Shown piece after piece: positions 1 to 64,000 of a stretch of DNA of 64,000 bases. Within the stretch, counting starts at the first letter, position 1; every line of letters begins with the position of its first letter. The stretch is from Falsiroseomonas stagni DSM 19981 (GTDB taxonomy: Bacteria; Pseudomonadota; Alphaproteobacteria; Acetobacterales; Acetobacteraceae): positions 124,001-188,000 of the forward strand of contig NZ_FOSQ01000006.1 of assembly GCF_900114315.1 (NCBI RefSeq), given 5' to 3'. The translations under genes and the position numbers were made by a program. Under the pieces are notes generated by a model, which was not told the origin of the DNA, searched no databases, and was given only the letters and a program-made list of their open reading frames with translations.

Positions 1-1099
1 CCATTTCGACCGCTTCCACCTGGCGCAGCTGGATACCTGGGGCCTCCAGGAACTCGGCCCCTTCGTCGCGGGCTTCCAGCCCGATGTGATCCACTTCCAC
101 CACCTGCTGTATTTCGGGCTGGAGACACTGGACCTGGTGCGGCGGGTCGCGCCGAAGGCCAGGATCGTGGTCACGCTGCACGACTTCTTCGCGATCTGCC
201 CGCAGGAAGGCCAGTTGCTGACGGTGGATGGCAGGCTGTGCATGGGCCCTTCGCCGGATGGCTGCCGGCGTTGCTTCCCCGGCCGCGGCGGCACGGACCT
301 CGTGCTGCGGGACCTCGGCGTGCGGGGCGCCTTCGCGGGGGTGGACCTGATCCTGTCGCCCTCCGACTTCCTGCGCGACCGCTTCATCGAGGCGGGCTGG
401 GACCCCGCGCGGATCGAGGTGCTGCGCAACGGCATCGCGCTCGGCACCCCCGCCCCTCATCGCTTGGCTCCGGATGGGCGGCGGGACCGCTTCGGCTTCT
501 TCGGCCACATCAACCGCTTCAAGGGCAGCATGGTGGCAATCGGCGCCTCGGCCCGGCTGACGAAGCAGGGCGTGACGCATGACCTGGCGCTGCATGGCGG
601 CACGGCCTGGCAGCCCGACGAATTCCTGGCGGAGTTCAGGACGGCGCTGGAAGCGGCGCCGGATGCGCGGCACCACGGCCTCTACACCGCGCGGGACATG
701 CCGGCGCGGATGGCTGCGGTGGATTGGGTGGTCATGCCCTCCATCTGGTGGGAGAACGCGCCGCTGGTGGTCATGGAGGCGTTCCGCCATGGCCGCCCGG
801 TGATCTGCGGCAATGTGGGTGGCATGGCGGAGGCGGTGCGCGACGGTGTCGATGGCCTGCACTTCCCGATCGGTGATTCCACGGGCCTCGCCGCCGTGAT
901 GCGCCGGGCGGCGGAGGAGCCGGGGCTGTGGGACAAGCTGGCCGCCGGCATCAGGCCGCCGAGGTTGATCGACCAGGCGGCGGCGGAACACCTGGCGCTG
1001 TATCGCCGCCTGCTGGCACCGCCAGCGGCAGCCCAGCAGGAGGAAGCCGAGGCGCCCCGGCGCAAGGCGGGAGGCAAGGCGCTTGTCCGGGCCGGCTGA
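1..1099 (+). CDS. Glycosyltransferase family 4 protein (5' truncated)
   Basis: The reading frame is open from the first bases of the window, so the N-terminus lies outside it. The visible part has a GT-B layout. It begins in the N-terminal Rossmann half (DVIHFHHLLYFG, then VVTLHDFF) with a Cys-containing insert (ICPQEG...CRRCFPG) seen in some GT4 enzymes. The C-terminal donor-binding half contains GFFGHINRFKG, PSIWWENAPLVVMEAF (the usual EX7E-like region) and GGMAEAV. It probably transfers a sugar from a nucleotide donor during cell-surface glycan synthesis; donor and acceptor cannot be told. It overlaps the next gene by 17 bp and appears to be part of the secretion operon downstream. Confidence 0.85.
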   Translation, partial: HFDRFHLAQLDTWGLQELGPFVAGFQPDVIHFHHLLYFGLETLDLVRRVAPKARIVVTLHDFFAICPQEGQLLTVDGRLCMGPSPDGCRRCFPGRGGTDLVLRDLGVRGAFAGVDLILSPSDFLRDRFIEAGWDPARIEVLRNGIALGTPAPHRLAPDGRRDRFGFFGHINRFKGSMVAIGASARLTKQGVTHDLALHGGTAWQPDEFLAEFRTALEAAPDARHHGLYTARDMPARMAAVDWVVMPSIWWENAPLVVMEAFRHGRPVICGNVGGMAEAVRDGVDGLHFPIGDSTGLAAVMRRAAEEPGLWDKLAAGIRPPRLIDQAAAEHLALYRRLLAPPAAAQQEEAEAPRRKAGGKALVRAG

Positions 1100-1772
1100 A
1101 ACCCGCGCGGCGCCGGAAATCCGCGGCTTCATCGACGGCCTGAGCGGCAACCAGATCGATGGCTGGGCCTTCGAGCCCGCCCATCCGACGGAACGCGTCA
1201 TCGTCGAATTGCGCCTCGACGGCCAGGCAGTGGCCACCACCGTCGCCGACCGGCACCGGACCGACCTGGTGCGCGCCGGCATCGGCGATGCCTTCCACGG
1301 CTTCCGCTTCCCCCTCAAGCCCGATTGGGCCGAGCGACGGTCAGACCTGGCGGTCGTGGCGCGCGGCGCCGCGGGGGGGGAGGCCCCGCTGCAGGTCTTC
1401 CGCCGCCCCGCCATGGCCGAGGCGCGCCCCCCCGCCCCTGCCGCCCCGCCACCCGCCAGCCCGCAGGTCATCAAGGCGATCGAGCAGCTGGTCGCCGGCC
1501 AGCGCGCGCTGGAACAACGCCTGCAGGACGTCGCCGCCCGCGCGCCGGCGGAATCCGCGGGCCCCATGCCGGAGGAGGCGGAGCAGCGCATCGCCGTGCT
1601 GGAAGCCTGGGTGGCGCGGCTGGATGAACGCCTGGCTGCCCTGCAGGCGGAAGCACCGCCGCCGCGGGCCGGGCGGGCCGGGCTGGATACCTGGCAGATC
1701 GTGCTGATGGCGCTGCTCGGCCTGACCAGCTTCGGCGCGCTGACGGCCTTCGCGCTGATCCTGGCGATCTGA
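1083..1772 (+). CDS. GWAF-type domain protein with C-terminal membrane anchor
   Basis: A 229-residue protein from a TTG start that overlaps the upstream glycosyltransferase. Residues about 10-100 form a predicted beta-rich domain with GFIDGLSGNQIDGWAFEP, a motif type I associate with small domains attached to glycosyltransferases in Acetobacteraceae. Next comes a Pro/Ala-rich linker (about 105-125), then a likely coiled coil (about 125-190, with regular Leu and charged residues), then one C-terminal transmembrane helix (about 203-228). The likely form is a membrane-anchored cytoplasmic or scaffold protein of the glycan/secretion operon. Its stop overlaps the next start (TGATG). The function is not known. 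Confidence 0.7.
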   Translation: MSGPAETRAAPEIRGFIDGLSGNQIDGWAFEPAHPTERVIVELRLDGQAVATTVADRHRTDLVRAGIGDAFHGFRFPLKPDWAERRSDLAVVARGAAGGEAPLQVFRRPAMAEARPPAPAAPPPASPQVIKAIEQLVAGQRALEQRLQDVAARAPAESAGPMPEEAEQRIAVLEAWVARLDERLAALQAEAPPPRAGRAGLDTWQIVLMALLGLTSFGALTAFALILAI

Positions 1773-3538
1773 TGGCCGCCCGGCGCCTGCCAGCCCCGCA
1801 GGGCGCCACGCCAGGGAATGCCCGGGCGGGGGGTTCGCCGGCGACAGCGCAGGGCGTGATGGATATCGCGCGCGGGGAAGTGGGCGTCGCGGCGCGGTTC
1901 ACGCTCTGGCTCGGCATCGTGCTGGCGCTGGCGGGCTTCGCGCTCACCGTCAGCAAGATGACGATCTGGCAGGTGGTGTTGCCCACGGGCGATCCCTGGA
2001 CGCTGGCGGGCCTTTCGGTGCTGGTCGGCATCGCCATCGCCATGAACGTGGCGCTGGACCAGTTGCGGGAAATCGGCCTGCTGGCCCTGTCCCACCGCCT
2101 GGCGCGCCGGATGGCCGCGCCGCTCGTCATGGCGGCCGCGAAGCAGCAGGGCCGGTCCGACATCAGTGCCGGACAGGCGCTGCGGGATGTGGAGGAGCTG
2201 CGCCGCAACCTGGCGGGCCCGGTGCTGACCGGCGTCGTCGATGCGGTGATCGTGCCGCTGCTGATCCTGCTGCTGCTGTATTTCCACTGGGCCTTCGCCG
2301 TCTTCGCCCTGGCGCTCTGTCTGCTCGCCGCCGTCCTGTCCCTGGTCGGCGAACGCCTGACCCGCCGCGCGCTCGTCGCCTCCAACGACGCCCATGCGCA
2401 GACCAGCGGCCTGGTCGCGGATGCGATGCGCTGCGCGGAAGCGGTGGAGGCGATGGGCATGCGCCACAACCTGGCCGCCCGCTGGGAAGCGCGGATGGAT
2501 GACAGCGCCACGGCGCTGCGCGGCGCGCAGAATGCCGGCCGCTGGATCAGCGCGGCGCTGAGCACGGTCTCGGGCATCGGCAGCGGCGGCGCGCTGGTGC
2601 TGGCCACCGTGCTGTCGGCGAACGGGGCCAATATCGGCATGGGCGCGCTCGTGGCGATGCTGCTGATGTGGCAGATCATCGGGCCCTTCACCCGGCTGGG
2701 CGGGGCGGCGGCGGACTGGGCTGGCGCGCTGGCGTCCTGGCGCCGGCTGCAGGCGCTGTCCCAGGCCGATCGCGGCCCGGATACCGGAATCGCCTTCCCC
2801 TGCCGCGACGCAAGGCTGGTCATGGAACGCGTCAGCTACGCCCATCGCGGCGCGCCGCGCGCCTTGCTGCGGGATGTGCAGCTGGTGGTGGAGCCGGGCC
2901 GCGCGGTGGCCATTTCCGGCAGCGCGGGGGCGGGCAAGACGACGCTGCTGCGCATCGCCGTCGGGATGGTGAAGCCCTCCGCCGGCGCCTGCTTCCTGGA
3001 TGGCCAATCCACCAGCCAGTGGCAGCGGGAGGATTTCGCCCACCATGTCGGCTACCTGCCGCAGGACCCGCTGCTGACCGACGGTACGGTGGCGGAAGCC
3101 ATTGCGCGCCTCGCCGCGCCCGACATGCAGGCGGTGATGGAAGCCGCGCGGCTGGCCGATGCGGCCTCGATGATCACGGCCCTGCCGCTGGGCTATGCCA
3201 CCCCGATCCGGGCGGAGGGCCCGCTTTCCGCCGGGCAGCGGCAGCGGGTGGCGCTGGCCCGCGCGCTCTATGCCCGGCCGAAGCTGCTGGTGATGGACGA
3301 ACCCGCCGCCTTCCTGGACGCGGAAGGGGAGCAACGGCTGGTCCGCCTGATCCGGCGCCTGTCGGCGGAGGGGATGGGCATCCTCTTCACCTCCCACCGC
3401 CCGGCGCTGCTGGCGGCCGCGGATCGCGTGCTGCTGCTACGCGGCGGCCAGCTGGCACCCGCGCCAGCCATCCCCGCCATCGCCGGGCCCACCACCACCG
3501 GTCCCAAAGCGGGCCGCCGCGCCGGTGAAGCCGCATGA
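1772..3538 (+). CDS. Type I secretion ABC transporter, permease-ATPase half (first subunit)
   Basis: A 588-residue exporter of the PrtD/HlyB class. Residues about 45-320 form the six-helix transmembrane domain. The nucleotide-binding domain follows with Walker A GSAGAGKTT (about 383-391), Q-loop YLPQD, signature LSAGQ (about 485), Walker B LLVMDEP (about 504-510) and H-loop TSHRP, so it should hydrolyse ATP. It starts inside the stop of the previous gene, and its own stop overlaps the start of a second ABC half-transporter (ATGA). Together with the HlyD adaptor the pair probably forms the inner-membrane part of a type I secretion machine. No outer-membrane TolC partner or obvious RTX substrate lies in the window. 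Confidence 0.88.
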   Translation: MAARRLPAPQGATPGNARAGGSPATAQGVMDIARGEVGVAARFTLWLGIVLALAGFALTVSKMTIWQVVLPTGDPWTLAGLSVLVGIAIAMNVALDQLREIGLLALSHRLARRMAAPLVMAAAKQQGRSDISAGQALRDVEELRRNLAGPVLTGVVDAVIVPLLILLLLYFHWAFAVFALALCLLAAVLSLVGERLTRRALVASNDAHAQTSGLVADAMRCAEAVEAMGMRHNLAARWEARMDDSATALRGAQNAGRWISAALSTVSGIGSGGALVLATVLSANGANIGMGALVAMLLMWQIIGPFTRLGGAAADWAGALASWRRLQALSQADRGPDTGIAFPCRDARLVMERVSYAHRGAPRALLRDVQLVVEPGRAVAISGSAGAGKTTLLRIAVGMVKPSAGACFLDGQSTSQWQREDFAHHVGYLPQDPLLTDGTVAEAIARLAAPDMQAVMEAARLADAASMITALPLGYATPIRAEGPLSAGQRQRVALARALYARPKLLVMDEPAAFLDAEGEQRLVRLIRRLSAEGMGILFTSHRPALLAAADRVLLLRGGQLAPAPAIPAIAGPTTTGPKAGRRAGEAA

Positions 3539-5220
3539 TCCGCGCCGGAACCATGGCCGGGGAGGTCGCGCAGGCGCTCAGCCGCGCGCCCGCCTTCAGC
3601 GGCGTGCTCGGCACCGCCTTTGGCCTGTCCGTCGCGCGCCAGGCCTGCCTGCTCGGCATGCCGCTGCTGACCATGCACGTCTTCGATGGCGTGATCGAGG
3701 GCGGCAACCTCGACACCCTGGCGGTGCTGGCGGTCTGCTTCTTCGTCGCCCTGGTGATGGCCGGCGTGATGCGGGCGGTGCGCGCCATGCTGATGGCGGC
3801 GCTGGCGGAAAGCCTGGCGCGGCGCCTGACGGTGGAGGCGCTGGAAGCCGCGGTGCGCAGCGCGCTGGCCGGCAGCCGGCGCCCGGGCCTGGCGGCGCTG
3901 CAGGATACGGCGGAGCTGCGCCGCTTCCTCGGCGGCGGCACCATCGCCGACCTTTTCGACATGACGGCGACGCCGATCGGCCTGCTGGTGCTGTGGATGA
4001 TGCACCCCGTCTATGCCGTCATCGCGCTGGCGGCCTGCGTGACCATCGCGGCGCTTGGCGTGGTGCTGGACCATACGACGCGGGGCATGATGCGCAGCGC
4101 GTCCGACCGGCAGGTGAAGACCTCCGCCGAATTGCAGGGGCGGCTCCGGCAGGCGGACATGCTGGAGGGCCTAGGCATGCTGGGGGCCGTGGTGCGGCGG
4201 TGGGAACCGGCGCAGGCCGCTTCGCTGGCGGAAGGCGACCGCGCCCAGGCCCGTGCGCGCGCGGTGCGCGGCATCACCGAATACAGCTCCTACATCGCGC
4301 AGGGGACGATGGTGGTGGCGGGCGTGATCCTGGCGACCCATCACCAGGTCTCCCCGGGCAGCGTCATCGCGGCCAGCATGCTGGCGAATTCCGCCACCGC
4401 CCCCATCGCGCGCGTCGTGCTGTCCTGGCGCGACTGGGCGATGGCGGCGCTGGCCTGGCGGCGGATGCAGGAGCTGCTGGCAGACCATGCGGCGCCGGAT
4501 GCCCTGCCGCCGGCCGCCGATGGCCATCCCGGGCTCTGGGTCCGCGACCTCACCTGGACACCGCCGGAGGGCGCGCGCCCCGTGCTGGACGGCACCACCG
4601 TCTATTGCCCGCCCGGCACCATCACCCTGGTGCTGGGGCCGAACGGCTCCGGCAAGTCCACGCTGCTGCGCCTCGCCCTCGGCCTGATGCAGCCGGATTC
4701 CGGCACCGCGGAGCTGGAGGGGCAGGATACGCGGCAGGTGGCGCGCGACGTGATCGGCCCGCGCATCGGCTACCTGCCGCAGGATGTGCAGCTGCTGGAT
4801 GGCAGCGTGCTGCAGAACATCGGCCGCTTCGGGCCGGAGGAGGCGGAAGCCGTGGTCGCCGCCGCGCGCATGGCGGGCGCGCATGACATGATCGGCCGCC
4901 TGCCCCAGGGCTACGCGACCGAAGCCGGCCCCACCGCCGGCCTGTCGATGGGCCAGAAGCGCATGATCGGCCTGGCCCGCGCGCTCTACGGCGCCCCTTC
5001 CCTCCTGGTGCTGGATGAGCCGGAGGCCGGGCTTGACCGCGAAGGCCGGCAGGCGGCGCTGGCCGCGGTGCTGGCGGCCCGGGCGGCGGGCGCCGCCTGC
5101 CTCGTCGTCAGCCATGATCCCGGCCTGTGGCATGGGCAGGTGGACCAGTTGCTGCGCCTCGGCCCCCGTGGCAGCTGGCAGACGGAGGCGCCGGACAAGC
5201 CGGCGGCACGCGGCGCATGA
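3535..5220 (+). CDS. Type I secretion ABC transporter, permease-ATPase half (second subunit)
   Basis: A 561-residue protein, a second PrtD-like half-transporter that overlaps the first by 4 bp. The transmembrane domain covers about residues 20-310. The ATPase domain has Walker A GPNGSGKST (about 368), Q-loop YLPQD, signature LSMGQ (about 469; Gly to Met relative to LSGGQ), Walker B LLVLDEP (about 492) and H-loop VSHDP. Both members of the pair keep the catalytic Glu after Walker B, so neither looks like a degenerate site. Two adjacent, different halves with one HlyD suggest a heterodimer rather than the usual homodimer. Confidence 0.88.
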   Translation: MIRAGTMAGEVAQALSRAPAFSGVLGTAFGLSVARQACLLGMPLLTMHVFDGVIEGGNLDTLAVLAVCFFVALVMAGVMRAVRAMLMAALAESLARRLTVEALEAAVRSALAGSRRPGLAALQDTAELRRFLGGGTIADLFDMTATPIGLLVLWMMHPVYAVIALAACVTIAALGVVLDHTTRGMMRSASDRQVKTSAELQGRLRQADMLEGLGMLGAVVRRWEPAQAASLAEGDRAQARARAVRGITEYSSYIAQGTMVVAGVILATHHQVSPGSVIAASMLANSATAPIARVVLSWRDWAMAALAWRRMQELLADHAAPDALPPAADGHPGLWVRDLTWTPPEGARPVLDGTTVYCPPGTITLVLGPNGSGKSTLLRLALGLMQPDSGTAELEGQDTRQVARDVIGPRIGYLPQDVQLLDGSVLQNIGRFGPEEAEAVVAAARMAGAHDMIGRLPQGYATEAGPTAGLSMGQKRMIGLARALYGAPSLLVLDEPEAGLDREGRQAALAAVLAARAAGAACLVVSHDPGLWHGQVDQLLRLGPRGSWQTEAPDKPAARGA

Positions 5221-6569
5221 GCACGGCACGCCTCACCGGCCCGAAATCCATCCCCCTCAGCTTCGCGGAAGCCGATGCGGCCGCGCGGATGCCGAGCGTG
5301 CGGCGCATCGGCCTGGCCGCGCTGCTGCTGCTCGTCGTGGGCTTCGGCGGGCTGCTGTTCTGGGCCGCCATCACGCCGATCGAGCGCGCCGTCGTCTCCC
5401 GCGGCTCCCTGGTCGCGGAAGGGCGGCGCAAATCCATCGTGCTCAGCGAGCCCGGCATCCTCCAGCAATTGCTGGTGCGGGAGGGGGAGCGCGTGCAGGC
5501 CGGCACGGTGCTGCTGCGCCTCGACCCCACCACGGCGGAAGCGGCCGCCGCCCAGGCCCGGGCCCAGGCCCGCGCGCTGGCCGTGCGGGTGGAGCGGCTG
5601 CGGGCGGAGCAGCAGGATGAACGCCGCTTCGTCGCCCCGCGGGAGATCCTGCGCGCGGCGGAACGCGACCCGGGCCTCGCCAATATCGTCGCGTCCGAAC
5701 AGCGCCTCTTCACCGCGCGCTGGCAGGCCTATGACAGCAACATGGCGGTCTATGAACGGCGCGTGGCGGTGCAGCGCGAACAGTTGCAGGCCACCGCCGC
5801 GCAGCGCGCCTCCGTCGCCAGCCGCATCGGATCCATCCGCACGGACCTGGCCGGCCAGCGGCCGCTGGCGCAGCAGGGCTTCGCGCTGATGAGCCGCGTC
5901 CGGGAGCTGGAGCGGACGGAGGCCGAGCTGCTCGGCTCCGCCGGGGCGCTGGCCGCGCAGGAGGCGCAGTACCGCCAGGCCATCGCCCAGGCGGAGGCGG
6001 AGATGGCGACCTTCCGCCTGACCCGCGCCCAGGACATCGCCCGCGAATTGCAGGACAACCAGCAACTGCTTCTGGATGCCGAGCAGCGCGTGCTGGCGGC
6101 GGAGAATGTCCGCAGCCGGCGTGACCTGGTGGCGCCGGAAGCCGGCATCGTCACCGATATCCGCTTCGTCACGCCGGGCAGCAGCATCAGCGACGGCGTG
6201 CCGGTGCTGGACCTGCTGCCGCTGGATGACCGGCTGGTGATCGAGGCCAAGGTCCTGCCGGCCGATGTGGAGCAGCTGCATATCGGCAGCCGCGTGAATG
6301 TGCGCCTTTCCGCCTTCCGCCAGCGCACCACGCCGCTGCTGGCCGGGCACCTCACCTACGTCTCCGCCGACCAGCAGACGGATGCGCAGGGCAACCAGTT
6401 CTTCCTGGCCCGGGCGCAGATCGATGCCGGCGAACTGTCCGCCATCCCGGGCCTGCAATTGCAGGCGGGCATGCCGGTCGAGCTCTTCGTGCTGGGGGAG
6501 ACGCGGAGCGCGCTGGCCTACATCATCTCGCCCATCCGCGACTCGCTGCGCCGCTCGTTGCGGGATTGA
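5217..6569 (+). CDS. HlyD-family type I secretion membrane-fusion protein
   Basis: A 450-residue periplasmic adaptor. The ATG at 5217 overlaps the preceding stop (ATGA) and is preferred to an earlier in-frame ATG that lies inside the ABC gene. There is a short cytoplasmic N-terminus, one transmembrane helix (about residues 31-51), a lipoyl-like half motif (ERAVVSRGSLVAEGRRKSI), a long alpha-hairpin rich in Arg, Gln and Ala (about 100-290), and a beta-barrel closing with VTPGSSISDGVPVLDLLP. It would link the two ABC proteins to an outer-membrane channel. As the last gene of the apparent five-gene operon, it makes secretion or export the likely joint role. Confidence 0.9.
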   Translation: MSTARLTGPKSIPLSFAEADAAARMPSVRRIGLAALLLLVVGFGGLLFWAAITPIERAVVSRGSLVAEGRRKSIVLSEPGILQQLLVREGERVQAGTVLLRLDPTTAEAAAAQARAQARALAVRVERLRAEQQDERRFVAPREILRAAERDPGLANIVASEQRLFTARWQAYDSNMAVYERRVAVQREQLQATAAQRASVASRIGSIRTDLAGQRPLAQQGFALMSRVRELERTEAELLGSAGALAAQEAQYRQAIAQAEAEMATFRLTRAQDIARELQDNQQLLLDAEQRVLAAENVRSRRDLVAPEAGIVTDIRFVTPGSSISDGVPVLDLLPLDDRLVIEAKVLPADVEQLHIGSRVNVRLSAFRQRTTPLLAGHLTYVSADQQTDAQGNQFFLARAQIDAGELSAIPGLQLQAGMPVELFVLGETRSALAYIISPIRDSLRRSLRD

Positions 6570-6594
6570 GGGCGCCGGGGCAGTCTGCGCCCCC

Positions 6595-7812
6595 ATGAAT
6601 GACCGCATCGCCCCGGACCGGGTTGCCATCGTGGGTGCCGGGCCGGTGGGCCTGGTGCTGGCCCTTCGCCTCGCGACGCTGGGCGTCCCTTCCATCGTGC
6701 TGGAGGCGGAGCCCGACATCAGCGAGGCGCTGCGCGCCAGCACCTTCCATCCGCCCTCGCTCGACATGCTGGATCAACTGGGCCTGGCGCAGCCGCTGAT
6801 CGCGCAGGGCCTGGTGACGCCGACCTGGCAGATCAGGCGCCACGCCGATGGCGCGCGGGCGGTGTTCGACCTCGGCGTGCTCGCGGCCGACACCGCCCAT
6901 CCTTACCGCCTGCAGGCCGAGCAGTGGAAACTCTCCCGCCTCATCCTGGCGAAGCTCGCCGCGGACCACCCCGGCACGGTCGAACTGCGCTTCGGCTGCA
7001 AGGTGGAGAGCGTGGCGCAGGACGGTGATGGCGTGACGCTCACCGGCACCGGCTTCGAGCCCCTGCGCGCCCCCTACGCGGTCGGCTGCGACGGCGCCCG
7101 CAGCGCCGTGCGCCAGGCCATGGGCATCGACTTCCCCGGCGACACCTATCCCGAGACCACCATCCTCGCCACCACCACCTTCCCCTTCCACGAGGCCTTC
7201 GAGGGGCTGTCGAACGTCAACTACATCTGGACCGAGCACCCGGCCTTCAGCGGCACCTTCAGCCTGCTGCGCGTGCCCGGGAAATGGCGCGCCAGCCTCT
7301 ACCCCGCGCCGGGCGAGACGATCGAGCAGGCGCTGGAGCCCGCCGCCATCCAGCGCAAGCTGCAGGCCATCCACCCCAGGGGCGGCGAGTATGACGTGCC
7401 GGACCTCCGCCCCTATCGCATCCACCAGCGGATCGTGGAGACCTATCGGGTGGGCCGCCTGCTGCTGGCCGGGGACGCGGCGCATCTGAATAGCCCCTCC
7501 GGCGGCATGGGCATGAATGGGGGCATCCATGATGCCTTCGAACTCGCCGCCACCCTGCTGCCCGTGCTGCGCGGGGAAGCGCCCGAGTCGATGCTGGATC
7601 GATACACCCGCCGCCGCCAGCCCATCGCGAAGCGGGAGATCATCGCCCAGGCGGATCGAAACCGCGCCAGGATGAGAGAGACGGACCCGGCGAAGCGCGC
7701 CGCCCTGCTGGCGGAATTGCAGTCCGTGGCGGGCGATGCCGCCCGGGCCCGGGACCACCTGCTCAAATCCTCGATGATCGCGGGGTTGCGGGCAGCGGCG
7801 ATGGTCGAGTAA
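6595..7812 (+). CDS. FAD-dependent monooxygenase (aromatic hydroxylase family)
   Basis: A 405-residue protein starting at the ATG 26 bp after the HlyD gene. The N-terminal Rossmann motif GAGPVG (residues 14-19) ends its beta-alpha-beta in an acidic LEAEPD. The second FAD motif GDAAHLNSPSGGMGMNGG (about 293-310) and the DG motif (VGCDGARSAVRQ) mark it as a class A flavoprotein monooxygenase of the PheA/TfdB/MhpA type. Such enzymes use NAD(P)H and O2 to hydroxylate aromatic or similar substrates. At about 405 residues it is short for the family and lacks the C-terminal thioredoxin-like domain. The substrate cannot be predicted, and the neighbours give no catabolic context. Confidence 0.85.
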   Translation: MNDRIAPDRVAIVGAGPVGLVLALRLATLGVPSIVLEAEPDISEALRASTFHPPSLDMLDQLGLAQPLIAQGLVTPTWQIRRHADGARAVFDLGVLAADTAHPYRLQAEQWKLSRLILAKLAADHPGTVELRFGCKVESVAQDGDGVTLTGTGFEPLRAPYAVGCDGARSAVRQAMGIDFPGDTYPETTILATTTFPFHEAFEGLSNVNYIWTEHPAFSGTFSLLRVPGKWRASLYPAPGETIEQALEPAAIQRKLQAIHPRGGEYDVPDLRPYRIHQRIVETYRVGRLLLAGDAAHLNSPSGGMGMNGGIHDAFELAATLLPVLRGEAPESMLDRYTRRRQPIAKREIIAQADRNRARMRETDPAKRAALLAELQSVAGDAARARDHLLKSSMIAGLRAAAMVE

Positions 7813-7834
7813 CGCTCGGAGCCCCTTCACCGGT

Positions 7835-7852
7835 CTGTCATATAACTGTAAA
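7835..7852 (+). promoter_or_regulatory. Pho box (PhoB-binding site) upstream of ugpB
   Basis: CTGTCAT, then four A/T bases (ATAA), then CTGTAAA. This matches the enteric PhoB box layout (two CTGTCAT-like 7-mers separated by 4 bp) with the first half exact. It lies 62 bp upstream of the ugpB start, in the only A+T-rich patch of this gap. The ugp genes are a classical Pho regulon member, so phosphate-starvation induction is a well-supported inference. Confidence 0.75.
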
Positions 7853-7913
7853 ACAGTCGCAACGCGGGCCGGTTACGTGCCCGCCAGCAACGTTTCACGG
7901 GGAGAGTTAAGTC

Positions 7914-9272
7914 ATGTTCCGTCGCACCATCATGGCGGGCGCCGTCGCGCTCGCGGCCGGCTTCGGGGCCCCGGCCCAGGCCCAGGCGCAGGCCACGGCC
8001 CCCACGGAAATCCAGTTCTGGCATGGCCTGACCCAGCCGCTGGGCGGGATGCTGGAGCAGATCGCCGCGGACTTCAACGCGAGCCAGAACCGCTACCGCA
8101 TCCAGGCGACGTTCCGCGGTTCCTACCCCGAGACGATGGTGGCCGCGATCGCCGCCTTCCGCGCCGGCCAGGCGCCGGGCATCGTGCAGATGTTCGAAGT
8201 CGGCACGGGCACGATGATGGCCGCCGGCCGCGCCATCAAGCCGCTGCATGAACTGCTGGCGGAAACCAACACCCGCATCGACTTCCAGGACTACCTGCCC
8301 GGCGTGCGCGGCTACTACAGCCTGACCGACGGCCGCATGATGTCGATGCCGTTCAACAGCTCGACCTCCGTGGTGTTCTACAACAAGGACGCCTTCCGCC
8401 GCGCCAACCTGAACCCGGATGCCTTCCCGGAGACCTGGGAAGGGGTGGAAGCCGCCGCGCGCGCCCTGAAGGCCGCGGGCCATGCCTGCCCGATGACGAC
8501 GGCCTGGCCGACCTGGCTGATGGTCGAGCAGTTCAGCGCCATCCACAACATCCCGCTGGCGACGCAGGCCAACGGCATGGGCGGGCTGAACGCGGAACTC
8601 CGCATCAACAACCCGCTGCTGGTGCGCCACTTCAACAACCTGGTCGCCTGGCAGCGCGAAGGCCTGTTCCGCTACGGCGGTCGTGACGGCGCGGCGGATG
8701 CGCTGTTCCCGAACGGCGAATGCGCGATGATCTTCGCCTCCTCCGGCCTGCGCGCGCGCATCATGCGGGAAGCGCAGTTCCCGTGGGGCGTGGGCATGCT
8801 GCCGGTCTACCAGGGCACCACGCCGATCAACTCCATCATCGGCGGCGCCAGCTTCTGGGTGATGAACCGCGGCCCGAATGCGGCGCGCTCGGCCGACGAA
8901 CTGCAGGGCATCGCGCAGTTCTTCGCCTGGATCGCGCGGCCGGAAGTCGCCGCCAAGTGGCACACCGACACGGGCTTCCTGCCGGTGACGCGCACGGCCT
9001 TCGAACAGGTCCGCGCCACGGGCTTCTACAACCAGCCCGCCAATGCCGGCGCCGACGTCCCCATCCAGCAGATGCTGCGCGGCGGCGGCCAGATGACGGA
9101 GAACTCCATGGGCATCCGCCTCGGCGGCTTCGTGGAAATCCGCACCATCATCCAGGAGGAGCTGGAGCGCGCCTTCCAGGGCCAGCAGACCGGCGAACAG
9201 GCCCTGGCCAATGCGACGACGCGCGGCAACGTGGTGCTGCGCAACTTCGAACGCCAGAACGCCGCCCGCTGA
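7914..9272 (+). CDS. ugpB: sn-Glycerol-3-phosphate ABC transporter, periplasmic binding protein
   Basis: A 452-residue secreted binding protein. Residues 1 to about 27 form a signal peptide ending in a repeated AQAQA region. The mature part starts TEIQFWHGLTQPLGG, the typical UgpB opening, followed by NASQNRYRIQATFRGSYPET, which in characterised UgpB contributes to the ligand pocket. Cluster 1 solute-binding features continue to the end (EVAAKWHTDTGFLPV). It delivers glycerol-3-phosphate or glycerophosphodiesters to UgpAE as a phosphorus source. It is the first gene of ugpBAEC, with a good ribosome site (GGGGAGAG) and a Pho box upstream. Confidence 0.93.
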   Translation: MFRRTIMAGAVALAAGFGAPAQAQAQATAPTEIQFWHGLTQPLGGMLEQIAADFNASQNRYRIQATFRGSYPETMVAAIAAFRAGQAPGIVQMFEVGTGTMMAAGRAIKPLHELLAETNTRIDFQDYLPGVRGYYSLTDGRMMSMPFNSSTSVVFYNKDAFRRANLNPDAFPETWEGVEAAARALKAAGHACPMTTAWPTWLMVEQFSAIHNIPLATQANGMGGLNAELRINNPLLVRHFNNLVAWQREGLFRYGGRDGAADALFPNGECAMIFASSGLRARIMREAQFPWGVGMLPVYQGTTPINSIIGGASFWVMNRGPNAARSADELQGIAQFFAWIARPEVAAKWHTDTGFLPVTRTAFEQVRATGFYNQPANAGADVPIQQMLRGGGQMTENSMGIRLGGFVEIRTIIQEELERAFQGQQTGEQALANATTRGNVVLRNFERQNAAR

Positions 9273-9288
9273 TCCAGGCTGCGTGATC

Positions 9289-9328
9289 GCGGGGGGCGGG
9301 CCACGCGCCCGCCCCCCGCTTTGTTTGT
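9289..9328 (+). terminator. Intra-operon hairpin between ugpB and ugpA
   Basis: A perfect 13-bp stem (9289-9301 with 9307-9319; arms GCGGGGGGCGGGC and its complement) with a 5-base loop, followed by TTTGTTTG. Strong hairpins after the binding-protein gene are common in ABC importer operons. They act as partial terminators or 3' stabilisers, so that UgpB is made in excess over the permease subunits. Confidence 0.75.
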
Positions 9329-9344
9329 AGCGCTTTGTTTGTGA
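9317..9344 (+). repeat. Tandem 14-mer direct repeat before ugpA
   Basis: CGCTTTGTTTGTAG at 9317-9330 is followed directly by CGCTTTGTTTGTGA at 9331-9344. The first copy overlaps the 3' arm and T-tract of the ugpB hairpin, so the second copy duplicates the end of the terminator. It is probably a local duplication; any regulatory role is unknown. Confidence 0.7.
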
Positions 9345-9372
9345 CGTCCCATCGGGTGGCGGGAGGCTCGGT

Positions 9373-10254
9373 TTGCGCAAGAAGGTGATCTTCAAGGGCA
9401 TCGCCCTGCCCTGGCTGCTGCTGCTGCCGCAGTTGGTCATCACCGGCGTCTTCTTCTTCTGGCCCGCCGGCCAGGCCATCTACGGGTCCTTCCTGCGGGA
9501 AGACGCCTTCGGCCTGTCCCGTGAATTCGTGGGGCTCGAGAATTTCCGCGACGTGCTGGCGGACCCCAACTACCTCGCGGCGGGCTGGAACACGGTCGTG
9601 TTCTCCTCCTCCGTCGCCATCGGCGCGCTCGGCGTCGCGCTGTTCCTGGCCGTGCAGGCGGACAAGGCGATCCGTGGCGCGGATGCCTACAAGACCATGC
9701 TGATCTGGCCCTATGCCGTGGCGCCCGCGGTGGCCGCCGTGCTGTGGCTGTTCATGTTCCACCCGCAGATCGGCCTGTTCGGCAAGGCGCTGAACGGCAT
9801 CGGCATCCGCTGGGACTACAAGGTGAATGGCGACCAGGCGATGCTGCTGGTCATCATGGCGGCGGCCTGGAAGCAGGTCTCCTACAACTTCATCTTCTTC
9901 CTGGCGGGGCTGCAATCCATCCCCCGCGCCGTGCTGGAAGCCGCCGCCATCGATGGCGCGCGCCCGGTGCGCCGCTTCTGGACGATCATCTTCCCGCTGC
10001 TGGCGCCGACCAGCTTCTTCCTGCTCGTGGTCAACATCGTCTACGCCTTCTTCGACACCTTCGGCACGATCCATGCGCTGACGCAGGGCGGCCCGGGCCA
10101 GGCGACATCGACGCTGATCTACAAGGTCTATGTCGATGGCGTGCAGAACCTGAATTTCGGCGCCTCCGCGGCGCAAAGCGTGATCCTGATGGCCATCGTG
10201 GTGGCGCTGACCGCCGTGCAGTTCCGCTTCGTGGAGCGGAAGGTGCACTATTGA
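9373..10254 (+). CDS. ugpA: sn-Glycerol-3-phosphate ABC transporter permease
   Basis: A 293-residue inner-membrane permease from a TTG start with GGGAGG nine bases upstream. It has about six hydrophobic helices. The MalF-type EAA loop reads [20 protein letters not shown] at about residues 193-212, the contact point for the UgpC ATPase. The opening [25 protein letters not shown] is typical of UgpA. It pairs with UgpE to form the translocation channel. It follows ugpB after a 100-bp gap containing a strong hairpin. Confidence 0.93.
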
Positions 10255-10408
10255 TGAAGCCTTCAGTCGGCAGGCGCGGCCTCCGGCCGCTTGCCTTCGC
10301 GCAGGCCACTGTCCAGTCAGGCGGCACTGCTGGTTTGTGCGCGGGCCGCATTCGCGGCCTTGGCGCGCCTGACATGCGGCATGCCGCCAGTTTCGGGGGG
10401 ACCCCGCC
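10255..10408 (+). other. 154-bp non-coding spacer inside the ugp operon
   Basis: No convincing reading frame. The stretch holds short inverted repeats such as GCGGCCTCCGGCCGC (10278-10292), and an AGGCGGCA that can pair with TGCCGCC near the ugpE start. This is unusual spacing, because all other junctions here overlap or nearly touch. It may be a REP-like insertion or an RNA-processing element. Confidence 0.5.
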
Positions 10409-11305
10409 ATGCTGACTGCCGCGGATGACGCCGCCCTGGTCCGCGCCACCGCGCGCCGCCAGGCGCGGTCGCGCTACGTCGCCCATGCCGTGCTCACCCT
10501 CGGCGTGCTGGTCTTCGCCTTCCCCATCTGGCTGACGCTGGTGGGGTCGAGCCACGATGCCAACACCATCGGCCGCGGCGACGTGCCGCTGTGGTTCGGC
10601 GCGCAGGCCATCACCAACTACATCAGCGCCTGGACCACGGGCGGCAGCGCTGTCCGCACCACGGGCCAGGTGCCGGCGTGGCTGATGCTGTGGAACAGCC
10701 TGAACATGGCGGTGATGATCGCGCTCGGTAAGATCGCGATCTCCCTCCTCTCGGCCTATGCCGTGGTGTTCTTCAGCTTCCCCGGCCGCATGGTCGCCTT
10801 CTGGCTGATCTTCATCACCCTGATGCTGCCGGTCGAGGTCCGCATCATCCCGACCTTCGAGGTGATGGTGAATCTCGGCCTCATCAACACCATGTCCGGG
10901 CTGGTGGTGCCGCTCATCGCCTCCGCCACCGCGACGCTGCTGTTCCGCCAGTTCTTCCTGACCATCCCGGATGAATACGTGGAAGCCGCGAAGATCGACG
11001 GCGCCGGGCCGCTCCGCTTCTTCAAGGACGTGGTGATGCCGCTGTCGGTCACGAACATCGCGGCGCTCTTCGTCATCCTCTTCATCTATGGCTGGAACCA
11101 GTATCTCTGGCCGCTGCTCATCGTCTCCGACAAGGACCTGGAGACGGTGGTGGTCGGCATGTCGAAGATGATCGGCACCTCGGACAGCCAGAACGAGTGG
11201 AACATCATCATGGCGACCGCGGTGCTGGCGATGCTGCCGCCCGTGGCCGTCGTGGTCTTCATGCAACGCTGGTTCGTCAAGGGCCTGACGGAGACGGAAA
11301 AGTAA
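10409..11305 (+). CDS. ugpE: sn-Glycerol-3-phosphate ABC transporter permease
   Basis: A 298-residue MalG-type permease. About six transmembrane helices, with the EAA loop [20 protein letters not shown] at about residues 192-211 and the C-terminal VKGLTETEK characteristic of UgpE ([11 protein letters not shown]). It heterodimerises with UgpA. The ATG at 10409 follows a GGGGGG-rich ribosome site. Its stop codon overlaps the ugpC start (TAATG). Confidence 0.93.
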
Positions 11306-12369
11306 TGGCCACCCTCACCCTTTCCGCCGTCCGCAAGCAGTTCGGCAGCACCCAGGTCCTGCACGGCATCGACCTCGATGTCGCGGATGGCGAGATGATC
11401 GTCGTCGTCGGCGCCTCCGGCTGCGGCAAATCCACCCTGCTGCGCATCGTGGCGGGGCTGGAAACACCCTCCTCCGGCATCGTCCGCATCGATGGGCGGG
11501 ACGTGACCGCGCTGGAACCCGCGGACCGCGACATCGCCATGGTGTTCCAGAACTACGCGCTCTATCCGCACATGTCGGTCTTCGAGAACATGGCCTATGG
11601 CCTGAAGATCCGAGGCCAGGCGATGCCGGAGATCAAGCGGCGCGTGGCCGAGGCCGCAGAGATGCTGGAGATCGGCCCGTTGCTGGACCGCAAGCCGCGC
11701 CAGCTGTCGGGCGGCCAGCGGCAGCGCGTCGCGATGGGCCGCGCGGTGGTGCGGGAGCCGAAGCTGTTCCTCTTCGACGAACCGCTCTCCAACCTCGACG
11801 CCAAGCTGCGCGTGCAGATGCGCGCGGAAATCCGCCGCCTGCAGAAGCGCCTCGGCGTCACCAGCCTCTTCGTCACGCATGACCAGGTGGAGGCGATGAC
11901 CTTGGGCGACCGCCTGGTGGTGATGCATGCCGGCCGCGCCGCGCAGGTGGCCTCCCCCATGGAGGTCTGGGGCAGGCCCGCCGATACCTATGTCGCCGGC
12001 TTCATCGGATCGCCGGCGATGAATTTTCTCCAGGCCACGCTGGCCGGGGGTGGCACCGCCGCCACGCTGAAGGCGGGCCCGACCATCGCCTTCGCCGATG
12101 GCGCGCGCCCGGGCGCGGATGGCACGCCGCTCACCATCGGCATCCGGCCGGAGCATGTGACGGTGAGCCCGGACGGCCTGCCCCTGACCGTCGACCTGGT
12201 GGAGCCGCTGGGGTCGGAGACCGTCATTCATGGCCGCCTGCCGGGGAATGAGGTGCTGGTGGCGCGCCTGCCGATCGCGGCCAGCGACATCGGCGCGGTG
12301 CTGCCCCTCACCCTGCCCGCCAGCGCCTTCCATGTCTTCGACGCGGCCGGGGTGCGGATGGGTGGCTGA
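11305..12369 (+). CDS. ugpC: sn-Glycerol-3-phosphate import ATP-binding protein
   Basis: A 354-residue MalK-type ATPase. Walker [10 protein letters not shown] (about residue 36), Q-loop [13 protein letters not shown], signature LSGGQ (about 134), Walker B LFLFDEP and H-loop VTHDQ are all present. The C-terminal regulatory TOBE/OB domain begins at about residue 240 (IGIRPEHV at about 275). The ATG overlaps the ugpE stop, and this start is preferred to an upstream in-frame ATG inside ugpE. It energises uptake by UgpAE and ends the ugpBAEC operon. Its stop codon touches the palindrome of the next gene. Confidence 0.94.
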
Positions 12370-12389
12370 TGCTTGCTTTTAGCAAGCAT
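12369..12389. promoter_or_regulatory. Perfect palindrome, probable MarR operator
   Basis: ATGCTTGCT, TTT, AGCAAGCAT: a perfect 9-bp inverted repeat around three bases, lying 17 bp before the MarR-GNAT start and overlapping the ugpC stop. MarR dimers bind palindromes of this size, and TTGC/GCAA half-sites are common for the family. No T-run follows, so a terminator is less likely. Autoregulation is inferred. Confidence 0.65.
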
Positions 12390-12406
12390 ATCGCTAGCCT
12401 CGGGGC

Positions 12407-13366
12407 ATGTCCGATGCCCCGAAGCCCGACCCGGTCGCCGCCATCCGCCGCTTCAGCCGCTTCTACACGCGGCGGATCGGCCTGCTGCATGAACGCTACC
12501 TCGGCACCGCGCTGACCCTGCCGGAGGGGCGGCTGGTGTGGGAACTGGCGGATCGCGGCACCGCCGCGCCGGGCAGGCTGGCGGCCGAGCTCGGGCTCGA
12601 TGCCGGCTATCTCAGCCGGCTGGTGAAGGGGCTGGAGGAACGCGGCCTTCTCGCCCGCCGGCCCGATCCCGACGATGCCCGGTCCAGCCTGCTGTCGCTG
12701 ACGGCTGCCGGCCAGGCCGCCTTCGCCACCATCGATGGCCAGTCGCGGGCGGAGGTGGCGGGCCTCGTCGCCGGGCTTCCGGCGGCGGAGCAGGATCGCC
12801 TGGTCGCGGCCCTCGGCACCGCGGAACAGCTGCTGGGCGGTGGCGCCCCGGCCTTCGTCCTCCGCCCGCCGCGGCCCGGCGATATCGGCCATGTCGTCAG
12901 CCGCCACGGCGCTCTCTACGCCGCCGAATTTGGCTGGGATGGCAGCTTCGAAGGGCTGGTGGCGGAAATCGCCGCCGGCTTCATCCGGGACTTCGACCCG
13001 GCGCGTGAGGCCTGCTGGATCGCGGAGCGCGGCGGCGCCATCGTCGGTTCCGCCTTCCTGGTGAAGCACGCGGCGGACACGGCCAAGATCCGCCTGGTCT
13101 ATGTGGAGCCCTCGGCGCGCGGGCTCGGGATCGGGGCGGCGATGGTCGCGGCCTGCATCGCCTTTGCGCGGACCAAAGGCTATCGCCGCGTCACGCTCTG
13201 GACCCATTCGATCCTGCTCGCCGCCCGGCGGATCTATGAACGCGCGGGCTTCCGGCTGGTGGCCTCCGAACCCCATCGCAGCTTCGGGCATGACCTGGTG
13301 GCCGAAACCTGGGACCTCGTCATCGACGATCCCCCAGTGATGGCCGGTCAACCCATCGCGGGGTAG
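12407..13366 (+). CDS. MarR-GNAT fusion: transcription regulator with acetyltransferase domain
   Basis: A 319-residue two-domain protein. Residues about 10-140 form a MarR winged helix (GRLAAELGLDAGYLSRLVKG recognition region, then the wing RRPDPDDARSSL). Residues about 155-310 are a GNAT fold with the acetyl-CoA loop seen as VEPSARGLGIGAAMV and FARTKGYRRVTLWTHS. This architecture is known in many proteobacteria. The GNAT part may sense or acetylate a small molecule and thereby control DNA binding. A perfect palindrome sits just upstream, which suggests autoregulation. Target genes are not known; ugpBAEC upstream and the glycosyltransferase downstream are candidates. Confidence 0.85.
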   Translation: MSDAPKPDPVAAIRRFSRFYTRRIGLLHERYLGTALTLPEGRLVWELADRGTAAPGRLAAELGLDAGYLSRLVKGLEERGLLARRPDPDDARSSLLSLTAAGQAAFATIDGQSRAEVAGLVAGLPAAEQDRLVAALGTAEQLLGGGAPAFVLRPPRPGDIGHVVSRHGALYAAEFGWDGSFEGLVAEIAAGFIRDFDPAREACWIAERGGAIVGSAFLVKHAADTAKIRLVYVEPSARGLGIGAAMVAACIAFARTKGYRRVTLWTHSILLAARRIYERAGFRLVASEPHRSFGHDLVAETWDLVIDDPPVMAGQPIAG

Positions 13367-13377
13367 CATCGCCGCCG

Positions 13378-15555
13378 ATGGACAGCCCGAAACCCACGCC
13401 TGAAGCGATCCGCGCCAAAGCCGATGCGATGCGCGACCAGCGCCGCTGGGCGGAGGCGGAGCATCTCTATCGCGCCTACCTCGCCGAACGGCCGCGGCAC
13501 TGGGAGATCCTGGTCCAGCTCGGCCACTGTGTGAAGGAACGCGGGGATGTCGAGGGTGCGCTCGCGATCTACCGGCAGGCGGAGGCGCTGGAGCCGCGCG
13601 ACTTCGACCCGCCGCTGCAGATCAGCCAGGCGCTCCGCATGCTCGGGCGGGGGCGCGAAGCCGCGGAGGCGATCGCCCGCGCCCTGGCCTGCGCGCCCTA
13701 CAACACCGTGCTGCGGCGCGCCGATGCGCTGGTGCGGCACCGGCGGGACATCCCCGGCGACGGCCCGGTGCAGGCCCCGCCGCTTCGGCCCGGCGGCGCG
13801 CCATCCCAACTCGCCTTCGACGTCACGGACCTGCTGGCCTATCTGCGGGAGGCCCGCACCCCCACCGGCATCCAGCGCGTGCAGATGGGGATGCTTGGCG
13901 CCGTTCTGGCGACCTCCCGCGGCCCCGGTCGGCCGGACCTGCTGCTGATGGCCTATGAACCTTCCACCTGGCGCTGGTGGCATGTGGAGGAGCGCGCCTT
14001 CCGGCAGGTCCTCGGCCTGGCGCGCCTCGGCGCGCGGGCGGATGAACCCGCCTGGCGCGCTGCGACCGCGACGCTCTGCAACGCCGATGCCCGGCCCGAT
14101 GCGCCGCTGAAGGCAGGGGCGACATTGACGACGCTCGGCAATGCCTGGGGGGTGGAGGATTACTTCCGCGGCCTCCGCATGCTCCGCGCGCAGGTGCCCT
14201 TCCGCTACGTCGCCTTCGTGCATGACTGCGTGCCGCTGGTGATGCCCGAGCACTGCCTCGGCCTCACCGTGCGGCTCTATGCGCGCTGGTTCGCCGCGCT
14301 GTCCCTGCACGCCGATGCGCTGCTGGCGAATTCGGAAAGCACGCTGCAGGACGTGCGGCAATTCGCCGCGGGCCTCGGCCCGGAACGGCCCGCGACGGTA
14401 GTGCGGCTGGCGGCGGAGGGGCTCGGCCCGCCGGCGGAGGCCGGCGCCGCCCGCGCGGCGGCGGAGGCCCTGCCCGCGCCCCTGCCCGGGGAGCGCTTCG
14501 TGCTGTTCGTCGCCACGCTGGAATCGCGCAAGAACCATCTGATGGTGTTCCAGGCCTGGCTGGCGCTGATCCGGCGGCTCGGCGCGGCCGCGGTGCCGCG
14601 GCTGGTCTGCGTCGGCAAGCCGGGCTGGCATGCGGAAGCGGCACTCGGCCTGCGGGAACGATCCCCGGCGCTGCGCCGCCAGGTCTCCGTGCTGCATGAC
14701 GTGTCGGACCTGGCGCTGGCCGGGCTCTACGCGCGCTGCGACTTCACCATCTACAACTCCTTCCACGAAGGCTGGGGCCTGCCGGTCAGCGAGAGCCTGG
14801 CGGCGGGCAAGCTGGCGGTGGTGCCGGCGCAGTCCGGGCTGCTGGAATCGGGCGCACCCGGCGCCGTCTTCTTCCCGCCCCAGGACGAGCCGGCGCTGGT
14901 GGAGGTGCTGGAGCGCCTCGTCACGGACACCGCCCATCGCGCGGCCCTGGAAGCCGGGATCGATCGCAAGGCGGCGGGGCGAAGCTGGCACCAGGCGGCG
15001 GCGGAGGCGCTGGCCGCGCTGGCCCGGCCCGGCGAGGGCGACGCGGAGCCCGCCTTGCCGCTGGGGGAGCGGCTTCCGCTCGGCACCGGCGGCCCGCCGG
15101 CGGCCACCAGCGCGGTGGCCTGGGCGGAACGTGTGCGCCAGGGGCTGGGCTGGTGGTGGCAGGAAGCCTGGGGCTGCTGGACGCGGGACGGCGTCGCCAC
15201 GCTCGGCCTGCCGGCCGCGGTGCCGGCCGGCACGGCGATGCGGGCGGTGCTGGAACTGCGCGGCCCGCCCGGCGGCGGCGCGATCCGGCTGCGCCTGCGG
15301 GGCGAGGGCGGGGAACCCTGGCGCCGCCTGGTACTCGGCCCGGACCAGCGCCTGGCCTGCGTGCTGCGGGCCAAGGCCGGGCCGGGCGGGCTGGTGGTGG
15401 ACATCGATGCGGGCGATGGCGTGAAGCTCGGCGACCGGGGCAACCGGCTGGTGGGCGCGGGCGTGGTGGCGGTGATGGCCTGCCGGGAGGATGACCTCGC
15501 CGCCCGACTCGCGGCACTGGAACGCGCCGAAGGCGTATTGGAAGGCGCGGCCTGA
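13378..15555 (+). CDS. TPR-glycosyltransferase with C-terminal beta domain
   Basis: A 725-residue protein starting 11 bp after the MarR-GNAT gene. Residues about 1-110 hold three TPR-like helical repeats (RRWAEAEHLYRAYLAERP, GDVEGALAIYRQAEALEP). Residues about 140-560 are a GT-B glycosyltransferase 4: TPTGIQRVQ (about 163), YVAFVHDCVPLVMP, FVATLESRKNH (about 382) and the donor-site NSFHEGWGLPVSESLAAGK (about 462). The last 150 residues look like a beta-sandwich (WGCWTRDGVATLGLP, then ELRGPPGGGAIRLRLRG), resembling carbohydrate-recognition modules attached to other Acetobacteraceae glycosyltransferases. It is probably a surface polysaccharide or glycoprotein sugar transferase; its substrate is unknown. 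Confidence 0.83.
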   Translation: MDSPKPTPEAIRAKADAMRDQRRWAEAEHLYRAYLAERPRHWEILVQLGHCVKERGDVEGALAIYRQAEALEPRDFDPPLQISQALRMLGRGREAAEAIARALACAPYNTVLRRADALVRHRRDIPGDGPVQAPPLRPGGAPSQLAFDVTDLLAYLREARTPTGIQRVQMGMLGAVLATSRGPGRPDLLLMAYEPSTWRWWHVEERAFRQVLGLARLGARADEPAWRAATATLCNADARPDAPLKAGATLTTLGNAWGVEDYFRGLRMLRAQVPFRYVAFVHDCVPLVMPEHCLGLTVRLYARWFAALSLHADALLANSESTLQDVRQFAAGLGPERPATVVRLAAEGLGPPAEAGAARAAAEALPAPLPGERFVLFVATLESRKNHLMVFQAWLALIRRLGAAAVPRLVCVGKPGWHAEAALGLRERSPALRRQVSVLHDVSDLALAGLYARCDFTIYNSFHEGWGLPVSESLAAGKLAVVPAQSGLLESGAPGAVFFPPQDEPALVEVLERLVTDTAHRAALEAGIDRKAAGRSWHQAAAEALAALARPGEGDAEPALPLGERLPLGTGGPPAATSAVAWAERVRQGLGWWWQEAWGCWTRDGVATLGLPAAVPAGTAMRAVLELRGPPGGGAIRLRLRGEGGEPWRRLVLGPDQRLACVLRAKAGPGGLVVDIDAGDGVKLGDRGNRLVGAGVVAVMACREDDLAARLAALERAEGVLEGAA

Positions 15556-15692
15556 CCTTCCGGTTGTCTTGTCGTGATGCAGGAAAGCCACGCTCACATG
15601 GCCGCGAGCGTAACGTTCACGCGTTCCGACCGCCATGCGATGCCTCCCCGTGGCACCTGCCGTAAGTTTGTTTCCGAATCGGAAGCGCCTGC

Positions 15693-17825
15693 GTGCCGGC
15701 TGTGGCGCAGGGCGTGGCGGTCCATCAGGCTCGGGGGCTTCCCCCATCAAGAGGCAGCGTTCCCATCAAGCGCGAAAGGCAGCCCGCAACGACAGGTTCC
15801 CGGGGCTACGGCCTCGTGGCGGGCGTGGCCGTGGCCGGCCTCGCCCTCGGGTCGGCGTGGATGCATGCGGAGTCGCAGGCCGAGGCCCGGGCGGCGACCG
15901 CGATCGCCACCGCGGAACGCGCCGCGCGGGGCGCCCGGGCCCTCGTCGCCCAGCCGATCGAGGGGCTGGCGGAAGCGCTGGGCGCGGCCGAGCAGCGCCA
16001 CCAGGCCGCGGCGCGCGGTGACCGCGCGGCACAGCAGGTGGCCGAAAGGCTGCTGGCGGAAGCGGCGCGGCGCGACGGGCTGCAATTCGCGGCGGTGACG
16101 GATGCGCAGGGGCGAATCGTCTGGACCACCCATGCGCCGCTGACCGGCACCTCCCTGGCGGATCGGGAGAGCTTCGGCCTGCACCGTGGCGGTCGGGCGG
16201 ATGTACTGATGGCGCCGGCCCTGCTGGACCTGCCGGGCGGGCCGCGCAGCCTGCTGGCGACGCGGCCGCTGGCTGATTCGCGGGGCTTCACGGGCATCGC
16301 GGTGGCGGCGATCGATCCGCGGCGGCTCGACCGGGCGCTGGGCGATGCGGCGGTGCTGCCGGGGCTGCGACTGGCGCTGCTGCGCGCCGATGGCATGCCG
16401 CTCGCCACCGGCGGGACCCCGCTGCCGGCCCCCCTCTGGCCGCTTCCCACGCCCACCACCGCCGTGTCGCGGCGGGCGGCGGTGGATGGGCTGCCGCCCT
16501 TGACACTTGCCGCCGCGCCGGCCGGCGGCGACCTGCTGCTGGTCGCGGCGCTGGAGGAGGCGGCGGCGAACGGCGCCTGGTTCCCCTTCCTGCTGGCCGC
16601 GGTGATCGGCCTGGGCGCGATCGGGATGCCGCTGCTGCGGCGCCCGGCGCCGGCGGAGCCGCCGGATGCGGTGGATGATTCGCTGCCGGCCATCACCTAC
16701 CGCGCCGTGATCGAGGTGGGCGGGGCCATGCGGCTGACGGAGATCGGCCCCGGCGTGGAACGGCTGACGGGCTGGACCGTGGAAGCGGCGCTGCGGCCGG
16801 GCTGGCGGCAGCGTGGCGTGGATGCGCAGACCCTGCCGCTCGGCCCGGACCTGCCGGACCGCCTGCGGCGCGAGACCCAGGCCACCGCCGAATACCGCTT
16901 CCGCCGGGCCGACGGCGCCTGGATGTGGCTGCGGGAGACCGCGCGCGTCACCGGCCGCGGCGCCGCGGGCATCGAGGCATCGGGCGTGCTGGAGGACATC
17001 ACGGCGGAGCGCGAGCTGGCGCTGCAGGCCGCCACCGCCGCCAAATTCGCCACCCTCGGCGAGATGGCGGCCGGGCTGGCGCATGAACTCAACCAGCCCA
17101 TCGCCATCATGTCGCTCGCCGCCGAGAACGCGGCGGAGGCGCTGGAGGCGGGCGAGGACGGGGTGGAGGAGGCGCTGACGCGACTCCGCCGGATCATGGC
17201 CCAGGCCGACCGGGCCAAGGCCATCGTCACCCAGCTTCGTGCCTTCTCCCGCGTCGATGTCTCCGCGCTGGAGGCGATCGACCTGGGCGGCGCGGTGCAC
17301 GGGATGATGGTGCTGGCCGGCCAGGCGCTGCGGGATGCGGGGATCCAGGTCCAGCTGCGCCTGCCCGACGTGCTGCCCCCCGTGGTCGGCCAGGTGATCC
17401 TGGTGGAGCAGGTGCTGCTGAACCTGGTGCTGAATGCCCGCGACGCGCTGCTGGACCGCCCGCCGGAACGTCGGCGCCTGCGGATCGAGGCCGAGATCGG
17501 CCCGCTGGCGGATGAGGTGACGCTGCGGGTCCGCGACAGCGGCCCGGGCCTGGCGCCGGAGGTGCGGGACAAGCTGTTCGAGCCCTTCTACACCACCAAG
17601 CCGCCGGGCTTCGGCACCGGGCTCGGCCTGTCCATCTCCCGCACCATCATGCGCGGCATCGGCGGGCGCATCACGGCGGACAACGTGGCGGATGGCACGG
17701 AGGCCGGGGCCGAATTCACCCTGGTGTTCCGCCGCGCCGTGCTGGCGACACCCGATCCGGAGGAGGAGCGGGCGCCCGCCGCCGCCGGCTGGGCCCCGGC
17801 GCCCCGCTGGCCGGCGGCCACCTGA
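15693..17825 (+). CDS. Membrane sensor histidine kinase (extracytoplasmic sensor, PAS, HisKA, HATPase)
   Basis: About 710 residues from a GTG at 15693; the exact start is uncertain, since no clear ribosome site is visible. The first transmembrane helix is at about 40-58, followed by an extracytoplasmic Cache-like domain (about 60-290) and a second helix at about 297-315. A PAS domain (about 335-430) precedes the H-box AHELNQP (about 463), N-box LNLVLNARDAL (about 574), G1 DSGPG (about 615) and G2 GTGLGLS (about 642). The ELNQP form of the H-box resembles DctB-like kinases, which often sense dicarboxylates. No response regulator is adjacent, so the partner is elsewhere. Confidence 0.87.
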   Translation: MPAVAQGVAVHQARGLPPSRGSVPIKRERQPATTGSRGYGLVAGVAVAGLALGSAWMHAESQAEARAATAIATAERAARGARALVAQPIEGLAEALGAAEQRHQAAARGDRAAQQVAERLLAEAARRDGLQFAAVTDAQGRIVWTTHAPLTGTSLADRESFGLHRGGRADVLMAPALLDLPGGPRSLLATRPLADSRGFTGIAVAAIDPRRLDRALGDAAVLPGLRLALLRADGMPLATGGTPLPAPLWPLPTPTTAVSRRAAVDGLPPLTLAAAPAGGDLLLVAALEEAAANGAWFPFLLAAVIGLGAIGMPLLRRPAPAEPPDAVDDSLPAITYRAVIEVGGAMRLTEIGPGVERLTGWTVEAALRPGWRQRGVDAQTLPLGPDLPDRLRRETQATAEYRFRRADGAWMWLRETARVTGRGAAGIEASGVLEDITAERELALQAATAAKFATLGEMAAGLAHELNQPIAIMSLAAENAAEALEAGEDGVEEALTRLRRIMAQADRAKAIVTQLRAFSRVDVSALEAIDLGGAVHGMMVLAGQALRDAGIQVQLRLPDVLPPVVGQVILVEQVLLNLVLNARDALLDRPPERRRLRIEAEIGPLADEVTLRVRDSGPGLAPEVRDKLFEPFYTTKPPGFGTGLGLSISRTIMRGIGGRITADNVADGTEAGAEFTLVFRRAVLATPDPEEERAPAAAGWAPAPRWPAAT

Positions 17826-17855
17826 CGCCCTCGATCCCGAAGCGGATCCATCCTT

Positions 17856-17896
17856 TTTAGGACTTTTAGCCGATTTAGCCGTTTTAGTGCATTTAG
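17856..17896 (+). repeat. Five TTTAG units at exact 9-bp spacing
   Basis: TTTAG occurs at 17856, 17865, 17874, 17883 and 17892: five units with a strict 9-bp period in an otherwise GC-rich gap between the sensor kinase and hemN. Intervening bases vary (GACT, CCGA, CCGT, TGCA). Three units with the same 9-bp spacing, two sharing the TTTAGCCGATTTAG core, recur at 36853. Function unknown. Confidence 0.85.
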
Positions 17897-18040
17897 TCGC
17901 GATTCACGGGGTGCCTCGGACCGATGCGGGACCCGCGCTGCCCCGGCGCCGGACGCAATCCGGCCCCGTGACGCAATGAACATAACAGGAACATCGTCGA
18001 TCCGGCAAGTCCCGCGGCGCCCGGAAATCGCGCGCGGAAC

Positions 18041-18054
18041 TTGATCCTCCGCAA
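18041..18054 (+). promoter_or_regulatory. Possible FnrL-type site upstream of hemN
   Basis: TTGATCCTCCGCAA fits the alphaproteobacterial FnrL pattern TTGA-N6-TCAA with one mismatch in the right half. It sits 34 bp before the hemN ATG. hemN genes of related bacteria are known FnrL targets, but a single degenerate site is weak evidence. Confidence 0.35.
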
Positions 18055-18088
18055 GGCGCCGACGCTGCCAGACGGGGAAGGATGGGTC

Positions 18089-19450
18089 ATGGACGCACTC
18101 CCTCCCCCAGGCCTCCGCCCCTCCCGCGCCATCCTGGCCCGCTACGCGCGCCAGAACCTGCCGCGCTACACCTCCTACCCCACCGCGCCGCATTTCGGGG
18201 CGCTGGAGGAAGCGCGCTACCGGGAATGGCTCGGCGCCGTGGCGCCGGGGGACCGGCTTTCGCTGTATCTCCACATCCCCTTCTGCAAGTCGCTCTGCTG
18301 GTATTGCGGCTGCCACACCAGCGTGACGCGATCCGTCGCGCGGACCAGCCGCTACGCGCAGGGGCTGGTGGCGGAGGCGGCGCTGCTTGCCGCCGCCTTG
18401 CCGGAGGCAGCGCCGGTGGAGGCGCTGCACCTCGGCGGCGGCACGCCGTCCGCCCTGGGGGCGGAGGCGCTGGAGGGCGTGATGGAGGGGCTTCGCCAGC
18501 GCTTCGCCTTCCTGCCCGATGCGGAGCTTTCCGTCGAACTCGACCCCCGGCTGCTGGATGATGCCATCGTGGCCGTCCTGGCGCGGCAGGGCTTCGGGCG
18601 CGCCAGCCTCGGCGTGCAGGACATGGCGGCGGAGGTGCAGACGCTGATCGGCCGCATCCAGCCGCCGGCGCTGGTGGCGGGGGCGGTCGCGAAGCTGCGC
18701 GCCGCCGGGATCAAGGGCATCAATTTCGACCTGATGTACGGCCTGCCCGGCCAGACCACCGCCCATGTCGAGGCCAGCGCCCGCTTCGCCGCCGAAGCCG
18801 GGGCGGACCGGGTCGCGGTGTTCGGCTATGCCCATGTGCCCTGGATGAAGCCGCACCAGAAGGCGATCCCGGAGGCGCTGCTGCCCGATGCCATGGCCCG
18901 GATGGACCAGGCGGAGGCGGCGGAGCGGGCGCTGCTGGCGGCGGGCTATGTCGCCATCGGGCTCGACCATTTCGCGCGGCCGGAGGACCCGATGGCGGTG
19001 GCGGCGAAGGCAGGCGCGCTGCGGCGCAACTTCCAGGGCTACACGACGGATCGCGCGCCGGTGCTGCTCGGCCTCGGTGCCTCCGCCATCGGGTCGCTGG
19101 CGGAGGGCTATGCGCAGAACCTGCCCGATGAGCGCGCCTGGCTGGCGGCGGTGGAGGCCGGGCGGCTGCCCATCGCCCGCGGCCTGGCCCTGACGAAGGA
19201 GGACCGGCTGCGGCGCGGCATCATCGAGGCGGTGATGTGCGACCTGTCGCTGGACCTGCGGCGCGTGCCGCTGAAGGTCTGGCGCGCGGCGGAGGCGCGG
19301 CTGGAACCGCTGGTGGCCGATGGGCTGGCGACGGTGGCGGATGGCAGGCTGGCCACGACCGAGGCCGGACGGCGCTTCGTGCGCCACATCGCGGCGGCCT
19401 TCGATGCCTATCTCGGCGGCGGTCCGGCGCGGCACAGCGCGGCGGTGTAG
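18089..19450 (+). CDS. hemN: Oxygen-independent coproporphyrinogen III dehydrogenase
   Basis: A 453-residue radical SAM enzyme, the normal HemN length. The ATG at 18089, preceded by GGGGAAGGATG, is preferred to an upstream TTG. Cysteines 66, 70 and 73 (CKSLCWYC, with a fourth Cys at 75) bind the 4Fe-4S cluster and SAM. LHLGGGTPS (about 115) is the SAM-binding glycine motif, and NLPRYTSYPTAPHF is the HemN N-terminal signature. It converts coproporphyrinogen III to protoporphyrinogen IX without oxygen, allowing heme and possibly bacteriochlorophyll synthesis under low oxygen. It stands alone, with a 9-bp-periodic repeat and a possible FnrL site upstream. Confidence 0.93.
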   Translation: MDALPPPGLRPSRAILARYARQNLPRYTSYPTAPHFGALEEARYREWLGAVAPGDRLSLYLHIPFCKSLCWYCGCHTSVTRSVARTSRYAQGLVAEAALLAAALPEAAPVEALHLGGGTPSALGAEALEGVMEGLRQRFAFLPDAELSVELDPRLLDDAIVAVLARQGFGRASLGVQDMAAEVQTLIGRIQPPALVAGAVAKLRAAGIKGINFDLMYGLPGQTTAHVEASARFAAEAGADRVAVFGYAHVPWMKPHQKAIPEALLPDAMARMDQAEAAERALLAAGYVAIGLDHFARPEDPMAVAAKAGALRRNFQGYTTDRAPVLLGLGASAIGSLAEGYAQNLPDERAWLAAVEAGRLPIARGLALTKEDRLRRGIIEAVMCDLSLDLRRVPLKVWRAAEARLEPLVADGLATVADGRLATTEAGRRFVRHIAAAFDAYLGGGPARHSAAV

Positions 19451-19523
19451 GATTGCCTGATCGCGCGGTCAGGTATTGTTCAAGCGCTGCCGACTGCCAG
19501 ACGGGCGGAGGGGGGCGGGCGTC

Positions 19524-20282
19524 CTATCCCCGTCCGCGCAGCGTGCTCGCGGGCAGGCCGACCAAGCGCCAGCCGAGGCCCGGCGCTTCCGGCGCCTGCT
19601 GCACCAGTGACAGGGGTGGCCGGGGGCTGGCGGTCATCCAGTGCCCCTCGGCCCCGAACAGCACATTCCCCTCCCGCGACAGCAGCGCCACCTGCGCGCC
19701 CGGCGGGATGGGCGCGCCGGCGATGATCGCCGTCACCCAGCGCCAATCGACATGCGACCCCAGCACCCCCACCACCTGGCCGGCGGCATTGCGGACGGGC
19801 GTGGTGAAGTCGATCAGCCGCAGCGGTTCGTCGCGGGGGTCCCGCCGCAGCGCGGTGACCAGCAACGCCGCGCTGTGGACATCGCCCGCGAAATGGCGCT
19901 GCAGCCCGGCCTGGAACCAGGGCCGGGCGGAGACGTCGGCGCTTTCCAGCACGCCGGCGGAGGCGGCGATGACCTTGCCGTCGCGGGCACTGGCGACGCC
20001 GATCCAGACGGTATGCGGGGCCGCCTGCTGGGCGGCGTTCATCATGCGGCGGAGTTCCGGCACGGGCTGGGCGGCCTGGCCGCGCTCCACCTCCGCCGCC
20101 AGGGCGCGCAGCCTGGCCCATTGCCGGTCCAGCTCCCGCGCCAGGGAAGCCGCCGTCAGCCGCGCGGCGGCCTGCAGCGAATCATGCTCGGACGCGATGG
20201 CACTGCCGGCGATGGCCCATGGCAGCGCGCCGGCCAGGGCCAGCCGCCATGCCGCCCGCCGGGTCACGGGTTCCATCACCAT
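19524..20282 (-). CDS. Secreted Cache-like sensor domain protein
   Basis: About 252 residues from the ATG at 20282, chosen because a signal peptide or N-terminal helix (RRAAWRLALAGALPWAIAGSAIA) follows directly; an ATG at 20348 is also in frame. The remainder resembles a periplasmic double-Cache sensor module: a long helix (residues about 35-70), then a PAS-like region with SADVSARPWFQAGL, RLIDFTTPVRNAAGQVVGVLGSHVDW and a second repeat ending QVALLSREGNVLFG. There is no kinase, cyclase or MCP domain, so it looks like a free-standing sensor. It lies downstream of, and in the same direction as, a receiver-only gene. Confidence 0.65.
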   Translation of the reverse strand: MVMEPVTRRAAWRLALAGALPWAIAGSAIASEHDSLQAAARLTAASLARELDRQWARLRALAAEVERGQAAQPVPELRRMMNAAQQAAPHTVWIGVASARDGKVIAASAGVLESADVSARPWFQAGLQRHFAGDVHSAALLVTALRRDPRDEPLRLIDFTTPVRNAAGQVVGVLGSHVDWRWVTAIIAGAPIPPGAQVALLSREGNVLFGAEGHWMTASPRPPLSLVQQAPEAPGLGWRLVGLPASTLRGRG

Positions 20283-20409
20283 GGTTGCCAGACGCGCCCC
20301 CCGCTTCGCATCGCGGGCGGGTCCGGCGCGCGCCACGCGATCGGACATCGGCAAGGCCGGGCCCGGATGATGCCAGGGCGGCGGGATACCCTGGGCCGGA
20401 AGGCGTGCG

Positions 20410-20772
20410 TCAGACCGGGGCGCAGATCCGCCCCAGCATCGCCGTCAACTCGCTCGGGTCATAGGGCTTGGCCAGCACCATGGCCTTCTGGTGCCCGGCC
20501 GGCAGGCCGGAGGCACCGTAGCCCGTGGCGATGACATAGGGGATGCCGCGCAACGCCAGCGCATCGGCAACGGGGGTGGAGGTCTCGCCCGCCAGGTTCA
20601 GGTCCAGCACCACGGCATCAGGCCGTTCGGCGGCCAGGAAGCCCATCGCTTCCTCCACCGTCGCGGCGGGACCGATGACGGAGAAGCCGGCGTCGAGCAG
20701 CGCATCCTCCACCAGCATGGCCACCAGCGCCTCATCCTCCACGACAAGGACCCGTCGCCCATCAGCCGGCAT
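20410..20772 (-). CDS. Single-domain response regulator (CheY-like receiver)
   Basis: A 120-residue stand-alone receiver. The ATG at 20772 is preceded by GGAGGG at seven bases. It contains the acidic pocket VVEDE, phosphoacceptor Asp in VVLDLNLAG, the switch Thr in IATGYG and the conserved Lys in LAKPY, so it should be phosphorylated. With no output domain it must act by protein contact, as the short receivers paired with HWE-type kinases do. The cognate kinase is not adjacent. The next gene in the same direction is the secreted Cache-like protein, 127 bp away. Confidence 0.85.
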   Translation of the reverse strand: MPADGRRVLVVEDEALVAMLVEDALLDAGFSVIGPAATVEEAMGFLAAERPDAVVLDLNLAGETSTPVADALALRGIPYVIATGYGASGLPAGHQKAMVLAKPYDPSELTAMLGRICAPV

Positions 20773-20913
20773 CGCCAGACCCTCCATCCCCATAACCACC
20801 GGTGCCAACGCGACTGCGACCTGACGGGTTCACCATGCACGGGAAGATGGCCGCGGCGCCAGCGCCGACGGCGTAGTAAAGGTCCTCACTATTTCGCGTG
20901 TTTCACCTGGACA

Positions 20914-21258
20914 TCATGGAAGGGTTCGCCAGGGGCTGCCGGCTGCCGCCAGGGCGGGGTGGGCGATCCAGGCCAGGGCGGCCAGGCGGCCGCGCGACAG
21001 GCGGAGCCGGACCGGCCGCAGGCGATAGGCGGCCCCCTCATAGGCGTGCAGGCGACGGAGCGGCGCACCGGCCAGGGTGACGACCAGGCCGTGGACGGAA
21101 TGGCAACGGGCGCGCAGCAGCGTCGGATAGGGCTGGCCGCGCAGCGCCACGCGCCGCCATCCCGGCAGGATGGCCGGCACCCCGCGCAGGCCATGGCGGC
21201 CGGCGCGGGCGGCGAGGACCCTGGGGTCCAGCAGCGTGCCGTACAGGAAGACCCGCAC
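20914..21258 (-). CDS. Gamma-glutamylcyclotransferase-like (AIG2/GGCT) protein
   Basis: A 114-residue protein from a GTG at 21258, 10 bp after the phosphomannomutase stop. The opening VRVFLYGTLLDP carries the YGTL motif that binds the glutamyl group. VHGLVVTLAGAPLRRLHAYEG supplies the family's catalytic Glu (in HAYEG). These small proteins turn gamma-glutamyl amino acids or glutathione fragments into 5-oxoproline, though many homologues have unproven substrates. A longer frame upstream overlaps the mutase gene and is rejected as a start. Confidence 0.78.
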   Translation of the reverse strand: MRVFLYGTLLDPRVLAARAGRHGLRGVPAILPGWRRVALRGQPYPTLLRARCHSVHGLVVTLAGAPLRRLHAYEGAAYRLRPVRLRLSRGRLAALAWIAHPALAAAGSPWRTLP

Positions 21259-21268
21259 GGCAGCCGGC

Positions 21269-22696
21269 TCAGTGGCCGGCGTTCTCACCCGTGAAGTCCG
21301 GGGCGGCGAGGCCGGAGGCCTGGAGCTGCTTCGCGATGCCGGCCTTGAGGCGTTCGAGCCCGGCCTCGCTGGAAGCCTCCGCGCGCGCCACCAGAACGGC
21401 CTGGGTGTTGGAGGCGCGGAGCAGCCACCAGCCATCCTCCGTCAGCACGCGGACGCCATCGACGTCCTGCACCTTGGCGCCTTCCGCCGCGAGGCGGGCC
21501 TTCACTTCCGCCACCACGTCGAATTTGCGCGTGTCCGGGCAATCGAAGCGGAGTTCGGGGGTGTTGATGACCTGCGGCAGCGCGGCGCGGACTTCCGACA
21601 GCTTGCCCTCCATGCGCGCCACGATGCCGAGCAGGCGGATGGCGGAATAGGGGGCGTCGTCGAAGCCGTACCACTTGTCCGCGAAGAAGATGTGGCCCGA
21701 CATCTCCCCGGCCAGGGGGCTGCCGGTCTCGGCCATCTTGGACTTGATGAGGCTGTGGCCGGTCTTCCACATCAGCGGCGTGCCGCCGGCCTTGGCGACT
21801 TCGTCGAACAGGACCTGGCTGGCCTTCACATCGGCGATGATGGTGCCGCCGGGCTTCGACTTCAGGACATCGCGCGCCAGGACGATCAGCAGCTGGTCGC
21901 CGAACAGGATGTGGCCTTCATTGTCCACCACGCCGATCCGGTCGGCGTCCCCATCGAAGGCGATGCCGAGGTCGGCGCCGTTCTTCGCGACTTCCGCGAT
22001 GATCTGTTCCAGGTTCTTGGCGACCGTCGGGTCCGGATGGTGGGCCGGGAAGGTGCCGTCGATGGTGCCGTTGATGACGTAGTGCGTGCCCGGCAGCCGG
22101 GCCACCATGCGCTTGGTGATCTCGGCGCCCGATCCATTGCCCGGGTCCCACACGACCTTCAGCGCGCGGTCCCCGCCATCCCAGTCCTGCATCATGCGGG
22201 TGATGTAGTCCTCGGACACATCGACCTGGCGATCGGTGCCGACGGCGGCGGGGACGACATCCCCTTCGGCGGCCATGCGGCCGATCTGCTGGATCTGCGG
22301 GCCGAAGAAGGGCTTCTTCCCCAGCATCATCTTGAAGCCGTTGTAGTTGGGCGGGTTGTGGCTGCCCGTCACCATGATAGCGCCATCGGCCTTCAGCGCG
22401 TAGGAGGCGAAGTAGAGCATCGGCGTCGGCCCGCAGCCGATGCGCAGCACCTCCAGCCCGCAGGCGCGGAGCCCCGCGACGAGCTGCGCTTCCAGCTCCG
22501 GCGAAGACAGGCGGCCATCATAGCCCACCGCGACCTTGGTACCCCCCTTTTCCCCATTCTGGCCGCGGGAGACGATGGAGCCGAAGCAGCGCCCGATGGC
22601 GAAGGCATCCTCCGGCTTCAGGGTTTCGCCGACGATGCCGCGGATGTCGTATTCGCGGAGCGAGGTGGGGTCGAAGCGGTGGTTGAAGGCCGTCAT
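21269..22696 (-). CDS. Phosphomannomutase / phosphoglucomutase
   Basis: A 475-residue alpha-D-phosphohexomutase. The ATG at 22696 ([18 protein letters not shown]) is preferred to a GTG six codons upstream. The four family signatures are visible: catalytic TGSHNP (Ser112), metal-binding DGDADR (about 248), sugar-binding GEMSGHIF (about 330) and phosphate-binding [15 protein letters not shown] near the end. It interconverts the 6- and 1-phosphates of mannose or glucose, feeding GDP-mannose and UDP-glucose synthesis. The galU gene directly upstream on the same strand, 24 bp away, uses the product, so the pair supplies precursors for polysaccharides. Confidence 0.92.
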
Positions 22697-22720
22697 GTCC
22701 TGCGTCGTCTCCACTTCTGC

Positions 22721-23590
22721 TCAGCTGTACTTCTTGATGATCGACTGCATCGCCGGCGCCATGTCCGGGCGCGACAGCGCGAAGGCGACCTGGGCTTCCA
22801 GGTAGCCGGCCTTGTCGCCGCAATCGAAGCGGCGGCCTTCATAGCGCACGCCGTGGAAGGGCTGGGTGCCGATCAGCATGGCCATGCTGTCGGTCAGCTG
22901 GATCTCCCCGCCCGCGCCCTTTTCCATCTTGGACAGGTGGGCGATCACCTCCGGCATCAGCACGTAGCGGCCGATGACGGTGAGGTTGCTCGGCGCTTCC
23001 TCCTGCTTCGGCTTCTCGACAAGGCCCTTCACCTCGACGAGGTTGCCCGTGGTCGCCCCCGGCGCGATGACGCCGTAGGAGGAGACGCGGACCATCGGCA
23101 CTTCCTCGATCGCGACGACATTGCCGCCGGTCTCGTTGTAGGCATCCGCCAGCTGCTTCGTGCAGGACACGTCGCAGAGCATGAGGTCGTCCGGCAGCAG
23201 GATGGCGAAGGGCTCATCGGCGATGAAGGACCGCGCGCACCAGATGGCGTGGCCGAGGCCGAGTGCCGATTGCTGGCGCGTCGAGACGATGGACCCGGGC
23301 GGCAGCGCCTGGGCGCGGAGCATGTCGAGCTCCTTCGTCTTGTTGCGCTCGGTCAGGGTGCGTTCGAGTTCGTAGGCCACGTCGAACTGGTCCACCAGCA
23401 TGGTCTTGCCGCGGCCGGTGACGAAGCAGAACTGCTCGATCCCCGCTGCGCGGGCTTCCTCCACCGCGTACTGGATCAGCGGCTTATCCACAACGGGCAG
23501 CATCTCCTTCGCCATCTGCTTCGTGGCGGGCAGGAAACGGGTGCCGAGACCGGCGACGGGAAGGACAGCCTTGCGGAGCGGCTTGCGCAC
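22721..23590 (-). CDS. galU: UTP-glucose-1-phosphate uridylyltransferase
   Basis: A 289-residue nucleotidyltransferase. The GTG at 23590 with AAGGGA nine bases upstream gives the usual GalU length; an upstream extension has no family features. The nucleotide-binding loop VLPVAGLGTRFLPATK (about residues 8-23) and KEMLPVVDKPLIQY are diagnostic. FVTGRGK, LLPDDLM and VEKPKQEEAPS follow in the expected order. It makes UDP-glucose for exopolysaccharide, lipopolysaccharide and glycosyltransferase reactions such as those at the start of the window. Probably co-transcribed with the downstream mutase. Confidence 0.93.
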   Translation of the reverse strand: MRKPLRKAVLPVAGLGTRFLPATKQMAKEMLPVVDKPLIQYAVEEARAAGIEQFCFVTGRGKTMLVDQFDVAYELERTLTERNKTKELDMLRAQALPPGSIVSTRQQSALGLGHAIWCARSFIADEPFAILLPDDLMLCDVSCTKQLADAYNETGGNVVAIEEVPMVRVSSYGVIAPGATTGNLVEVKGLVEKPKQEEAPSNLTVIGRYVLMPEVIAHLSKMEKGAGGEIQLTDSMAMLIGTQPFHGVRYEGRRFDCGDKAGYLEAQVAFALSRPDMAPAMQSIIKKYS

Positions 23591-23656
23591 GGGTGGTGGA
23601 TCCCTTGGCGGTGATGCGCGAAGCCATGCCATGGACAGGTTAAGGCGTCCACCGCC

Positions 23657-24346
23657 TCACGCGCCGAGGAGGAGGTCCCGGGCCTCGTTCAACCGGGCGG
23701 CGAGCCAGTCGGAGCCGCCCTGGTCGGGATGGGCGCTTCGCATCAGCCGGCGATGGGCGGCCTTGATGGCCTCCGGCGTCGCGCCCTCCGCCAGGCCGAG
23801 GATGGCCAGCGCCTCGGCGCGGGTCAGGGGGCCGGCGGCGGTGGGGGGCGCGGCGTCGCGCCAGTCGGGATGGGCGCGGTCGAGCCAGGCTTCCAGCAGG
23901 GGCACGCCATCGGGGTCGATGGCGGCGAGGTCGGCCATCAGGGCGAGCAGCGCGGGGAGGTCGAGGTCGGCGAGGTCGGCGCCGGCATGGCGGCCGGCCT
24001 TCACCCGGCCGGTCATGCGGCCGCTGTCATGGTCGAGCGTCATGGCGAGGTGCGAGGTCTCGACATCCGAGGCCTGGCCCGGATTGGCGGCGCCGCCGCG
24101 GGCGAAGGTGGCCGCCGCTGCCCTGCCCTTCCACCAGCGCCAGATCGCGGGCCCGAACAGCGCCAGCGCCCAGAAGGCCTGGCCGCCGCGGCCGGTTGCG
24201 AGCATCAGGACAAACAGGCCGAGCCCGAGCGCGCCGCCGCCCCAGATGAGCGCGGCCTTCACCTGGCCGGGCTTCGCCGCCACGAAGAGCTGCAGCAGGC
24301 CGAGCGCGAAGACCAGCGCCAGGGCGCCGAGGGCAAGGGCGGCCAT
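23657..24346 (-). CDS. Membrane-anchored J-domain (DnaJ-like) protein
   Basis: A 229-residue protein with two or three hydrophobic helices at the N-terminus (about residues 2-75, including LALGALALVFALGLLQLFVA and LGLGLFVLMLATG). A charged middle follows, and then a C-terminal J domain (about 170-229) with the HPD motif in RSAHPDQGG. This layout resembles the DjlA/TIM14-like small membrane co-chaperones of alphaproteobacteria. It would stimulate a DnaK ATPase at the inner membrane. It is in the same direction as, and 16 bp after, the VWA-like gene. Confidence 0.78.
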   Translation of the reverse strand: MAALALGALALVFALGLLQLFVAAKPGQVKAALIWGGGALGLGLFVLMLATGRGGQAFWALALFGPAIWRWWKGRAAAATFARGGAANPGQASDVETSHLAMTLDHDSGRMTGRVKAGRHAGADLADLDLPALLALMADLAAIDPDGVPLLEAWLDRAHPDWRDAAPPTAAGPLTRAEALAILGLAEGATPEAIKAAHRRLMRSAHPDQGGSDWLAARLNEARDLLLGA

Positions 24347-24362
24347 CAGAGGGGGGCGGCCA

Positions 24363-25076
24363 TCAGGCGGGCGCGGGCAGCTGGCCTGCGATGCCGCGGG
24401 CGGCGGGGCTGGTGAGGCGCGCAAGCGCCCTTCGCCCGCCGGCGGCATAGACGGCGACCGCGCGCAGCAGGTCCCGCAGCGCGGTGGCGCTGGCGGCGTC
24501 GAAGGGGGCGAAGGCGCCGCCGGACAGCTTCGCCATCTGGCGGAAGGCATTGGCGGCGACGGGGTGCTGGCCTTCCAGGAAGCAGAACAGCGGCAGGCCG
24601 CGCAGGCCGCATTCGCCGGCCAGGTGGCAGGCCTCGTCCACCTCCTCCTCGAAGGCATCGCCGATGAGGATGAGGGCGTGGACGCGATCCGCCTTCGTCT
24701 GTGCCAAAGCGTGGCGCAGCGTCCGCACCACCTGGGTATGGCCGCCGAGGCAGGTGACGCCCGCCATGCGGCGCGCCAGTTCCTCGGCGGAGGTCAGGAA
24801 GGGGGTCGCGGCGAATTCACCATGGCCGCGGAAATAGGCGAGGCTGACGGCCAGCCCGCCGTTATCCCGCACGGCGTGGAACATCTCCGCCTGCAAATGG
24901 CAGGCGCGGTCCCAACTGGGCTGGCGGCTGGCGGTGGCGTCGATGGCGAAGAGCAGCCGGCCGGCGCGGCCGGGCGCCACCGCCACGGCGGGCAGGGACG
25001 CGACCTTGTCGAGGAAGGCGGCGACGGCGGTGTTCCCCGTCGCGGACGAACTGGGCTTGGCGGGCAGGTTCGGCAT
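24363..25076 (-). CDS. VWA-like domain protein
   Basis: A 237-residue cytoplasmic protein from the ATG at 25076. A single alpha/beta domain starts RLLFAIDATASRQPSWDRA, where D-A-T-A-S replaces the classical DxSxS metal site of von Willebrand A domains. TCLGGHTQVVRTLRHAL and ALILIGDAFEEEVDEA provide the later Thr and Asp positions. A metal-dependent adhesion-type fold is likely, possibly for protein-protein assembly. The neighbouring J-domain gene hints at a chaperone-type role. The family is seen in alphaproteobacteria, but I know of no defined function. Confidence 0.7.
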   Translation of the reverse strand: MPNLPAKPSSSATGNTAVAAFLDKVASLPAVAVAPGRAGRLLFAIDATASRQPSWDRACHLQAEMFHAVRDNGGLAVSLAYFRGHGEFAATPFLTSAEELARRMAGVTCLGGHTQVVRTLRHALAQTKADRVHALILIGDAFEEEVDEACHLAGECGLRGLPLFCFLEGQHPVAANAFRQMAKLSGGAFAPFDAASATALRDLLRAVAVYAAGGRRALARLTSPAARGIAGQLPAPA

Positions 25077-25101
25077 GACCGCAAGATGGGCGCGCGGCGC
25101 C

Positions 25102-25785
25102 TCAGCCGGAAGGGGTGAAGCGCGCGACGAGCGGCAGGTGGTCGGAAGCCCGGCGCGCGGCCGGCGTCGCATGCACGGCCACCCCCGTCACCAGCCCCTG
25201 CGGGTGGGAGAGGATGTGGTCCAGCGCCAGCAGGGGGCGAAACGCAGGAAAACTCGGCACCATGGCGGGGTGGCCGAAGGCGGGGGCGAGGACCGCCAGC
25301 GCGCTTCCGCCGGGGCGCCATTCATTCAGGTCGCCCATCAGCAGCACCGGCAGGCCGGGCTTGATGGCGGCCAGCAGCGCCGCCGCCTGGGCGCGGCGGC
25401 GGGCGGGCCCCAGGCTCAGATGGGCGCAGAGCAGGCGGAAGGGGCCAAAGCCCAGGTCGAGATCCGCCTGGATGCCGCCGCGCGGCTCCCACCCGCCCAG
25501 GCGCAGGCCGCGCGGGGCGGACAGCAACCGCGCATCGCGCCGCGCCAGCAGGACATTGCCGCGCCAACCCTGCTGGAGGGGATCGACGCGCAGCGGCACC
25601 AGGCCGGTCGCGGCCTCGATCGCCGCCAGGTCCAGCATGGCGTCATGGCGGCGGAGGTGGTGCTGCGCTTCCTGCAACGCCATCAAATCCGGCGCGATCT
25701 GCGCCACCACCGCGGCGATGCGGTCGGGCCGGAAGCGGCCGAAGGCGGCGCGGCCGCGATGGATGTTCCAGGTGGCGACGCGCAT
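25102..25785 (-). CDS. Endonuclease/exonuclease/phosphatase family protein
   Basis: A 227-residue EEP-fold enzyme. MRVATWNIHRG (catalytic Asn), LQEAQ (metal Glu), LLMGDLNEWRP (catalytic Asp/Asn), DHIL and ASDHLPLVA (catalytic His) are all in place, so the active site is complete. No signal peptide. Members include nucleases and lipid or sugar-phosphate phosphodiesterases; the substrate is not predictable. The ATG overlaps by one base the stop of the upstream membrane-protein gene (TGATG on the minus strand), and the four genes down to the J-domain protein probably form one operon. Confidence 0.85.
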   Translation of the reverse strand: MRVATWNIHRGRAAFGRFRPDRIAAVVAQIAPDLMALQEAQHHLRRHDAMLDLAAIEAATGLVPLRVDPLQQGWRGNVLLARRDARLLSAPRGLRLGGWEPRGGIQADLDLGFGPFRLLCAHLSLGPARRRAQAAALLAAIKPGLPVLLMGDLNEWRPGGSALAVLAPAFGHPAMVPSFPAFRPLLALDHILSHPQGLVTGVAVHATPAARRASDHLPLVARFTPSG

Positions 25786-26342
25786 CACCTTCCGCCTCGC
25801 CACAGGACGGCACCGATTGCGGCGCCGAGGGTGGTGAGGATGATGTCGGAGATCGTGTCGGTCGTGCCGCCGATGATGCCGAGCAGGGCTTCCAATCCCT
25901 CCCACCCCAGGGCCAGGGCGATGCCGAAGACCAGGCCGAGGGCGGCCATGCGGGCGCGGCGGCGCGGCATGCCATCGGCCAGGACCAGCCCCGCGAAGAC
26001 GGCGCCGGCGAGCAGGCCGGAGACCAGGTGCACCACCTCGTCATAGTTGTTGGCGCCGTGGAACCAGTTCAACCCATGGCCCGGCGTGCTGAGGATGGTC
26101 GCCAGCACCGGCGCGGCGTCGAGGCTCATCGGCAGGCGGCGGAGGCGCATCGGCAAATGGGGCATGCGTTCGCGGGGTGGGAGGATGACGGCGAGCAGCC
26201 CCAGCATGGCGAGGATGGTGGCCAGTGCGGCGCTGCGCTTGTCGAGCCACCAGAGCAACGGGGCCACGCCGGCCAGCGCGGCCAGGCAGGCCCAGGCGAA
26301 GCGGGATTGGTGGCGGAGGTCAGCGCGCGTCAGCAGGGCCAT
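25785..26342 (-). CDS. DUF2238-like integral membrane protein
   Basis: A 185-residue protein with about five transmembrane helices: FAWACLAALAGVAPLLWWL, ALATILAMLGLLAVIL, LVSGLLAGAVFAGLVL, ALGLVFGIALALGWEGL and the C-terminal IILTTLGAAIGAVLW. The central NNYDEVVHLVSG and GWEGLEAL...TTDTISDI motifs resemble the YjdF/DUF2238 group, whose conserved Asp, His and Glu lie at the membrane surface. No function is established. First gene of the minus-strand cluster that runs to the J-domain gene. Confidence 0.7.
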   Translation of the reverse strand: MALLTRADLRHQSRFAWACLAALAGVAPLLWWLDKRSAALATILAMLGLLAVILPPRERMPHLPMRLRRLPMSLDAAPVLATILSTPGHGLNWFHGANNYDEVVHLVSGLLAGAVFAGLVLADGMPRRRARMAALGLVFGIALALGWEGLEALLGIIGGTTDTISDIILTTLGAAIGAVLWRGGR

Positions 26343-26392
26343 GCACCGTCAACGCCGCCGCTTCCGCCGGGCTTCATGCGCCGGTAGGAACG

Positions 26393-26893
26393 ATGGCGTT
26401 GGCAGGGGTGCGGTGCGTGGCAGGCTGGGTGCGGGTGAGCGAGGCGGAGGCGGAGGCGCACCGGCTGTTCGGGCTGGGCGGCTGGCTGCGCGTCGTCTCC
26501 GCCCTGATGGTGCTGGCCGTGCCGGGGGGCGTGGTGGTGGCCTGGCAGCAATGGATGGATCCCGCACTCGGCGGGGCCGCGCTGGCATCGAACCTGCTGT
26601 CGCTGCTGGTGCTGGGGGTGCAGGTGGGCATGGCGGTGCTGTGGTTCCGGCGCTGGCCTGGCTTCCGGCTGGCCTATGCCGCCTTCGCCGTGCTGGGCAC
26701 GGCGCTGCTGGCGCTGGCGGACCAGGCGATCGGGCCGCCGCCGGGGCCGCCCAGCACCGATCCCGTCGGCGAGCTGGTGCTGGAAGCGGCCTTCCACCTG
26801 ACCTTCCTGGCCGCGATGCAGTTCAGCCGGCGCTTCCGTGTGACCTTCGAGCATCGGGTAAGGGCAGGAGACGTCTCATGCGCCTCGGCGTGA
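26393..26893 (+). CDS. DUF2569-like small membrane protein
   Basis: A 166-residue protein from the ATG at 26393, with TAGGAA five bases upstream. Four hydrophobic helices are visible (LRVVSALMVLAVPGGVVVAW, LASNLLSLLVLGVQVGMAVLWF, LAYAAFAVLGTALLALA and a shorter one near LEAAFHLTFLAAM). FGLGGWLRVVSAL resembles the GGWL opening of DUF2569 proteins. The function is unknown. Its 3' end overlaps the metallophosphoesterase start by 16 bp, so the two are probably co-expressed. Confidence 0.6.
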   Translation: MALAGVRCVAGWVRVSEAEAEAHRLFGLGGWLRVVSALMVLAVPGGVVVAWQQWMDPALGGAALASNLLSLLVLGVQVGMAVLWFRRWPGFRLAYAAFAVLGTALLALADQAIGPPPGPPSTDPVGELVLEAAFHLTFLAAMQFSRRFRVTFEHRVRAGDVSCASA

Positions 26894-27660
26894 TCGCGGA
26901 CATCCATGGGAACGCGGTGGCGCTGGAGGCGGTGCTCGCGGCGCTGCGGCATCGGGGGGTGGCGGCGGTGGTGAACCTTGGTGACCTGGTGTCCGGGCCC
27001 TTGTGGCCGGCGGAGACGCTGGCGCTGCTGCGGGAGGCGGGCATCGCCTCGTTGCGCGGCAACCATGATCGCTGGGTGGCGGAGGGCGGCGGCGGGGCTT
27101 CCGACCGCTTCGCGTGGGACGCGCTGACGGCCGAGGAGCGGGCCGGGCTGGGCGCGCTGCCGGTGCATCTGCGCCCCCTGCCCGGCGTGCTGGCCTTCCA
27201 TGCGCGGCCCGACAATGACGATGCCTATCTGCTGGAGGATGTGGCCGGCGGGCGGATGGTGCCGGCGCCGGTCGCCGAGGTGGCGGCGCGGCTCGGGCCG
27301 ATGGCGGAGAGGCTGATCCTCTGCGCCCACAGCCACCAGGCGGCGATCCGGCAATTGCCGGATGGACGCGTGGTGGTGAACCCCGGCAGCGTCGGGATGC
27401 CCGCCTATGAGGACCCGACGCCGCCTGCGCATGTCAGCGAGACGGGCGCGCCGCATGCCCGCTTCGCGGTGCTGGAAATCGAGGAGGAGCGGCTGCTGTC
27501 CGCCGATCTGGTGGCGATCGCCTATGATCACCAGGTGGCGGTGGCCCGCGCGCTGGCGAATGGAAGCGCGAAATGGGCCAGGTGGCTGGCGACGGGGGAA
27601 GCGTGGGACAGGGCGCGTGATGGCGGAGGTCCCGGCAGCACGACGACAAACCCTCGTTGA
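26878..27660 (+). CDS. YfcE/MJ0936-type metallophosphoesterase
   Basis: A 260-residue calcineurin-like phosphoesterase. The ATG at 26878 has GGGCAGGAG seven bases upstream. Metal ligands are visible in order: IADIHGN (D, H), LGDLVSGP (D), GNHDRW (N, H), CAHSHQ (H, H). The NPGSVGMPAYEDP region resembles the small bacterial YfcE-like group, which hydrolyse phosphodiesters. The last 20 residues are Gly/Thr-rich. Its stop codon overlaps the -35 element of the following attenuator promoter. Confidence 0.85.
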   Translation: MRLGVIADIHGNAVALEAVLAALRHRGVAAVVNLGDLVSGPLWPAETLALLREAGIASLRGNHDRWVAEGGGGASDRFAWDALTAEERAGLGALPVHLRPLPGVLAFHARPDNDDAYLLEDVAGGRMVPAPVAEVAARLGPMAERLILCAHSHQAAIRQLPDGRVVVNPGSVGMPAYEDPTPPAHVSETGAPHARFAVLEIEEERLLSADLVAIAYDHQVAVARALANGSAKWARWLATGEAWDRARDGGGPGSTTTNPR

Positions 27661-27686
27661 CAGACGTTCAGGCGGATCACTACCGT
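27657..27686 (+). promoter_or_regulatory. Promoter of the arginine leader-GNAT-argC operon
   Basis: Consensus -35 TTGACA at 27657-27662, an 18-bp spacer, then a weak -10 TACCGT at 27681-27686. Transcription would begin at about 27693, at or next to the ATG of the leader peptide (27694), giving a leaderless small reading frame. Rhizobial trp leader peptides are known to be leaderless in the same way. Confidence 0.55.
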
Positions 27687-27693
27687 CCCTGCG

Positions 27694-27798
27694 ATGCGTG
27701 ACCTTCGCCGCCGCAACGCCAACCGACGCCGTCGCTGCTTCTCAGCGGCGGCTTCCACGGCTGCGTGCAGACAGGCCCCGGCAAGGTCCGGCCCCTAG
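27694..27798 (+). CDS. Arginine-rich attenuator leader peptide
   Basis: A 34-codon frame beginning MRDLRRRNANRRRRCF, with 10 arginines, including runs at residues 5-7 and 11-14, then Ser/Ala-rich to a TAG at 27796. There is no ribosome site, but the predicted transcript starts at the ATG. The four-Arg run (27724-27735) overlaps the 5' arm of a hairpin at 27728-27752. Downstream lie an antiterminator candidate and an intrinsic terminator, then the GNAT-argC genes. A ribosome stalling at Arg codons when charged tRNA-Arg is low would favour read-through, the classical attenuation logic. No homologue could be checked. Confidence 0.7.
   Translation: MRDLRRRNANRRRRCFSAAASTAACRQAPARSGP
27728..27752 (+). 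promoter_or_regulatory. Attenuator hairpin 1:2 over the Arg codons
   Basis: GCCGTCGCTG (27728-27737), loop CTTCT, CAGCGGCGGC (27743-27752): 10 bp with one G-U pair. The 5' arm covers Arg codons 12-14 of the leader peptide, so a stalled ribosome would open it. Confidence 0.65.
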
Positions 27799-27853
27799 CG
27801 GCCCACCACCGAGACGGCATCAGCCCGCATCTCCGAACCCCCGCAGCCCCTGG
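27755..27853 (+). promoter_or_regulatory. Alternative antiterminator pairing (arms 2:3)
   Basis: GGCTGCG at 27759-27765 is the exact complement of CGCAGCC at 27842-27848, and CCA at 27755-27757 can pair with TGG at 27851-27853. This 10-bp helix uses the 5' arm and loop of the terminator, so the two structures exclude each other. Confidence 0.55.
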
Positions 27854-27872
27854 CTTCGGGGGTTTTTGTTTG
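27836..27872 (+). terminator. Attenuator terminator upstream of GNAT-argC
   Basis: AACCCCCG (27836-27843) pairs with CGGGGGTT (27857-27864), and AGCC/GGCT extends the stem inside after one mismatch. TTTTTGTTT follows. It lies 22 bp before the GNAT start and after the leader peptide, with no gene ending nearby except the leader, so it is an attenuator rather than an ordinary terminator. Confidence 0.85.
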
Positions 27873-27893
27873 TCCAGATCACAGGAGAACACC

Positions 27894-28442
27894 GTGCAGG
27901 ACAGCGGCTCCGCCCACCCCGCTCCTTCAGCAAGACCCGGCGACGCAGGGCATGGATCGATGCGACGCGCCACCGACGCCGATGCGGCGGCCGTCCGCGC
28001 ACTGACCCGCGCGGCCTACGCGAAGTGGGTGCCTCTCCTCGGGCGAGAGCCGCGGCCGATGACCGCCGATTACGATGTGGCAGTGCGCGACCACCTGGTG
28101 GACCTGTTGCACATGGATGGCGAAGCCGCCGCGCTGATCGAGATGGCGCCCACGGCTGACCATTTGCTGATCGTCAACGTCGCGGTCGCGCCCGCCCGGC
28201 AGGGCCGGGGCTACGGAAGCGCCCTGCTGGCGCATGCGGAGGAGGTCGCGCGCTCCCTCGGCCTTGGCGAAGTACGGCTCTACACCAACGGGCTCTTCGC
28301 CGAGAACCTGCGGCTCTACAGCCGGGTCGGCTACCGGGTGCAGCGGGAGGAAGAACACCCGCAGTTCGGGGCTGTCGTCCACATGAGCAAGCGCCTCGGC
28401 ACCGCTGCCGACGCACACTCCGGCAGCGGGACAGCACCATGA
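27894..28442 (+). CDS. GNAT-family acetyltransferase, first structural gene of the argC operon
   Basis: A 182-residue protein from a GTG at 27894, with ACAGGAG six bases upstream. After a 24-residue Ser/Pro/Gly-rich lead, the GNAT fold begins MRRATDADAAAVRALTRAAY. The acetyl-CoA loop is VAVAPARQGRGYGSALL, followed by RLYTNGLFAENLRLYSRVGY. It overlaps argC by 4 bp (ATGA), so the two are translationally coupled and both lie behind the arginine attenuator. It could be an N-acetylglutamate synthase-like or amino-group acetyltransferase linked to arginine metabolism, but the sequence is not clearly ArgA; the role is inferred from context. Confidence 0.82.
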   Translation: MQDSGSAHPAPSARPGDAGHGSMRRATDADAAAVRALTRAAYAKWVPLLGREPRPMTADYDVAVRDHLVDLLHMDGEAAALIEMAPTADHLLIVNVAVAPARQGRGYGSALLAHAEEVARSLGLGEVRLYTNGLFAENLRLYSRVGYRVQREEEHPQFGAVVHMSKRLGTAADAHSGSGTAP

Positions 28443-29416
28443 GCATTCGCGTCGGCATTGTCGGGATCAGCGGCTTTGGCGGCGGCGAGGCGATGCGCCT
28501 GGTCGCGGGCCATCCGTCCTTCGAACTCGTCTACGCCGCGGGCGAGGGCAGCGCCGGCAGCCGCCTGGCAGACCGCTTCCCGGGTGTCCCGTCCCGCCTG
28601 GCCGGACTGGTGATCGAGAAATGGGACCCCGCGACGCTGCCGAAGCTCGATGTGCTGTTCGCGTCACTCCCCACGGGCACCTCGGCGGAGGCGCTGGCGC
28701 GGGTCCCCGCGGCGGTGAAGATCGTCGATATCGGCGGTGACCATCGCTACGTCGAGGGTTGGACCTATGGCCTGGCCGATGTCTGGCCGGGCGACATCAT
28801 GGGCCAGACCCGCATCGCCAACCCCGGCTGCTTTCCCGCGGCGACGCTGACCGCGCTGGCGCCGCTGCTGGCCAATGGGCTGATCGATCCCGGGAACATC
28901 GTGATCGACGCCAAGACCGGCATCTCCGGCGCCGGTCGGGGCGGCGCCGACAGCCGGTTCGGCTACGCCGAGAGCAACGAGAACCTCGTGCCCTATGGCC
29001 TGCTCCAGCACACCCACATGCCCGAGATGGCCAGGACGATCGAGCGGCTGGGCGGCGGCAGCGCCACCGGGCTGGTGTTCACGCCCCATCTGGTGCCGAT
29101 GACCCGCGGCATCCTCGCCACCATTTACTGCCGCGGCCGCGCCACCACGGATCAGTGCCTGGACGCGGCGCGGCGCTTCTATGCCGGGCGCGCCTTCATC
29201 CGCGTGACGGACAAGCCGCCGCAGACCAAATGGGCGACCGGCTCGAACCTCGCCTTCGTGAGCTATGCGGCCGATCCGGTTCGCAAGCTGGTGATCGCGA
29301 TGGGCGTGGTCGACAACCTCGGCAAGGGAGCGGCCGGCCAGGCCGTGCAGAACGCGAACCTGATCTGCGGCCTGCCGGAAACCGCGGGGCTGGATGGCGC
29401 CCCTGTCTGGCCCTGA
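28439..29416 (+). CDS. argC: N-acetyl-gamma-glutamyl-phosphate reductase
   Basis: A 325-residue dehydrogenase. The NADP-binding start VGIVGISGFGGGEAMRLV deviates from the usual GASGYTGGEL form. The catalytic Cys lies in ANPGCFPAATLTAL, followed by DAKTGISGAGRG, the catalytic His region YGLLQHTHMPEM and the substrate loop HLVPMTRGILATIY. It reduces N-acetylglutamyl phosphate to the semialdehyde, the third step of arginine synthesis. It is coupled to the GNAT gene and controlled by the upstream Arg-leader attenuator. The divergent glycine motif leaves open a second-copy or pathway-variant enzyme. Confidence 0.88.
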   Translation: MSIRVGIVGISGFGGGEAMRLVAGHPSFELVYAAGEGSAGSRLADRFPGVPSRLAGLVIEKWDPATLPKLDVLFASLPTGTSAEALARVPAAVKIVDIGGDHRYVEGWTYGLADVWPGDIMGQTRIANPGCFPAATLTALAPLLANGLIDPGNIVIDAKTGISGAGRGGADSRFGYAESNENLVPYGLLQHTHMPEMARTIERLGGGSATGLVFTPHLVPMTRGILATIYCRGRATTDQCLDAARRFYAGRAFIRVTDKPPQTKWATGSNLAFVSYAADPVRKLVIAMGVVDNLGKGAAGQAVQNANLICGLPETAGLDGAPVWP

Positions 29417-29449
29417 CAGGCTTGCCGGCGCTGCGCCCGCACAGCGGCC

Positions 29450-29484
29450 ATTCCGCTACCGGCGACAATGACCGGTGGCGGGAT
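29450..29484 (+). terminator. Hairpin downstream of argC
   Basis: ATTCCGCTACCGG (29450-29462) and CCGGTGGCGGGAT (29472-29484) form a 13-bp RNA stem with two G-U pairs and a 9-base loop. No T-run follows. It is a likely 3' end or stabiliser for the GNAT-argC transcript, 33 bp after the stop. Confidence 0.5.
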
Positions 29485-29542
29485 GCGGCCGGGACCTCTG
29501 CCGGCTACGCCGGTCGCAGGTCGATCATCGAGGCTGTCGGCA

Positions 29543-31822
29543 TCAGCCCGCCACCAGCATCCCGTTCGCCTGCGCCGCCGCCAGCGCCGTCATGTTGACG
29601 ATGCCGCGCGCTGTCACGCTCGGCACCAGCACATGGATGGGCTTGGCCATGCCGAGGAGCATGGGGCCGACCTGGAGCCCCTCTCCCGCCGCCTTCAGCA
29701 GGTTGAAGGCGATGTTGGCGGCGTCGAGGCTCGGCATCACCAGCAGGTTCGCGGCATCGGTCAGCGTGCTGTCCGCCACCGCGCGGTCCCGGATGGCGGG
29801 GACGAGGGCGGCGTCCGCGTGCATCTCCCCATCCACCTCGAAATCCGTGCCGCGGGCGCGCAGCAGGCGAAGCGCCTCCCGCATCTTGCGGGCGGATGGC
29901 GCGCCGGAGGCACCGAAGCTGGAATGGGACAGCAGCGCGGCCTTGGGCGCCAGGCCGAAGGCGCGGATCTGCTCCGCCGCCAGCAGCGTCATGTCCACGA
30001 TCTGCTTCGCGGTCGGGTCCACCGTCAGATGGGTGTCCACGAAGAACAGGTGGCCATTGGGGACGATGAGGGCGGAGAGCGCATAGACGCGATCCACCTC
30101 CGCCCGCTTGCCGATCACGTCGAAGGCGTGGTGCCAGTGGCGGAACCAGTCGCCGGTGCCGCCGCAGAGGCAGGCATCGGCCAGGCCCGCTTCCAGCAGC
30201 AGCGCGGCGGCCACGGTCGGGCGGTTGCCGACGCGGCGGCCCGCGGCGTCAGGCGGAATGCCGCGGCGGCCCACCTTCTCCTGGTACAGCTTTATCAGTG
30301 GCGCGAAGGCGGCTTCGTCCGCCTGCGGGTCCATGATCCGGACAGATTCGGAAAAGTCCATGCGCAGGCCCATGGCGCGGGCCTTGGCGGCGATGACGTC
30401 GCGGCGGCCGATGACGATGGGCTCGGCGAGCCCTTCATCCAGCACGGTCTGCACGGCGCGGAGCGTGCGTTCGTCCTCGCCCTCGGCATAGACGACGCGG
30501 GAGAGGCGCTTGCGCGCGGCCTCGAAGACCGGGCGCATGAGGTTGCCGGAGCGGAAGACGAAGCGCTCCAGCTCATGCCGGTACTTCTGCATGTCGGCGA
30601 TGGGGCGGCGGGCGACGCCGCTATCCATCGCAGCCCTGGCCACCGCGGGGGCGATTTCCAGGATCAGGCGGGGGTCGAAGGGCTTGGGGATGATGTAGTC
30701 CGGCCCGAAGGTGGGGGCGCTGCCGCCATAGGCCGCGGCCACCACCTCGCTCGCCTCCATCCGGGCGAGCGCCGCGATGGCGTCCGCCGCGGCGACCTTC
30801 ATCGCCTCATTGATCGTCGTGGCGCCGGCATCGAGGGCACCGCGGAAGATGAAGGGGAAGCAGAGGACGTTGTTGACCTGGTTGGGATAGTCCGTCCGGC
30901 CGGTGGCGACGATCGCATCCGGGCGGGCGGCGCGGACGGCCTCCGGCAGGATCTCGGGCTCGGGATTGGCCAGCGCCAGGACCAGGGGCTTCGGCGCCAG
31001 CAGGGGCAGCCATTCCGCCTTCAGGATGCGGGGCGCGGAGAGGCCGAGGAAGACATCGGCGCCCGGCAGCGCGTCCTGCAAGGTGCGGGCGTTGGTGTCC
31101 TGCGCATAGGCGGCCTTGTAGGGGTCCGTATTCGGGCGGCCCTTCCAGACGACGCCGTCGATGTCGCAGATCGTCACGTTCTCCCGCTTCAGGCCCATGG
31201 CCACCAGCAGGTCGAGGCAGGCGATGGCGGCGGCGCCACCGCCGGTATTCACCACGCGCACGTCTTCCAGCCGCTTGCCCTGCAGCAGCAGGCCGTTGCG
31301 GACGGCGGCGGCGACGATGATGGCCGTGCCGTGCTGGTCGTCATGGAAGACGGGGATGTTCATCCGCTCCCGCAGCGTGCGCTCGATCTCGAAGCACTCG
31401 GGGGCCTTGATGTCCTCGAGGTTGATGGCCCCGAAGCTCGGCTCCAGCGCCGCGACCGCGTCGATGAATTTCTGGGGGTCGCGCTGCTCCACCTCCAGGT
31501 CGATGGAATCGATGCCGGCGAACTTCTTGAAGAGGACGGCCTTGCCTTCCATCACGGGCTTGGAGGCCAGCGCGCCGATGGCGCCGAGGCCCAGCACCGC
31601 GGTGCCGTTGGTGATGACGGCGACGAGGTTGCCGCGGGAGGTGTATTCGAAGGCGGCGTTCGGGTCCTTCGCGATCTCCTCGCAGGCCGCGGCGACGCCG
31701 GGCGAATAGGCGAGGCCCAGGTCGCGCTGGGTGGCCATGCGCTTGGTCGGCTCGACGCTCAGCTTCCCCGGCCTTGGCAGGCGGTGGTAGTCGAGCGCGG
31801 CCTTGCGGAAATCCTCGTCCAT
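29543..31822 (-). CDS. maeB: NADP-dependent malic enzyme with phosphotransacetylase-like domain
   Basis: A 759-residue protein of the MaeB type. The ATG at 31822 follows GGAGGTGA, one of the strongest ribosome sites here. Residues 1 to about 430 are the malic enzyme: [41 protein letters not shown] and nucleotide-binding [11 protein letters not shown]. Residues about 430-759 are the phosphate acetyl/butyryltransferase-like domain ([47 protein letters not shown]). It decarboxylates malate to pyruvate with NADPH formation; the C-terminal domain is usually regulatory, binding acetyl-CoA. Confidence 0.94.
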
Positions 31823-31955
31823 CAAATCACCTCCACCCTTACCTTAGTGGAGATACGCGCCGCGCGCGACCGGGGGTGTGGGGGGCAATCGGTTGCGCTT
31901 GGCAGGCGATGGGCGCGCGGGCGATACAGGGGCGGCGCGGAGAGAAGGAAATCCC

Positions 31956-32624
31956 ATGCGGCTGTATCATTTCAGCGGATCCACGACGTGCCGGCCGGTG
32001 GAGATGTTCGCGGCCGAGGCCGGAATCGAGCTGGACCTCGTGCCGGTGGATCTGCTGACCGGGGAGCATGTGGCCCCCGGCTACACCGCCAAGAACCCGA
32101 CCCAGCAGGTGCCGACGCTGGAGGATGGCGACTTCGTGCTGACGGAGAATGCGGCGATCCTCCGCTACCTCGCCAGCCTGGCCGGCAGCCCGGCCTATCC
32201 CACGGACCTCAAGGCCCGGGCGCGGGTGGATGAGCAGCTGGACTGGTTCAATACCGGCTTCTCCCGCGAATACTGCTACGGCGCGATGTATCCGCGGATC
32301 ATGCCGCACATGGCCTTCGAGGATTCGGTGATCCAGGCCGCGGTGAACGCCCGCTGCACGGCGAAGGGGGAGCGCTTCATGCGCATCCTCGACGCCGACA
32401 TGCTGAAGGACCCCGGGCCGTTCCTGGGCGGGGCGGAGCCCAACCTGGCGGACTACATGGGCGTGGCCTACGCGACACTCGGGGAAATGGCGCGGTTCGA
32501 CTACACGCCCTACCCCCGCGTGCGGCGCTGGATCGCGGCGATGCGGGCCAGGCCCGGCTGGAAGGCGGGGCACGCGGCCTGGGAAGGCTGGCGGGACCAT
32601 GTCCTGTCGCAGAGTGCCGCGTGA
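31956..32624 (+). CDS. Glutathione S-transferase family protein
   Basis: A 222-residue GST with ATG at 31956 after GAGAAGGAA. The thioredoxin-like half begins MRLYHFSGSTTCRPVEMF, with the Ser/Thr-Cys-Arg glutathione contact expected of beta-class or related enzymes. NPTQQVPTLEDGDFVLTENAAILRYL carries the cis-Pro and the Glu-Asn site. The C-terminal all-helical half ends in PNLADYMGVAY. It probably conjugates or reduces electrophiles; the substrate is unknown. It overlaps by one base (TGATG) the VOC-family gene, another glutathione- or metal-dependent fold, so they may act together. Confidence 0.88.
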   Translation: MRLYHFSGSTTCRPVEMFAAEAGIELDLVPVDLLTGEHVAPGYTAKNPTQQVPTLEDGDFVLTENAAILRYLASLAGSPAYPTDLKARARVDEQLDWFNTGFSREYCYGAMYPRIMPHMAFEDSVIQAAVNARCTAKGERFMRILDADMLKDPGPFLGGAEPNLADYMGVAYATLGEMARFDYTPYPRVRRWIAAMRARPGWKAGHAAWEGWRDHVLSQSAA

Positions 32625-33115
32625 TGGGCGCGATCCTGGGCTACCACCACATCGCCTATCGCTGCCGGGATTCCGAGGAGACCCGGCAATTCTACGAGGA
32701 GTTCCTCGGCCTGGAGCTGGCGGAGGCGATGCCGATCGGCACCACCGCCACGGGCCGCACCGCACAGGTGCTGCACACCTTCTACCGCCTGGCGGACAAC
32801 AGCTACCTGGCCTTCTTCGAGGTGCCGGACAGCCCCTTCGACTTCCACAACCAGCACGATTTCGACCTGCACCTAGCGATGGAAGTCTCCATGGAGACGC
32901 TGGAGGCGATGCTGGCGAAGGGGCGCGCTTCGGGCATCGAGACGCGGGGGCCATCCGACCACGGGGTCATCAAGTCCATCTACTTCCGGGACCCCAACGG
33001 CTACGTGATCGAGCTGACGGCGAAGACGCCGGAGCACGACACGGCGATGGACCCGCGGACCAACGGCGCGCGGGCGAAGCTGGCGGCCTGGCAGGCGGCG
33101 AAGGCCCAGGGTTAA
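32624..33115 (+). CDS. VOC-family (glyoxalase/dioxygenase superfamily) protein
   Basis: A 163-residue protein with paired beta-alpha-beta-beta-beta modules. GYHHIAYRCRDSEETRQFYEEF gives the first metal His, HLAMEVS the second module, and FRDPNGYVIELTAK the final Glu ligand, a typical VOC metal site. ATG at 32624 (a GTG one codon earlier is also possible) overlaps the GST stop. Members include glyoxalase I, extradiol dioxygenases and fosfomycin-resistance enzymes; this one most resembles a small glyoxalase or dioxygenase-like protein. Substrate unknown. Confidence 0.83.
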   Translation: MGAILGYHHIAYRCRDSEETRQFYEEFLGLELAEAMPIGTTATGRTAQVLHTFYRLADNSYLAFFEVPDSPFDFHNQHDFDLHLAMEVSMETLEAMLAKGRASGIETRGPSDHGVIKSIYFRDPNGYVIELTAKTPEHDTAMDPRTNGARAKLAAWQAAKAQG

Positions 33116-33160
33116 CGCCCCGCCGAATGGCCGCCGGGCCGAAGCCCGGCGGCCCTGGGT

Positions 33161-34156
33161 TCAGCGCAGGGCGCGGATGGATTCGACCAGGCCCTGGAGG
33201 CGCGGCGTGCCCGCGAAGCGCGCATAGACCGGGTCCATGGCCGCGATCCAGGCCGCGCGGTCCGTGGGCTCGATCACCGTGATCCCGTTGGCGATGACGT
33301 GGTCGCGGGACGCGGCCTCCTGCCGGTCCATCAGGTCCCGCTGCAGGGTGGCGGATTCCACGGCGGCAGCGCGCAGCAGGGCGCGATCCGCTTCCGGCAG
33401 GCGGTTCCAGCGGGTGCGGGACACGGCCAGCACCTCCGGCACCGCGCTGTGCTGCGTCATGGTCATGAAGCGCGCGCCCTCGAAATGCCCGACGGTGTGG
33501 TAGGAGACCCAGTTGTTCTCCGCCGCGTCGATGGCATTGGACTGGAAGCGCTGGATCACGGCGCTGAGCGGCGCGGAGACGGCGGTAGCGCCGAGCGCGC
33601 GCATCGTCTCCAGCCACAGGTTCGAATTCTGCACGCGCACGCGAAGCCCCTGCATGTCCGACAGGCTGTGCACGGGGCGGACGCTGTAGAGGTTGCGCAC
33701 CCCGCTGTCATACCAGGCAAGCGCGACCAGCCCGGCCTGTTCGAGATCGCGCGCCACTTCCTGCCCGGCGACGCCATCGATGGCGAGGCGGCTATGGGCA
33801 TTGTCCCGGAACAGGAAGGGCAGCGCCACGACGCCCGCGGCGGGGGCGACGTTGGTGAAGGAATTCAGGTTGAAGCTGGCGAAGTCGATGGTGCCGAGGC
33901 GGATCTGCTGGATCGCCTCATCCTGCTGGCCGAGCTGGCCGTTGTGGAAGGTACGCAGGGCGAGCCGGCCCTCGGAGGTGCGGGCGACGGTGTCGGCGAA
34001 GTGATCCATGCCGCGGCCGTTCGGGTGTTCGGGCGTGTGGATGTTCCAGCCGCGCCAGCCCTGCGCGGCCGCACCGGAGGAGAGGGAGCCGGCGGCGAGC
34101 ACGAAGGTGGCGGCGGCGGCCAGCGCCACGCGGCGGAAGGCAGGGGCGATCATCAT
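33161..34156 (-). CDS. TRAP-type transporter periplasmic binding protein (DctP family), orphan
   Basis: A 331-residue secreted protein; signal peptide residues 1 to about 31 ending in SGAAAQG. DctP features follow: NIHTPEHPNGRGMDHFADTV, FHNGQLGQQDEAIQQIRLGTIDF, GLRVRVQNSNLW with the conserved carboxylate-binding Arg, and QSNAIDAAENNWVSY. It should bind an organic acid in the periplasm. No DctQ or DctM membrane subunit is nearby. Instead it lies 68 bp downstream of, and in the same direction as, a chemoreceptor gene, so it could serve as a chemotaxis ligand-binding protein. Confidence 0.9.
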   Translation of the reverse strand: MMIAPAFRRVALAAAATFVLAAGSLSSGAAAQGWRGWNIHTPEHPNGRGMDHFADTVARTSEGRLALRTFHNGQLGQQDEAIQQIRLGTIDFASFNLNSFTNVAPAAGVVALPFLFRDNAHSRLAIDGVAGQEVARDLEQAGLVALAWYDSGVRNLYSVRPVHSLSDMQGLRVRVQNSNLWLETMRALGATAVSAPLSAVIQRFQSNAIDAAENNWVSYHTVGHFEGARFMTMTQHSAVPEVLAVSRTRWNRLPEADRALLRAAAVESATLQRDLMDRQEAASRDHVIANGITVIEPTDRAAWIAAMDPVYARFAGTPRLQGLVESIRALR

Positions 34157-34224
34157 GGGTGTTCCTCGTTCCTAGGCAGGGCGGGTGTGCCCGGTCAGGG
34201 CCTTTCTGGCCGGTCGGCTGGGGG

Positions 34225-35907
34225 TCAGGCGGCGCGCAGGGCGGCGAGGAAGCCGTCCACCTGCTGGCGCAGTCCGCCGGACTTGCCGGTAAGCTCCTGG
34301 GAGGCGGCCCGAAGGCTGCCGGCGGCCTCTCCCGTGCGGCGCGCATCGCGCGTCAGCCCCACGGAGTATTCGGAGACCGCCTGCGTCCCCGCGGCGGCCT
34401 CATGCACCGCGCGGCCGATCTCCTGCGTCGCGGCGGCCTGCTGTTCGGCGGCGGCGGCGACCTGGACGGCGATCTGGTCGACCGAGGCGATGGTGCCGGT
34501 GATGGCCGCGATGGTCGCGACGGCGTTCGTGACCTCCGCCTGCATGCGGGTGATCTGGTCGGCGATGCGCGTGGTGGCCGTGGCCGTCTGCCCGGCCAGG
34601 GACTTCACTTCCTGCGCCACCACCGCGAAGCCCTTGCCGGCCTCGCCCGCCCGCGCGGCCTCGATCGTGGCGTTGAGGGCGAGGAGGTTGGTCTGCCCGG
34701 CGATGGCGCGGATCAGGCCCATCACCTCATTGATCTCCGACGCGGCGTCGGTCAGCGAGGCGACGGTGGCCTGGGCGGCCTGCACCTGGGCGCTGGCCTC
34801 CCGCGCCGCGCGGGCGCTTTCCGCCACCTGGCGGGCCACCTCCGCGACGCTCGCCCCGAGTTCCTCGGTCGAGGCGGCGACGGTCTGGACGCCCCCGCTG
34901 GCTTCCTCGGCGGAGCCGGCGACGGAGACGGCGCGGGCAGCACCCTCACGCGCCGTTTCATCGAGGGCCGCCGCCGTCTCGTCCACCGAATGGACGGCCT
35001 GGCCGACGGAGCGGAGCGCCATGGTGACCTGGCCCTCGAACTCCCGCACCAGGGCATCGACCCGTTCCGCGCGGGCGACCCGCGCCGCCTGCTCCGCCTC
35101 GCGCTCCGCCGCCAGGGCATCGGCGGCGCGCAGCGCGTTGCGGCATTCGTCGAGGGCGCGGGCCATGCCGCCGACCTCATCGCCTCGGCGGGCATCGGGA
35201 AGGTCGAAGTCGTAGTCGCGTTCGGCAATGCGGCGGAGACGGACCGACAGGCGCCCGATGCCGCCTGCGACGTCGCGGTTGAGCAGGAGGGCGATGGCAA
35301 TGCCGGCCAGGAGCGCCGCGACCGCCGCGATTCCGCTGGCGAGCAGTGCCTCCTCATGCGCGGCATCGGCCCGCTGGCCGGCGACTTCCGCGGCGGTGCG
35401 GTTGTAGGCGGTGAGTGCGTCGACCGCGTCCCGCAGGCGGGTAGCCGCGACGGACTGCTCCCCCTGGTACACCTGCATGGCGTTGGCGGGGTCGCCTTCC
35501 CGCTTGAAGGCGACGACCTTCGCGGTGCCCTGCTGGTAGGCGCCCCAGGCGGCGGCGGCGGCATCGGCCAGCGAACGCTCCCGCGTGCTGGCGACCAGGG
35601 GAAGGTAGCGCCGCCAGGCGGCCTCGACCTCTCCCGCAATGGCGCGGAGTTCGCGTTCCTGGGCCTCCGCCTCATCCGGCGGGGCGAGGATCTGGAGGCC
35701 TTCCAGGGCGCGGAAGCGCTGCATCTCGGTGCCGAAGACGCCGAGATGGAGGCTGGCCGGCAGCCGGACCTCCCGCAATTCACGCGCCGCCGTGTTGACC
35801 GCCTGGAGCTGCGCCGCGCCGAAGCCCGCGACCGCGATGCAGAGCGCCGTGAGGAGCCCGAAGCTGACCATCAGCTTCGCACGGATCGTCAGGCGGGCAA
35901 GCATCAT
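34225..35907 (-). CDS. Methyl-accepting chemotaxis protein with four-helix-bundle sensor
   Basis: A 560-residue chemoreceptor; ATG at 35907 with GGAG about 10 bases before. TM1 (about residues 12-32: [20 protein letters not shown]), periplasmic 4HB_MCP domain (about 33-190), TM2 (about 191-213), a HAMP-like segment ending about 265, and the cytoplasmic hairpin with the hallmark tip [35 protein letters not shown]. It signals via CheA/CheW, which are not in the window. The next gene on the same strand is an orphan TRAP binding protein, a possible ligand presenter. Confidence 0.93.
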
Positions 35908-36008
35908 GGGCGACCGTCTCCAGGCCATAGCGGCCCGGGGCGCCACCGCGCCAAACGGATAAAGCAGAGCTTATGTGAGCGGCATTATCATCTGCCAGGC
36001 CCGCAGGA

Positions 36009-36026
36009 TGCGGGGTGGACCCCGCA
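36009..36026 (-). terminator. Hairpin downstream of tRNA-Leu
   Basis: TGCGGGGT, GG, ACCCCGCA: a perfect 8-bp inverted repeat starting 6 bp after the tRNA 3' end on the minus strand. No clear T-run; a probable tRNA transcript end or processing hairpin. Confidence 0.5.
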
Positions 36027-36032
36027 GGGCCC

Positions 36033-36118
36033 TGGTGCGGTCGAGAAGATTCGAACTTCCACGGGGTTGCCCCCACCAGCACCTCAAGCTGGCGCGTCTA
36101 CCATTCCGCCACGACCGC
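36033..36118 (-). tRNA. tRNA-Leu (anticodon GAG), CCA encoded
   Basis: Read on the minus strand it begins GCGGTCGTGGCGGAATGG and ends GACCGCACCA. Acceptor GCGGTCG pairs with CGACCGC. The anticodon arm is CCAGC-TTGAGGT-GCTGG (anticodon GAG, reading CUC/CUU). A long variable arm (GGGGGCAACCCC) marks a class II tRNA, and the T arm contains GTTCGAATC. 86 nt including CCA. CUC is a very frequent Leu codon in such GC-rich genomes. Confidence 0.96.
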
Positions 36119-36147
36119 TTATCGGGTAGAGGCCGGGCGTATAACCG

Positions 36148-36831
36148 ATGACAGCGCACCCGACAACGCCCCCCCCGCCCGGTTCCGCACTCGAATGGCG
36201 AATCACGCCGGGGCGGCTTCCCTATGCGGAGGCGCTGGCCGCCATGGAGGCCCGGGTGGCGGCCATCCGCGCGGGCGAGCAGCCGGAAGCGGTGTGGCTG
36301 GTGGAGCATGAGCCGACCTACACGGCCGGGACCTCCGCCAGGCCGGAGGACCTGCTGGAAACGCGGTTCCCGGCGGTCGCCGCGGGGCGCGGGGGGCAAT
36401 GGACCTATCACGGGCCGGGACAGCGGACGGGCTATGTCATGCTCGACCTGAACCGGGACCACGGCACGGTGCGGGCGCGGGACGTGCGGGCCTTCGTCCA
36501 GGGGCTGGAGGAGTGGATGATCCGCGCCCTCGACCGCTTCGGCGTGAAGGGGGAACGGCGGGAGGGGCGGGTCGGCATCTGGGTGGTCGATCGCGCGCGG
36601 GGGACCGAGGACAAGATCGGCGCCATCGGCGTGCGCGTCACGCGCTGGGTGTCCTGGCACGGGGTGGCGCTGAACGTGGACCCGGAGTTGTCCCACTTCG
36701 GCGGCATCGTGCCCTGCGGGATCGCGGAGCAAGGGCTGGGCGTGACAAGCCTGCATCGGCTGGGGGTGCTGGCGACGATGGAAGAAGCGGACAGCGCGCT
36801 GATGGCGGCCTGGGGAGAGGTGTTCGGGTAA
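36148..36831 (+). CDS. lipB: Octanoyl-[acyl carrier protein]-protein N-octanoyltransferase
   Basis: A 227-residue enzyme of normal length. The [31 protein letters not shown], catalytic Lys in [19 protein letters not shown] and acyl-thioester Cys in GGIVPCGI are all diagnostic. It transfers octanoate from ACP to the lipoyl domains of 2-oxoacid dehydrogenases and the glycine cleavage H protein, after which LipA inserts sulfur. It stands as a single gene between tRNA-Leu and the accessory island, and provides the conserved left border of that island. Confidence 0.95.
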
Positions 36832-36852
36832 CGGGGCGGCGGGTACTGTGGA

Positions 36853-36875
36853 TTTAGGAGATTTAGCCGATTTAG
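36853..36875 (+). repeat. Three TTTAG units at exact 9-bp spacing (second copy of the hemN-side repeat)
   Basis: TTTAG starts at 36853, 36862 and 36871, the same 9-bp period as the five-unit array at 17856. Both arrays contain TTTAGCCGATTTAG, and both are followed by a GATTCA (GATTCAC / GATTCAG) and a G-rich run. Located 22 bp after the lipB stop, at the left edge of the accessory island. Function unknown. Confidence 0.85.
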
Positions 36876-37010
36876 TGCGGATTCAGCGGGGGTGTTTTGG
36901 ACAAATTCCCCGCCGGGGGAGGGTCGGGGTGAGCGAGGGGCTGATGAGCGGGTTCAAAGAGCGATAGGATGATAGTCCTTTGACGGGGTGAAAGTCCAGG
37001 GGGGAAGGCT

Positions 37011-37058
37011 GGGGGCGCTGCCCCCAGGCCCCCGACCGGGGGGCGTGACGCCCCCCGG
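37011..37058. repeat. REP-like pair of GC hairpins upstream of the TIR gene
   Basis: Two perfect inverted repeats sit close together: GGGGGC-GCT-GCCCCC (37011-37025) and a 10-bp stem CCGGGGGGCG with TGA loop (37036-37058). Such paired palindromes are typical of bacterial REP/BIME elements and often gather around accessory genes. A similar pair lies at 39496-39551 on the other side of the TIR-LRR genes. Confidence 0.75.
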
Positions 37059-37115
37059 ACCCCGTCATCAATGGAGGCGGTTGTTGAGCGTGCGCGAGGC
37101 TGGCATGGCCGGGGC

Positions 37116-37625
37116 ATGTCGGGGCCGGAACAATGCTTCCTGTCGTATTCGCATGCGGACCACGCCGCCTTTGAGAGGCTGCGCGTGCATCTGGCAGCGC
37201 CCGCCCATCTGCTGAATCTGAGGCTGTGGCATGACCGCCGCATCCGGGCAGGCGACTACTGGAATCACAGGATCGAGACGGAAATCGAGCGGTCCCAGGT
37301 CTTTGTCCTGTTGGTGACGGCGGACTTCTTCGCCTCCGACTACATCCTGACGAGGGAATGGCCGGCCATCCAGGCGCGACACAGCGGCAGCGGAGCGCTG
37401 GTCCTGCCGGTGATCTATCGCAATTGCGGCTGGATGGGCTTCTTCGGCAGCTACATCCAGGTGGTGCCGACCACCCGCGATGGTCGCCTCAAGCCAGTCG
37501 CGGACTGGCCCAAGCCGGAGAACGGCTTCGCTGAAGCCGCGAAGGCGATCTCCGACGGCATCCAGGACTGGTTCAGCATCACGCCCCGTTCGCCCCTCGC
37601 GGCCAGCACGAGGCCGACGCCATGA
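37116..37625 (+). CDS. TIR-domain protein (probable NAD-consuming immune effector)
   Basis: A 169-residue protein made almost entirely of one TIR domain. The ATG at 37116 places CFLSYSHAD (box 1) directly at the N-terminus; an in-frame ATG at 37071 is also possible. LWHDRRIRAGDYWNHRIETEI is the box 2-like region, and FVLLVTADFFASDYILTREW holds the catalytic Glu (about residue 81) in the S-x-Y-x4-E pattern of NAD-cleaving TIRs. The next gene, encoding leucine-rich repeats, overlaps by 4 bp (ATGA). In bacteria such TIRs usually cleave NAD+ or make cyclic ADP-ribose signals on phage infection. Codon use is less GC-biased than in the neighbours, suggesting transfer. Confidence 0.85.
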   Translation: MSGPEQCFLSYSHADHAAFERLRVHLAAPAHLLNLRLWHDRRIRAGDYWNHRIETEIERSQVFVLLVTADFFASDYILTREWPAIQARHSGSGALVLPVIYRNCGWMGFFGSYIQVVPTTRDGRLKPVADWPKPENGFAEAAKAISDGIQDWFSITPRSPLAASTRPTP

Positions 37626-38968
37626 CGCGGCCAGAGCGAATCCAGGCGATGCGCGACCGCCTGGGCGAAATCGGGCGGGCGTCCCGGCGCTTCCGCGCCG
37701 CCCTGGCGCTGAGCAACGACCCGGCGCATCAGCGCTACTTCAAGGAATTGCTCGATCGGATCGACCTGATCATCGCGAATGAGGCGGTGGGCGCGACGAG
37801 GGAACTCGGCGGGGATCTCTCGAAAGCCCGCCAGGACCTGCGCCGCCTTCAACTGCCGGAGTTGGACCCGGACCTTGAGGCGCCAACACCCGCCCTGACG
37901 GCGCTGCGCGGCGAACGCGGCAACCTGGTCGAGGCGCTGGAGAACGGCGTGGATGCGGCACGGGCGCTCGGCCTCGAACCCCGGATGTCCGGGTTCGGCG
38001 AGTTGCAGGTGCCGCGTGCGGCGTTCGAATCCACCCTGGTCCGCATTGATGAAAGGCTTCGCAACGTCGAGGACAATGTGCGGGGATTGGCCGAGGCTAC
38101 CGCCAAACCGACGACGCCGCAGACCAATATGGCCGTGGATCAGCGCGGGCTTTTCAACCTGCAAATCGCGTCACTGACTGTGCAGGTGGGGGCAGCGCGG
38201 CTGGAGACGCGCACGGGGCAGGATGCTGCGATTCCGCCGGAGAGCGACATCGCCGCCCTGGCGCGCACGACGGAAGCGATCCGTGACATTGCGCGCGATG
38301 TGAAGGCGACTGTGGAGGGCCTGACTGGCTGGCTCACACCCGTGGTGCGCTTCGTGGGCGGGTTGCTGGCGCGATCGGCCGAGCGGCCGGCCCGCAGTGT
38401 CCGCGTTCTTGTTCGCGCCATCCGGCGCCGGCTGCAAGCGACGGGGCCAATCGACATCGCGCCAGAACCGCCAGCAAAGGAGGGGCCGCCGCCCGATGAT
38501 TTCGACCTTGATGAGGTGAAGCGACTTGTTCTGGCAAGTGAGGCGCCGCCGGCGGCGTGGGTGCCCTTCATTGTCGAGTTGGACTTGAGCGGAACCCAGA
38601 TTGCCGATCTGTCGCCGCTCTCCGGCCTCTCCAGCCTGCAATCGCTCGACCTGATGGGCACGCAGGTCGCGGATGTGTCGCCGCTCTCCGGCCTCTCCAG
38701 CCTGCAATCGCTCACCCTGAAGAGCACGCAGGTCGCGGATGTGTCGCCGCTCTCCGGCCTCTCCAGCCTGCAATCGCTCGACCTGGAGGGCACAAAGGTC
38801 GCGGATGTCTCGCCGCTCTCCGGCCTCTCCAGCCTGCGAAAGCTCGACCTGGAGGGCACGCAGGTCGCTGACCTGACGCCGTTGAATGGCATCCGGGGCC
38901 TTGAGGTGAAGCAGCGCGGCAGGACGCTACAGCCACCCTTTGCCCCGCCCCGCGCCCGCACGCGGTGA
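37622..38968 (+). CDS. Leucine-rich-repeat protein paired with the TIR protein (putative sensor)
   Basis: A 448-residue protein overlapping the TIR gene by 4 bp. The N-terminal 300 residues are mostly helical with coiled-coil character (STLVRIDERLRNVEDNVRGL). A basic, partly hydrophobic stretch at about 235-275 (LTPVVRFVGGLLARSAERPA, VLVRAIRRRL) might contact a membrane. Residues about 318-430 hold five 22-residue LRRs of the form LxxLxLxGTQVADVSPLSGLSS, nearly identical to each other. No NB-ARC or other ATPase motif is seen. Pairing an LRR protein with a TIR effector suggests a sensor-effector pair similar to a split NLR. Function unproven. Confidence 0.8.
   Translation: MTRPERIQAMRDRLGEIGRASRRFRAALALSNDPAHQRYFKELLDRIDLIIANEAVGATRELGGDLSKARQDLRRLQLPELDPDLEAPTPALTALRGERGNLVEALENGVDAARALGLEPRMSGFGELQVPRAAFESTLVRIDERLRNVEDNVRGLAEATAKPTTPQTNMAVDQRGLFNLQIASLTVQVGAARLETRTGQDAAIPPESDIAALARTTEAIRDIARDVKATVEGLTGWLTPVVRFVGGLLARSAERPARSVRVLVRAIRRRLQATGPIDIAPEPPAKEGPPPDDFDLDEVKRLVLASEAPPAAWVPFIVELDLSGTQIADLSPLSGLSSLQSLDLMGTQVADVSPLSGLSSLQSLTLKSTQVADVSPLSGLSSLQSLDLEGTKVADVSPLSGLSSLRKLDLEGTQVADLTPLNGIRGLEVKQRGRTLQPPFAPPRARTR
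38607..38870 (+). repeat. 66-bp tandem coding repeat (LRR units)
   Basis: Four nearly identical 66-bp units encode the 22-residue leucine-rich repeats; the shared core begins at 38612, 38678, 38744 and 38810. Conservation at silent sites shows recent duplication and makes the copy number prone to change by slippage or recombination. Confidence 0.85.
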
Positions 38969-39000
38969 GCCTCACGCAGGGGGAGGCGGGTTTGTGGGCC

Positions 39001-39183
39001 TTACGGCCCGTCTTCCTCGATCTCCCACCCTTGCGCCAGGTATCGCGCCAGGATGGCTTCGTGGCGGTCGTCCTTGTGGCTTTCGATCACCTCGTCTTCG
39101 CCGTCCAGCACTTCGGTCTGGCCGTTGGCGGTGACGATGACGAGGGTGGCGGTTTCGCCTTTCATCAGGACGGTTTCGCGCAT
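39001..39183 (-). CDS. Small conserved-type hypothetical protein
   Basis: A 60-residue acidic protein from the ATG at 39183: METVL-like opening (MRETVLMKGETATLVIV), a short beta-rich half, then an amphipathic helix (DDRHEAILARYLAQGWEIEE). The frame continues upstream into the 87-bp repeat, but the ATG after the repeats is the natural start. No known motif. It lies between the LRR gene (convergent) and the repeat cluster, so it may be the last gene of the accessory island or its right neighbour. Confidence 0.55.
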   Translation of the reverse strand: MRETVLMKGETATLVIVTANGQTEVLDGEDEVIESHKDDRHEAILARYLAQGWEIEEDGP

Positions 39184-39247
39184 GGAGGGGCCTCTGGTTG
39201 GTGTGTCAGGGCGGGCCGTACCCCCACCCTGCCCTCCCCGCAACCGC

Positions 39248-39434
39248 GGGGGAGGGTTCTCGGGCGCCTCGGTGGCACAGACACCCTGCCAGCCTTCGGC
39301 GTCCGGCGACATGCGCCGGACCCCACGCAAGCGCGGGGGAGGGTTCTCGGGCACCTCGGTGGCAAAGACACCCTGCCAGCCTTCAGCGTCCGGCGACATG
39401 CGCCGGACCCCACGCAAGCGCGGGGGAGGGTTCT
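39248..39434. repeat. 87-bp tandem repeat, two full copies plus a partial
   Basis: The GGGGGAGGGTTCT motif starts at 39248, 39335 and 39422, a period of 87 bp (29 codons). Copies differ at only a few bases. Units include GGCGACATGCGCC palindromic parts and CCCACGCAAGCGCGGGGGAG, the kind of GC-rich dispersed repeat found in intergenic DNA of these genomes. The minus strand is open through the array, but I regard it as non-coding. Confidence 0.85.
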
Positions 39435-39495
39435 GTGGTGAGTGGGGTCGTCGGTTGGTTCGCGTTCCCCGTCCTGGCGCGAAACTGATGACGGT

Positions 39496-39551
39496 CCAGG
39501 GCCGGTTCGGCCCTGGCGGATGGGGTTTGGGGAAGGCGGAGCCTTCCCCAA
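39496..39551. repeat. REP-like pair of hairpins right of the TIR-LRR island
   Basis: Perfect stems CCAGGGCCG-GTT-CGGCCCTGG (39496-39516) and a second 11-bp stem TTGGGGAAGGC with GGA loop (39527-39551). Same two-hairpin design as 37011-37058. It lies 62 bp beyond the rhlE stop, so it may also end that convergent transcript. Confidence 0.75.
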
Positions 39552-39612
39552 GGCGTTGATCTGAAAGGCTTATAAAGCCCCTTCCCCCCAGACACGGGGA
39601 GAGGGCTCAGCG

Positions 39613-41043
39613 TCAGCGCTTACGCAGGAACGCCGGCGCTGCGTCGCGGAAGTCGCCGTCGCGCCAGGCGCGGTCGCGGCTGGTTGCCGGGGTGGCGGCG
39701 GCGGCGGTGGGGCGGCGGACGGGGGCGTTGCCGCCGTCGCCGCGCGGCGCCGCGGGCTTCGCGTCAACGCGGGGGCGGTTGGCCTGCTGGGGGGCACGCT
39801 GGCCGCCGCCGCCGTTGCGGCCTCGGCCGCCGGGCTGGCCGCGGCCGCGACCGGCACCGGCTGCGGGCTTGATGGCGTCGGGGCGGCCGGGGGTGCGGTG
39901 CATGGGGACGGAGACGTCCTGGCGTTCGTCGGTCGCCGGGATGGGCATGCGGATCAGTTTTTCCACCTGCCACAGCTTCTCCCGCTCGTCCGGGGCGCAC
40001 ATGGCGACGGCGATGCCGGAGGCGCCGGCGCGGGCGGTGCGGCCGATGCGGTGGACATAGGCTTCGGGCGTGTCCGGCATGTCGTACTGGATGACATGGG
40101 TCACGCCGTCCACGTCGATGCCGCGGGCGGCGATGTCGGTGGCGACGAGGACGGGGGCGCGGCCGGATTTGAAGTCGGCGAGGGCGCGCTCGCGCTGGCC
40201 CTGGCTCTTGTTGCCGTGGATGGCGTTGGCGTTGATGCCGTCGGCTTCCAGGTTCTTCACGATGCGGTCGGCGCCGTGCTTGGTGCGGGAGAAGACCAGG
40301 GCGCGGCCCACGCCTTCGCCGCGCAGCAGCTCGGCCAGCTTGCCGCGCTTGCGGCCCTGTTCGATGACGACCAGGTGCTGGGTGACGCGCTCCGCGGTGG
40401 AGGAGACGGGGGCGACCTCGACGCGGATGGGGTCGCGCAGGATCTCGCCGGCCAGCTTGGCGACTTCCGTCGGCATGGTGGCGGAGAAGAACATGGTGTG
40501 CCGGGGCTGGGGCAGCTTCGGCAGGATGCGGCGGATGGCGGGCCAGAAGCCCTTGTCCAGCATCTGGTCGGCCTCATCGAGGACCAGCGCGTTCACCATG
40601 TCGAGGCGCGCGGCGCCTTCATCCATGTGGTCCTGCAGGCGGCCGGGCGTGGCGACGAGGATGTCGATGCCATGGGCGAGGGCGCGGCGCTGCGGGCCGT
40701 GGGGGACACCGCCGAAGATGACGGCGACGGACAGGCCCATGTGCCGGCCATAGGCCTTCAGGCTGTCGGCGATCTGGCTGGCCAGTTCGCGGGTGGGGGA
40801 GAGGATGAGCGCGCGGCAGCCGCCGCGGGGCGGGCGGCCCTTGGATTCGGCCAGCAGGTGCAGCAGCGGCAGGCCGAAGGCGGCGGTCTTGCCGGTGCCG
40901 GTCTGGGCGATGCCGAGGATGTCCCGGCCCTTCAGGGCGTGGGGGATGCTGTCGCGCTGGATCGGGGTGGGGGTGGTGTAGCCTTCTTCCTCGAGCGCCT
41001 GGAGGAGGCGGGGGGAGAGGCCGAGTTCGGCGAAGGTGGTCAT
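39613..41043 (-). CDS. rhlE: DEAD-box ATP-dependent RNA helicase, RhlE type
   Basis: A 476-residue helicase. Q motif (FAELGLSPRLLQALEEEGY, then PTPIQ), motif I AQTGTGKT, Ia PTRELASQI, II VLDEADQ, III SATMP, IV VFSRTKHGAD, V TDIAARGID and VI HRIGRTARAG are complete. The last 100 residues are Arg/Gly/Pro-rich and disordered (GRGRGQPGGRGRNGGGG), typical of RhlE proteins that act in ribosome assembly, RNA decay and cold growth. A promoter about 270 bp upstream implies a long 5' untranslated leader. Confidence 0.94.
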   Translation of the reverse strand: MTTFAELGLSPRLLQALEEEGYTTPTPIQRDSIPHALKGRDILGIAQTGTGKTAAFGLPLLHLLAESKGRPPRGGCRALILSPTRELASQIADSLKAYGRHMGLSVAVIFGGVPHGPQRRALAHGIDILVATPGRLQDHMDEGAARLDMVNALVLDEADQMLDKGFWPAIRRILPKLPQPRHTMFFSATMPTEVAKLAGEILRDPIRVEVAPVSSTAERVTQHLVVIEQGRKRGKLAELLRGEGVGRALVFSRTKHGADRIVKNLEADGINANAIHGNKSQGQRERALADFKSGRAPVLVATDIAARGIDVDGVTHVIQYDMPDTPEAYVHRIGRTARAGASGIAVAMCAPDEREKLWQVEKLIRMPIPATDERQDVSVPMHRTPGRPDAIKPAAGAGRGRGQPGGRGRNGGGGQRAPQQANRPRVDAKPAAPRGDGGNAPVRRPTAAAATPATSRDRAWRDGDFRDAAPAFLRKR

Positions 41044-41315
41044 GGAGAGTGATCAAATCCGGTCATCCCGCGCGGCGCGGTGCCGGGCGGGAGGGTGGCA
41101 GAAGGACCCACCCGCGTGCCGGGGCCGGTCCGATGTTGTCCACTGAGGCGCGGTTGCCGGGAGTTGTGTCTCCCTTCGGCGATCATCCGCGTGCTGCGCC
41201 CCGGTCCGGGCCTCCTTCAGCGCCGGCGTCCCGCTGGGTTCATCCAGGGGGGTCGCGGCGCCAGGCCCGCTCACGCGGCCGGGGCGCGGCGGGACTAGGC
41301 CCGCCGACGGGTCGC
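41044..41315 (-). other. Long non-coding leader of rhlE
   Basis: About 270 bp between the rhlE ATG and the predicted promoter, with no convincing gene on either strand. It is GC-rich, with several possible stems (for example CCGGGCC/GGCCCGG-type pairs). Long structured leaders on RNA helicase genes are often used for autoregulation or cold response. Seen directly: no ORF with a ribosome site; the regulatory role is inference. Confidence 0.45.
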
Positions 41316-41344
41316 TCAATAGGACAGTATGGTTAACCGGACAA
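41316..41344 (-). promoter_or_regulatory. Promoter for rhlE
   Basis: On the minus strand: TTGTCC (41339-41344), a 17-bp spacer containing GGTTAACC, then TATTGA (41316-41321). It is the only A+T-rich patch in this gap and is correctly spaced for a sigma-70 promoter. Confidence 0.55.
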
Positions 41345-41376
41345 GAACTATCGACGTCTCGAAGGGTAACGCCGGG

Positions 41377-41652
41377 TCAGCCGGTCGGCAGGCGGTGGAA
41401 GCCGGGCTCGCCGGGGGGTTCGGCGAGGGATTCCTCGATGAGGTCCACGCGGGCCAGCATGGGGCCGCGGCGGCAGGCGGAAAGCAGCATGAGGACGGCC
41501 CCTTCCTCCCCGGCCACCAGGGCCTGGACGCTGCCATCGGGGCGGTTGCGGACCCAGCCCTGCAGGCCGAGGCGATTCGCCTGCTTCACCAGCCAGTCGC
41601 GGTAGCCGACGCCCTGGACCCGCCCCTCGATGCGGAGGAGCCGGGCCTTCAT
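41377..41652 (-). CDS. acyP: Acylphosphatase
   Basis: A 91-residue enzyme of normal size. GRVQGVGYRDWL carries the catalytic Arg and phosphate loop, and GWVRNRPDGSVQALVAG the catalytic Asn. It hydrolyses acyl phosphates such as acetyl or carbamoyl phosphate. The ATG overlaps the stop of the ATP12 gene by 4 bp (ATGA), so the two are co-translated. Confidence 0.92.
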   Translation of the reverse strand: MKARLLRIEGRVQGVGYRDWLVKQANRLGLQGWVRNRPDGSVQALVAGEEGAVLMLLSACRRGPMLARVDLIEESLAEPPGEPGFHRLPTG

Positions 41653-42353
41653 GCGCGGGACAGGGTGACGAGGCGCGCCGCGATGGCGACATCGGCCGCC
41701 GCGGATTCCCGGCGGGCGGTCGATTCGGGATCCGTACCCCAGATTTCCTCCTGGAACGCCTCATCCAGCGTGGCGAGGCGGTGGGCTTCCTCCGGGGACA
41801 GGTGGCCGGCGGCGATGGCGAGGCCGAGCACCAGGCTGCCGAGGGCGGGAACCGCGACGCCGAGGGCGGCCAGCACCAGAGGCGGGTGCTGTTCCACGGC
41901 GCAGGCCAGGGCGCGCAGCGCCTGGTCGGTCTGCGCCACGGGCATGATGCCGGTGGTGACGCGGAGCGGCGCATCGAGCGCCTGGGCGGACCAGGAGAGC
42001 CAGGGGTCCCAGCCCGCCGCCTGGCGCGCCGCCAGCTTCGATTCGGTGGCGCGATAGCAGAGGAGGTCGCTTTCGCCATAGCGGGCGATGGCGGCGACGG
42101 TGGCGGCGGGGTCGGGGGCGATCCGTTCCTCCGCCGTGCCGCAGAGGCGGGTGAGCGGCACCTGTTCGGGGCGCATCTCCCCCCCCTTGGCGCCGCCGGC
42201 CTGGCGCCATTCCTCGGCGATCGCCTCCGCCAGGGGTGCGGTGGCGACGCGGAGGCGGGCGCCGGAGGGCAGGCGCACGGGGCGGCCATCGAGGAGGATG
42301 GCAAATCCCCCCTCCGCCGCTTCCGCCCTGGCATCGTCCCAGAAGCGCTTCAT
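41649..42353 (-). CDS. ATP12-family F1-ATPase assembly chaperone
   Basis: A 234-residue protein. KRFWDDARAEAAEGGFAILLDGRPVRLPSG is the typical ATP12 opening (KRFYK..v....g..v.LDGRpvkTP), followed by AIAEEW, PLTRLCGTA and SDLLCYRA(TES)..L. In mitochondria Atp12 binds the F1 alpha subunit during assembly; alphaproteobacterial homologues are thought to act similarly. Upstream of and coupled to acylphosphatase. Confidence 0.88.
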   Translation of the reverse strand: MKRFWDDARAEAAEGGFAILLDGRPVRLPSGARLRVATAPLAEAIAEEWRQAGGAKGGEMRPEQVPLTRLCGTAEERIAPDPAATVAAIARYGESDLLCYRATESKLAARQAAGWDPWLSWSAQALDAPLRVTTGIMPVAQTDQALRALACAVEQHPPLVLAALGVAVPALGSLVLGLAIAAGHLSPEEAHRLATLDEAFQEEIWGTDPESTARRESAAADVAIAARLVTLSRA

Positions 42354-42381
42354 CCCCGGCGTCGCCGTCAGCCCTGGCGGC

Positions 42382-42909
42382 TCAGCGGGACTGGGCGGCC
42401 GCGCGGGTGGTGGCCGCGGGGCGGTTGCGCGCGGGCGTGGCGCGTTCCGGGCAGGCGGGCGCGATCATCGGGTTCAGGATGTTGCGATCCGATGCCAGGG
42501 TGGCGAGGGAGTTGAGGTCGGACTGCGCGAGGGCGACCTGGAACAGCGCGACCGAGTTCGGGCAGAAGGCGGTTCCCTGGCGCAGGCCGTCCTGCGAATG
42601 GTCGTTGGCGAGCTGGGTGATGAAGCCGTCGCGCGCGCGGGCGAAATTGCCGGAGGCGGTGCGGCGGAAATGGCCCTCGATGGAGGAATAGGCCGTGCCG
42701 AGTTCGCGGCGGAACTTGTTCACGAAGGCGTTGTAGTCCTGGTCCCGGCTGCAGGTCAGGGCGGTGACCATGAGCTGGCTCTGCAGGGCGCGGACCTCGA
42801 AGGCTGAACGCTCGGCGGGCTGGACGCAGGCCTGGGCCAGGGCGGGGCCGGCGATGCCGGTGGCAAGGACGCCAGCGAGAAGACGATAGGCAAATGTAGC
42901 GCGACGCAT
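42382..42909 (-). CDS. Secreted hypothetical protein
   Basis: A 175-residue protein from the ATG at 42909 after GGGGGAG. Signal peptide residues 1 to about 26 (FAYRLLAGVLATGIAGPALAQA). The mature part is helical with a few Cys residues (ACVQPAE, LTCSRDQ, AFCPNS, PACPERA) that may form two disulfides, and ends in an Ala/Arg/Thr-rich tail. No known domain is recognised. It lies 28 bp upstream of ATP12 on the same strand, but a functional link is unclear. Confidence 0.7.
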   Translation of the reverse strand: MRRATFAYRLLAGVLATGIAGPALAQACVQPAERSAFEVRALQSQLMVTALTCSRDQDYNAFVNKFRRELGTAYSSIEGHFRRTASGNFARARDGFITQLANDHSQDGLRQGTAFCPNSVALFQVALAQSDLNSLATLASDRNILNPMIAPACPERATPARNRPAATTRAAAQSR

Positions 42910-43076
42910 GGCGCGGGAACTCCCCCTTGAGGATGCCATGCCTGCCGCATCGGCCCGGGCGACGCAACCATCGTTGCGCGACCCGAGCCCGCGTCGGGGC
43001 CGCCCGGCCCCCTCGGCATCCCCGGACTGCGGAATAGTCTAGCGCAATCCGGGGCCTGCTGCACGCGGTTGAAGCG

Positions 43077-43157
43077 CTATCCGAGGACGCCGAAGAGCCA
43101 GAGCAGGAGGATGATCGGAATGGGGATACCGATCAGCCATAACAGGATGCCGCGCAT
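43077..43157 (-). CDS. 26-residue single-helix membrane microprotein
   Basis: Reads MRGILLWLIGIPIPIILLLW and then LFGVLG, ending in TAG. It is almost wholly hydrophobic with a Pro-Ile-Pro kink. The ATG is preceded by a very good ribosome site (GGAGGCACGGC), and no longer gene overlaps it. Tiny proteins of this kind, with a GIPIPIIxLL core, are common in alphaproteobacteria and often missed by annotation. It probably inserts in the inner membrane; function unknown. Confidence 0.7.
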   Translation of the reverse strand: MRGILLWLIGIPIPIILLLWLFGVLG

Positions 43158-43196
43158 GCCGTGCCTCCATGGGGGTTGCAGCGCGGCAACGCGGGC

Positions 43197-43793
43197 TCAG
43201 GCGGCTCGTTTCGCGCCCGCCCCCGCTTTCGGCCGTTGCAATTTCGCGAGGCCCGCGAGGCGGCGGTCGAGGAAGGCCAGCGTCCGGGGGAAGCCTTCCT
43301 CATTGTCCTGGAGCCAGAAGGCCAGCGTGGCGCCATAGACGCCGGCCAGCGTCGCGCGGCGGGTGTACCAGGAGAAATCGGCGGAGGTATCGCCCGCCGC
43401 GGCCCACATGGCATCCGCGGTGCGCGCCACGGTCCGCATGGCGGAGGGCACGTTCCAGGGCAGCGCCTGGTGGCCGAGCGCCAGGCGGATCGCTTCCTTG
43501 TGCGCCGCCGCCTGTTCCAGGCGGATCACGATCACGCGGCGGATGCGGGCGGGGGTGCGGAGCGCGGAGAGGTCCTCGGCCGCCACGGCGGCCTCCATCT
43601 CCCGGTCCGCCAGGTCGCACCAGGCCTCGATCGCCTCCACCGGGCCGCGGGGGAAGAGCCAGTCCTGTTCCAGCGAATCGCGGCCGAGATCGGCCAGGCC
43701 CGCGGCCAGCGCCGCGCGGGTCCAGCCGAGGGTGGGCACATGGGCCAGGGTGGCGCGGAGCGCGCTGTCCCGTTCCTCGCTGCGTTCGATCAT
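43197..43793 (-). CDS. COQ9-family ubiquinone biosynthesis protein
   Basis: A 198-residue protein with a TetR-like all-helical fold lacking a DNA-binding motif. The conserved C-terminal COQ9 region includes RLEQAAAHKEAIRLALGHQA, DAMWAAAGDTSADFSWYTRRATLAGVYGATLAFWLQD. Human COQ9 binds lipid and presents ubiquinone intermediates to COQ7. The bacterial homologue is inferred to help ubiquinone synthesis. Its ATG overlaps the def stop by 4 bp. Confidence 0.9.
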   Translation of the reverse strand: MIERSEERDSALRATLAHVPTLGWTRAALAAGLADLGRDSLEQDWLFPRGPVEAIEAWCDLADREMEAAVAAEDLSALRTPARIRRVIVIRLEQAAAHKEAIRLALGHQALPWNVPSAMRTVARTADAMWAAAGDTSADFSWYTRRATLAGVYGATLAFWLQDNEEGFPRTLAFLDRRLAGLAKLQRPKAGAGAKRAA

Positions 43794-44320
43794 CGGGCGT
43801 CTCCCTGGGTGGCGGCATCGCGGGCCTGGGTGGCGGCGCGGGACAATTCCTCGGTGAAGCCGAGCAGCGCGAGGTCGGGCATGCGCATGGGGTAGAGGAC
43901 GCCGTCGAGGTGGTCGGCCTCATGCTGCATCACGCGGGCGGCCAGGCCGGCGGCCTCGCCCTCCACGCGCTTGCCGTCGATGTCGAAGCCGCGGAAGCGG
44001 ATGCGGGCGGCGCGGGGGACGCAGCCGCGCAGGCCGGGGATGGACAGGCAGCCTTCCCAGGCTTCCTCCGTCTCCTCCCCCACCGCTTCGAGTTCGGGGT
44101 TGATGAGGGCGAGGATGTTGCCGGCGCCGCCGCGCCAGACGAACAGGCGGAGCCCGACATGGACCTGGGGGGCGGCGAGGCCGAGTCCCTGGGCGTCCTC
44201 CATCGTCTCGGCCATGTCGGCGACCAGGCGGCGGATCTCGGGCGCGGTCGGGTCCTGCACCGGCAAGGCGGGTTTGATGAGGACGGGATGGCCCATGCGG
44301 GCGATCTTCAGGATGGCCAT
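43790..44320 (-). CDS. def: Peptide deformylase
   Basis: A 176-residue metalloenzyme with the three motifs GLGLAAPQV, EGCLSIPGL (Cys ligand about 90) and HEADHLDG (His133, Glu134, His137). The start MAILKIARMGHPVLIKPA is typical. It removes the formyl group from nascent proteins. It is upstream of and translationally coupled to the COQ9 gene, and divergent from rpsU. Confidence 0.94.
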   Translation of the reverse strand: MAILKIARMGHPVLIKPALPVQDPTAPEIRRLVADMAETMEDAQGLGLAAPQVHVGLRLFVWRGGAGNILALINPELEAVGEETEEAWEGCLSIPGLRGCVPRAARIRFRGFDIDGKRVEGEAAGLAARVMQHEADHLDGVLYPMRMPDLALLGFTEELSRAATQARDAATQGDAR

Positions 44321-44532
44321 GGCGGCGCGGATTCCGGATGCTGCGGGCGCTGGTACTGCGCGTTCCCTAAGGTAATGCGTGCGGCGCGGTGCGGGAGGGT
44401 CTTTCGCTCACGCGCCAGCCCATGCTATGGCAGCGCCCTTCGCGTCGGCAGGTCCCGGCCAGTCCGGAACCGGTCGACGCGTATCCGCGTTTCTTGCCAT
44501 CAACCCCCAGTGAACCAAGGAGGTTCCACCGC

Positions 44533-44736
44533 GTGCAGGTCGTCGTCCGCGACAATAACATCGACCAGGCCCTGAAGGCGCTGAAGAAGAAGCTCCAGCG
44601 TGAGGGCGTGTTCCGTGAAATGAAGCTCCGCCGCCATTACGAGAAGCCGTCCGAGCGCCGCGCCCGCGAGGCCGCGGAAGCCGTGCGCCGCGCCCGCAAG
44701 GTGGAGCGGAAGCGCCTGGAGCGGGAAGGCTTCTGA
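44533..44736 (+). CDS. rpsU: 30S ribosomal protein S21
   Basis: A 67-residue basic protein. A GTG start with a perfect AAGGAGG six to ten bases before it. [25 protein letters not shown] and [20 protein letters not shown] are diagnostic of S21; the tail is Arg/Lys-rich. It is needed for initiation on the 30S subunit. Stands alone behind a 212-bp gap shared with def, with an intrinsic terminator 170 bp downstream. Confidence 0.95.
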
Positions 44737-44902
44737 GCCTTTTCTCCGGCTGACCCGAATCCCGGCGCAGGCGCCGGGTTCCGGGTGGGTCGGGCATCCA
44801 GGAGCGCGAGGCAGACCCCTCGCGGTGACCCGTCCTCCCCGGCGGGTGGATCACAGGATCGTCGATCCCGGCCGTCACGGCCCCGATCAGCAACTGCGCT
44901 GA

Positions 44903-44948
44903 ACAACCGCGGTGCGATGGCTCTTGCCCTCGCATGTCGCGGTTTTTT
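44903..44948 (+). terminator. Intrinsic terminator downstream of rpsU
   Basis: AACCGCG (44903-44909) pairs with CGCGGTT (44938-44944 region), with an inner TGCGA/TCGCA stem, followed by a run of T residues. The 165 bp between rpsU and this hairpin has no gene; it could be a long 3' end of rpsU or a small RNA ending here. Confidence 0.7.
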
Positions 44949-44962
44949 GGCGTTCGGGGCCC

Positions 44963-45141
44963 AGGGCCTGTGGACAGTTAGCCTGCGGGCGCGTTCGGCG
45001 GCGCTTTTCCACGCCTGCGGCGTCAGGCGGCTTGCCGATACCAAAGGGTATCGGCGGCGCCGCCGCGGCAGTGCCGCGGCCCTGGCAGGCACGAAAAATC
45101 CCTCGCCGCCCGCATCCCGGGGCTAACTGTCCACAGGCCCT
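44963..45141. mobile_element. MITE-like element with perfect 21-bp terminal inverted repeats
   Basis: AGGGCCTGTGGACAGTTAGCC at the left end (44963-44983) is matched exactly by its reverse complement at 45121-45141. The 179-bp unit has no transposase and no gene, but contains internal palindromes (for example GCCGCGGCAGTGCCGCGGC). No clear target duplication is visible in the flanks. It is most likely a miniature inverted-repeat element mobilised by an absent transposase, or a long repeat hairpin. It sits between the rpsU terminator and the terminator of the next gene, so its insertion harms nothing. Confidence 0.65.
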
Positions 45142-45165
45142 AAGGATTCCGGGCGGGGGAACGCG

Positions 45166-45201
45166 AAAAGCCCGCCGTGACTCCAGGGGAGCCGGGCGGG
45201 C
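45166..45201 (-). terminator. Terminator of the solute-binding protein gene
   Basis: On the minus strand GCCCGCC (45195-45201) pairs with GGCGGGC (45170-45176), with an inner CTCC/GGAG stem, followed by TTTT (45166-45169). It is 29 bp after the stop codon. Confidence 0.7.
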
Positions 45202-45229
45202 CGGAGGAGGGGGCGCGGCGCCCCTGGGA

Positions 45230-46384
45230 TCAGGCGGTGGCGGCGGGGTAGAGGCCGGTCACGCCGGTCGGATTCGGGCCCTGCGGCACGCCGATGATGT
45301 GCTCGAACTGGGTCTTCAGCCGCTCCACCCGCGCCCGGTCCCGCATGAAGATGCGGAAGGCATGGGGTGCGGTGTTGTAGTCGCCGATCGGGCCGAAGCC
45401 CGGCGCCGCCGTCACGTCACGCCGCACGGTCCACTGCCCGGTGCGGGCCACCGTCACGTCCCGCGATGCCAACCAGCTCAGGAACAGCCGGGCGGCTTCC
45501 TTGTTGCGCGCCTCGGCGAAGATGGCGGCGGTCTGTGGCCAGGACAGGAAGGCCTCCCGCCGCGGCAGCTGGAAGCGCAGCGGATTGCCCGCCACCGGGT
45601 TCAGCGTGCCGGAAGCGGTGAAGGTCGCCACCTTCTCCCCCCGCTGCACGACGAGTCGCGCCGGCACGGTGCCGCGCACCCACTGGACATCCTGCGCCAT
45701 CAGCCGGTCCAGATAGTCCCAGCCATGCAGGCCCACGATGCGGTCGAACTGGAACAGCACCGCGTCGTCATCATGGGGATAGGTCAGCACCAGCCGCCCC
45801 TTGAGGCCGGGGTCCAGGTAGTCCAGCGCATCGCGCGGCGCGCGGTCCGCCGGCAGCAGGGTGGTGTTGCAGTTGTTGCTGAAGGCGATGAAGCCGATGG
45901 CGTGGAAGGCGCCTTCCGGGTCCTTCGCATCCGGCACCAGCATGTCCCAGTCCAGCGGCTTGTAGGGCAGCAGCTTGCCCTCCGCCTTCCAGCGATCGAA
46001 ATCGTGCAGGGTCTGGAGGATGGCGATGTCGGCCTCCAGCCGCCCGCGGGCGAGCTGATTGTCGATGCGGGCATCGTGATACTTGCTGAGGTCGGCGACG
46101 ATGCGGATCTGCATGCCGGGGAAGCGCGCGCGGAACATCGCCTCCAGCCCCGCATAGGCGTTCGGGATGTCACCCCCGGCATAGACGACCAGGCGCCCGC
46201 CCTCCGCCATCGCGGCGCGATGCAGTTCATCGAGGCTGCGGCTCTCGACCGCCGGCGCGGGGCGGGCGGGGGTGGCATCGGCCTGGGCGGCGCGCGTCGC
46301 CAGCAGGGCGGGGGCGGTCGCCAGCAGGGCGGGGGCGGCGGCCAGCAGGGCGGCGATGCCGCGGCGGGTGGGGTCGGCGGTCAT
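45230..46384 (-). CDS. Periplasmic solute-binding protein (iron/family 1 type), orphan
   Basis: A 384-residue secreted protein. N-terminal signal sequence with a TRRGIAALLAAAPALLATAPALLAT helix (twin-Arg-like), cleavage near residue 35. The mature part resembles family 1 / Fe(III)-type binding proteins: RLVVYAGGDIPNAYAGLEAM, ADIAILQTLHDFDRWKAEG, IAFSNNCNTTLLP, KEAARLFLSWLASRD. No permease or ATPase genes are adjacent. A LysR gene is divergently placed 109 bp away and may control it. The ligand is unknown (metal, polyamine or other small molecule). Confidence 0.82.
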   Translation of the reverse strand: MTADPTRRGIAALLAAAPALLATAPALLATRAAQADATPARPAPAVESRSLDELHRAAMAEGGRLVVYAGGDIPNAYAGLEAMFRARFPGMQIRIVADLSKYHDARIDNQLARGRLEADIAILQTLHDFDRWKAEGKLLPYKPLDWDMLVPDAKDPEGAFHAIGFIAFSNNCNTTLLPADRAPRDALDYLDPGLKGRLVLTYPHDDDAVLFQFDRIVGLHGWDYLDRLMAQDVQWVRGTVPARLVVQRGEKVATFTASGTLNPVAGNPLRFQLPRREAFLSWPQTAAIFAEARNKEAARLFLSWLASRDVTVARTGQWTVRRDVTAAPGFGPIGDYNTAPHAFRIFMRDRARVERLKTQFEHIIGVPQGPNPTGVTGLYPAATA

Positions 46385-46442
46385 GGAACATGCTCCGGGG
46401 TTATCGGTGCGCGCTGTATCGGCGCTGCCATCCCTGCGGGAC

Positions 46443-46466
46443 AATCTGTCGCTTCGTTTACAGATT
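46443..46466. promoter_or_regulatory. Inverted repeat operator in the binding protein-LysR gap
   Basis: AATCTGT (46443-46449), 10 bases, ACAGATT (46460-46466): a perfect 7-bp inverted repeat with the T-N11-A type core that LysR proteins prefer. It overlaps the LysR -35 box, fitting autorepression and control of the divergent gene. Confidence 0.65.
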
Positions 46467-46486
46467 AGCGCGCTAGTCGATACAAT
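46457..46486 (+). promoter_or_regulatory. Promoter of the LysR gene (predicted leaderless transcript)
   Basis: TTTACA (46457-46462), 18 bp, TACAAT (46481-46486). The start would fall at about 46493, right at the ATG (46494), and no ribosome site is present, so the message is probably leaderless. The spacer holds TAGCGCGCTA, a second palindrome. Confidence 0.6.
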
Positions 46487-46493
46487 CCCACGG

Positions 46494-47384
46494 ATGGAAC
46501 ACCTGGCCGGCACCACTGCCTTCATCCGCACCGTCGAACTCGGCAGCCAGGCGGCGGCGGCGGCGGCGCTGGGACTGTCCCGGATGGCTGTCGGCCGGCA
46601 GATCCAGGGGCTGGAACAGCGGCTTGGCGTCCGGCTGCTGCAACGGACCACCCGGCGGCAGGTGCTGACGGAAGCCGGCACCGCCTTCTTCGAACAGGCC
46701 CGCCAGGCGATGCAATTGCTGCAGCAGGCCGCGGAGGAGGCGAGCGAGTTCCAATCCAGCCTGCGCGGCACGCTGCGCATCAGCGCGCCGCTATCCTTCA
46801 GCCTGCGCAGCTTCTGCCCGGTGCTGGCGCGCTTCAGCGAAGCCTACCCGGCCTTGCAGGTGGATTTGATGCTGAGCGACCGGCAGGTGGACCTGGTGGA
46901 GGATGGCTTCGACCTGGCGCTGCGCATCGGGCAGCTCACGGATGGCAGCCTGGCATCCCGGCGCCTGGCGCGCTTCGCGGTGCTGGCCTGCGCGGCGCCG
47001 GCCTATCTGGCGCGGCATGCGGCGCCGCGCCTGCCGGAGGACCTGCTGGCGCATAACTGCCTGCGCTATTCGCGATCCGCCCAGATGAAGGGCTGGCAAC
47101 TGCCGCGGCCGGACGGGACCACGGCGGTGGTGCCGGTGCGGGGCAATTTCGACTGCAACAATGGCGATGCGCTGCTCGGCGCCGCCATCGCCGGACAGGG
47201 CATCATCCTGCAACCCGCCTTCATCGTGGAGGATGCGCTGCGCGACGGGCGGCTGGTGCGCCTGCTGGCGGACCATCCGACCCGGTTCATCGAGTTGCAC
47301 GCCGTCTTCCCCGCGACGCGGATGATGCCGGTGAAGCTGCGCCGGCTGCTGGATTTCCTGGTGGAGGCGTATCGGGCGGCGTAA
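46494..47384 (+). CDS. LysR-family transcriptional regulator
   Basis: A 296-residue regulator. The winged helix has FIRTVELGSQAAAAAALGLSRMAVGRQIQGLEQRLGVRLL, with most of the motif normal (LGLS-MAVGRQI-LE). The effector domain (about 90-296) includes GTLRISAPLSFSL, VDLVEDGFDLALRIG and GNFDCNNGDALLGAAIAGQGI, typical of the CrgA/DsdC-like group. It is divergent from the orphan binding protein and is presumed to control it and itself through the 7-bp inverted repeat at 46443-46466. Effector unknown. Confidence 0.9.
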   Translation: MEHLAGTTAFIRTVELGSQAAAAAALGLSRMAVGRQIQGLEQRLGVRLLQRTTRRQVLTEAGTAFFEQARQAMQLLQQAAEEASEFQSSLRGTLRISAPLSFSLRSFCPVLARFSEAYPALQVDLMLSDRQVDLVEDGFDLALRIGQLTDGSLASRRLARFAVLACAAPAYLARHAAPRLPEDLLAHNCLRYSRSAQMKGWQLPRPDGTTAVVPVRGNFDCNNGDALLGAAIAGQGIILQPAFIVEDALRDGRLVRLLADHPTRFIELHAVFPATRMMPVKLRRLLDFLVEAYRAA

Positions 47385-47448
47385 CGCGTGGGCTTGCCGC
47401 CCTGCCCGCCGCGCCCTCTACTTCCAAGGACCCGGCGGAGGCTGAGCG

Positions 47449-48735
47449 ATGGATGCGATGGACCGAGAGGAGGCGCTGCGGTCACGGGCGCGCCGCGTGC
47501 TGCCCGGCGGGACCTTCGGCAATTTCCCCGGCGATGTGATCCTCAGCCATGGCCAGGGCGGCCGGGTGTGGGACGTGGCGGGGCGGGAATACGTCGATTT
47601 CCTGCTGGGCTCCGGTCCGATGTTCATCGGCCATGGCCATCCGGAGGTACTGGAGGCGGTGCGGGAGCAGCTCTCCCGCGGCACGACCTTCTTCGCGAAC
47701 AACGAGGCGGGGATCGCCCTGGCCGAGGCGATCGTCGAGGCCGTGCCCTGCGCGGAGCAGCTGCGCTACGTCTCCTCAGGCTCCGAGGCGGACCTCTATG
47801 CCATGCGCCTGGCCCGCGCCTTCCGCGGCCGCGACCGGATCGTGAAGTTCGAGGGCGGCTACCACGGCATGAGCGACTACGGGCTGATGTCCCTGGCGCC
47901 GAAGCAGCTGGCGAATTTCCCGCAGGCGGTGCCGGACAGCGCCGGCATCCCCCGCGCCGTGCGGGATGAGGTACTGGTCAGCCCCTTCAACGACCTCGAT
48001 GCCGTGACGCGGCTGGTGGAGGCGCGGCATGAGGAGATCGCGGGGATCATCGTGGAACCGCTGCAGCGGCTGATCCCGCCGGCGCCGGGTTTTCTCGAAG
48101 GGCTGCGGGCGCTGTGCACGCGCTTCGGGATCGTGCTGATCTTCGACGAGGTCGTGACGGGCTTCCGCTTCGCCTATGGCGGCGCGCAGGCTTACTACGG
48201 CGTGACCCCCGATCTCTGCACGCTGGGCAAGGTGATCGGCGGCGGCTTCCCGCTGGCGGCGGTGGTGGGCAGGGCCGACATCATGGCGCTGTTCGACCGC
48301 GCGGCGGTGGGCGAGGACCGCTTCCTGATGCAGGTGGGCACCCTGTCCGGCAATCCCGTGGCCGCCGTGGCGGGGCTGAAGACGCTGGAGGTGCTGCGCC
48401 GGCCCGGGACCTATGAGGCCGTCTTCGCCACCGGGCGGCGGCTGATGGCGGGGCTGGAGGCGGAGGTGGCCCGTGCCGGCATCCCGGCCCAGGTGGTGGG
48501 TGAGCCGCCGCTCTTCGACCTGGTCTTCACGGAGGGCACGGTGGGCGACTATCGCGCCACCTTGCGGGCGGACCGGGCGATGGCCGCCCATGTGAACCAG
48601 GTGATGCGCGCCGGCGGCATCCTCAAGGGCGACAGCAAATACTACATCAGCACGGCGCATGAGGGCCGCGACATCGACCAGGCGCTGGATGCCTTCCGCG
48701 GCGCCATGCGCAGCCTGCCGGGGCGCGCCGCCTGA
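47449..48735 (+). CDS. Class III PLP-dependent aminotransferase (HemL-like)
   Basis: A 428-residue enzyme. ATG at 47449 with GGAGG eight to nine bases before. SSGSEADLYAMRLARAF, GGYHGMSDYG, FDEVVTGFRFAYGG (PLP Asp) and TLGKVIGGGFPLAAV (Schiff-base Lys) are in the expected order. GTLSGNPVAAVAGLKTL is shared with glutamate-1-semialdehyde aminomutase. It could be a GSA-type mutase or, more likely, an aminotransferase of the same branch acting on another amino donor; heme synthesis cannot be assumed. Confidence 0.85.
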   Translation: MDAMDREEALRSRARRVLPGGTFGNFPGDVILSHGQGGRVWDVAGREYVDFLLGSGPMFIGHGHPEVLEAVREQLSRGTTFFANNEAGIALAEAIVEAVPCAEQLRYVSSGSEADLYAMRLARAFRGRDRIVKFEGGYHGMSDYGLMSLAPKQLANFPQAVPDSAGIPRAVRDEVLVSPFNDLDAVTRLVEARHEEIAGIIVEPLQRLIPPAPGFLEGLRALCTRFGIVLIFDEVVTGFRFAYGGAQAYYGVTPDLCTLGKVIGGGFPLAAVVGRADIMALFDRAAVGEDRFLMQVGTLSGNPVAAVAGLKTLEVLRRPGTYEAVFATGRRLMAGLEAEVARAGIPAQVVGEPPLFDLVFTEGTVGDYRATLRADRAMAAHVNQVMRAGGILKGDSKYYISTAHEGRDIDQALDAFRGAMRSLPGRAA

Positions 48736-48811
48736 CGGGCGCCTCGGGCAATCCGCCATTCACAAACCGGGACGACACCAGCGCCGGGCGAATGGGGCCG
48801 GGACTGGAAGC

Positions 48812-49228
48812 ATGGATTCGGGCGATCGGCGGCTGCACAGGGTGATCTATACGAGCCGCCTGCACGGGGAGGCCCTGGCCGCCGAGGAGGCGACCGTGGC
48901 GAGCATCATGGACTCCGCCCGCCGCAACAACCCGCGCCGCGGCGTGACGGGTGTGCTGGTGCATGGCAAGGGCTGCTTCGCCCAGGTGCTGGAAGGAAGG
49001 CCCCTGGTGGTGCGCGGCCTGCTGACCGTGATCCAGCGCGACCCCCGTCACACCGCCATGCGCATCGTGAAGGTCGATGTGGTGGAGGACCGCATCTTCC
49101 CGGCCTGGAGCATGGCGTTGCTGCGGGACCTCGATGAAGTGCCGGCGGAATTCGCGGACGGCAATGCCTCCCTGCTCATGCTCATGCGGATGCGGACGCT
49201 GCTGCATACGGGGGAGCTGGGGGCGTGA
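48812..49228 (+). CDS. BLUF-domain blue-light sensor 1
   Basis: A 138-residue protein with a single BLUF domain. HRVIYTSRL has the Tyr that hydrogen-bonds through Gln to the flavin. ARRNNPRRGVTGVLVHGKGCFAQVLEG has the flavin-binding Asn and the key Gln (in FAQVLEG). FPAWSMALL carries the semi-conserved Trp/Met. It should bind FAD and respond to blue light. No output domain, so it acts through another protein. ATG at 48812, with GGAAG a few bases before. A second BLUF gene follows 69 bp later. Confidence 0.9.
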   Translation: MDSGDRRLHRVIYTSRLHGEALAAEEATVASIMDSARRNNPRRGVTGVLVHGKGCFAQVLEGRPLVVRGLLTVIQRDPRHTAMRIVKVDVVEDRIFPAWSMALLRDLDEVPAEFADGNASLLMLMRMRTLLHTGELGA

Positions 49229-49270
49229 GTCCGGCGGTAACGCCTCGGAAGGGACGTCCCAGATAAGATA

Positions 49271-49290
49271 CTCGCATCACCTCATGCGAG
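49271..49290. promoter_or_regulatory. Inverted repeat upstream of BLUF gene 2
   Basis: CTCGCAT (49271-49277), six bases, ATGCGAG (49284-49290). Just before it lies A+T-rich AGATAAGATA, which can provide a -10 element. This perfect 7-bp repeat 8 bp before the start could be an operator or an RNA stem that covers the ribosome site. Confidence 0.5.
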
Positions 49291-49297
49291 AATTCCC

Positions 49298-49753
49298 ATG
49301 CAAGGCCGATCCGCTCCGCTGATGCGAATCATCTACACCAGCCGCCGTGCCGCCGGGACGATGCATCTGGAGGAGGAGGCGCTGGTGGAGCAGATCCTGG
49401 GTGTCTCCCGCACGAAGAACGCGATCTGGCGACTGTCGGGGCTTCTGGTATCCGGCAATGGGCGCTTCGCGCAGACGCTGGAGGGCCCACCCGACATGGT
49501 GACGGACATGTTCGACCTGATCCGGCAGGATGAACGGCATCACGATGTGCGGCTGCTGCACCAGGCGCCGAGCCCGGCACGCTGCTTCGCCACCTGGACG
49601 ATGGCCTATCTGTCGGACCTCGACCTGATCCCGCCGGAGATGGGCAAGGGCCATGACGCGATGGCGCTGGTGCAGACGCTGCGCGGCGTGGTGCGGGGTG
49701 GGCCCGCCGCCTTCGCGGGGACGCCCTTCGGGGCGATGGCCCAGGCGGCGTGA
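49298..49753 (+). CDS. BLUF-domain blue-light sensor 2
   Basis: A 151-residue second BLUF protein (an in-frame ATG at 49322, directly before RIIYTSR, is an alternative start). The key Tyr (RIIYTSR), Gln (GRFAQTLEG) and Trp/Met (FATWTMAYL) are present. The Asn-bearing helix differs (SRTKNAIWRLSGLLVSGNG). A longer C-terminal helix (GHDAMALVQTLRGVV) could be the output. Same orientation as BLUF 1; the gap contains an inverted repeat and a possible own promoter. Tandem BLUF genes suggest dimers or two thresholds. Confidence 0.88.
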   Translation: MQGRSAPLMRIIYTSRRAAGTMHLEEEALVEQILGVSRTKNAIWRLSGLLVSGNGRFAQTLEGPPDMVTDMFDLIRQDERHHDVRLLHQAPSPARCFATWTMAYLSDLDLIPPEMGKGHDAMALVQTLRGVVRGGPAAFAGTPFGAMAQAA

Positions 49754-49756
49754 CAC

Positions 49757-49786
49757 GAAAAAGGGGGACGCCTTCGCGCCCCCCTT
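49757..49786 (-). terminator. Terminator of the pnt operon
   Basis: On the minus strand AAGGGGGGCGCG pairs with CGTCCCCCTT across a short loop, followed by a TTTTTCG run. It is 28 bp after the pntB stop and also lies at the end of the convergent BLUF 2 gene, so it can serve both. Confidence 0.75.
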
Positions 49787-49813
49787 CCCCACCCCGGTGC
49801 CTGGCGGCCCGGA

Positions 49814-51223
49814 TTACTTCTGCAGGCTCTGCACGATCTGCTGCGTCACCTTCTTGGCGTCGCCGAACAGCATCATGGTGTTGGGGCGGAAGAACAGCTC
49901 GTTCTCCACTCCGGCGTAGCCGCTGGCCATGCCGCGCTTGACGAAGAACACGGTCTTCGCACGCTCCACGTCCAGGATCGGCATGCCGTAGATGGCGGAG
50001 GACTTGTCGGTCTTGGCGGCGGGGTTCGTCACGTCATTCGCGCCGATGACGTAGGCGACGTCGGCATCCGCGAATTCCGCGTTGATCTCCTCCAGCTCAT
50101 GCACCTCGTCATAGGGGACGTTGGCTTCGGCCAGCAGCACGTTCATGTGGCCGGGCATGCGGCCCGCGACGGGGTGGATGGCGTAGGAGATTTCCGCGCC
50201 TTCCTTCTTCAGCAGGTCGGCCATTTCGCGGACGACCTGCTGCGCCTGGGCCACCGCCATGCCGTAGCCCGGCACGATGATGATCTTCTGCGCGTTCTTC
50301 ATGATGTAGGCCGCGTCTTCCGGCGAACCGGCCTTCACGGGCGCACGGTCCGCCGTGCCCGCACCGGGGCCCGCCGCCGCGCCGCTGTCGCCACCGAAGC
50401 CGCCCAGCAGCACGTTGATGATGCTGCGGTTCATGCCCTTGCACATGATGTAGGACAGGATTGCGCCGGAGGCACCGACCAGCGCGCCGGTCACGATCAG
50501 CAGCAGATTGCCGATGGTGAAGCCGATGCCCGCCGCCGCCCAGCCGGAATAGCTGTTTAGCATGGAGACGACGACCGGCATGTCTGCGCCGCCGATCGGG
50601 ATGATCAGCAGGAAGCCCAGCGCGAAGGACAGCAGCGCGATCAGCCAGAACAGCACCGGGCTGCCGGTGATGACGAAGGCGATGACCAGCACCAGCAGCA
50701 GCGCGCCCAGCGCCGCGTTGAGCATGTGCTGGCCCTTGAAGATGATGGGCGAGCCGGACATGCGGCCATCGAGCTTCGCGAAGGCGATCACGGAGCCGGA
50801 GAAGGTGATGGCGCCGATGGCGAGGCCGAGCGACATCTCAACCAGGGACGCGCCCTTGATGTTGCCGACCGTGCCGATGCCGAAGCTTTCCGGCGAATAG
50901 AAGGCCGCCGCCGCCACGAAGACCGCCGCCATGCCGACCAGGCTGTGGAAGGCCGCGACGAGCTGGGGCAGCGACGTCATCTGGATGCGCTGCGCCAGCA
51001 CCGTGCCGATGGTGCCGCCGATGGCCAGGCCCGCGAGCACGATGACGATGCCGCCCGCGCCCATGCCGGGCTTCAGCAGGGTCGCGACGATGGCGATCGC
51101 CATGCCGACCATGCCGAACAGGTTGCCCTGGCGGCTGGTTTCCGGGTTGGACAGGCCGCGAAGGGCCAGGATGAAGAGGACCGACGCGACCAGGTAGGCG
51201 AGCGTCGAGAGCGTCTGTGCCAT
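49814..51223 (-). CDS. pntB: Proton-translocating NAD(P) transhydrogenase subunit beta
   Basis: A 469-residue membrane protein. Residues 1 to about 270 hold eight to nine transmembrane helices (QTLSTLAYLVASVLFILALRG, GGIVIVLAGLAIGGTIG). The C-terminal dIII domain binds NADPH: IIVPGYGMAVAQAQQVV, HPVAGRMPGHMNVLLAEANVPYDEV, VIGANDVTNPAAKTDKSSAIYGMPILDVERA. With PntA1/A2 it pumps protons while exchanging hydride between NAD(H) and NADP(H). Four bases separate it from pntAB. Confidence 0.95.
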   Translation of the reverse strand: MAQTLSTLAYLVASVLFILALRGLSNPETSRQGNLFGMVGMAIAIVATLLKPGMGAGGIVIVLAGLAIGGTIGTVLAQRIQMTSLPQLVAAFHSLVGMAAVFVAAAAFYSPESFGIGTVGNIKGASLVEMSLGLAIGAITFSGSVIAFAKLDGRMSGSPIIFKGQHMLNAALGALLLVLVIAFVITGSPVLFWLIALLSFALGFLLIIPIGGADMPVVVSMLNSYSGWAAAGIGFTIGNLLLIVTGALVGASGAILSYIMCKGMNRSIINVLLGGFGGDSGAAAGPGAGTADRAPVKAGSPEDAAYIMKNAQKIIIVPGYGMAVAQAQQVVREMADLLKKEGAEISYAIHPVAGRMPGHMNVLLAEANVPYDEVHELEEINAEFADADVAYVIGANDVTNPAAKTDKSSAIYGMPILDVERAKTVFFVKRGMASGYAGVENELFFRPNTMMLFGDAKKVTQQIVQSLQK

Positions 51224-51227
51224 CGGC

Positions 51228-51623
51228 TCAGCTCCCCTTCTTCTTGAACATGGCGAGCATTCGGCGCGTGACCATGAAGCCGCCGAAGATGTTCACCGAA
51301 GCCAGCGTCACGGCGAGGAAGCCGAAGATCTTGGCGGCGATGCTGTCGGACAGGCCCGTGGCGAGCACCGCGCCCACGACGATGACGGAGGAGATGGCGT
51401 TGGTGACGCCCATCAGCGGCGAATGCAGCGCCGGCGTCACGTTCCACACCACATGGTAGCCGACGAAGCAGGCGAGGAGGAAGATCGTCAGCAGCAGCAG
51501 GAAGGGCTCGGCGGCGGCGGCCACGGGGGCCGCGGCCTCCGCCAGGCGGCGCGCCTGCTCGGCCAGGGTCAGCGCTTCATTCGCGCGGGCCGCGGCCTGG
51601 TTGGCGATATCAATCGGGTTCAT
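51228..51623 (-). CDS. pntAB: NAD(P) transhydrogenase subunit alpha part 2
   Basis: A 131-residue membrane subunit (dII alpha part) with three helices ([60 protein letters not shown]) ending in [14 protein letters not shown]. The alanine-rich N-terminal helix precedes them. In alphaproteobacteria this segment is a separate gene, as here, between pntAA and pntB. Confidence 0.93.
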
Positions 51624-51634
51624 GGAGACGCTCC

Positions 51635-52783
51635 TCAGGCCGAGGCCAGCGAGGGGTGGACCACGGCGCCGCCGCGGGTGAGCGTGACGCCCTTCACGAT
51701 GTCATCATCCGCCGGCATCGCGGGCTTCTTCGCTTCCTTGTCCCAGAAGGTGGTCAGGAAGGTCAGGAGGTTGCGCGCATAGAGGGCGGAGGCCGCGGCG
51801 GGGATGCGGCCGGGCCAGTTGGTGAAGCCCAGCACCTTCACGCCGTTCGCGGTCAGCGTCTCCTGCCCCGGCTGGGTGACGGCGACGTTGCCGCCCGCAT
51901 CCGCCGCGATGTCGACGATGACGCTGCCCGGCTTCATGGAGGCGACCATCGCTTCCGTCACCAGAATCGGCGCCTTGCGGCCCTGGACCAGCGCCGTGCA
52001 GATGACGATGTCCTGCTTGGCGATGTGGGCGGCGACGACCTTGGCCTGCTCGGCGTAGAAATTGGCGGAAAGCTGCTTGGCGTAGCCGCCCGCGGTCTGG
52101 GCCGCCTTGCTCTCCTCATCCTCATAGCCGACGAAGCTGGCGCCGAGGGACTTGATCTCCTCCTTCGCCGCCGGGCGGACATCGGTGGCGGAGACGCGGC
52201 CGCCGAGGCGCCGCGCGGTCGCGATGGCCTGGAGGCCCGCGACGCCGGCGCCCATGACGAAGACATTGGCGGCGCTGATCGTGCCGGCCGCCGTCATCAG
52301 CATCGGGAAGGCCTTGTCGAAGGCGCCCGCGGCCTCGACCACCGCGCGGTAGCCGGCGAGGTTGGCCTGGCTGGACAGCACGTCCATGGACTGGGCGCGG
52401 GTGATGCGGGGCGCCAGTTCCATGGCGCAGGCATCGATGCCGGCGGCGGCGTAGGCATCGGCCATCGCCTTGTCCGCCTGCAGCGTCCCGATCAGCACGG
52501 CGCCGCGCGGGATCAGGGCGAGTTCATCGACCTCCCCTTCTCCGGCGCCGAGCGGCGCGCGGACCTTCAGCACCAGGCCCGCACCGGCGAGCGCGGCGGC
52601 GGCATCGGCCGCGACCTCCGCGCCCGCTTCGGCGTACTGGGCGTCAGGGATGCCGGAGGAGAGGCCGGCGCCGGCCTCCACCGAGACCGTGCATCCCATG
52701 GCGATGATCTTCTTCACCGTCTCCGGCGTGGCGGCCACTCGTGTCTCCGCCGCGCGCCGTTCGCGCAAAACCGCAACGCGCAT
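51635..52783 (-). CDS. pntAA: NAD(P) transhydrogenase subunit alpha part 1
   Basis: A 382-residue soluble NAD-binding dI subunit, related to alanine dehydrogenase. ATG at 52783: [45 protein letters not shown] and the Rossmann [40 protein letters not shown] are diagnostic; [13 protein letters not shown]-like [13 protein letters not shown] follows. Binds NAD(H) for the complex. First gene of the pnt operon; only 11 bp separate it from pntAB. Confidence 0.95.
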
Positions 52784-52916
52784 CAATCCGACCCCCGTGC
52801 TCAGCCAAAGCGGCGGGCCATATGAACGGCGGATCACCGTATGGCAAGCGCGCCGGGCTTGGCGGGCTGCCGGATTCCGCGCCATTCTGCAAACCTTTGC
52901 GAAAAAGGGGGCGTGG

Positions 52917-53687
52917 ATGCTGTTCCGGGAAGCGGCGGATGGCAGCTGGCTGGCGGTGAGCCAGCCCATGCATGCCCTTGTTTCCGGCCAGATGCTGCGC
53001 GCCTGGGGGGCACCCGGCTTCGCCCTGCCGGCGCCCTTCGAGGATGTGGCGACGGCCGCCGCCCATCACGATGTCGGCTGGATGGGGTGGGAGGCGGCGC
53101 CGACCCTCGACCCCGCCACGGGCCGGCCGCATGTGTTCCGCGCGGTGGGCGCCCGATTCCATGCGCCGATGTGGGCGGAAGGCGTCGCCCGCGCGACGGC
53201 GGGCTGGGGGCCCTGGGTCGGGCTGCTGGTCAGCCGCCATGGCAGCCTGATCTATTCCCACTATGACGACCGTCACCAGGACCATCCGGAGGATGGCCCG
53301 GCGGCGCGCCTTTACCGGGAAAGCCAGGCCGCGGTGCAGGCGGAACTGATGGCCCGGATCGGCGCGACGGAGGCGGAGGTGGCCACCGCCTCCGCCCTCG
53401 TCGCCGTCACGGATGCGCTGAGCCTGGCGGTCTGCGGCGGGATCGCCACCATGGGCGGCGTGGGCCGGGCGCCGATGCCGGATGGCAGCCTGGTGCCGCT
53501 GGCTCTGGAGGAAGGCGATGGCGTGCTGGCCATCGCCCCCTGGCCGTTCCGGGTGAAGGAGGTGCGGATTTCCTGGCGCGGCCGACGCTTCGGCCGCGGC
53601 CAGGTCTGGATGACGGAAACGGCCATGCGCGCCAGCCTGGCCGCCGCGCCGGTGGAGGAAGTGACGGCGCGGCTGGTACCCGGCTGA
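52917..53687 (+). CDS. DUF3891-family protein
   Basis: A 256-residue protein; ATG at 52917 after AAAAAGGGGG. SQPMHALVSGQMLRAWG, AAAHHDVGWMGWEAAP, LVSRHGSLIY and SALVAVTDALSLAVCGG contain regularly placed His and Asp residues (H, HHD, H, D) like an HD-type metal pocket. The family has no characterised function that I know of. Divergent from pntAA and convergent with the following chemoreceptor. Confidence 0.78.
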   Translation: MLFREAADGSWLAVSQPMHALVSGQMLRAWGAPGFALPAPFEDVATAAAHHDVGWMGWEAAPTLDPATGRPHVFRAVGARFHAPMWAEGVARATAGWGPWVGLLVSRHGSLIYSHYDDRHQDHPEDGPAARLYRESQAAVQAELMARIGATEAEVATASALVAVTDALSLAVCGGIATMGGVGRAPMPDGSLVPLALEEGDGVLAIAPWPFRVKEVRISWRGRRFGRGQVWMTETAMRASLAAAPVEEVTARLVPG

Positions 53688-53691
53688 GGGG

Positions 53692-55383
53692 TCAGGCCGC
53701 CCGCAGCGCGCCCAGCGCCTGGCCGATGCCGCCGCGCAGGTCCTGGCCCTGGCGGGCCACCTCCGTGCTGATGACCTGGAGGTCCCGCACGGCGCCGGAG
53801 GTGGCTTCCACCCCCTGGCGCAGATGCACCACGGCTTCGGAGACCCGGGTGGTGCCGCCGGCGCCGACGGTGGCGCTGCGGGCGATCTCCTGCGTTGCGG
53901 CGCCCTGTTCGGTCACGGCGGCGGCGATGGACTGGGCGATCGAATCGACCTCCCCCACCACCGTGCCGATGCCGCGGATGGCTTCCACCGCGCCGGCGGC
54001 GGCGCCGCGGATGGCCTCGATCTGGGCGGCGATCTCGTCGGTCGCCTTGGCGGTCTGGCCGGCCAAGGTCTTCACCTCCTCCGCCACCACGGCGAAGCCC
54101 TTGCCGGCTTCCCCGGCCCGCGCCGCCTCGATCGTCGCGTTCAGGGCCAGCAGGTTGGTCTGGCCGGCGATGCCGGAGATCAGGCGCACCACGTCGCCGA
54201 TCTTCGCCGCGCTTTCCGTCAGGCCACCGACGGCGACATCGGCACGGCGCATCTCCTCCACCGCGCGACGGGCGACGGCGGCGGCATCGTCCACGCGGCG
54301 CGTGATCTCGTTCACCGACATGGAGAGTTCCTCGGCCGCGGCGGCCACGGTCTGGACGTTGCCGCTTGCCTCCTGCGCGCCGGCGGCGACTTCCTGCACC
54401 TGGGTGGAGGCGCTTTCCGCCGTGCCGCGCAGGACGGTGGTGGCGCCGGCCAGGTCGGTGGCGGAGCGGCCCAGCGCCTCGACGATGCCGCCGACCGCAT
54501 GCTCGATCGAATCAGCGGCGCGGCGGGTGGTGGCGATGCGGTCGCGTTCCGCCTGTTCGCGCATCACCGCGGCCTCGGCCTCCAGCCGCCTGCCATCCAG
54601 CAGCTTGGCGTGCAGCACCGTGGCGGCGGCGGCGATGCGGCCGACCTCATCCACCCCGGCGGCGGGCAGCACCACCTGATCCAGCCTGCCCTGCGCCATG
54701 GTGTCGATGGCGGCGGTCAGGCGACGGAGCGGCTGCGCCACGGTGGCGCGGACGCGCCAGAGGATCAGCGCCAGCACCAGCACCACGCTGATGGCGGTGA
54801 CGGCCAGCAGCAGCACGGCGGTGCGATGGCCGGCGGCGATGGCGGCGGCCGTTTCCCGTTCCAGTACGGCGGTCAGGGCTTCGTTCAACTGGTCCAGGCC
54901 GCGGTTGAAGGCTTCGCGCGCGCTGCGGTTCTGCTCGTTGTTGCCGAAGCGGTCGGCGGCCTCCCGCCCCTGTTCCACGCCGATGCGGGCGAGTTCCGTG
55001 CGGGCCTGGATGAAGGCGCGGACGGCGGGTTCGACGCCGGCGGCCATGGGCTGCAACTCGGCCGGCAGCACGCGACGCAGCGCCTGCCATTCGGTCTCCG
55101 TATCGCGCAGATGGGCGCGCAGGCCGTTGGCGAAGCGTTCCGCCTGGGCACGATCGGCGGCGAGGTAGAGGCCGCGGCTTTCCATGACGACCGCATAAAT
55201 GGCTCCACGCATCCGTTCGATCATCGGCCGCGCGCTGGCCTGGGCGCGCAGGACCTCGGCGCTTTCGGCCTGCCGCCGGTCGGCCTCGAAGGCCACGAAG
55301 GCGCCACCCAGGGCCAGCAGGCCGAGGAGGGAGGCAAGGATGGCGAAGCGGGCGCCGATGGTCCTGAAGGCGGCAAGCGACAT
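53692..55383 (-). CDS. Methyl-accepting chemotaxis protein (second)
   Basis: A 563-residue chemoreceptor from the ATG at 55383 after CAGGAG. TM1 about residues 11-31, periplasmic helical sensor about 32-190 ([20 protein letters not shown]), TM2 about 192-212, HAMP ([27 protein letters not shown]), and the signalling tip with [20 protein letters not shown] and [20 protein letters not shown]. Ends in ALGAL. Ligand unknown. Convergent with the DUF3891 gene. Confidence 0.93.
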
Positions 55384-55500
55384 GGAACACTCCTGGGTCC
55401 GGACCAGGGTGGTAGAAAAATGTTGGCCAAGGCTTAACCGCCCTGCGCCGCGCCCCAAGGCGTATGCAATAGGCGGGATTTGCCAGTCCCGCCTTGCGCG

Positions 55501-56865
55501 TCAGCCCTTCGGCACGCCCGCCGCGGCCACCGCCGCCGCCTGCCGTTCCGCGACGGCCTGCTCGGAGAAATCCTCGACCAGTTCCATGAACAGGCGGTGC
55601 CAGTTGGCCTGCGCCTTGAGCCGGAAGAAGACGGAGCCGAGGCCGATGGCCGCGCGGTCCATCAGCGGGAATTCGCGGGGGATCTTCACGCCGCCGGTGC
55701 GCTTCAGCCCCTCATGCACGGTCTGCGCGACCTTGCGGCCATAGCTCGGGTCGTCGGACGGGGTGATGGAGCGGACGCGATCCTCCACCAGCGGTTCGTA
55801 GAGGAAGCGCGCCCAGAGGTTCAGCACCTCCATCGTCTCCTTCGACAGGTTCTGGAAGCCCCAGATGCCGTAGGCATGGGCCGCCTTCTCGATATCGTGG
55901 TCGCGCACGGCCTCGTACAGCATCACCACGCCGGTGACGAAGCTGGCCGGGAAGATGCGGATGACGCCGAAATCGAACAGGTTCACGCCATGGCCGACTT
56001 CCGCATCGGGCCGCACCGCGTAGTTGCCGAGGTGCGGGTCCCCGTGGATGACGCCGTAGCGGTAGAAGGGCACGTACCATGCCTTGAACAGCGCGCGGGC
56101 ATAGGCGTTGCGCTCCTCCTCCGGCGGGTCTTCCTCCAGCCGTCGCAGGATGGGGCGGCCCTGCAGCCAGGTCATGGTCAGCAGGCGCTTGGTGGTGAGG
56201 TCCGCGATCGCCTCCGGCACCGCGACGCCGGGCGTGCCGGCGAGCATGGCGCCGTAGAGGCGCATATGCGAGGCCTCCCGCTCGTAATCCAGTTCCTCCC
56301 GCAGGCGGGCGGCGAGTTCGTTGTAGGCTTCCTCATTGTCCAGCGTGTTGTCCATGCGCCGGTAGAGGCTCATCGCCATCTTGAGCTGGCGGAGATCGGC
56401 TTCCACGACGGAGGGCATGTCGGGGTATTGCAGCTTGCAGGCGACGTCGCGCCCATCGGGCAGCGTCGCGCGATGCACCTGGCCGAGGCTGGCGGCGGCG
56501 GCGGCTTCCTGGCCGAAGCTCTTGAAGCGGGACTGCCAGGCGGGGCCCAGCTCCCCCTGCATCCGCCGGCGCACGAAGGCCCAGCCCATGGGCGGCGCGT
56601 TGGATTGCAGCGTCGCCAGTTCCTGGGCGTATTCCTCCGGCAGGGCTTCCGGCACCGTCGAGAGGAACTGCGCCACCTTCATCAATGGACCCTTCAGCCC
56701 GCCCAGGATCTGCTTCAGATCCTCCGCATGCGCGGCCTTGTCGGTCTTGATGCCGAGGAAGCGTTCCCCGGCCACACGGGCGGCGATGCCGCCCACGGCG
56801 CCGGAGGTGCGGACCATGCGCCGCATTTCCCCGAACAGGGTCGAACCCTTCTGGTCCTCGGCCAT
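55501..56865 (-). CDS. AarF/UbiB (ABC1) atypical kinase-like protein
   Basis: A 454-residue protein of the ABC1/ADCK family. The family's KxGQ motif is here MKVAQFLS (K63-V-A-Q66), with Gly replaced by Ala. The Ala-rich nucleotide loop AAAAASLGQVHRA, catalytic-region IHGDPHLGNYAV and metal-binding LFDFGVIRIF are all present. UbiB supports ubiquinone synthesis through its ATPase activity. It starts 5 bp after the pepF stop. It lacks the C-terminal transmembrane helices of E. coli UbiB, fitting the alphaproteobacterial/ABC1 type. Confidence 0.88.
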   Translation of the reverse strand: MAEDQKGSTLFGEMRRMVRTSGAVGGIAARVAGERFLGIKTDKAAHAEDLKQILGGLKGPLMKVAQFLSTVPEALPEEYAQELATLQSNAPPMGWAFVRRRMQGELGPAWQSRFKSFGQEAAAAASLGQVHRATLPDGRDVACKLQYPDMPSVVEADLRQLKMAMSLYRRMDNTLDNEEAYNELAARLREELDYEREASHMRLYGAMLAGTPGVAVPEAIADLTTKRLLTMTWLQGRPILRRLEEDPPEEERNAYARALFKAWYVPFYRYGVIHGDPHLGNYAVRPDAEVGHGVNLFDFGVIRIFPASFVTGVVMLYEAVRDHDIEKAAHAYGIWGFQNLSKETMEVLNLWARFLYEPLVEDRVRSITPSDDPSYGRKVAQTVHEGLKRTGGVKIPREFPLMDRAAIGLGSVFFRLKAQANWHRLFMELVEDFSEQAVAERQAAAVAAAGVPKG

Positions 56866-56870
56866 CGCGA

Positions 56871-58706
56871 TCACCCCGCCTGTTCGAGTTCGTCGATGAA
56901 ACCGCTGATGACGTCGAGCCCCTTGCGCCAGAAGGCGGGGTCCGAGGCATCGAGGCCGAAGGGCGCGAGGAGTTCCTTGTGCCGCTTCGTGCCGCCAGCC
57001 TTCAGCATCTCCAGGTACTTCTCCTGGAACCGGGGATGGCCTTCGCGGAACACGCCGTAGAGCGCGTTCACCAGGCAATCCCCGAAGGCATAGGCGTAGA
57101 CGTAGAAGGGCGTGTGCACGAAGTGCGGGATATAGGCCCAGTAGACGCTGTAGTCCGGCGTGAAGTCGAAGGCGGGGCCGAGGCTTTCGGTCTGCACCTG
57201 CATCCAGATCTCGCCGATCCGCTCATGCGCGACCTCGCCCTTGCGGCGTTCCTCGTGCAGCAGCGTCTCGAACCGGTAGAAGGCGATCTGGCGGACCACC
57301 GTGTTCAGCATGTCCTCCACCTTGCCGGCCAGCAGGGCGCGGCGCTTGCGCGGGTCGCGCTCCGCGTCCAGCACGGCGCGGAAGGTCAGCATCTCCCCGA
57401 ACACGCTCGCCGTCTCCGCCAGCGTCAGCGGCGTGGACGACATCAGGTAGCCCTGCTGCGCGGCCAGCACCTGGTGGACGCCATGGCCGAGTTCATGGGC
57501 CAGCGTCATCACGTCCCGCGCCTTGCCGTGGTAGTTCAGCAGCAGGTAGGGGTGCGCGCTCGGCACCGTCGGGTGTGCGAAGGCGCCGGATGCCTTGCCG
57601 GGGCGGAGTGCGGCGTCGATCCAGGGCTTCTCGAAGAAGGGGGCGGCGATGCGCTCCAGCTCCGGGCTGAAGGCGCCATAGGCGGCGCGTACGCGGGCGA
57701 CGGCCTCCGGCCACGAGATGGTGGTGTCCGCATCATCCGGCAGGGGCGCGTTGCGGTCCCAGTGCATCAGCTTCGGCAGGCCGAGCCACTTGGCCTTCAT
57801 CCCGTAGTAGCGGTGGGACAGGCGGGGGAAGCTTTCCCGCACGGCGGCGACGAGGGCGTCCACCACCTCATCCTCCACCATGTTGGCGCGGTTGCGCGAT
57901 GAGGTGGCGCGGGGATAGCGGCGCCAGCCATCGATGATCTCCTTGTCCTTGGCGAGGACATTGGTGATCAGGCTGAACAGGCGGACACGGTCCCCGAAGG
58001 CGGCGGAGACGCCCTTGGCGGCGGCGGCGCGCACCGCACGGTCATTGTCGGAGAGCTTGTTGAGGGCGGCGGAGACGGTCTGCTCCTCACCGCCCACATC
58101 GACGCGCATGGAGGCGACGGTTTCGTCGAACAGGCGGTTCCAGGCGGAGCGGCCCGTCACCTCCTTCTCATGCAGCAGCTTCTCCAGATCGTCGGAGAGC
58201 TGGTGGGCGCGGAAGACGCGAAGGTCGCGCAGCCAGGGGCGCCAGCGCGCCAGCGCGGCGGAGGAGAGCATCTTCTGCTCCAGGCTGGCATCCTCCAGCC
58301 GGTTCAGTTCGAGGGTGAGGAACAGCAGGTGGCTGCTGATCGTCGTCACCCGTTCCTGGATGGTCTGGTAGAAGCGGCCATTCTCCGCCGACTGGGCATC
58401 GCCGGAGAAGACGAGCTGGGCGAAGGACATGGCCCGGCCGAGGATCTCCTCGATCCCCTCATAGGTCGCGATGGCGGAGGCGAGGGCATCGCCCGACAGG
58501 CTGGCCAGGCGGCCGGCATGGGCAGCCTCGAAGGCGCGGGATTCGGCTTCCGCGCGGTCGAGGTCGGCGGTGAGGCGCGGATCATCCGGCGCGGCGTAGA
58601 GGTCGGACAGGTCCCAGGCCGGCAGGGCCTGCGTGGCGGCCGGCGGGGATGCCATGGAGGCGGCGGAATCGGGGGCGTCGGTGCGGGTCTGGGTCACGTC
58701 CTGCAT
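56871..58706 (-). CDS. pepF: Oligoendopeptidase F (M3 metallopeptidase)
   Basis: A 611-residue peptidase. The zinc motif is [10 protein letters not shown] (His404, Glu405, His408), with the third ligand Glu in [27 protein letters not shown] is the PepF opening, and the family C-terminus ([15 protein letters not shown]) is complete. Start ATG at 58706 after GGCGGG; an ATG at 58718 is also in frame. It cleaves medium-length oligopeptides in the cytoplasm. Operon with the UbiB-like gene. Confidence 0.92.
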
Positions 58707-58903
58707 ATAGCCCGCCATGGCGCGAGGCCAACGGGTGCGGGCGCGATCCTTTCAGGCCCGCGGCGCAAAAGCAGGGCCGGCCCAAGGCGGGACAGGCCCA
58801 AGGCGGGCCAAACACCGACGAACCGCCCATCGCCGAAGCCGCCATCAACGAAGCGGCAAACTGTTTCGGCGATGGTCGTTTCGAATCCGTGGAAGATCAG
58901 CCC

Positions 58904-60970
58904 ATGCGCATCCGGCTTCTGTTCATCATCGGCTTCTGCCTCGTCGCCATTCCGGGCCTGCTGGCCAGCCTCTGGGTGGCCGGGGAGGCGGTGCAGGACC
59001 AACGGCGGGTCGGCAGCGCCATGGCCCAGTTGCAGGCGGTGGCGGATTCGCAGCGCGCGGTCAGCGCCATCGCGGTGGAAGTGGGCGCCTTCGGCACGGT
59101 GCTGCGCCAGGCGGCCCCGGACCGGGCACAGCTGAACGGCGATGCGGAGGCGACGCGCCGGCTGATGCAGGCCGCCGCCGGCAGCGCGACGGCGGCGGGG
59201 CTGGATGGCGCGGCCATCGGCCGGCTGGCGGCGGAGATCGACGCCGTGCGCGGCAGCGTGCACCAGGCCCTGGACCAGCCGCTGGACCGGCGGGATGCGG
59301 GGCTGGCCGCCGCGGCGGTGGCGGCGCGGAACCGGGCCGTGGACGGCCTGCTGACGATCGCGACGCGGGGCGCGAAGGGCGTCGCGCAGGCGGAGCCGGA
59401 ACTTGCGCTGCTGGTGGAGGTATCCTCCGCCGTCATGGACCTGCGGGACGTGGTCGGGCGCCGCAATGCACAGATCCTGGCCTGGCTGAGCGGCACGCCG
59501 GTGCAGATGGACGCCCTGCTGGGCGCCCAGGCCGCGACGGGCCGGGCGGAGCAGGCCTGGCTGGCGGCGCAGCGGCTGATCGAATCCGTGCCGGCCAATG
59601 CGGCGCTGTCCGAAGCGCTGGCCCGGCAGCGGCAGAGCTATGCCGGGCGGGATGAGGGCGAATGGCGGCGCTACATCGGCATCGCGCAGCGCCGCATGGC
59701 GGCGCCGGAGACGGAGTTCGGCATCACGGTGCAGACCTATCGCGACTGGTCGCGCGAGGCGCAGGCCTCCATCCTGGAACTCCGCGACGCCGCGCTGGCG
59801 GCGGCGCTGCGGGGCGGGGAGGCCGCTGGCGCAGCGGCGGCGCGGGCGCTGTGGCTGGCGCTCGGGCTGGCAGCGCTGTGCTTCGCCCTGGCGCTGGGCG
59901 GCGCGCTGCTGCTGCTGCGCCGCCTGGTGGGCCCGATCCGGGACCTGACCGTGACGGTCGGCCGGATCGCCGGCGGCGACCTGGCGGTGGCGGTGCCCGG
60001 CCAGGGGCGGACCGACGAACTGGGCGAGATGGCGGTGGCGGTGGAGACGCTGCGAGCCGGCAGCGCCGAACGGGTGGCGGAGGCCGAGGCGCGCGCGGCC
60101 GAGCAGGCGCAGCGCCTGGCACGGGCGGAACGCGTCGACGCGCTGCTGCGGCAGTTCGAGGAGAAGGCCGGCACCATGCTGGAAGGCGTCGCCGCCGCAT
60201 CGACCGAGTTGAACGCGACGGCGGAAGGCATGGCCGGCATCGCCGCCGATGGCAGCCGCCACGCCGCCGCCGTGGCCTCCGCCGCCGACCAGGCGAATGG
60301 CGGGGTGCAGACGGTGGCCGCGGCGGCGGAGGAACTGGCGGCCTCCTTCGGTGAGGTGACGCGCCAGATCCGCCATGGCTCCGACCAGGCGCAGGCGGCG
60401 ACCGGTGCGGCGGAACAGGCCGGCCATACCGTGCGCGGGCTGGCGGAGGCGGCGGAGCGGATCGGCGACGTGGTCCGCCTGATCAGCGACATCGCGGGGC
60501 AGACCAACCTCCTCGCCCTGAATGCCACGATCGAGGCCGCGCGGGCAGGAGAGGCCGGCAAGGGCTTCGCCGTGGTGGCGGGCGAAGTGAAGGCGCTGGC
60601 CGCCCAGACCGCCAAGGCGACGGAGGAGATCGGCAGCCAGATCGCCGCCATGCAGGCGGAGACGGGGCGCACAGTCTCCGCCATCGCCGAGATCTCCCGC
60701 ATCATCGCGGTGGTGGGAGAGGCGACGAGCCAGGTGGCGACCACGGCCTCCGAACAGGCGGAAGCGACGCGGGAGATCACCAGGGCCGTGGCGGAAGCGG
60801 CGCGGGGCACGGCCGATGTCTCCGGCCACGCCACCGGGGTGAACGCGGATGCGGACCGCACCGGCCAGGCGGCGGCGGAGGTGCGGACGGCCTCCGCCGA
60901 CCTGTCGCGCCAGGCGGAGAAGCTGCGGGCGGAGGTCGGGCGCTTCATGGTGGAATTGCGCGCGGCCTGA
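58904..60970 (+). CDS. Methyl-accepting chemotaxis protein (third), long sensor region
   Basis: A 688-residue chemoreceptor from the ATG at 58904 with GGAAGA before it. TM1 about residues 4-24 ([20 protein letters not shown]), a long Ala-rich helical periplasmic region (about 25-305), TM2 about 310-335, HAMP ([28 protein letters not shown]), then the signalling domain with [20 protein letters not shown] and [19 protein letters not shown]. The periplasmic part is nearly twice as long as in the other two receptors, suggesting a double helical-bundle sensor. Divergent from pepF. Confidence 0.93.
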
Positions 60971-61088
60971 CGCTTCGTTACGGCGGCGATCCCCCGCCCC
61001 CTTTTGCCAGGGCGGGATCGTCGCCATCTGCCGCGCCGCGGGGGCGCGTGGCATGGTGCCCCGGATAACGGGGGAGCGTCTTCAGGGC

Positions 61089-62807
61089 ATGAGCAGCGCC
61101 AAGGCCGATGGCTGGACCAGCCTGCCGCAGATGATGCTGGACCTGTCGCGCGGCTGGCATGGGCGGCCGATGCTGCGGGCCTGGCAGGACAAGGGGTGGC
61201 GGCAGGTGACATGGGGGGAATTCGCCGCCCGCACCGCCGCCCTCGCCGCCTTCCTGCGGGCGGAAGGCGTGGCGCCGGGCGACCGCGTGCTGCTGGTCAG
61301 CGAAAACCGTCCCGAATTTCCCATCGCCGACACCGCCATCATGGCGATCGGCGGCGTGACCGTGCCGACCTACACGACCAACACCGTGGCCGACCACGCG
61401 CATATCCTGCGTGACAGCGGCGCGACGGCGGCCATCGTCTCCACCCGCAAGCTGGCGGCGGCGGTGGCGGCGGCCTCCGCCATCGCCGGGCGGCAGCTGG
61501 ACCTGCTGCTGTGCATGGAGGGCGAGGCCGCGGGCGCCGCGCTGGTGAGCCATGCCTGGGCGCGGGCGGAGGCGACGCCTTCCGACCCCACATCGCTGCT
61601 GGCGGAGGCGGAGTTGATCCCGCCAGGGCGGCTGGCCTGCATCGTCTATACCAGCGGCACGGGCGGCCTGCCCAAGGGCGTGATGCTGCCCCACCGCGCC
61701 ATGCTGTCCAACCGCGAAGGCGTGGCCAGCCTGGCGCGCAAGCTGCACCTGGATGGCACCCCCTACCTTTCGTTCCTGCCGCTGTCGCACAGCTACGAAC
61801 ACACGGTGGGTGGCTTCCTGCTGCCGTCACTGGGCGTGGAGGTGGTGTATTCCCGCGGCGCGGACCGGCTGGCGGCGGAGTTCCAGGAGATCCGCCCCAG
61901 CATCATCACCGCCGTGCCCCGGCTGTTCGAGGTGCTGCGCGGCCGGATCGAGGCGGGGGTGGAGAAGGAGGGCGGCTACAAGGCCGCGCTGTTCCGCCGC
62001 GCCTTGGCACTCGGCCTGCGCAAGCTGGATGGGCCGCCGCTGGGGTTGCTGGAACGCGTGCAGGATGTCGTGCTGGACCGGCTTGTGCGGGCCAAGGTGC
62101 GGGACCTCTTCGGGGGCAAATTGCAGGCCATGGTGTCGGGCGGCGCTCGGCTGGACCCCGACCTCTCCGGCTTCTTCCTCGCCATGGGGCTGCCGGTGAT
62201 CCAGGGCTACGGCCAGACCGAGGCCGGGCCGGTCATCAGCGTGAACCCGCCCTGGGCCATCCGGCGCGAAACGGTGGGCCCGCCGCTGCCGGGGGTGGAG
62301 GCGCGAATCGCCGATGACGGCGAACTCTGCGTCCGCGGCGATCTGGTGATGGATGGCTACTGGAACGACCCGGAGGCCACCGCCCGCGCGCTGCGCGATG
62401 GCTGGCTGCACACCGGCGATGTGGGGGAGATCGGCACCGGCGGCTACATCCGCATCACCGACCGCAAGCGCGACTTCATCAAGACGCTGGGTGGCGACAT
62501 GGTGAGCCCCGCCAAGCTGGAATCCCTGCTGATGGCGGAACCCGAGATCGCCCAGGCCGTGGTGGCGGGCGAAGGCCGGCCCGGCATCGTCGCGCTGCTG
62601 GTGCCGGCGGAGGGGATGGAGGAGAAGGCCAAGGCGGCGGTGGAGCGGGTGAACCGCAAGCTGTCCAGCATCGAGCGCATCCGCCACACGGCGGTGGTCC
62701 CGCCCTTCTCGGTCGAAAACGGGATGCTGACGCCGACGATGAAGGTGAAGCGCCGCGTGGTGCTGGAACAGCACGCGGCGGTGACGGAGGGGCTGTTCAG
62801 GCGGTGA
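61089..62807 (+). CDS. AMP-dependent acyl-CoA synthetase (long-chain type)
   Basis: A 572-residue adenylate-forming enzyme. The ATP loop is YTSGTGGLPKGVMLPH (about 188), followed by PLSHSYEHTVGG, GYGQTEAGPVIS, and WLHTGDVGEI...TDRKRDFIKTLGGDMVSP. The catalytic Lys lies near the end in TPTMKVKRR. Similar to the FadD15-type long-chain enzymes: activates a fatty acid to acyl-CoA through an acyl-AMP. It overlaps nothing and stands alone between the third chemoreceptor and the SDR. Confidence 0.9.
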   Translation: MSSAKADGWTSLPQMMLDLSRGWHGRPMLRAWQDKGWRQVTWGEFAARTAALAAFLRAEGVAPGDRVLLVSENRPEFPIADTAIMAIGGVTVPTYTTNTVADHAHILRDSGATAAIVSTRKLAAAVAAASAIAGRQLDLLLCMEGEAAGAALVSHAWARAEATPSDPTSLLAEAELIPPGRLACIVYTSGTGGLPKGVMLPHRAMLSNREGVASLARKLHLDGTPYLSFLPLSHSYEHTVGGFLLPSLGVEVVYSRGADRLAAEFQEIRPSIITAVPRLFEVLRGRIEAGVEKEGGYKAALFRRALALGLRKLDGPPLGLLERVQDVVLDRLVRAKVRDLFGGKLQAMVSGGARLDPDLSGFFLAMGLPVIQGYGQTEAGPVISVNPPWAIRRETVGPPLPGVEARIADDGELCVRGDLVMDGYWNDPEATARALRDGWLHTGDVGEIGTGGYIRITDRKRDFIKTLGGDMVSPAKLESLLMAEPEIAQAVVAGEGRPGIVALLVPAEGMEEKAKAAVERVNRKLSSIERIRHTAVVPPFSVENGMLTPTMKVKRRVVLEQHAAVTEGLFRR

Positions 62808-62816
62808 GGCTCGCGC

Positions 62817-62896
62817 CTCACACGTGCCCCCTCTCAGACGTGCCCCCTCTCAGACGTGCCCCCTCTCAGACGTGCCCCCTCTCAGACGTGCCGGGT
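62817..62896. repeat. 16-bp tandem repeat at the 3' end of the SDR gene
   Basis: Five units of CTCAGACGTGCCCCCT (first CTCACACG..., last ending CCGGGT). Unit boundaries 62817, 62833, 62849, 62865, 62881. The last unit contains the SDR stop (TGA on the minus strand), so the array arose by duplicating the end of the gene outward. Copy number should be variable between strains. Confidence 0.9.
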
Positions 62897-63604
62897 CAGC
62901 CCGCCATCGACGCGCAGCGACTGGCCGGTGACGTAGGAGGCGTCCTCGGACAGGAGGTAGGCGACGGCGGCCGCGATTTCCGGCGCATGGGCGTAGCGGC
63001 CCAGCGGGATGCGGGCGCGGCGCGCTTCCTTCTCCGGCAGGCTGTCCACGAAGCCCGGCAGCACGGCATTCACGCGGATGCCCTGCGGCGCCAGCGTATC
63101 GGCGGCAAGCTTGGTCCAGGCGCCGAGCGCGGCGCGCAGCGTGGTGGCGGGGAAATCGCCCTCCGGCTCCAGCGCCGCGTAGGAGGAGAGGTTGACCACG
63201 GCGCCCGACTTCCGCGCCTGGAAGGTCGGCAGCACGCAGCGCAGCGCGCGGATCGCACTCAGCATCACCATGTCGAAGCCGGCGTGCCACTGGGCGTCCG
63301 TCAAATCGAACAGGGGCGCCTTGGGCGGGTGGCCGGCATTGTTCACCAGCGCATCGATGCGGCCCCACTTCGCGAGCGTTGCCGCCACCAGGCGCTCGAT
63401 ATCCGCGGCCTCGGTCACCGATCCTGTGACGCCGAGCGCGTCGGGCAGGGTCGCCGCCAGTTTCTCGGCATTGCCGGAGGGGGACATGACGGCGACGCGC
63501 CAGCCATCCTTCGACAGGCGCTGCGCGACCGCGGCGCCGATGCCGCGCCCCGCCGCCGTGATGATGGCGACCTTGTCCATCGAGATCGCGACCTTGCCGT
63601 CCAT
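62882..63604 (-). CDS. Short-chain dehydrogenase/reductase with altered catalytic site
   Basis: A 240-residue SDR. NAD(P) motif TAAGRGIGAAVA replaces TGxxxGIG, NNAGH and VVNLSS are normal, but the YxxxK catalytic pair is missing: ATTLRAALGAW aligns with YSASKAALxG, giving Ala/Thr for Tyr and Arg for Lys. The rest (GIRVNAVLPGFVDS and TGQSLRVDGG) is typical. It may be an atypical reductase or a non-enzymatic homologue. It begins 2 bp after the flavin-reductase gene stop, and an internal ATG at 63580 is also possible. Confidence 0.86.
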   Translation of the reverse strand: MDGKVAISMDKVAIITAAGRGIGAAVAQRLSKDGWRVAVMSPSGNAEKLAATLPDALGVTGSVTEAADIERLVAATLAKWGRIDALVNNAGHPPKAPLFDLTDAQWHAGFDMVMLSAIRALRCVLPTFQARKSGAVVNLSSYAALEPEGDFPATTLRAALGAWTKLAADTLAPQGIRVNAVLPGFVDSLPEKEARRARIPLGRYAHAPEIAAAVAYLLSEDASYVTGQSLRVDGGLTRHV

Positions 63605-63606
63605 GC

Positions 63607-64000
63607 TCAGTGGTCCCCGCCGCCGGGGCGATAGGCGCCGTTGTCGGTCGGGCGGAGGGCGGCAAACATCTCGGTGACTTGCGAATAATCGCGGTAGCCG
63701 CAGCGGGCGACAACCTCCGCCTTCACCGTGTCGAACAACCCGTCGGTGAGGAAATCCTCGTTGATGTGCACGCCGACGACCTGGCCGACGATCAGCCAGC
63801 CGCCGGTGCTGGTGCCGTCCACCGTGTGCAGTTCCATCGAATGCACGACCTTGCATTCCAGCGCGGCGGGGGACACCGCGACTCGCGGCGCGGCCACCTT
63901 GTGGCAGGCGGCCTTGGCGAGGCCCGCGGCCTCGAACTCATCGACACCCTGGCCGAGCGCGGCCGAGGTCGCGTTCATCGCGTCGAAGAGCGGGCGGGAG
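63607..64000 (-). CDS. Flavin reductase-like (FMN-binding split barrel) protein, 5' truncated
   Basis: The frame is open past the end of the window, so the N-terminus is missing. The visible 131 residues include NATSAALGQGVDEFEAAGLA, the family's substrate/FMN region, then VAAPRVAVSPAALECKVVHSM and GGWLIVGQVVGVHINEDFL, matching the flavin reductase-like / flavoredoxin family. It would supply reduced FMN or act on small molecules. Ends 2 bp before the SDR start and is probably co-transcribed with it. Confidence 0.82.
   Translation of the reverse strand, partial: SRPLFDAMNATSAALGQGVDEFEAAGLAKAACHKVAAPRVAVSPAALECKVVHSMELHTVDGTSTGGWLIVGQVVGVHINEDFLTDGLFDTVKAEVVARCGYRDYSQVTEMFAALRPTDNGAYRPGGGDH

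Follow-up and report, generated by a model that had tools for sequence, protein, structure and literature searches.

A probable arginine-sensing transcription attenuator with a predicted leaderless leader ORF upstream of accessory arginine biosynthesis genes

RESULTS

Organization of the accessory argC locus

A 64-kb window of Falsiroseomonas stagni DSM 19981 DNA (the whole stretch analyzed, to which all positions refer) contains an accessory argC gene, a gene for a GNAT-family N-acetyltransferase, and, upstream of both, a short Arg-rich open reading frame (ORF) and a terminator (Table 1). All six parts named in the original prediction of an arginine attenuator were present in the sequence. 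The leader peptide, MRDLRRRNANRRRRCFSAAASTAACRQAPARSGP, contains 10 Arg residues in 34 codons, including the run RRRR; a hairpin covers the Arg run, a strong terminator with a T run lies ahead of the GNAT gene, and the GNAT and argC genes overlap by the sequence ATGA. The downstream Shine-Dalgarno (SD) sequence is situated beyond the terminator.

Table 1. Positions of the leader elements and downstream genes in the window
Feature	Position	Strand	Basis
-35-like element, TTGACA	27657-27662	+	Read from sequence
Weak -10-like element, CTACCG	27680-27685	+	Sequence and conserved spacing
Leader ORF, 34 amino acids plus stop, predicted leaderless, without Shine-Dalgarno sequence	27694-27798	+	
Regulatory Arg codons 11 to 14, CGA CGC CGT CGC	27724-27735	+	
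Arg hairpin (helix 1:2), arms GCCGTCGCTG/CAGCGGCGGC	27728-27752	+	
Antiterminator 5' arm, GCGGCGGCTTC, also 3' arm of Arg hairpin	27745-27755	+	Nascent-RNA pairing with 27835-27844
Conserved GGCTGCGTG	27759-27767	+	
Inner helix of antiterminator arm, CCCGCA, can pair with TGCGTG of GGCTGCGTG	27824-27829	+	
GAACCCCCGC, shared by antiterminator (as 3' arm) and terminator (as 5' arm)	27835-27844	+	
Intrinsic terminator, stem-loop 27836-27864 with T run to 27867	27836-27867	+	
GNAT-family N-acetyltransferase gene, GTG start, between terminator and argC	27894-28442	+	Pfam PF00583
Accessory argC, TIGR01850 type	28439-29416	+	Family model

The argC product scored 280.4 bits against TIGR01850 (cutoff, 233.6 bits). 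This gene is a second copy, of a different type from the other argC of the genome, and apparently represents a transferred, accessory ArgC. An AlphaFold2 model of the GNAT protein had a mean pLDDT of 90.1. Assignment of this protein as a classical N-acetylglutamate synthase was rejected, as profile and fold searches returned generic GNATs; PaiA-, RimI-, and SpeG-like proteins were among the top matches, and acetylglutamate synthase appeared only at an E value of 1.8e-4.

Recurrence of the leader

Of 101 loci with this accessory argC, 74, the window locus included, carried the leader before the gene; it was absent from 25 of the 99 judgeable loci. Cultivable carriers at these loci include Methylobacterium tarhaniae DSM 25844 and Bosea lupini. 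A mechanical version of the motif had a single match on both strands of the 64-kb window, at position 27694. Recurrence at the argC loci and this single match indicated that the leader is not due to chance. No Rfam family reached its gathering score on the leader. The genes upstream of the leader were mostly not common to the loci, whereas the leader was. Where flanks were read, leaders lay directly before argC or GNAT genes, one relic apart. The target had been predicted to be a GNAT-argC operon, and this held at the window locus but not as a general rule: most leaders directly preceded argC, and some preceded GNAT genes without this accessory argC.

Similar leaders, some with unrelated terminators, were detected before GNAT genes lacking this accessory argC and before a gene for a SnoaL-GNAT fusion; one genome had such a leader before a second argD (TIGR00707, 442.7 bits). 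By their family models, argC and the second argD belong to the pathway of the amino acid encoded by the run. In a mechanical scan of the loci of 45 GNAT genes (308 kb, both strands), such leaders were detected 13 times, always upstream of a GNAT gene, and there was no match elsewhere in these loci. Among weak model matches (<37 bits), the surroundings of nine were checked and in none was this leader seen to precede a gene; for one of the nine, L125, the region examined showed no leader stretch.

Extension of this control to the canonical genes was rejected. An Arg-run ORF and a terminator were found together upstream of argC of the other type at 0 of 10 loci, where for nine of the ten the 300 nucleotides (nt) scanned were placed by match and not by a known start, and the motif was missing from 69 of 70 argD upstream regions. 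A conserved neighborhood giving argC another role was likewise rejected, as 81 loci shared few ORF families, namely, argC, three minus-strand families (81, 27, and 17 loci), which are probably shadows of argC, and one plus-strand upstream family (7 loci).

Conservation of the Arg codons and start region

An alignment of 66 leaders was utilized for all conservation counts. The original prediction had called for a conserved Arg-rich small ORF in relatives, and a run of at least three Arg codons was present in 66/66 leaders. Arg occupied codons 11 and 12 in 66/66 leaders, codon 13 in 64/66, codon 14 in 52/66, and codon 10 in 43/66. As the Arg codons hold across relatives, the prediction does not fail for want of their conservation. 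The first codon of the run was CGA in all 66 leaders and in 12/12 divergent leaders. Codons 10 to 14 contained 291 Arg codons, comprising 147 CGC, 108 CGA, and 36 CGU codons with no CGG or AGR codons, as compared to 31% CGG and 7% AGR among 1,353 Arg codons of 33 window ORFs taken as genes. The ORF stop fell at codons 32 to 38 in 66/66 leaders, and the segment after the run was in another frame in 5/66.

The predicted TTGACA element was present, with its first T 37 nt upstream of the ATG at 27694, and a TTGAC sequence was located 36 to 38 nt ahead of the ATG in 65/66 leaders. A simple sigma-70 scan reported no promoter at the window leader, where the -10 element (CTACCG) is poor. An SD-like sequence preceded the leader ORF in only one of the 66 leaders. 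This spacing predicts a transcript start at the ATG or within about 3 nt of it, and hence the leader seems to begin directly with its start codon. By comparison with the leaderless trpL type of Sinorhizobium meliloti, the spacing fits, an SD sequence is absent from 65/66 leaders, and the -10 element is poor, while the start is a predicted one.

Influence of ribosome position on RNA folding

The sequences GGCTGCG (27759-27765) and CGCAGCC (27842-27848) were confirmed to be complementary, but their proposed role as the favored antiterminator was rejected, as the mean probability of this pairing was 0.09 and exceeded 0.5 in only 5 of 58 leaders. By comparison, GCGG:CCGC pairing had a mean probability of 0.80 over 66 leaders. 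The antiterminator is GCGGCGGCTTC:GAACCCCCGC, in which the GCGGCGGC arm of the Arg hairpin (3' side) pairs with CCCCCGC of the terminator 5' arm. In calculations on nascent RNA with a ribosome at codon 13, this pairing had a probability of 0.93 in the window leader and a mean of 0.80 across the 66 leaders. It exceeded 0.5 in 55/66 leaders with a stalled ribosome and in 0/66 without a ribosome; the other 11 leaders stayed at or below 0.5 even when stalled. By calculation only, two arms (27745-27755 and 27835-27844) are shared between exclusive helices.

An equilibrium scan was also performed on the 66 leaders, in which the A site of a simulated ribosome with a +15 footprint was moved codon by codon. 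The terminator, which together with its T run was present in every one of the 66 scored leaders, dropped in probability only when the A site was at codons 10 to 14, with a mean of 0.62 at codon 13. At this codon, the terminator fell below 0.5 in 25/66 leaders, compared to 0 to 3 of 66 at each of codons 1 to 9 and 15 to 32. The remaining 41 leaders retained a probability of at least 0.5 at equilibrium, and only the nascent calculation flipped most of them; the window's own terminator, at 0.98 even when stalled, was among those flipping only in this calculation. The terminator arm was paired upstream in 97% of the 66 leaders, compared to 39% of shuffled sequences and 12% without a ribosome. Among the divergent leaders, located before GNAT genes and the second argD, pairing was higher with the ribosome in the run than after it in 11/12; in four of the 12 (L156, L157, L185, and L215), the terminator arm was paired upstream at >0.5 without a ribosome, and L199 exhibited no stall effect.

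Covariation was detected in 1 of 24 predicted pairs. In the antiterminator, 2 of 15 pairs changed on both sides, which was no better than shuffles (144/500); its covariation score was matched by 1/500 shuffles, and slid versions paired far less. Covariation was weak because the helix pairs hardly vary. In the class II leader L157, one change, read by eye, turns a mismatch into a pair.

DISCUSSION

Comparison and calculation indicated that the Arg codons, start, spacing, stop, and terminator are conserved, that the helices are mutually exclusive, and that a stall at one position flips them; the same design recurs before GNAT genes, argC, and one second argD. The reading of this leader as a classical amino acid attenuator was largely borne out across relatives by the conserved Arg codons, leaderless spacing, terminator, and stall-dependent antitermination. 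Very likely, this leader acts as a ribosome-mediated transcription attenuator reading the charging of arginine tRNA.

For the start site, stalling in vivo, read-through, and the arginine signal, we infer the following course of events. Transcription would start at or beside the ATG, as the spacing suggests, so that a ribosome would load on the 5' end of the RNA and translate behind RNA polymerase. When Arg-tRNA is ample, the ribosome would pass the Arg codons and the Arg hairpin would re-form behind it, capturing the GCGGCGGC arm; the GC-rich terminator would then fold and transcription would end ahead of GNAT-argC. When Arg-tRNA is scarce, the ribosome would stall at codons 10 to 14 and mask the 5' arm of the Arg hairpin. 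The freed GCGGCGGCTTC could then pair with GAACCCCCGC, and the polymerase would read into the accessory argC, with or without a GNAT gene.

Several other explanations were considered. Stalling could have another cause, such as poly-Arg in the exit tunnel, slow decoding of CGA, or an antibiotic, and the leader would then report translation stress rather than arginine supply. The invariant CGA at the head of the run is compatible with this explanation, but the run also uses CGU and CGC, the targets include argC and the second argD, and no arrest peptide looks conserved, since the frame after the run and the stop are loose (a differing frame in 5/66 leaders and a stop wandering over codons 32 to 38); we consider this improbable. 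A similarly small chance is given to an action in trans of the terminated leader RNA or peptide, with or without attenuation, in the manner of rnTrpL/peTrpL of Sinorhizobium. The leaderless design is as in trpL (PMC10117765; PMC7298713), but some leaders do not keep the reading frame of the peptide past the Arg run, and the leaders adjoin argC or GNAT genes with the single exception of the relic. Trans action and attenuation are compatible with each other.

Control of the Rho-dependent type or by masking of a ribosome-binding site, as for Salmonella speF orf34, is known for Arg-codon leaders (PMC6386406; PMC13009471). It is very unlikely here, as an intrinsic terminator with a T run accompanies 66/66 leaders, the stall acts on the 5' arm of this terminator, and the downstream SD sequence lies past it. 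Finally, Arg-rich ORFs are common at high GC content, and one could by chance follow the ordinary terminator of an upstream gene. This is scarcely credible: it is contradicted by conservation, the leader being common to loci whose upstream genes mostly differ, and by the lack of any further motif match, both within the window and across the GNAT loci scanned (308 kb).

The preferred reading, transcription attenuation by arginine, can be compared with known systems. The enteric his, trp, leu, thr, and ilv attenuators each combine a biosynthetic target with a leader ORF that has a run of cognate codons and with three kinds of helix (protector, antiterminator, and terminator). The Arg leader resembles them in its codon run, three helix types, and biosynthetic target and differs in the amino acid, the lack of an SD sequence, the control of an accessory enzyme copy, and antiterminator arms about 80 to 90 nt apart. 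The fungal arginine attenuator peptide is also an arginine-linked leader, for an arginine-supply gene, but acts in a eukaryotic host by nascent-peptide arrest at high arginine. The S. meliloti trpL leader is alphaproteobacterial and has a leaderless ORF at the transcript 5' end, as predicted here, but concerns tryptophan and encodes a 14-amino-acid peptide with roles in trans (PMC10117765; PMC7298713). Salmonella speF orf34 senses arginine through two adjacent Arg codons (12 and 13), at which the pausing ribosome alters RNA folding; unlike the Arg leader, it controls ornithine decarboxylase, outside arginine biosynthesis, through Rho and RNase G and not through an intrinsic terminator (PMC6386406). 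Arg codons of the Staphylococcus aureus rbfL leader peptide sense arginine shortage, but shortage there represses translation by blocking the ribosome-binding site of a biofilm regulator (PMC13009471). The uORFC-8-2 leader before cysS in Rhodobacterales is another alphaproteobacterial matching-codon ORF, for which stalling is proposed to lead to read-through; it differs in its cysteine codons and tRNA synthetase target (PMC8632094). Among the literature matches listed, from a search that covered chiefly the main text of openly accessible articles, none named a ribosome-mediated transcription attenuator that governs arginine biosynthesis in bacteria. We judge the attenuator to be new, arginine specific, and multitarget among ribosome-mediated transcription attenuators.

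A broader proposal is put forward tentatively, with somewhat less than even confidence. Several classes of leaderless Arg-codon attenuator, with differing terminators and one geometry, may form a dispersed, transferable arginine starvation regulon before spare argC and argD genes and one GNAT family, sometimes on plasmids, and the GNAT may perform a dedicated, unrecognized step in supplying arginine or in tolerating an arginine antimetabolite.

Attenuation by codon runs is a founding example of how translation controls genes, yet control of arginine biosynthesis in bacteria is usually ascribed to repressors, ArgR among them. The leader described here probably keeps spare genes for arginine synthesis off until charged arginine tRNA runs short. 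A family of arginine attenuators that guards accessory genes, seemingly without a ribosome-binding site, would provide a test bed for leaderless attenuation and a handle both on which tRNA-Arg isoacceptor is sensed and on the function of the GNAT family found behind these leaders.

Organization and conservation of the leader

The genome of F. stagni DSM 19981 is 6.4 Mb, and the window lies on contig C15. The leader is located between a metallophosphoesterase gene and the GNAT-argC pair and consists of a TTGACA element, an ATG 37 nt downstream that opens a 34-codon open reading frame (ORF) with ten Arg codons, a hairpin covering the RRRR codons and a strong terminator plus T run. All coordinates in the original prediction were correct when checked against the window sequence. 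The -10 element was not accepted in a simple promoter scan of the window.

Coordinates of the features discussed
Feature	Location	Strand
Leader (Arg-rich ORF, Arg hairpin, terminator)	27657-27867	
Antiterminator, 3' arm of Arg hairpin	27745-27755	
Antiterminator, 5' arm of terminator	27835-27844	
GGCTGCG	27759	
CGCAGCC	27842	
GNAT gene	27894-28442	
Accessory argC	28439-29416	
tRNA-Leu (GAG)	36033-36118	minus
Leader relic L143	G553:C1:2590600-2590750	
GNAT leader L219	G186:C265:135830	

Relatives of argC were gathered from 200 genomes of the family and one species-level genome collection, from which the best 80 of 219 confirmed argC loci were used. Defining the same argC as ≥83.7% protein identity gave 101 fetched loci: 80 collection loci and 21 family loci, one of which is the window's own. 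A profile built on five GNAT-argC leaders (cut-off, E <1e-10) detected the leader upstream of 74 of these loci (17/21 family and 57/80 collection) and did not detect it in the upstream regions of 25; L014 and L105 start inside argC and were unusable for scoring presence or absence. Six leaders duplicated another locus, most likely because the same genome is present in both collections. After removal of these (n = 68) and of L004 and L055, which have no ATG at the expected place, 66 leaders were counted.

The spacing from TTGAC to the ATG was 36 to 38 nt in 65/66 leaders and exactly 37 nt in 56, and a Shine-Dalgarno-like string preceded the ATG in only one. Conservation of the Arg codons in relatives, on which the original prediction depended, was observed throughout: every leader had a run of 3 to 5 Arg codons, beginning at codon 10 (n = 43) or 11 (n = 23), and a stop at codons 32 to 38. 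The peptide past the run was loosely kept, and the following segment was in a different frame in 5/66 leaders, a pattern that fits a device dependent on codons and timing rather than on the peptide.

Predicted switching

A simulated ribosome was set at every codon of the 66 leaders in turn and the RNA downstream was folded. For a footprint of +15, terminator probability was ∼1 at nearly all codons and dipped only with the A site at codons 10 to 14. At codon 13 the mean was 0.62, with values of <0.5 in 25/66 leaders, while just 0 to 3 leaders fell below 0.5 at each of codons 1 to 9 and 15 to 32. The position of the dip moved by no more than about one codon under three alternative footprints.

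For nascent RNA ending 5' of the 3' arm of the terminator, a GCGG:CCGC antiterminator exceeded 0.5 in 55/66 leaders with a stalled ribosome and in 0/66 without a ribosome. The 5' arm of the terminator was paired upstream, with any partner, in 97% of leaders with a stalled ribosome; the figure was 39% when the intervening segment was dinucleotide-shuffled (five shuffles per leader) and 12% with no ribosome. The favored antiterminator is therefore formed by the 3' arm of the Arg hairpin and the 5' arm of the terminator. The original prediction had instead proposed pairing of GGCTGCG with CGCAGCC; this had a mean probability of 0.09 across the 58 leaders with both strings and was rejected. GGCTGCG is predicted to be able to pair with CCCGCA as an inner helix. 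The window's own nascent antiterminator had a probability of 0.93 under ribosome stalling and of 0 in the absence of a ribosome. As its terminator reached 0.98 at full equilibrium even when stalled, the flip modeled for this leader must be kinetic.

Covariation was meager because the helix pairs scarcely vary. Changes on both sides were detected in 1/24 predicted pairs and, for the antiterminator, in 2/15, which was not above the shuffle control (144/500). The antiterminator covariation score was attained in 1/500 shuffles, and 95% of cells were paired in this structure versus 36 to 50% in slid versions.

Accessory argC and its probable transfer

The window's argC matched TIGR01850 (280 bits) and the other argC of this genome, on a separate contig, matched TIGR01851 (376 bits). 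Each of the 21 family genomes that carry the accessory argC had two or more matches to this gene at E ≤0.001; among the matches listed, a second one of ∼30% identity was present in at least 14 of these genomes. The accessory argC DNA of the window was 86 to 90% identical to that of two Methylobacterium, Vineibacter, Bosea, Bradyrhizobium, Cupriavidus and Polaromonas loci. A tree was built from 83 of 100 sequences tried (for 11 no ORF was obtained by the expression used, and another 6 were duplicates or short). On it, bacterial orders were mixed (14 changes over the 55 rows assigned to a named group), and the presence of the leader required 9 changes.

Six of 72,556 plasmid records carried the accessory argC. 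An Arg-run leader preceded it on Roseomonas haemaphysalidis p546-1, whose annotation marks no feature there, and on one Methylobacterium aquaticum plasmid. On the Ti plasmid of Agrobacterium leguminum, the leader preceding argC was degenerate and possibly decayed, its Arg run being shortened, and no leader was found at argC on three of the six plasmids. On two Paracoccus plasmids (L317 and L319), where the leader was not found, an HD-domain gene follows argC. We read these distributions as probable movement of leader and accessory argC together by transfer. Some argC loci that lack the leader (for example, L049, L051, L053, L061 and L107) had another short upstream segment in common, like TTCGCTCACTCCAGCAGTAGGACACCACC; a terminator scan was negative at these loci, which may be under control of a different kind.

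Specificity and the wider leader family

The window's genome has a single window-class leader, a second, minus-strand match being the opposite strand of the terminator. Across 385 genomes of the class, there were two further strong matches, both before the same argC, and one 48-bit match to a relic; others were <37 bits. A match was present in 23 of the 200 family genomes, 19 of them at >70 bits (17 accessory argC loci and two GNAT cases). An intact leader and argC are present in the genome of L143, and the leader relic at this locus, which adjoins an apparent fragment of the argC 3' end, appears to be a second copy that has decayed.

In the window and at L013, L035, L042 and L050, the terminator and the argC ribosome-binding site are separated by a GNAT gene. 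The leader also precedes GNAT in G108 and G052, genomes without the accessory argC in the argC search, and at L041 it is followed by GNAT, a further ORF and an argC with leader-free upstream sequence. The order is opposite in leader-free L044, L048, L067 and L095, with a GNAT gene (58 to 61% identical) directly 3' of argC.

A fixed rule (TTGAC 35 to 40 nt 5' of an ATG, a short ORF with ≥3 consecutive Arg at codons 8 to 17 and a terminator within 330 nt) was applied upstream of 45 GNAT relatives; 14 weaker relatives (L160 to L173) were given a different scan only, in which no terminator was seen upstream. Thirteen GNAT upstream regions matched, the sole 13 matches in 308,434 bases on both strands of the same loci. 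A fourteenth leader, in G108 (L178 and L181), has a GTG start and so lies outside the ATG-based rule; the remaining 31 relatives had no such leader upstream. Three of the 13 belonged to the window's class. The terminators of the others were unrelated: CCCCCGCGAC..GTCGCGGGGG preceded a SnoaL-GNAT fusion at L156, L157 and L185 (domains identified in the L180/L185 protein), CCCTGCCCACC..GGTCGGCGGGG or similar preceded GNAT at L151, L155, L158, L192, L197, L208 and, later, L215, and L199 fitted neither type. In another GNAT leader, L219, Arg alternates with Pro (MHIPARRPRPRPRTRLRR...) instead of forming a run.

Models of two leader classes also reached L216, where MPNLFSVAANRRRRPQQARSTACVRQTRAM and a terminator precede argD (TIGR00707, 442.7 bits). 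This genome has two argD matches. Among 70 argD upstream regions (172 genomes with a match), the motif was present at L216 only and absent from the other copy in that genome, and the argD case is therefore a single example.

In 11 of the 12 divergent leaders (those outside the window's class, L216 included), terminator-arm pairing was stronger when the ribosome occupied the run than when it had passed it (means, 0.72 versus 0.20), L199 being the sole exception. The arm was paired at >0.5 even without a ribosome in L156, L157, L185 and L215.

Arg codon choice

By standard decoding rules, CGU, CGC and CGA share one isoacceptor. Arg codons at positions 10 to 14 of the 66 leaders (n = 291) were CGC (147), CGA (108) or CGU (36), with no CGG or AGR; for comparison, 33 GC3-rich ORFs of the window, treated as genes, contain 1353 Arg codons, of which 31% are CGG and 6% AGG. 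The first codon of the run was CGA in 66/66 leaders and in 12/12 divergent leaders, including L216. RNA pairing may additionally constrain the bases of the run.

Relationship to known systems

The leader would work in the same way as the his and trp attenuators and, covariation apart, has their defining features that sequence can test. The known Arg-codon leaders of Salmonella speF (acting through Rho and RNase G; PMC6386406) and Staphylococcus aureus rbfL (acting on translation; PMC13009471) have a mode of action unlike that of the window leader, and leaderless attenuation is already known for trpL (PMC10117765). The main texts of two surveys of structured bacterial RNAs (PMC11109978 and PMC6429828) name neither argC nor arginine. 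A third (PMC8632094) makes no mention of argC and refers to arginine two times, for carA in one passage; it also describes a cysteine leader upstream of cysS. The literature searched yielded no report of an attenuator of this kind for arginine biosynthesis in bacteria.

That a fourth divergent leader also pairs without a ribosome slightly lowers confidence in the proposed attenuator. Overall, these analyses make it very likely that the leader is a conserved, genuine arginine attenuator, and its predicted targets would form an unexpected range of accessory, apparently transferable genes.
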